Made by a program: the position numbers and the translations under genes
The notes under the pieces: model-generated
What the model was told of the DNA's origin: nothing
Databases searched by the model: none
What the model saw: only the letters and a program-made list of their open reading frames with translations
In this document: positions 1 through 16,871 of the stretch, one piece after another
Layout of the letters: each line of letters opens with the position of its first letter
Position numbering within the stretch: the stretch's first letter is position 1
Source: Candidatus Poribacteria bacterium
GTDB taxonomy: Bacteria > Poribacteria > WGA-4E > WGA-3G
Reading direction: 5' to 3'
NCBI GenBank assembly: GCA_028818995.1
Contig: JAPPMR010000042.1
Coordinates: 1 to 16,871 of the forward strand
Length of the DNA: 16,871 nt

Positions 1-487
1 CAATCGCCATCGGATTGTTCCCGATCTTCTTTTCCGCAGAACCCCACGGCGGCATGAGTCGCGTCGTGTTGGTCCAGCATATCCCGATGTACCCGGCTTC
101 CGCGGCTTGTAGCGCGTAAGCACCGCCGCGCATCCAGTGATTCGTATTTGAAAGCCCGACACATCCAATGCCGTGTATTTCAGCGAGTTCTGTTGCCCGT
201 TGCATGCAGAAATGGGCGTTGACAAGTCCTACTCCCATCTTGCCATCCCACCGTTCTAATGCACCGAAACCCTCGGTTTTCTCTGGTTGCGCACGGAAAT
301 CGATCTGTTTGCTCTCCAGTCCAGCAACGAATCCAGGAAAACGATTGAGTCCGTGGGAGTACACGCCGTCGCGCTGATTCTCGGCGAATAGCCTTGCACA
401 TAACATCGCTCGCTCGTCGGTAAATCCGACAGTTACGAGCACACTATAAAATTCATCACATAAAGTTTGGAAAGGCACACGTTTCAT
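1..487 (-). CDS. Ldh2/DlgD-type NAD(P)-dependent 2-oxo-acid dehydrogenase, N-terminal part
   Basis: This is the first 162 residues of a protein that continues past the left edge. It belongs to the malate/L-lactate/ureidoglycolate dehydrogenase (Ldh2) family, whose members reduce 2-oxo acids with NAD(P)H in the cytoplasm and lack a Rossmann fold. The closest family member I recognise is 3-dehydro-L-gulonate 2-dehydrogenase (YiaK/DlgD). Visible signatures are RDGVYSHGLNRFPGF near residue 39, LERWDGKMGVG near 77, the HGIGCVGLSNTNHWMRGG stretch near 104, and GYIGICWTN followed by MPPWG near 133-148. The ATG at 487 is preceded directly by an in-frame TAG, so it is the first possible ATG; no strong Shine-Dalgarno site is seen. 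It lies 51 bp downstream of the PhyH gene on the same strand and is probably its operon partner. The context fits breakdown of a sugar acid, but the exact substrate is unknown. Confidence 0.85.
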   Translation of the reverse strand, partial: MKRVPFQTLCDEFYSVLVTVGFTDERAMLCARLFAENQRDGVYSHGLNRFPGFVAGLESKQIDFRAQPEKTEGFGALERWDGKMGVGLVNAHFCMQRATELAEIHGIGCVGLSNTNHWMRGGAYALQAAEAGYIGICWTNTTRLMPPWGSAEKKIGNNPMAI

Positions 488-538
488 ATGCTATAGTAGA
501 CTGTTGCTCCAATGTTAGCTGCTGTTATATTGCGGGTG

Positions 539-1396
539 TTACCACATTTCGACCCATTGCGTGAAGGGTGTCACGGGTTGTGTTTCGCTACGGATGACCC
601 ACTTGAAATCGGGATCCTGCCAGTAAATTGTGCCTGGGTGATCACCGTCACGGAGATAGCGAATGTCAATCGCCCAACGGACGATCTGGCTGGTAGTATG
701 TGGTAACGAGCGGTGAAGTGTCAGGTTGTGGAACACTAAGGCATCCCCTAATTCCATAGGACACGTCACGACACAAGAGTCCTCAATAAGTTCGTCCATT
801 ACCTCAAGAAATTTCCCTTCCCGTTCTTCTGTGTGATGATTGACGACACCTAATCGATGTGAGCCTGCGACCACTTGTAGACAGCCATTCGTCTCATCGA
901 CTGGTACCAATGGTATCCATGCAGTCGGAATGAGCGAAGTTTCGCTGACTGTGCCAAAGTAGCCGCTGTCCTGATGCCACGGGACGACGGTCAATTGCTG
1001 ACCGGGGAGTTTCGGACGCGCATTGAAAACCGGATGTCCGATGACATCTGTGCCTGTGAGTTGCCCGATTGCATCCACGAGGCGCGGCGCGTGGTGCAGC
1101 TCGAAAATTTCAGATGTCGCAACTTGGTTACGCCAAGAACGACCAAAGCGGTTGGCATGTTCACCGGCGACCTGCACGAATCGCGTTTCAAAAGGAAGTT
1201 CTGATCCTTCATCTTCGATGATCCCATCCGCTTTCAACTCGCGAATTATGCCATCTACGACACCAGCAAAACTATCCCGCACACCGTTGATGGCAGATTC
1301 CGGAACAACGTTTTTCAGTAGTAAGTATCCATCATTTTCCCACTGATCCATCTGTTCAGGCGATAGTGGCGTTAACCGTTCTTGATTGGTACTCAT
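539..1396 (-). CDS. Phytanoyl-CoA dioxygenase (PhyH) family protein
   Basis: A 285-residue Fe(II)/2-oxoglutarate-dependent oxygenase of the PhyH family, which hydroxylates small organic substrates in the cytoplasm. The metal site is visible: the HxD motif at His141-Gln-Asp143 (WHQDSGY) and a distal His228 in LTLHRS. Arg240, twelve residues later, fits the 2-oxoglutarate-binding arginine. The N-terminus has the family's helix and 'ENDGYLLLKNVVP' strand, and VAGSHRLG (near 177) is the usual core turn. Length is normal. The start at 1396 lies 3 bp after the Uma2 stop codon and has a GGAG about 10 bases upstream, inside the end of the Uma2 gene, so translation is probably coupled. Substrate cannot be told from sequence; these proteins are often much expanded in sponge-associated bacteria. 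Confidence 0.92.
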   Translation of the reverse strand: MSTNQERLTPLSPEQMDQWENDGYLLLKNVVPESAINGVRDSFAGVVDGIIRELKADGIIEDEGSELPFETRFVQVAGEHANRFGRSWRNQVATSEIFELHHAPRLVDAIGQLTGTDVIGHPVFNARPKLPGQQLTVVPWHQDSGYFGTVSETSLIPTAWIPLVPVDETNGCLQVVAGSHRLGVVNHHTEEREGKFLEVMDELIEDSCVVTCPMELGDALVFHNLTLHRSLPHTTSQIVRWAIDIRYLRDGDHPGTIYWQDPDFKWVIRSETQPVTPFTQWVEMW

Positions 1397-1399
1397 CCG

Positions 1400-2266
1400 T
1401 TAGCTGCTCCTTGCTTGTAAGCGTGTGAGTTCCGCTTGGAGTCGTGCGTTCTCCGCTTCCGCCTCCTGTCGCGCGATGGCCTCCTGCTCTGCGCGTGTTT
1501 CTGCGGTTTCTGCGCGTGCTTCTGCGTTCTCTGCGCGTGTTTCTGCGGTTTCTGCGCGTGTTTCTGCGTTCTCTGCACGTGCTGACGCTAATTCCGCTTG
1601 TGCTAATGCTGACTCGGCAGGTGTCTGGAGCCAAGCATCACCAACTGGATCGTAAATACCTAAACCCATAACATCGGCAGGGAAATCTAAATTCGGGACA
1701 GGGGAATGCAGCCAACGTCCCACATCACCAATATGGAAATCTAAATTCAGGGCAGGGGAATGCAGCCCACCATCCACATTTGCAGAAATTGGGACGTATA
1801 CACCATCAACCAAGGTAAAACCCATCAGCGGCGATGGCAAATATAACCCTTCTATGTCACATAAGAAGTAGTCTTGGATGCCCAATGAAGCATAAAGTTC
1901 CATCTTGTGCCCTAAGTCGTTTTGATATGTGTTTTTGCTGGAAAACTCCATCGCGAAATCGGGGACCTTGCCCTCTACCCAGACGAGATAGTTCCCTCGG
2001 GGTTTCTTGCCTAAACCGAAGGCAACCAGCACATCGGGTGAAACCGATTTACGCGGGTCACCCTCCACATAATACATGAGTATATCGCCGGAGACATAAG
2101 CACCCGGATCTTGTTTGAAATATTCGTCAAAGACTTGTAACGTCCGCATGAGGATTCGTCTGTGAAGATCACTCACTGCCATCGGTTCTCCATCTTCTTC
2201 AGGGTAAAATATTGACGCGTCTGTAGGAGCAGAAGGGATGTGCTCCTCTTTTTCATGGATTGCCAT
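1400..2266 (-). CDS. Uma2 family endonuclease-like protein with C-terminal heptad coiled coil
   Basis: A 288-residue protein with a Uma2-type (PD-(D/E)XK nuclease-like) fold at about residues 20-165. Pro77-Asp78 (SVSPDVLVAFG), then VPDFAMEFSS with Glu107, and D117..K121 leading into LYASLGIQDYFLCD are the usual family blocks. The C-terminus (228-288) is a predicted coiled coil of near-perfect RAE(N/T)AE(T/A) heptads. Between the two lies an internal duplication around LHSPxxNLDF (residues 168-196). An upstream in-frame ATG at 2356 is rejected because it would overlap the -10 box of the likely promoter; the ATG at 2266 has GGAG about 9 bases upstream. It heads the operon with the PhyH and Ldh2 genes. 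Uma2 proteins are common in cyanobacteria and similar genomes, and their cellular role is not settled; nuclease activity here is inferred from family only. Confidence 0.88.
   Translation of the reverse strand: MAIHEKEEHIPSAPTDASIFYPEEDGEPMAVSDLHRRILMRTLQVFDEYFKQDPGAYVSGDILMYYVEGDPRKSVSPDVLVAFGLGKKPRGNYLVWVEGKVPDFAMEFSSKNTYQNDLGHKMELYASLGIQDYFLCDIEGLYLPSPLMGFTLVDGVYVPISANVDGGLHSPALNLDFHIGDVGRWLHSPVPNLDFPADVMGLGIYDPVGDAWLQTPAESALAQAELASARAENAETRAETAETRAENAEARAETAETRAEQEAIARQEAEAENARLQAELTRLQARSS
1475..1579 (-). repeat. Five tandem 21-bp repeats coding for RAExAEx heptads
   Basis: Residues 230-264 of the Uma2-family protein are five consecutive seven-residue units (RAENAET, RAETAET, RAENAEA, RAETAET, RAEQEAI). 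Each is coded by 21 bp, and the N and T variants alternate so that pairs form a near-identical 42-bp unit. The high DNA identity suggests recent expansion by slippage or unequal crossover. The repeat also opens spurious arginine-rich frames on the same strand. Confidence 0.85.
1681..1767 (-). repeat. Direct duplication of a 33-bp segment inside the Uma2-family gene
   Basis: Two copies of a 33-bp segment, 1681-1713 and 1735-1767, match at 31 of 33 positions. The copies are offset by 54 bp, a multiple of three, so the protein gains one extra LHSPxxNLDF unit without a frameshift. Confidence 0.85.
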
Positions 2267-2343
2267 CGGTGTTTCTCCTTTTCCGTAAGATGCGTGAAAA
2301 ACAGGTGTTAAGCGTTTAAATAAGGATTTATATTGCATTCTTA

Positions 2344-2372
2344 AGTATATCCACAAATCGCGATGTTGTCAA
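2344..2372 (-). promoter_or_regulatory. Sigma-70-type promoter for the Uma2-PhyH-Ldh2 operon
   Basis: On the minus strand there is TTGACA (2372-2367), a 17-bp spacer, and TATACT (2349-2344). That is a perfect -35 box and five of six matches in the -10 box. Transcription would begin near 2337, giving a leader of about 70 bases before the ATG at 2266. Confidence 0.7.
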
Positions 2373-2413
2373 ACAATTTATTACAATCACCGCCGCTGAA
2401 CACGGCAACACGG

Positions 2414-2442
2414 TTGACATTTCGGTTAGAAAATGATACCCT
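2414..2442 (+). promoter_or_regulatory. Extended -10 promoter for the dimethylformamidase-like gene
   Basis: TTGACA (2414-2419), a 17-bp spacer, then TACCCT (2437-2442) preceded by TGA, which forms an extended -10 TGn. The -10 hexamer itself is weak (three matches). The predicted start near 2449 leaves a leader of only about 16 bases, nearly all of it the strong Shine-Dalgarno AAAGGAGG (2450-2457) seven bases before the ATG at 2465. Confidence 0.5.
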
Positions 2443-2464
2443 ATGCATCAAAGGAGGACGCATA

Positions 2465-3838
2465 ATGGCAACTTTAACGCAGACCGAAAACCAGATCAGA
2501 CCGTTGTATATTGATGGATACACCCACCAACTCAGTTATGCACCCGGTGAGGAGATTGCGTTCCATATCTCAACGAGTGCAGAAAATTACTCACTTGAGA
2601 TTGCTCGTATCGGTGCGACGCGCGAGGTCGTTTGGCATCAAGATGGACTTCCCGGTGAAGCACAACCGATTCCCGCAGATGCGTCATCGCAGGGATGTGG
2701 ATGGTCCCCTATCTTTACGCTTGAAGTCCCTGAAACATGGCAGAGCGGTTACTATGAAGGGACGCTCCGGGCAACAGACGGTGGTGGTGACGTTGTCTAT
2801 CGGAACCATCGCACTGCTGAAAGCACGCTATTTTTTATCGTCCGTCCCGCGAAACCGGGAGAGAATACCCCAATACTACTTCAACTCTCTACCAATACCT
2901 ATAACGCTTACAACAACTGGGGTGGCTTCAGTCTTTATGGATATCACGGGGCAAGTAAAATTCAGGGGAATCGCGTCTCGTTTGACCGACCCACTCGCGG
3001 CATCTTCAGTAATTGGGAATCCGCTTTTGTTGTCTGGGCGGAACAGAACGGGTATACGCTTGATTACGCTGCGAACTCCGATTTAGAATTTCACCCTGAA
3101 ATGTTGGAATATTACAAACTCGTCTTGAGTGTCGGGCATGATGAATACTGGTCTGCTCCGATGCGCGATAGTCTTGAGGCGTTTATCGCAAATGGTGGGA
3201 ACGCTGCCTTTTTTAGTGGAAATTCCGTCTGCTGGCAGGTCCGCTCTGAAGATAACGGCAGAGCACTCGTCTGCTGGAAACAGACCTACAATCAAGATCC
3301 AGTCTACAAGACTGATGATTATAGTACCCTCAGTACACTATGGAGCCACTATCTGGTAGGTCGTCCTGAAAACGAACTGACTGGTGTCGGTTTCCTTCAA
3401 GGCGGTTATCACTTGAGTCATGGACAGTTTATGGATGGTGCCGGGGAATATACGGTCCATCGTCCAGAACATTGGGTATTTGAAGGAACAAACCTCGCGC
3501 GAAATGATGCCTTCGGTGGCGAAAATACCATTGTCGGCTACGAATGCGATGGATGTGAGTGGACCCTTGTAGACGGCTTGCCGGTCCCAACCTATCGCGA
3601 CGGCACCCCTGAAGACTTCACGATCCTTGCGACGGCTCCCGTCCGCTGGCATCCTGATGATTGTGAATGGTACGAACGCTGGGAAAGAGGGAGAACCGGT
3701 GCCGCAACGATGGGTATCTATACACAAGGTGGGACAGTCTTTACGGCTGCCACAACCGATTGGTCGCACGGGTTAGCGGGGGGCGATCCCATGGTTGAAC
3801 GCATCACGCATAATATTCTTCGCCGACTTTCAGTATAA
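2465..3838 (+). CDS. N,N-dimethylformamidase large-subunit-like protein
   Basis: A 457-residue protein related to the catalytic region of the dimethylformamidase beta (large) subunit, which uses a mononuclear iron to hydrolyse a small amide. An N-terminal beta domain (about 10-130, YIDGYTHQLSYAPGEEI) precedes the catalytic part: NTYNAYNNWGG (144-154), LVLSVGHDEYWS (219-230) and FFSGNSVCW (249-257). In the Paracoccus enzyme, as I recall it, iron is held by two Tyr and one Glu, with 81 residues between the second Tyr and the Glu. Tyr146 and Glu227 here have the same spacing, and Tyr97 or Tyr98 could be the first Tyr. The true enzyme is longer and has a small alpha subunit; neither is present. 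The start at 2465 is fixed by AAAGGAGG, and the in-frame ATG at 2363 is rejected. The substrate is unknown and DMF is not implied. Confidence 0.85.
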   Translation: MATLTQTENQIRPLYIDGYTHQLSYAPGEEIAFHISTSAENYSLEIARIGATREVVWHQDGLPGEAQPIPADASSQGCGWSPIFTLEVPETWQSGYYEGTLRATDGGGDVVYRNHRTAESTLFFIVRPAKPGENTPILLQLSTNTYNAYNNWGGFSLYGYHGASKIQGNRVSFDRPTRGIFSNWESAFVVWAEQNGYTLDYAANSDLEFHPEMLEYYKLVLSVGHDEYWSAPMRDSLEAFIANGGNAAFFSGNSVCWQVRSEDNGRALVCWKQTYNQDPVYKTDDYSTLSTLWSHYLVGRPENELTGVGFLQGGYHLSHGQFMDGAGEYTVHRPEHWVFEGTNLARNDAFGGENTIVGYECDGCEWTLVDGLPVPTYRDGTPEDFTILATAPVRWHPDDCEWYERWERGRTGAATMGIYTQGGTVFTAATTDWSHGLAGGDPMVERITHNILRRLSV

Positions 3839-3856
3839 GCACGCGTGTTGTTGAGT

Positions 3857-5305
3857 TTATATCTCTTTGCGCTGAAATAAGACATGTGCCGCCGCAAATA
3901 ACGCTATAAAAAAGAGCAACAACAGCGTCACGTCCAGGATCGCGCCTTTGAATGCTTCTCCTAAACGTACTCGATCCTGAAATTTGGGAACGCTTTCAAA
4001 AGAGACGGGTTTATCAGACATACCTTCCCTGACGAAAGGAACGTGTGGACTGTCTGGATCCGCGCGATCGGCAGAGATGAGAAAATCATTGAAGGCATCG
4101 GCATAACGCTCGACGTTTTCTAAGAAATTCAGATGTCTTTGAAACCCCGTTCCGGCGAGAGATTCAATCGCGTATTGGGCAATTGCTGTCGGTGAGATAC
4201 GATTGAACTCTCTCGCAATCTGAATCTGGTTTATTTGTGCGTTTAAGTATGCTCTGTGTAATTTTGCGCTTTCTCTTGCCTCCTTGTTTAGAAACTCAGC
4301 CCAGAGTAGTGTTGCGGGGGTCGGTGGACGTTCACGCGTAGGAGCTTCATCTTCTAATCCGCGTGCTATGTAGTGTTCTTGGAGTCCACTACGTCTGAAA
4401 TATACTGGGCTCGGACCCCGACGGATTGATGGCTGGTTCAACCCACTCATGATTGTGCCAAGCATTGACGGCACGAGAATAACCCAAATTACCCATATCA
4501 GTAGCAGAATTACAAGGCTTGTTGAAGCGTTATTAACGAGCGTGGATATGAGAAACCCTAAGGCGATAAAGACAGAGATATACATTAAACCCACGACGAA
4601 AATACCACTGATTCTGCTCCATTCTTGGGCATTGAGTTGAAGCGTTCCAGAGAGATATAGTAACAGGAGATTAATCAACACACCGCTCATAAAAACAGTA
4701 CCGAGACTAATAAGACAGCTTAAAAATTTACCAGTGAGTACCGTCCGACGCGCAACAGAATTGGATAACGTTAATCGGAGGGTACCATGTTCCACTTCAC
4801 CAGAAATCGCGTCAAATGTAAAGACGAGCGCGAGAAAACTCAGAACATTGGAGATAATGAGAATCCAGTCGATTTTTAAGAACACTGGGAAAATATCTTT
4901 CGCTTTTATGGGTGGAAATCCACTATATTTCAGTCGCCAGATACCGGAGACGTTGTAGGTGTTCCCGTTTATAACCGGGCTCCTTCCCCATCCTGCCCGC
5001 TCCCCTGAGGCGAACTTCGGCAGATTATTTTCACTACCGTGTGCACAGAAAGAGAGTGGTGAAGGTTTCTTGTGAAGTGCACCCGGACCATTCAAAACGA
5101 GTTTATAGAGGTTACTGCTGTTCTGCTCAAGTCTTGCTGAGTAAGCTGAAACCTTCCGTCCATATTCTACTTGGCGTGTTTTATATTCGTCGATGTGCCC
5201 TACGGCGTTGACAATCATTAAGAAAACAGTGAGCAGCATCGCGAGTGCGAAACGGAGGCTGTTTACTTGCTCAAATAATTCTCGTTTCACAATATGCCAG
5301 AGCAT
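3857..5305 (-). CDS. ABC-2 type transporter permease (second of a tandem pair)
   Basis: A 482-residue integral membrane protein of the ABC-2 permease type (NosY/DUF3526-like). Likely membrane segments lie near residues 19-37, 145-166, 193-218, 231-256, 262-285 and 455-476. Large outside loops fall at about 40-140 and 290-450. The cytoplasmic stretch FDAISGEVEHGTLRLTLSN (164-182) is the family's coupling region. It ends in RKEI, like the RQEV end of its neighbour. The start codon is one base after the stop of the neighbouring permease, with a strong AGGAGGT inside that gene's 3' end, so the two are translationally coupled. They probably form a heterodimeric membrane core. No ATP-binding gene is present in the window, so the cargo and partner are unknown. 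It converges with the dimethylformamidase-like gene across only 18 bp. Confidence 0.88.
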   Translation of the reverse strand: MLWHIVKRELFEQVNSLRFALAMLLTVFLMIVNAVGHIDEYKTRQVEYGRKVSAYSARLEQNSSNLYKLVLNGPGALHKKPSPLSFCAHGSENNLPKFASGERAGWGRSPVINGNTYNVSGIWRLKYSGFPPIKAKDIFPVFLKIDWILIISNVLSFLALVFTFDAISGEVEHGTLRLTLSNSVARRTVLTGKFLSCLISLGTVFMSGVLINLLLLYLSGTLQLNAQEWSRISGIFVVGLMYISVFIALGFLISTLVNNASTSLVILLLIWVIWVILVPSMLGTIMSGLNQPSIRRGPSPVYFRRSGLQEHYIARGLEDEAPTRERPPTPATLLWAEFLNKEARESAKLHRAYLNAQINQIQIAREFNRISPTAIAQYAIESLAGTGFQRHLNFLENVERYADAFNDFLISADRADPDSPHVPFVREGMSDKPVSFESVPKFQDRVRLGEAFKGAILDVTLLLLFFIALFAAAHVLFQRKEI

Positions 5306-5306
5306 C

Positions 5307-6782
5307 TCAGACCTCCTGCCGACTGAAAATCGCGAGGGTAATCATAAGTAGCGTTGGATTCAAAAGGAAAAGTAGAAATAGGTCGCGGAGTGCCCGGTTC
5401 CTGGTATCCTCAAATACACTCGGTGGTTGATAAGAGAATCGTGGGACATCATCCCATCGGACGACCCCTTTATCACTCGCAAACCATTGCCGTGAACCGA
5501 ACGCCTTTTTATCGTAGAAATAGTCCAATATTGTTTCCCGATAGTGTCGTCCTGCTTCAAAAAAGTCTTGCATTCTCGCCAACCCTGTACCTGCCCACGC
5601 TTCTGTTGAGAGGTGATATAAGCCTGCCGGTGAAAATCGGAGCGCGTTTCGGGCGATACTTGATTTACGAATATAGGTTTCAGAAAAGGCGTTCTCGCGT
5701 ATCCGCCAGACTATATCAGCAGTCCGAATCCGACCGGATGTTAGTTCTTGGAAATAAGCTTTAACAGTAGGCACATAGATCTCCGACGCATCTGGGATGA
5801 ACGTAATATTTTTCTTTAAATGCGTGTAACTGGAACTCCCAGCACCTGACTCGCTGCCCTTTAGTAACGGCGGGTTCTTAAACGGGTCCCCAGGTGCTTT
5901 TTCATTCCAGTAAAATTGTTCCAGGATCTGTTCAATTGCTTGATCCGCTTGTCTTACCCTCTCTTCCGTATCAATGAAGCGATTGACGAGGAACAGACTT
6001 ACATTTGGATAGAGCAGGGTCAACGCCACCCAAATAAACATTGAAACGATAAGGGAGGTCGCTGTGCGGTGAATCACGCTGGAGATAAACAATCCGATGA
6101 GATAGAACGTAGAGATATAGATGACTGTTGTCAGAAGGATACCGCCAATCCGGAGGAAGTCATCCGCATCATAATGAATGGCATTAGATTGTAGTTGCAC
6201 CAGCAATGCTAACAGGAAACTTATCAGTAATGGAAGGGTCAGGCATAGCATGGCACCTAAATACTTTGACAATACAATCCATCCGCGTCCGACAGGATTG
6301 ACAAGGATTAGACGTAAGGTGCCATTCTCGCGGTCCCCAGCGATTGCATCGTACGCGAAAACCAGAGCGAGAAGGCTAAAAAGGATTTGAAAGACGGATA
6401 CCAAATCTATATCGGAAAGCAGATAGCGGAAAGGGTTACTGAAGCCTGTGTGACGACTGACATTACCCCATAAAAATGGGACCTCTCCAATCTTGATTTG
6501 GAGCGAGTTTTTCGCCCGCTTGTCAAGTCCCTGATTAAAAAGGCTCAGTGGGTTGGGGGCTCTGTCGAGGGACGGCATGAAAGATGAATACGTTCTTCCG
6601 CTAAAGTTACCTTCTTGGTGTTTTTGGAAATCTTCATTATAACTCGCGAGTCTCCGCTCATAATTGTCCGTTAAGACGATGCTCCCCGCAAGCACAAGAG
6701 ACATAGATGCAATAACCGTAACCAAAAAGCGGAACGTCATTAAATTCATTAAGAGTTCATGTCGAATCAGCGTCCAAATCAC
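5307..6782 (-). CDS. ABC-2 type transporter permease (first of a tandem pair)
   Basis: A 491-residue membrane protein, clearly a paralogue of the downstream gene. Likely membrane segments are near 19-38, 125-144, 172-197, 210-235, 241-265 and 465-487, with a long outside loop between the fifth and sixth. YDAIAGDRENGTLRLILVNP (144-163) matches the coupling region of its partner. The start is GTG at 6782. This choice is supported by alignment of its first residues (MIWTLIRHELLMN) with those of the partner (MLWHIVKRELFEQ), which begins at the same point; an ATG twelve codons in would cut the first helix. The Shine-Dalgarno site is weak (AGAGAG). A promoter-like sequence lies about 60 bases upstream. 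Function as a transporter or as a membrane-stress or export system cannot be decided without the ATPase. Confidence 0.87.
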   Translation of the reverse strand: MIWTLIRHELLMNLMTFRFLVTVIASMSLVLAGSIVLTDNYERRLASYNEDFQKHQEGNFSGRTYSSFMPSLDRAPNPLSLFNQGLDKRAKNSLQIKIGEVPFLWGNVSRHTGFSNPFRYLLSDIDLVSVFQILFSLLALVFAYDAIAGDRENGTLRLILVNPVGRGWIVLSKYLGAMLCLTLPLLISFLLALLVQLQSNAIHYDADDFLRIGGILLTTVIYISTFYLIGLFISSVIHRTATSLIVSMFIWVALTLLYPNVSLFLVNRFIDTEERVRQADQAIEQILEQFYWNEKAPGDPFKNPPLLKGSESGAGSSSYTHLKKNITFIPDASEIYVPTVKAYFQELTSGRIRTADIVWRIRENAFSETYIRKSSIARNALRFSPAGLYHLSTEAWAGTGLARMQDFFEAGRHYRETILDYFYDKKAFGSRQWFASDKGVVRWDDVPRFSYQPPSVFEDTRNRALRDLFLLFLLNPTLLMITLAIFSRQEV

Positions 6783-6847
6783 TTGTTGTCTCTCTTATAA
6801 CGTGTTGTTGCAGCGGATCATCCAATCTTCAAATGATGTGATTTTCA

Positions 6848-6877
6848 CTTATACATTTGTATGGATGCACTTTTCAA
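6848..6877 (-). promoter_or_regulatory. Promoter for the ABC permease pair
   Basis: On the minus strand there is TTGAAA (6877-6872), an 18-bp spacer, and TATAAG (6853-6848); each hexamer matches consensus at five of six positions. The predicted start near 6841 gives a leader of about 60 bases before the GTG at 6782. Confidence 0.5.
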
Positions 6878-6977
6878 GCGTTTAGCGGAATTAGAGTTGG
6901 AAGGTCGGGATTCGGAGATTCCTCCTACAAATGTGTTGCCAATTGTATGATGACGTGCTATCCTATGTAACATGGAT

Positions 6978-7097
6978 AGGACTTACGCATTCCTCTTAAA
7001 GTCCCCCTGATAAGGGGGATTTAGGGGGTTAAAAATACAGAAATTACCGATTTTTTGCGTCTGAATGTCCGATACTTTCTCAATTTGCGTAAGTCCT
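6978..7097. repeat. 120-bp palindromic MITE/REP-like element
   Basis: The ends are perfect 12-bp inverted repeats, aggacttacgca (6978-6989) and tgcgtaagtcct (7086-7097). Inside is a C5/G5 hairpin (7003-7007 with 7014-7018) followed by attta and another run of G. Such C/G-run palindromes are known as dispersed intergenic repeats in several bacterial groups. The element carries no gene. It supplies a spurious in-frame ATG (7065) to the dehydrogenase downstream, which is one reason to place that gene's start at 7152. Whether it is mobile or a folded RNA or termination element is not decided by the sequence. Confidence 0.65.
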
Positions 7098-7151
7098 GAT
7101 GGAAAAGGAAACGCTAATCCTTCAGCAACGTCAATAGGAGATTTGAACGTC

Positions 7152-7961
7152 ATGCAAAAGGTTGCTGTTATCACTGGCGCAGCAAGCGGCATCGGACGCG
7201 GACTGGCGGAACGGTTCGCAGCAGAAGGTATGAGGGTCGTCATCGCTGATGTTGAAGACCAAGCGTTAGCCGAACTTGAAGCGGACTTAAAAACTAACGG
7301 GGCAACTGTTCTCACCGTCAGGACGGATGTCTCAAACGCCGCCGAGGTCGAAAACCTTGCGGTGCAAACGCTGGACACTTTCGGCGCGGTGCATATCCTC
7401 TGCAACAATGCTGGTGTTGTCTGTAGTCGTCCTATCTGGGAGCATACCCTTGCCGATTGGGAATGGGTGTTGGGCGTTAACCTGTGGGGCGTAATTCACG
7501 GTATCCGGGCATTTGTGCCACGTATGCTTACACAAGGGGACGCGTGCCATATCGTAAATACGGCTTCTATTTTGGGGTTGGTAGGTGGGAGCGGCGAAGG
7601 CATCTATAAGGTAAGCAAACATGGTGTCGTCGCGCTTTCCGAAACCCTCGCCGATGAATTGGCACAGAAAGGTGCTAATATTCAGGTACATGTACTTTGC
7701 CCGGGATGGGTCCGCACAGGTATTCTGGATTCCGCCCGAAACCGTCCGGACACATTACAAAATCCAAAAGTGGAAACGCTCCCACGTCAAGAAACCATCG
7801 GTGGTTCTCGAAACGTCCGCGCCGAGATGGAGGCGGGGATGTCACCCGCAGAAGTAGCTGAGCATGTCTATAACGCTATCCAGAACGGCACCTTCTATAT
7901 TCACACCCATCCTGAGCACAAAGCATGGATTCGCCAGCGTATGGAGCGTATTCTTGCATAG
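7152..7961 (+). CDS. SDR-family NAD-dependent oxidoreductase
   Basis: A 269-residue classical short-chain dehydrogenase/reductase, cytosolic, acting on an alcohol or ketone. The cofactor loop is TGAASGIG (8-15) and NNAG is at 85-88. The catalytic residues are Ser139 (NTASILG), Tyr152 and Lys156 (YKVSK). Asp33 at the end of the second strand (VIADVED) suggests NAD(H) rather than NADP(H). PGWVRTG (184-190) is the usual post-catalytic block. The ATG at 7152 is chosen because the protein then begins MQKVAVITG, as family members do, with GGAG 11 bases upstream (7137-7140); the longer frame from 7065 starts inside a repeat element. It stands alone on the plus strand. Substrate unknown. Confidence 0.9.
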   Translation: MQKVAVITGAASGIGRGLAERFAAEGMRVVIADVEDQALAELEADLKTNGATVLTVRTDVSNAAEVENLAVQTLDTFGAVHILCNNAGVVCSRPIWEHTLADWEWVLGVNLWGVIHGIRAFVPRMLTQGDACHIVNTASILGLVGGSGEGIYKVSKHGVVALSETLADELAQKGANIQVHVLCPGWVRTGILDSARNRPDTLQNPKVETLPRQETIGGSRNVRAEMEAGMSPAEVAEHVYNAIQNGTFYIHTHPEHKAWIRQRMERILA

Positions 7962-8002
7962 TTTCTGCGTTAAAATATAGAAAGTAAAATGTCTCTTTTT
8001 TC

Positions 8003-8031
8003 TTGACAAAAAAGTGGAAGAGGTGTGAAAT
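8003..8031 (+). promoter_or_regulatory. Possible promoter for the restriction-modification genes
   Basis: TTGACA (8003-8008) is followed after 17 bp by TGAAAT (8026-8031), itself preceded by TG at the extended -10 position. The -35 box is perfect but the -10 is weak. The transcript would start just before the hairpin at 8041-8060, with a leader of about 125 bases before the methyltransferase ATG. Confidence 0.3.
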
Positions 8032-8040
8032 ATTAAAAGA

Positions 8041-8091
8041 GGGGCGATGTGGGTCGCCCCATACCAACCAAATGAACTGAGTAAATTTGGT
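8041..8091. repeat. Two adjacent hairpins, likely dispersed intergenic repeat
   Basis: The first hairpin is ggggcga (8041-8047) pairing with tcgcccc (8054-8060), a perfect 7-bp stem with a 6-base loop. The second is accaaat (8067-8073) pairing with atttggt (8085-8091) with an 11-base loop. No T-run follows the first, so it is not a standard terminator. It lies between the dehydrogenase stop and the restriction-modification genes. The 'ggggcga...tcgcccc' type is a familiar repeat motif in unrelated bacteria, which suggests a dispersed element. Confidence 0.55.
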
Positions 8092-8162
8092 CATTTTGTG
8101 TCGGCATTCTTATTTTAAACTGCTCGCCATAAAATGTCAACCCAATTTTTATGGAGGAAAAA

Positions 8163-8942
8163 ATGGCGATAAAAGACGGATTTTTCGTTGCGGATTGCGT
8201 TGAATTTATGAGTCGTATGGATGAAGGAGTCGTTGATTTGACTGTGACTTCTCCGCCTTACGATAATTTACGGGATTATAAAGGTTATTCGTTTGATTTT
8301 GAGAATATTGCAAGGGAGTTGTATAGGGTGACAAAGTCGGGTGGAATTGTTGTTTGGGTAGTTGGCGATAAAATTAAAAAAGGTCGCTCACTTACCAGTT
8401 TCCGGCAAGGTCTGTTTTTCCAAGAAATTGGTTTCCAAATGCACGACGTTATGATTTATCAGAAAAAAAACACGCCTTTTATGCGAAGTAATGCCTACAC
8501 GAACTGCTATGAATTTATGTTCGTGTTATCAAAAGGGAGGCCAAATACCTTTAATCCGTTAAAGGTCGAAACAGCCAGACATGGACCAGAAATGCTCGTC
8601 TATAACAAAAAGTCTGATGGTATAAACAAAAAGACGCTCAAGGAGCTGAAAAAGGAAAAGACACGTACTAACATTTGGTCCTATGCTGTCGGTCTTGGAG
8701 GCACTACAAGCGATAGGATAGCTTTCAAACATCCAGCCGTTTTCCCCGAAGGGTTAGCGGAAGATCACATTTTGTCTTGGACAAATCCAGGAGATCTTGT
8801 GTTTGACCCTATGTGTGGAAGTGGCACAACAGGAAAAATGGCACTCATACACAGACGCAGATTTATGGGGGTTGACATTTCCGAAGAGTACATTGCCATC
8901 GCAAAAAAACGTATAGAAGCACTAAACTTAGAAATGCTATGA
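8163..8942 (+). CDS. DNA amino-methyltransferase (N4-cytosine/N6-adenine), beta class, of a type II R-M system
   Basis: A 259-residue S-adenosylmethionine-dependent DNA methyltransferase. Catalytic motif IV, TSPPY, is at residues 29-33. The AdoMet-binding motif I, FDPMCGSGTTG, is at 214-224, followed by GVDISEEYIAIAKKR. The order IV before I makes it beta class, and the SPPY form leans towards N4-cytosine methylation, though N6-adenine is possible. The true start is the ATG at 8163: the in-frame ATG at 8151 is itself part of the sequence carrying the Shine-Dalgarno GGAGG (8153-8157). The stop overlaps the start of the nuclease gene (ATGA), so the modifier is made first and the two are coupled. 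It should protect the host genome from that nuclease. The locus looks richer in A+T than its neighbours, which fits transfer. Confidence 0.93.
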   Translation: MAIKDGFFVADCVEFMSRMDEGVVDLTVTSPPYDNLRDYKGYSFDFENIARELYRVTKSGGIVVWVVGDKIKKGRSLTSFRQGLFFQEIGFQMHDVMIYQKKNTPFMRSNAYTNCYEFMFVLSKGRPNTFNPLKVETARHGPEMLVYNKKSDGINKKTLKELKKEKTRTNIWSYAVGLGGTTSDRIAFKHPAVFPEGLAEDHILSWTNPGDLVFDPMCGSGTTGKMALIHRRRFMGVDISEEYIAIAKKRIEALNLEML

Positions 8943-9535
8943 AAATAGATGATTTTGTTATTGCAACACAACCTATCAATGGAATTGTTGTGAATTCCGT
9001 TGGGATAATCAATTCAATTTGTGAAAAAGGTGTACAGGTCTATTTCATTGGGAGAAATGAGGTCGTAATAGCACCATTTAATTCTCTTCAAGTTATAAAT
9101 ATTGGTGAAACTGGAGAGGAGTACTCGGTCAAAATTTGCAACGTCTGTCACATTCTCAAACCAAAAGATGAGTTTGACAGAAATCAAACCAATGCCAGCG
9201 GAAGACCTACCACACGCCCAAGTTGTAAAAACTGTCGGAAAGTTATTGAGGGAGAAAAAATGCCGACATCAGAGCGGAGGAAGATGAATGCAAGACGACC
9301 GTCGGATCAAACGGTTTTTATATGCCCCATCTGTGAGAAACGGACAATTGTAGACGTAACTGCAAAGATTGTTGCTGATCACGACCACGACACAGGAGAA
9401 GGACGCGAGTGGATCTGTGATAGTTGCAACACCGGTTTAGGTAGATTCAAAGACAACATTGCGATTTTAGAAACGGCTATTGAATATCTGAAACGTTTTG
9501 AAGACGATGAATCAGAGGATTCGGATTCACAATAA
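8939..9535 (+). CDS. Hpy99I-like beta-beta-alpha-Me (Endo VII/HNH) restriction endonuclease
   Basis: A 198-residue protein with three visible parts. Residues 1-58 look like a small beta barrel. Two zinc repeats follow: Cys67/Cys70 with Cys96/Cys99, and Cys129/Cys132 with Cys160/Cys163. The second repeat holds the nuclease site VADHDHDTGEGREW, with Asp147 and His148, and Asn164 just after Cys163. As I recall it, Hpy99I (188 residues) has the same order (barrel, then two zinc repeats with paired CXXC) and uses Asp148, His149 and Asn165, so the spacing is identical. The C-terminus, LGRFKDNIAILETAIEYL, is typical of endonuclease VII relatives. The enzyme should act as a dimer cutting DNA not modified by the upstream methyltransferase. 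It lacks its own Shine-Dalgarno and depends on ATGA coupling. Its recognition sequence may or may not be the CGWCG of Hpy99I. Confidence 0.88.
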   Translation: MKIDDFVIATQPINGIVVNSVGIINSICEKGVQVYFIGRNEVVIAPFNSLQVINIGETGEEYSVKICNVCHILKPKDEFDRNQTNASGRPTTRPSCKNCRKVIEGEKMPTSERRKMNARRPSDQTVFICPICEKRTIVDVTAKIVADHDHDTGEGREWICDSCNTGLGRFKDNIAILETAIEYLKRFEDDESEDSDSQ

Positions 9536-9572
9536 AGTGTAGAGTTATTATCTTTTGGAGGAAATCTATATT

Positions 9573-10511
9573 ATGAGAACGAAAATCACGTTTTCGATAA
9601 TTAGTTTTGTGATGTTGCTGATCGCGAGTTTATCCTTTTCCACATCGGTTTTCGCACAGCAGGCACTGGAGAATTCTATAACAAAAGACATCCCGTTGAC
9701 GCATCCACATATTGATGGTGGTGGTGTGCTAACGTTAGACCTATCTAAGGATTTAGGGCTAACCACCGACGAAGTTGTTGAACTCGTCAAGGCTCTATCT
9801 GTATCTGCAGGAGAGACTGGGACACTTGAAGTTGCTACTAAGGGTGGTACAATTGCACTGCTGAAACCAGCAAATTCTTCCATTCATCCCAAGGCACTTG
9901 TCCTTCGCGAGATCAAAACCGAACTCGTAGCAGAAGTCGTGGGCGCGGATGGTAAAGATGGGGAGTTTATATTTCGATTGACCCCGCAACCTTTTCCAGA
10001 CGAATCAATTATCGAGATTAAAAAAGTTGTCTTAATTAAACTTTACAATACGACCAAAAGTCGAATCAACCTACAGGATTGGCAAATTCGATTCACCTAT
10101 GGTGCGAACCCCGATGTAACAACTGAACGGGTTATTGACAGAATGAGCAATGTGGATGCAAAGACTTGGGCGCATAGCAAGCAGCGCGATCCACAAAGCA
10201 TATTCTCTGTAAAGAGTCTCATAATGTCTCGTCAGATTGATTTTAAGCTTCTTACCGATCCAATGAAGACAAAGGATGAGCAGTTATCAGCTATTTCAGA
10301 TGGCACTCTGCAGACAGGTTGGAATATCAACATGAAACCTGTTAAGCCTGAGCCGGTTGGGAATGGATTACCCCAATGGATTGAAATTTACAACCGCAAG
10401 GATGGAGCAACAACAATCCGGGTTGAGATGCGTGAAACTGATGAACCTGTAGTTCCCCCTGAAAATCCAGAAGTCATTATTGATCCTGCACCGCCAACTG
10501 AAGATTTCTAA
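9573..10511 (+). CDS. Exported protein of unknown function, possible lamin-tail-like segments
   Basis: A 312-residue protein that I do not recognise as a named family. It begins with a clear signal peptide: basic MRTK, a hydrophobic core at 5-24, and a likely cleavage after Ala28 (SVFA-QQ), so it is probably periplasmic or secreted. Residues 152-174 (VLIKLYNTTKSRINLQDWQI) resemble the edge strands of lamin-tail-like beta domains, and a second similar strand, PQWIEIYNRKDG, is near 268. The last 25 residues are proline- and acid-rich. The frame is open upstream to a TTG at 9555, but the ATG at 9573 gives a proper signal peptide and has GGAGG (9557-9561) 11 bases upstream. It follows the nuclease gene by 37 bp on the same strand and may be co-transcribed by read-through. 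A link to restriction is not supported. Confidence 0.75.
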   Translation: MRTKITFSIISFVMLLIASLSFSTSVFAQQALENSITKDIPLTHPHIDGGGVLTLDLSKDLGLTTDEVVELVKALSVSAGETGTLEVATKGGTIALLKPANSSIHPKALVLREIKTELVAEVVGADGKDGEFIFRLTPQPFPDESIIEIKKVVLIKLYNTTKSRINLQDWQIRFTYGANPDVTTERVIDRMSNVDAKTWAHSKQRDPQSIFSVKSLIMSRQIDFKLLTDPMKTKDEQLSAISDGTLQTGWNINMKPVKPEPVGNGLPQWIEIYNRKDGATTIRVEMRETDEPVVPPENPEVIIDPAPPTEDF

Positions 10512-10548
10512 AAGAATTAAGCAAGACTCGTTTTGTAATTTTTCTACA

Positions 10549-10576
10549 GGGGCGGTGCTTCTGTGCCGTCCCTTTT
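10549..10576 (+). terminator. Rho-independent terminator after the exported protein gene
   Basis: GGGGCGG (10549-10555) pairs with CCGTCCC (10566-10572), seven pairs with one G-U, around a short central loop, and TTTT follows. It lies 38 bp after the stop codon. The T-run is short, so efficiency may be modest. Confidence 0.65.
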
Positions 10577-10601
10577 AGTTCGGTTTGAAGCGTCGCTGTC
10601 C

Positions 10602-10772
10602 TTATAGTTTCTCTTTTAAGAAACTGAGTGCCTCGTCAAGAATCAATAAGAAGAAACCTCCGTAAATTATTATTACGGCTTCAAAACCAGACAGTCCGAC
10701 ACCGTTTGTGATTGATGCAATAAAAACAAGCAGCATTAGGATATAAATAACGGCTTGTCTGAAAGTTCGCAT
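10602..10772 (-). CDS. Small two-helix membrane protein (56 aa)
   Basis: A 56-residue protein, MRTFRQAVIYILMLLVF to FLKEKL. It has two hydrophobic stretches at about 8-21 and 32-46, joined by a short polar turn (TNGVGLSG), with charged ends, so it is probably a small inner-membrane protein. The Shine-Dalgarno is good (AAGGAG, with five bases between GGAG and the ATG) and sits in the 12-bp gap after the alcohol dehydrogenase stop, so the two genes form an operon. I do not recognise the family. The clean reading frame, ribosome binding site and amphipathic layout support a real gene; the function is unknown. Confidence 0.7.
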   Translation of the reverse strand: MRTFRQAVIYILMLLVFIASITNGVGLSGFEAVIIIYGGFFLLILDEALSFLKEKL

Positions 10773-10784
10773 GATGTCTCCTTG

Positions 10785-11867
10785 TTAAGTCAAATCAAGC
10801 ACACTCCGTGCGACTTCACCTTTTGCCAAAGCCTCAAATGCATCGTTAATCCCTTCCAGGGGATAGGTGCGCGTGACGAGTTCGTCCAGTTTGAGTTGTC
10901 CGCCTTTATAGAGCGAGACCAAACGCGGGAAGTCCACATGTGGGCGCGCGGTTCCATACATCGAACCGATAACCATTTTCTCCGGCATCAGCATCCGTGC
11001 GTCAAATTCAACAGATGTGTTCTCCGGTGCATGTCCGACGAAGACCGTTACGCCTCTGCTCCGTGTGCAGAGAATCGCCTGCCGGAATGTTTCACCGATC
11101 AACCCGATTGCCTCAAACGCATAATGGACACCACGTCCATTAGTAATCTCCCTAATCTGTTCTACGGGGTCTGCTTTGGCGGCGTTAACGGTGTGGGTGG
11201 CACCGAACTGCCTACCGAGTTCAAGTTTGTTGTCGAGGACATCGACAGCGATAATCGGTTCGCCGCCAGAGAGGGCGGCACCTTGGATGCAATTGAGGCC
11301 GACCCCGCCGCATCCGAAGACGGCGACTGAACTGCCGGGCGCGACTTGTGCCGTGTTGATAGCCGCACCGACACCCGTCATCACGCCACACCCGATGAGC
11401 GCGGCTTGGGCAAACGGCATGTCCTTATCGATCGGAATAACTGCGTCCTGTGGGACAAGCGTCTCAGTCCCGAACGTTCCTAATCCGGACATCTGGTCTA
11501 TCTCTCGTCCACTCGTTTTTATAGCTGGTTTACCTGACCCGTCGGCGGGAAGCGCACACAAGTTCGGATATCCCTTCTGACACATCTCGCAGTATCCACA
11601 ATTCCGTTTCCATGAAAGGATAACATGATCGCCGACTTGCACTTGGGTTACGTCGCTCCCGATCTCTTCTATAACACCCGCCCCTTCATGCCCCAGGATA
11701 ACAGGTAACCTAACGAAGGGCCAATCCCCCTTAACGACATGCCAATCGGAATGACAGACACCACTGGCGACCAATCGCACCCGCACCTGATTTGCACTTG
11801 GACGGGGTAAGTCGAATTCTTCAATTTTTAAATGCGTGTCGGTTTCATATAATACTGCAGCTTTCAT
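10785..11867 (-). CDS. Zinc-dependent alcohol dehydrogenase (class III/MDR type)
   Basis: A 360-residue medium-chain dehydrogenase that oxidises alcohols to aldehydes or the reverse with NAD(H), in the cytoplasm. Catalytic zinc ligands are Cys38 (SGVCHSDWH), His60-Glu61 (GHEGAG) and Cys160 (GCGVMTG). The structural zinc is held by Cys90, Cys93, Cys96 and Cys104. The Rossmann loop is GCGGVG (185-190), with Asp209 (VDV) ending the second strand, which points to NAD. Layout and length match the class III / S-(hydroxymethyl)glutathione dehydrogenase-like group, but the loop AIKTSGREIDQMSGLGTF is also found in general acyclic alcohol dehydrogenases. GGAGG lies six bases before the ATG. It follows the YjjX gene by 36 bp and precedes the small membrane protein. 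Substrate not determined. Confidence 0.93.
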   Translation of the reverse strand: MKAAVLYETDTHLKIEEFDLPRPSANQVRVRLVASGVCHSDWHVVKGDWPFVRLPVILGHEGAGVIEEIGSDVTQVQVGDHVILSWKRNCGYCEMCQKGYPNLCALPADGSGKPAIKTSGREIDQMSGLGTFGTETLVPQDAVIPIDKDMPFAQAALIGCGVMTGVGAAINTAQVAPGSSVAVFGCGGVGLNCIQGAALSGGEPIIAVDVLDNKLELGRQFGATHTVNAAKADPVEQIREITNGRGVHYAFEAIGLIGETFRQAILCTRSRGVTVFVGHAPENTSVEFDARMLMPEKMVIGSMYGTARPHVDFPRLVSLYKGGQLKLDELVTRTYPLEGINDAFEALAKGEVARSVLDLT

Positions 11868-11903
11868 GGGGTTCCTCCGAAGTTTTATATGGCGAAATCC
11901 AAT

Positions 11904-12455
11904 CTACTTTTGCTGAAAATAGAGGCTGTCCTGAAGAAAAGGAATTAAGGCAAATGTTATCGCTTGCGTGTAATTTTGCAGTCTGTCCACTTCTCCGTTT
12001 GTAAAGAATCCGCTGGCACTCTGCTTCTCTTTTGTGTTGGTATCTTTCGCGAGTTCGTCAATAATGTGTGCTAATTCGATTCCTGCCAAAAGTTTCTCGA
12101 CAATCCAGTTGGGTAGTTCATACAGACCGGTCGTACCTAAACTGTCTCGGTGCTGCGAATCCAGTATATGGATGACGGTAAATTGGAACCATCTCTTGTG
12201 CAGCTGAAGGACTCCGCCTTCAATGCCGACAAAGAAGTTGGCATTGAGGTGCTGTTCGTCATTGATGCGTTTTGCGTGTTCTGCACGGTTCTTGGCACCT
12301 GTGAATGTGTCTTCATTAAAAGGCTGGACGGAAACGCCGGAATTGACACGCAATGCCTTGATCTCCACAGGTTTGAAAAATTTTGAAAAACTTTGCCTGG
12401 TACTCTCAATTTTTACAATGTTTTCTGAACCGATTAAGACTTTAGTGGGTATCAT
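11904..12455 (-). CDS. yjjX: Inosine/xanthosine triphosphatase (YjjX/DUF84 family)
   Basis: A 183-residue house-cleaning nucleotide phosphatase that hydrolyses non-canonical ITP and XTP in the cytoplasm. Family blocks are all present in order: KVLIGSENIVK (5-15), the SGVSVQPFNEDTFTGAKNRA stretch (39-58), FFVGIEGGV (74-82), YELPNWI (112-118), ASGFFTNGEVDR (147-158) and QAITFALIPF (164-173). The frame is open 61 codons further upstream, but those codons do not resemble the family and lie antisense to another frame, so the ATG at 12455 is chosen; it gives the usual N-terminus. No clear Shine-Dalgarno is seen. It is the first gene of a minus-strand run with the alcohol dehydrogenase. Final residues FQQK are unremarkable. 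Confidence 0.88.
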   Translation of the reverse strand: MIPTKVLIGSENIVKIESTRQSFSKFFKPVEIKALRVNSGVSVQPFNEDTFTGAKNRAEHAKRINDEQHLNANFFVGIEGGVLQLHKRWFQFTVIHILDSQHRDSLGTTGLYELPNWIVEKLLAGIELAHIIDELAKDTNTKEKQSASGFFTNGEVDRLQNYTQAITFALIPFLQDSLYFQQK

Positions 12456-12834
12456 GTTGCTTGAGTTCGGAATGGAGATTGATGCAAACGGAGATTTCAC
12501 AAAAATCAACCTTGATTTTGTCGATCGTGACGGTATCATTCGTCCCAGTCCGAGGGGTGGCGTTGCATACGATTCGCCGCTCGGATATGAGCGGGATAAA
12601 TGGGAGTTTGAGTATGGCGTCCGGGTGGTGCCGGGCAAAACGCTGTTGGAAACGCCAGAGGATTTCCTCTACTGGCGGGCGAAGAACCGGAACCATGTTT
12701 TCTGTATGGAGCCGTCGCGCTTCCCATGGCGCATCTTCCCAGCAACGTTTTTGAAGAATCGGATACCCGTGCGGTATATCACGGATGATAAGACCGCAGG
12801 GGAAATCATCACATTCCAGGTGGCGGAACAGTAG
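12454..12834 (+). CDS. Hypothetical protein or 3' remnant of a larger gene
   Basis: A 126-residue frame (120 if begun at the ATG at 12472) that I do not recognise. The protein is well mixed in composition, with aromatic-rich stretches such as GYERDKWEFEYGVRVVPG and SRFPWRIFPATFL, and looks like a genuine C-terminal beta-rich domain rather than an antisense artefact. Its possible ATG shares the palindromic CATG with the start of the YjjX gene on the other strand, so neither gene has room for a separate upstream signal. No Shine-Dalgarno is seen at 12454 or 12472. This suggests either an N-terminally deleted remnant whose 5' part was replaced by the YjjX region, or a leaderless gene. A 7-bp inverted repeat (12833-12839 and 12869-12875) lies at its 3' end, between it and the convergent operon. 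Confidence 0.4.
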   Translation: MLLEFGMEIDANGDFTKINLDFVDRDGIIRPSPRGGVAYDSPLGYERDKWEFEYGVRVVPGKTLLETPEDFLYWRAKNRNHVFCMEPSRFPWRIFPATFLKNRIPVRYITDDKTAGEIITFQVAEQ

Positions 12835-12874
12835 GTGTCAAGGGAACGCTTTATCGATTGTTTTCTGCGACACC

Positions 12875-13168
12875 TCATTCCTGACCTTCAATGAGCGAGA
12901 TGCCTTTTTCAGTGATCCACCACCGATTTACGGCGTTGCTTTCGACAACCCTATCCTCGCGGAGATGATAGAGAATGCCCTCAATCAGCGAAACATTGTC
13001 AATATCCTTTCCTCCAGGCTTCTTGATTCCAAACCTTTCGCTAATCTGTAGGCGTGTTAAGTTTTGCGGGTCTCCAGATGTCTGTTCTTCATATAATACG
13101 ATAAGCACCGCTTGCTTGAGGATTTCTAAGCCGTAAGACGCAAATGTATTTCGTGTGTTGCCGTTCAT
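12875..13168 (-). CDS. Small winged-helix-like protein (97 aa), last gene of accessory operon
   Basis: A 97-residue protein with a predicted helical start (ASYGLEILKQAVLIVLYEE, about 10-28). A helix-turn-helix-like segment (LTRLQISERFG, 37-47) follows, then a helix (SLIEGILYHLRED) and a beta hairpin ending NRWWITEKGISLIE. That order is typical of small winged-helix DNA-binding proteins where the hairpin forms the wing. I do not recognise a named family. The start overlaps the stop of the gene before it (ATGA), with GGAG seven bases upstream. It may act as a regulator of its operon; this is inference. Confidence 0.6.
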   Translation of the reverse strand: MNGNTRNTFASYGLEILKQAVLIVLYEEQTSGDPQNLTRLQISERFGIKKPGGKDIDNVSLIEGILYHLREDRVVESNAVNRWWITEKGISLIEGQE

Positions 13169-13413
13169 TGTAAAACTCCAGTGTTGAGTTCTTTAGAAAA
13201 TCCCTTGATTCTCAAAAACTCATTTTCAGTGATGATGCCGCGGTATTCGATAGGCTGACCATCTCTAACGTGAGATACGATAATATGGAATTCACCGTTC
13301 ATCCTGAGATGAATGGAAATTTTCGACACGGCTTTTAAGGGTTCCTTTTCTCCAGACACCAAATTTATCGTAATGTCAATGGAATTCTCATATTCAAAGT
13401 GTTTGGAAATCAT
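13165..13413 (-). CDS. Hypothetical protein (82 aa), third gene of accessory operon
   Basis: An 82-residue, mostly beta-strand protein of unknown family (ITINLVSGEK, KISIHLRMNG, FHIIVSHVRD). No signal peptide, membrane segment or metal motif is seen. It is joined at both ends by ATGA overlaps, to the HTH/GIY-YIG-like gene before it and the winged-helix-like gene after it, and has GGAG seven bases before its ATG. That tight packing is the main evidence that it is real and works with its neighbours. Confidence 0.6.
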   Translation of the reverse strand: MISKHFEYENSIDITINLVSGEKEPLKAVSKISIHLRMNGEFHIIVSHVRDGQPIEYRGIITENEFLRIKGFSKELNTGVLQ

Positions 13414-13949
13414 ATATCCGCTCCTTCATTGAGTAATGTTTCTGTTTTTATCCGTCCGTTAAACATTTCAGAAAGCACATTAGGGTCTGATATACAAAGG
13501 TCATTGATTTCTTCGCGAAAACCTGCGTCGATAAATACCCACTCTCTATCCGGGCGGGTCCGCTCAAACGCTTGGTTTAGAAAATAGTCGTGATTTTCTG
13601 AGGCTTGCCCCTCGCTACTACACGGCATAATAGCGATTAGGACTGGGTCATCTGTAGGATGATACGTTTTTACCATCCGTCCCTCTAATCCACCTATAGT
13701 CGTTTTACCTATCTTCGCGTACCGACTATCGCCAGACCATCTCCACGCATATACAATATTTAGGGCTTCTCTTATTTTATAGCGTGTTCGTCCTTTGATC
13801 TTCTGAAGTATGTGGAATACTGTTGAGTCAGGTATACCTGTGAGTTCCGTTATTTCTGCCCGTGTTGCCTTTGGATTTTCTTTGAGTATTTCAGCAATTG
13901 CCGATTCTTTCTCTGGACGTGACGCTTTGCTGATATCTGATTTGTTCAT
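13410..13949 (-). CDS. HTH fused to GIY-YIG-like (T5orf172/MUG113-type) domain protein
   Basis: A 179-residue protein with two parts. Residues 12-52 form a helix-turn-helix of the winged type (ATRAEITELTGIPDSTVFHI). Residues 64-150 resemble the T5orf172/MUG113 branch of GIY-YIG nucleases: NIVYAWRW, then YAKIGKT (77-83) with the family's K-I-G, Arg91, Glu118 (SENHDYF) and REWVFID (135-141). Such domains are common in phages and mobile elements. Nuclease activity needs the Tyr, Arg and Glu residues, and candidates for each are present, but the match is by pattern only. GGAG lies 10 bases before the ATG, next to the stop codon of the 53-residue gene upstream. It is the largest gene in the operon and probably central to its job. 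Confidence 0.65.
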   Translation of the reverse strand: MNKSDISKASRPEKESAIAEILKENPKATRAEITELTGIPDSTVFHILQKIKGRTRYKIREALNIVYAWRWSGDSRYAKIGKTTIGGLEGRMVKTYHPTDDPVLIAIMPCSSEGQASENHDYFLNQAFERTRPDREWVFIDAGFREEINDLCISDPNVLSEMFNGRIKTETLLNEGADI

Positions 13950-13964
13950 ATCAAAATGTCTCCT

Positions 13965-14126
13965 CTAACGAACCATTGATTTGATTTTATTCTCAGGAAA
14001 ACCTTCTCTTTGTAATATATCATCCATCCAGGGTTCAGATTTTACAAAAGCACCTTTAGGGAATTTCTTTTTAATTTGTTCCAACTTTGTATAAGTGTTT
14101 TGTGTATCGTCTTTTACTTTTGGCAT
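13965..14126 (-). CDS. Small hypothetical protein (53 aa), first gene of accessory operon
   Basis: A 53-residue lysine-rich, soluble protein (MPKVKDDTQNTYTKLEQI to FPENKIKSMVR). It has AAGGAG upstream (GGAG seven bases before the ATG), and its TAG stop is immediately followed by the ribosome binding site of the HTH/GIY-YIG-like gene, 15 bp before that gene's start. No family is recognised. Its position as the leader of a tight four-gene operon and its good ribosome binding site support it; a small antitoxin-like or regulatory partner is possible but is only a guess. Confidence 0.6.
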   Translation of the reverse strand: MPKVKDDTQNTYTKLEQIKKKFPKGAFVKSEPWMDDILQREGFPENKIKSMVR

Positions 14127-14179
14127 TATTGTACTCCTTTTTTGCTTGACAGAAGCCTTTAATCTGGTTTCTTAGAGCG

Positions 14180-14881
14180 TCATTGCGTTGAAATGCGAAA
14201 TCCTTTTTGGGTTTGGGTTATGGTGATCCCTAAGCTTTGGAGATACATCAAATCGTCCTCGGTGATACGCTTAAGGCTTTCAGTACCACCGTTGGCTTGC
14301 TGCCAGAATGCGAGTGTCTTTTGTGTGGATCTGTAGGGGAACAAGTGATAGGCGGCTTCAAGTCCCGCGATTTTCTCGTCGAGCGATAGTGGCATATCGC
14401 TTTTGAACTTGCGGTCGTATTCCATATATGTATGCACTTGCGGAATATCACCAAATTTTTCGAGGAGCTGGTTGTACTCCGCTGCATAGAGTTCATCAGG
14501 ATCCATCGTTGCGGGGTCGCCTATCCACGTGCCGCGCGCTTTGGCTTGGTTCTCCTGAATGAAATCGCTCCACGGATCAGTTTCTGAGAGATGTTCATGG
14601 GGTGGGGCATCATGAGTGCGCCAATCTTCAATCAATTCCGATCGGTCTTGATGGACGGCTTGATGGACGGTCGGCTCTTGGGTCTCTATAGGTTCAGGTG
14701 CTGTTGTCGGCGGTGCCGCAGCCGGTTGAGGCTCATGAGTGTGTACCTCGGCATCTGGGCGTTCTACGGGAAGCGTAGGTTGTGGGAGATTGTCACGGAA
14801 ATTTCGGTTGTCTATTTCTACGTAGATGGTTATCGCCGCGAGTGCGAGAAAGAAGAGTGCAAGGAAAATAGGTATTTTCAT
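14180..14881 (-). CDS. Membrane-anchored protein with proline/histidine-rich linker, unknown function
   Basis: A 233-residue protein with a single N-terminal hydrophobic segment (residues 3-22, IPIFLALFFLALAAITIYV) and no obvious cleavage site, so it is likely a signal anchor with the rest outside the membrane. Residues 33-100 are a low-complexity stretch rich in Pro, Thr, Glu and His. The C-terminal 130 residues are mainly helical and charged (SDFIQENQAKARGTW, EYNQLLEKFGDIPQVHTY, LDEKIAGLEAAYHLFPY). I do not recognise a family. The Shine-Dalgarno is weak. The leader upstream contains an 8-bp inverted repeat. It ends 54 bp before the small accessory operon and may be co-transcribed with it. 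Confidence 0.7.
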   Translation of the reverse strand: MKIPIFLALFFLALAAITIYVEIDNRNFRDNLPQPTLPVERPDAEVHTHEPQPAAAPPTTAPEPIETQEPTVHQAVHQDRSELIEDWRTHDAPPHEHLSETDPWSDFIQENQAKARGTWIGDPATMDPDELYAAEYNQLLEKFGDIPQVHTYMEYDRKFKSDMPLSLDEKIAGLEAAYHLFPYRSTQKTLAFWQQANGGTESLKRITEDDLMYLQSLGITITQTQKGFRISTQ

Positions 14882-14900
14882 TCGCTGCCCTTTTTATGTT

Positions 14901-14931
14901 AACTTGCCCTCATCAGCGATTCAGGCAAGTT
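14901..14931 (-). promoter_or_regulatory. Hairpin in the leader of the membrane-anchored protein gene
   Basis: aacttgcc (14901-14908) and ggcaagtt (14924-14931) are perfect 8-bp arms around a 15-base loop, about 20 bp upstream of the ATG at 14881. It may be a protein-binding palindrome or an mRNA hairpin; nothing favours one over the other. Confidence 0.35.
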
Positions 14932-15017
14932 TCCTCCAATTAGGAATCACAGTCATCACAACTGGTGTATACGTTCTTGGTCCGACGCTCACGACGATTT
15001 ATCATAGCAACACTATG

Positions 15018-15020
15018 AGT
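15018..15020. repeat. Target site duplication, left copy (AGT)
   Basis: The 3-bp AGT immediately outside the left end of the insertion sequence is repeated at 16262-16264 immediately outside the right end. Three-base duplications are normal for IS3-family elements. Confidence 0.7.
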
Positions 15021-15046
15021 TGTACTGCCACCGGAAATTTAGACCA
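15021..15046 (+). repeat. IS left terminal inverted repeat
   Basis: Begins tgtactgccaccgg and pairs with the right end at 21 of 26 positions. Mismatches fall at positions 3, 5 and 14-16. Confidence 0.8.
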
Positions 15047-15064
15047 CTCTCTAATATAAGATTG

Positions 15065-15073
15065 TGCTACAAT
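15065..15073 (+). promoter_or_regulatory. Extended -10 promoter for the transposase
   Basis: TGCTACAAT (15065-15073) is an extended -10 with five of six matches in TACAAT. There is no good -35 box at the right distance. A Shine-Dalgarno AAAGGAG (15087-15093) follows, seven bases before the OrfA ATG. Confidence 0.4.
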
Positions 15074-15100
15074 GACAATCTATTTGAAAGGAGAAATCCG

Positions 15101-15397
15101 ATGGCGAAACGAAGAAGATTCACTGCTAAGTTTAAAGCAGAAGTTGTGCTTGAGGCTCTTAGCGGTGAAAGTTCACAAGCGGAACTGTGTCGACGTCATA
15201 ACCTCAGCGAAAACCAGGTCTCGACATGGAAACGCCAACTTCTTGAAAATGTTGAAACCTTCTTTGAATCGGAAACCGATAAGCAGTCAAGCGAGTCAGC
15301 GGAGCGGATCGCTCAACTTGAGCAAATAGTTGGCCGGTTGACGCTGGCGTTGGAAATTCAAAAAAAGCATCGACTTTGTTGGATTGATGCCGTCTGA
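15101..15397 (+). CDS. IS3-family transposase OrfA
   Basis: A 98-residue protein that binds the IS ends. It starts MAKRRRFTAKFKAEVVLEAL and contains the usual helix-turn-helix (SQAELCRRHNLSENQVSTWK, residues 27-46). A leucine-zipper-like helix follows (IAQLEQIVGRLTLALEIQKK). The start at 15101 is fixed by AAAGGAG seven bases upstream. The last nine residues (HRLCWIDAV) follow an A7G run and are not typical; this tail is the product made without frameshifting. It should pair with OrfB by a -1 shift at the A-run, but the frames do not fit (see OrfB). Confidence 0.9.
   Translation: MAKRRRFTAKFKAEVVLEALSGESSQAELCRRHNLSENQVSTWKRQLLENVETFFESETDKQSSESAERIAQLEQIVGRLTLALEIQKKHRLCWIDAV
15360..15367 (+). 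promoter_or_regulatory. A7G slippery sequence of the transposase
   Basis: Seven A residues followed by G lie within the 3' part of OrfA, the usual site of programmed -1 frameshifting in IS3 elements. After a -1 shift the frame reads KKASTLLD and then stops at TGA (15385-15387), instead of entering OrfB. Confidence 0.55.
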
Positions 15398-16222
15398 ACA
15401 GCGACGCATCGTTGAGACGTTGCGCAAGGAGTATTCCATGCGACAGATTTGTGAGACGCTGGGTTTCAACAAGAGCACCTTCTATTATCAACCGAAAATA
15501 GACACCTCTGAAGATGCCCTGCGCGCCGAAATACAGCGATTAGCTACGGCGTATCCGACGTACGGGTATAGACGTATCACGAAGTTGCTGGCGACCGAAG
15601 GACACACCGTTGGATATAAACGTGTGGCTCGGTTGATGAAAGAAGATAATCTCTCGGTCTCGGTGAAACGTGTCTGTCAAACCACGAACTCCCTTGAAGG
15701 TTCACACCCTTGGGTCAATAGACTGCAGACCCTTGAGATCTCCCGATGTAATCAGGTCTGGGTTGGCGATATTACCTACGTCCGTCTCAAGAAACGCTTC
15801 ATTTATCTCGCGCTGCTCATGGATGTCTTCACTCGCATGATAAGAGGGTGGCATCTAAGCCAACAGTTGACGCAATCTCTGACATTGAAACCCTTGGAGG
15901 CAGCCTTACACCAAAGTGTCCCAGAGATCCACCATTCTGATCAAAGCGTGCAGTATCTTTCAAAGGCGTATCTCTCGAAGCTCAAAGAGTACGGTATTGA
16001 GATTTCGGTAGCTCGCAGAGGGTGTCCTTGGGAGAACGGATACGCCGAAAGGTTGATCCGAACCCTCAAGGAAGAAGAAGTTCACCTCAATGATTACGAA
16101 GATATTACCGAGGCTCGACAACGCATCGGGCATTTTATCACACACGTGTATCATCGGAAACGCCGCATTCGGCGTTAGGGTATCTGACACCTATGGAATT
16201 TCAACGACAAACCTTATCTTAA
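15387..16222 (+). pseudogene. IS3-family transposase OrfB (DDE integrase core), frameshifted near its C-terminus
   Basis: The catalytic half of the transposase. From the ATG at 15387 the frame gives 263 residues. It has the IS3 HTH_21-like region (PTYGYRRITKLL, 57-68) and the DDE triad Asp128 (WVGDITYV), Asp185 (HHSDQSVQY) and Glu221 (ENGYAERLIRTLK), with 35 residues between the last two, as in the family. It then ends abnormally at HRKRRIRR (16178). The expected ending HSALGYLTPMEFQRQTLS is present in the -1 frame from 16166 to TAA at 16222, so one base has probably been lost within 16161-16166. The gene lies in the +1 frame relative to OrfA rather than the usual -1, and may be translated, if at all, from its own TTG (15384) or ATG. 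Confidence 0.85.
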
Positions 16223-16235
16223 CTTTGCGAAATTT

Positions 16236-16261
16236 TGGTCTAAATAAACGGTGGCACTTCA
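16236..16261 (-). repeat. IS right terminal inverted repeat
   Basis: Read on the minus strand it begins tgaagtgccaccg and matches the left end at 21 of 26 positions. It ends in CA at 16260-16261, directly followed by the AGT duplication (16262-16264). Confidence 0.8.
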
Positions 16262-16302
16262 AGTCTCATCGCCTTTTTCGTGATCATATTCGGCTTCCGT
16301 GG

Positions 16303-16395
16303 TCATATAAAAATAGCAATTTTGAATATCAGCATCACAGAAAGTTGGATATTCTCCGGCACTTTTGACAAAAAATTATTTTCAGCATTGCTCAT
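16303..16395 (-). CDS. Very small ORF (30 aa) upstream of the IS-split frame
   Basis: A 30-residue frame, MSNAENNFLSKVPENI followed by a hydrophobic end (VMLIFKIAIFI), which could insert in a membrane. It has AAGGAG (GGAG five bases before its ATG at 16395), and its TGA overlaps the ATG of the frame split by the IS. The frame is open further upstream to 16560, but that part covers a palindrome and has no ribosome binding site. It may be a leader peptide or the remnant of a longer gene. No family recognised. Confidence 0.35.
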   Translation of the reverse strand: MSNAENNFLSKVPENIQLSVMLIFKIAIFI

Positions 16396-16416
16396 AACAA
16401 CTCCTTTTTGCAGTAT

Positions 16417-16465
16417 GATCCGGGCAGGGATGTGCGCCCTTGCAGCCTCAGAATGCGCCCGGATC
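16417..16465. repeat. Intergenic palindrome with nested hairpin
   Basis: gatccgggc (16417-16425) and gcccggatc (16457-16465) are perfect 9-bp arms. The 31-base loop contains an inner AGGG/CCCT hairpin (16426-16429 with 16437-16440). It lies between the dockerin-ended gene and the 30-residue frame. It could be a REP-like repeat or a folded RNA; no T-run follows on either strand. Confidence 0.5.
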
Positions 16466-16566
16466 TTACCAGACTTCTCGCTTTTCGCGATTCGCGCTGG
16501 CGGCGATTTGAGCCATTTATAGGCATTTCGTAGACATGGCTTTTTTACGTGAGCCACCACGATTCG

Positions 16567-16871
16567 TTAAAATTTTCTTTTCAAAGCACCCCAAGTTGTT
16601 ATTTTTTTACGTCTTATCAAAAACGGCGCAGCTGCCGCGATTGCTTCCATGGCTTTTCTTTTCACAATTTTTAGGTCGAATTCATCAGTTACCCCATCAT
16701 CATTTACGTCTGTATCAAATTTTGTATCTTTTCCCATTCCTATTCTGATAAGTTTAACATCTTCTAAATCAACATCCCCGTCATCATTTATATCTGCATC
16801 TATAGAGGTATTATTTATACTGACATTTATCAAAGTTATTGTCACATTACTAAAGGCGTTGCCTAAGAGCG
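16567..16871 (-). CDS. C-terminal end of a protein with dockerin-like calcium-binding repeats
   Basis: The last 100 residues of a protein that starts beyond the right edge. Two EF-hand-like loops of the dockerin type I pattern (D-x-N-x-D-G, then a D at position 12) are seen. In this fragment they are D26-I-N28-D-D30-G31 to D37, and D54-V-N56-D-D58-G59 to D65. Helices follow each loop (LEDVKLIRIG and FDLKIVKRKAMEAIAAAAP). The pair should fold around two calcium ions, as in cell-surface or secreted proteins of this type; in non-cellulosomal bacteria such domains often end large extracellular proteins. The strongly basic tail (LIRRKKITTWGALKRKF) is extra. A GTG at 16845 is in frame, but the frame stays open to the edge, so it is not taken as the start. 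Confidence 0.8.
   Translation of the reverse strand, partial: LLGNAFSNVTITLINVSINNTSIDADINDDGDVDLEDVKLIRIGMGKDTKFDTDVNDDGVTDEFDLKIVKRKAMEAIAAAAPFLIRRKKITTWGALKRKF

Follow-up and report, generated by a model that had tools for sequence, protein, structure and literature searches.

A compact Hpy99I-family restriction-modification pair at a variable site in Candidatus Poribacteria

Two short, overlapping genes lying between convergent dehydrogenase genes of Candidatus Poribacteria raise the questions of what their products do, which DNA sequence they would act on, and what kind of site they occupy. We analyzed them in a stretch of 16,871 nucleotides, referred to here as the window. A preliminary description, made from the letters of the window alone, had proposed a beta-class amino-methyltransferase (M) overlapping a 198-residue nuclease (R) by ATGA. 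Both open reading frames are present, encoding 259 and 198 amino acids, the shared ATGA occupies positions 8939-8942, and M contains the expected PF01555 domain. The start of M is likely at 8163, because the alternative in-frame ATG at 8151 overlaps GGAGG. The G+C content of 7801-9900 is 39-42%, compared with 44-56% for most of the window, and is equally low at 10201-10800 and 12901-14400. In our reading, to which we assign a probability of roughly 0.88, M and R constitute a compact type II restriction-modification (R-M) system of the Hpy99I family, with CGWCG as its most likely target, carried as cargo of a variable site. The features on which this reading draws are collected in Table 1.

Table 1. 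Coordinates of the R-M pair, its parts, its neighbors, and the related pair M2-R2. Positions refer to the window unless a locus is named.
Feature	Position	Strand	Basis and remarks
Short-chain dehydrogenase (SDR), left edge of site	7065..7961	+	PF00106, 170.5 bits; in 34/38 genus genomes
R-M segment without counterpart in G018	7969..9536	+	51 bp there instead, from the end of the dehydrogenase to the gene at 9588-10511
M	8163..8942	+	Beta-class N4/N6 amino-methyltransferase; PF01555, 148 bits; kin of M adjoining Hpy99I orthologues
R	8939..9535	+	Hpy99I-family beta-beta-alpha-Me restriction endonuclease; 3fc3, PADLOC, AlphaFold/Foldseek
R, SH3-like N-terminal barrel	residues 1-51, 8939..9091	+	PF18350 SH3_17, 44.2 bits (cut-off 27.7)
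R, first b4a2 repeat	residues 55-105, 9101..9253	+	PF18275 His_Me_b4a2, 75.1 bits; zinc C67/70/96/99
R, second repeat	residues 124-185, 9308..9493	+	PF02945 Endonuclease_7, 69.5 bits; D147/H148/N164; zinc C129/132/160/163
Secreted-protein-like gene	9588..10511	+	Occupies site without R-M pair in G018 and G012
Zinc-type alcohol dehydrogenase (ADH), right edge of site	10785..11867	-	PF08240 + PF00107; convergent to SDR
M2-R2	L070:1436-2678; also L054, L062, L063, L071, L079, L080, L082-L085		M2/R2 homology

R is a full-length homologue of Hpy99I, the Helicobacter pylori J99 enzyme (PDB 3fc3, 3gox) whose nuclease gene we take to be jhp0755; the two share the domain plan, the spacing of the catalytic triad, and eight zinc cysteines. 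The plan had been proposed from the letters as a barrel, two zinc repeats with paired CXXC motifs, and a beta-beta-alpha-Me site, and it was borne out by the conserved residues and by three Pfam domains, SH3_17, His_Me_b4a2, and Endonuclease_7, all of which score above their gathering thresholds. In a comparison of R with all PDB sequences, Hpy99I (3fc3) was the only strong match, aligning with residues 2-188 of 198 (238.8 bits, E 3.2e-70), and the second-best match had an E of 0.05. An AlphaFold model of R made from 58 sequences (pLDDT 91.3) has barrel strands at residues 6-9, 20-28, 31-36, 41-45, and 50-53. When this monomer model was searched with Foldseek, both 3fc3 chains ranked first (3fc3_A: E 6.2e-26, TM 0.80/0.84, 58% identity, rmsd 5.3 A), in agreement with the structural likeness anticipated earlier; the first match other than Hpy99I had an E of 2.1e-3. 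PADLOC matched R to REase_II with 242.3 bits. The ordered plan of cysteine pairs, DH, and CN occurred in none of 100,000 letter shuffles of R.

The active site is equally well conserved. The spacing of D147, H148, and N164 had been equated with that of D148, H149, and N165 of Hpy99I, and these are the residues given in the part of PMC3765158 that we draw on. In an alignment of R with 57 proteins, chosen from the best 120 of 1290 matches, the triad and the eight zinc cysteines are invariant in all 58 rows. We also scanned genomes with R and found 43 loci, at 40 of which all 11 residues are present; the remaining three (L046, L048, L049) align over part of their length, and no substitution was seen there. 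The zinc-bound beta-beta-alpha-Me catalytic domain is shared with T4 endonuclease VII and with Gmet_0936. According to the same part of PMC3765158, the former is junction-specific, and the latter, which has neither Hpy99I residues 1-105 nor a companion methyltransferase, prefers damaged DNA. Given the barrel, the first repeat, and the partner M, we rejected the reading of R as a plain endonuclease VII resolvase.

In M, SPPY at residue 30 precedes DPMCGSG at residue 215, the order that defines the beta class of amino-methyltransferases. Enzymes of this class have their target recognition in the middle part of the protein, and in M this part is conserved as well as any other: relative to the M adjoining the Hpy99I orthologue of Helicobacter canis, 69 of 88 residues are identical in the middle segment, compared with 35/56, 29/37, and 48/67 in the remaining segments. 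Helicobacter M homologues adjoining R share 67-72% identity with the window M, a comparison that used loci of species other than H. pylori rather than jhp0756 itself. PADLOC scored M higher as oMTase (PDLC03714, 271.6 bits) than as MTase_II (PDLC03353, 215.1 bits). M.Hpy99I (jhp0756) is listed, in the section of PMC3936762 on which we rely, as a type II enzyme of the beta class whose product is m4C in CGWCG, and the predicted product of the window M is likewise N4-methylcytosine in CGWCG.

The preliminary description considered a new recognition sequence plausible, as R seemed divergent in its barrel and first zinc repeat. R is 57% identical overall to the H. pylori homologue P0120, and the divergence is indeed greatest in the barrel (22/51 identical) and in the spacer between the repeats (5/18); R also ends in an acidic tail of about 10 residues. 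The first repeat, however, is identical at 32 of 51 positions, and the catalytic repeat at 47 of 62, so that only the barrel half of the argument stood. On the conservation of this first repeat and of the middle segment of M, we rejected a new target for the window pair. A broader form of the idea is that the Poribacteria enzymes belong to the same family and share its mechanism, with their clade as a whole having moved away from CGWCG to a different target. The Poribacteria R proteins do form a starred clade of their own, and the divergent barrel lies within residues 1-105 of Hpy99I (barrel plus first zinc repeat), which the portion of PMC3765158 concerned with these residues describes as mediating DNA binding and dimerization. 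Such a shift would nevertheless need both enzymes to change together, and it is at odds with the two conserved repeats of R and with the middle segment of M. We therefore consider it unlikely, and retain CGWCG as the most probable target.

Cleavage by Hpy99I at CGWCG leaves a five-base 3' overhang. If the window pair works in the same way, M would methylate the amino group of cytosine in the host's own target sites, and R, as a homodimer of subunits each made up of barrel, zinc repeat, and beta-beta-alpha-Me zinc repeat, would cut incoming DNA that is unmethylated, both enzymes acting at the same sequence, most likely CGWCG. One metal ion would be held by Asp147 and Asn164, His148 would serve as general base, and the zinc ions would be structural; this mechanism is taken from Hpy99I as presented in parts of PMC4081073 and PMC3765158. 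We looked for a trace of restriction in base composition by counting CGWCG in four of the 38 genus genomes (344-388 kb per genome, drawn from 20 contigs at no more than 20 kb per contig). Observed/expected ratios were 0.90 and 0.93 in two carriers of the pair (z -3.6 and -2.5) and 0.92 and 0.89 in two genomes with an empty site (z -2.7 and -3.9). CGWCG is thus mildly rare in carriers and non-carriers alike, and composition does not point to restriction having acted on it for long. In the same four genomes (G001, G042, G002, G008; L093-L172), CCWGG was strongly under-represented, with observed/expected ratios of 0.46-0.48, independently of what occupies the site.

M and R occur together well beyond the window. 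A homologue of M, 64-87% identical, adjoins R at 42 of the 43 loci, and the one exception, L048, contains an incomplete R. The two genes are in tandem at 19 loci, convergent at 22, and divergent at one (L027). At four of the 43 (L015, L046, L048, L049) R is broken or partly matched. Both genes are under purifying selection, with dN/dS values in three pairs of 0.04-0.06 for M and 0.07-0.10 for R. In the nearest genome, G001, which has 55% of sampled words in common with the window, R is 100% and M 99.2% identical at the amino-acid level. We built trees of R and M in which we retained 42 of 46 rows of the Hpy99I type (those with aligned lengths of 150 or more for R and 200 or more for M), together with 8 of the 11 loci of the related pair M2-R2 described below; several branches are open or unstarred in both trees, and the tree label 'convergent' includes the divergent L027. 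The window, G001, G042, G044, and a Poribacteria record (L010) group together, starred, in both trees, which fits M and R traveling as a pair. Between the window and G042, however, dS amounts to 0.39 for R but 1.49 for M, so that the two genes have not always had one shared history; on at least one occasion, R as a whole or in part seems to have moved or recombined independently of M.

The pair occupies a site that is variable within the genus. Homology of the window with G018 (L060), as seen by blastn, ends at 7968 and restarts at 9537, and about 1.57 kb including the pair is therefore either additional in the window or absent from G018. The secreted-protein-like gene that follows is not thought to be part of the R-M system. 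We searched 38 genomes of the genus with both edge genes. ADH was found at 92% identity or more in 30 of them, partially in two of these, and three further genomes match it only by a paralogue of 51-52% identity. Both edges lay on one contig in 29 genomes, which were classed, including L071 with only the last 74 SDR codons and L080 with part of ADH; nine were left unclassed, and in one of these (G044) an Hpy99I-type pair lies beside SDR with ADH off the contig. Among the 29 intervals, seven are empty (12-36 bp, counting the stop codons), three hold a single 63-aa ORF, four a lipoprotein-like gene, and two the secreted-protein-like gene alone; in three more, the 63-aa ORF is accompanied by a DUF4258 protein and its 82-aa partner. 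Two (G001 and G042) have the Hpy99I-type pair, and seven have M2-R2 in the opposite orientation, some with a decayed nuclease. The last, in G003, has a 36-residue remnant of M2 alongside other genes.

R-M pairs of two homologous types, decayed nucleases included, are thus present in 9 of 29 intervals, or 10 of 30 with the window. To this may be added the interval with the M2 remnant, and such recurrence argues against the idea that the convergent genes simply flank a tolerant gap in which no particular exchange of R-M types takes place. On the other hand, a tolerant gap would account for the lipoprotein-like, 63-aa, DUF4258, and secreted-protein-like genes housed in the same place, and no integrase was seen among the ORFs listed for the intervals. 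On a tree of SDR plus ADH, moreover, the M2-R2 and empty states, taken singly, were clustered no more than expected when labels are shuffled (numbers as low were reached in 203 and 500 of 500 shuffles, respectively). Over the 30 rows of this tree, the four states (empty, Hpy99I-type pair, M2-R2, other) needed 12 changes; the shuffled mean was 14.8, and a number as low was reached in 7 of 200 shuffles. The window and G001 are joined here in a starred clade by G002 and G008, whose sites are empty. We give the tolerant gap even odds. Counting the window with the 29 classed genomes, there are 30 related alleles of the site, some of them empty, in which the gain and exchange of R-M genes and the decay of their nucleases can be watched.

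Some further features of the intervals may be mentioned. In L072 and L073, diverged copies of the 3' end of ADH (27 and 38 codons) lie inside the SDR-ADH interval, and the DUF4258 gene and 82-aa ORF of the same two loci could be a toxin-antitoxin pair. Beside the R-M pair of G042 there is a 333-aa ORF (L077:2976-3977, minus strand) that has no Pfam match at E 0.1.

The second type of pair, M2-R2, is homologous to M-R in both genes and keeps the zinc repeats and the DH...N residues, while the barrel is absent from R2. M2 (269-299 aa at 11 loci) is 45-47% identical to the window M over about 250 aa, with 30 of 88 residues identical in the middle segment. R2, of 132 aa in L005, where the two genes overlap by 32 bp, is 38% identical to R over 130 aa; its alignment with both R and Hpy99I starts at the first zinc repeat and includes four CXXC motifs and DH...CN. 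PF02945 is its only Pfam domain above the cut-off, and its best PDB sequence match is Hpy99I residues 76-196 (58.2 bits). In sequence, R2 aligns to the 3fc3 chain beginning at residue 76, and its model has no barrel strands; the two 3fc3 chains were the first PDB matches of the model in Foldseek, with TM of 0.70 and 0.74 by query (3fc3_A 0.74). Within the genus, M2 is found in 11 of 38 genomes, in seven of them at the window's own site, and an Hpy99I-type M in three of 38. Both types occur in G042, which has the Hpy99I-type pair at the site and, away from it (L084:109-890), two tandem copies of R2 with one M2.

Relatives of R2 numbered 55 in a large protein set, 29 of which (P0241-P0269) are at least 68% identical over at least 90% of the query; 32 of the 55 entered the R2 alignment. 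The named relative is a 'hypothetical protein' of Candidatus Poribacteria, the only organism name shown. A search of 72 genomes of the order with R2 gave matches in 23, of which three match via the Hpy99I-type nuclease only (G001, G044, G069) and three by short fragments (G003, G046, G075), leaving R2 proper in 17 of the 72 genomes and in 2 of 10 genera. M2-R2 may act as a restriction system that lacks the barrel and has a different target. The fuller proposal, that pairs of common R-M origin replace each other at this site throughout the genus and that R2, made up of just two zinc repeats, is a working, barrel-free enzyme with a target other than CGWCG, is more tentative, and we would sooner bet against it than for it. 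If true, R2 would be a minimal restriction enzyme of the endonuclease VII type, and R and R2, with and without the barrel, would form a natural pair for asking which part of Hpy99I reads DNA.

R2 is whole, with all eight cysteines, at 7 of the 11 M2 loci (in G042, one of two copies), and damaged or incomplete at the other four: two zinc cysteines are lost in G006, stops interrupt it in G014, a 28-aa fragment is left in G003, and it is partly masked in G047. Such decay is expected if a restriction gene can be lost while its methyltransferase stays. It also lends some weight to the alternative that R itself is inactive, or is a repair- or resolvase-like nuclease of the endonuclease VII kind, and that M acts as an orphan methyltransferase, as the name 'orphan' of the top PADLOC model for M would suggest. 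A precedent is Gmet_0936, which has the same catalytic fold and is reported in part of PMC3765158 to nick weakly. However, the decayed nucleases belong to M2-R2 loci, and R is broken or partly matched at only 4 of the 43 Hpy99I-type loci. The window R is open and full length, with its barrel, and is identical to that of G001; R is moreover under purifying selection and stands beside M homologues at nearly every locus. An inactive R or an orphan M thus seems very improbable, even more so than a shifted target, and we favor a complete R-M system.

Lastly, we asked how far the pair extends what is known. The seven Helicobacter loci retrieved (L014, L016-L019, L046, L047) have the same tandem order, M then R, and the same methyltransferase family as the window. 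According to PMC6083498, 12 of 13 Helicobacter relatives adjoin a methylase. Four proteins of Poribacteria (P0004, P0005, P0007, P0065) are 64-89% identical to R and have the same three domains, and two of them, P0007 and P0065 from Candidatus Poribacteria, already bear the NCBI name 'Hpy99I family type II restriction endonuclease'. R-M loci of this type also come from records titled Bacteroidota, Spirochaetota, Campylobacterota, Pseudomonadota, and archaea. The expectation that the window would widen the known range of the family was therefore not upheld, and the NCBI names rule out Poribacteria as a new host range; the window pair is one more member of a family that databases recognize in Poribacteria. 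A literature search for Poribacteria together with Hpy99I found no paper. Poribacteria are a phylum known from sponges. Two studies report an abundance of R-M genes in sponge symbionts (PMC5649159, PMC5099237). What is new here is the variable site and, judging by the names given in databases, the barrel-less relative.

Elsewhere in the window we observed three further features. A Uma2-family ORF at 1400-2356 (minus strand) has an ARAENAETRAE-like repeat near its end. A 179-aa ORF at 13410-13949 (minus strand) has a weak helix-turn-helix match below the Pfam cut-off, and its C-terminal part may resemble a GIY-YIG/T5orf172 nuclease. An IS3-family insertion sequence lies at 15020-16178 (plus strand), its OrfA and OrfB frames overlapping.
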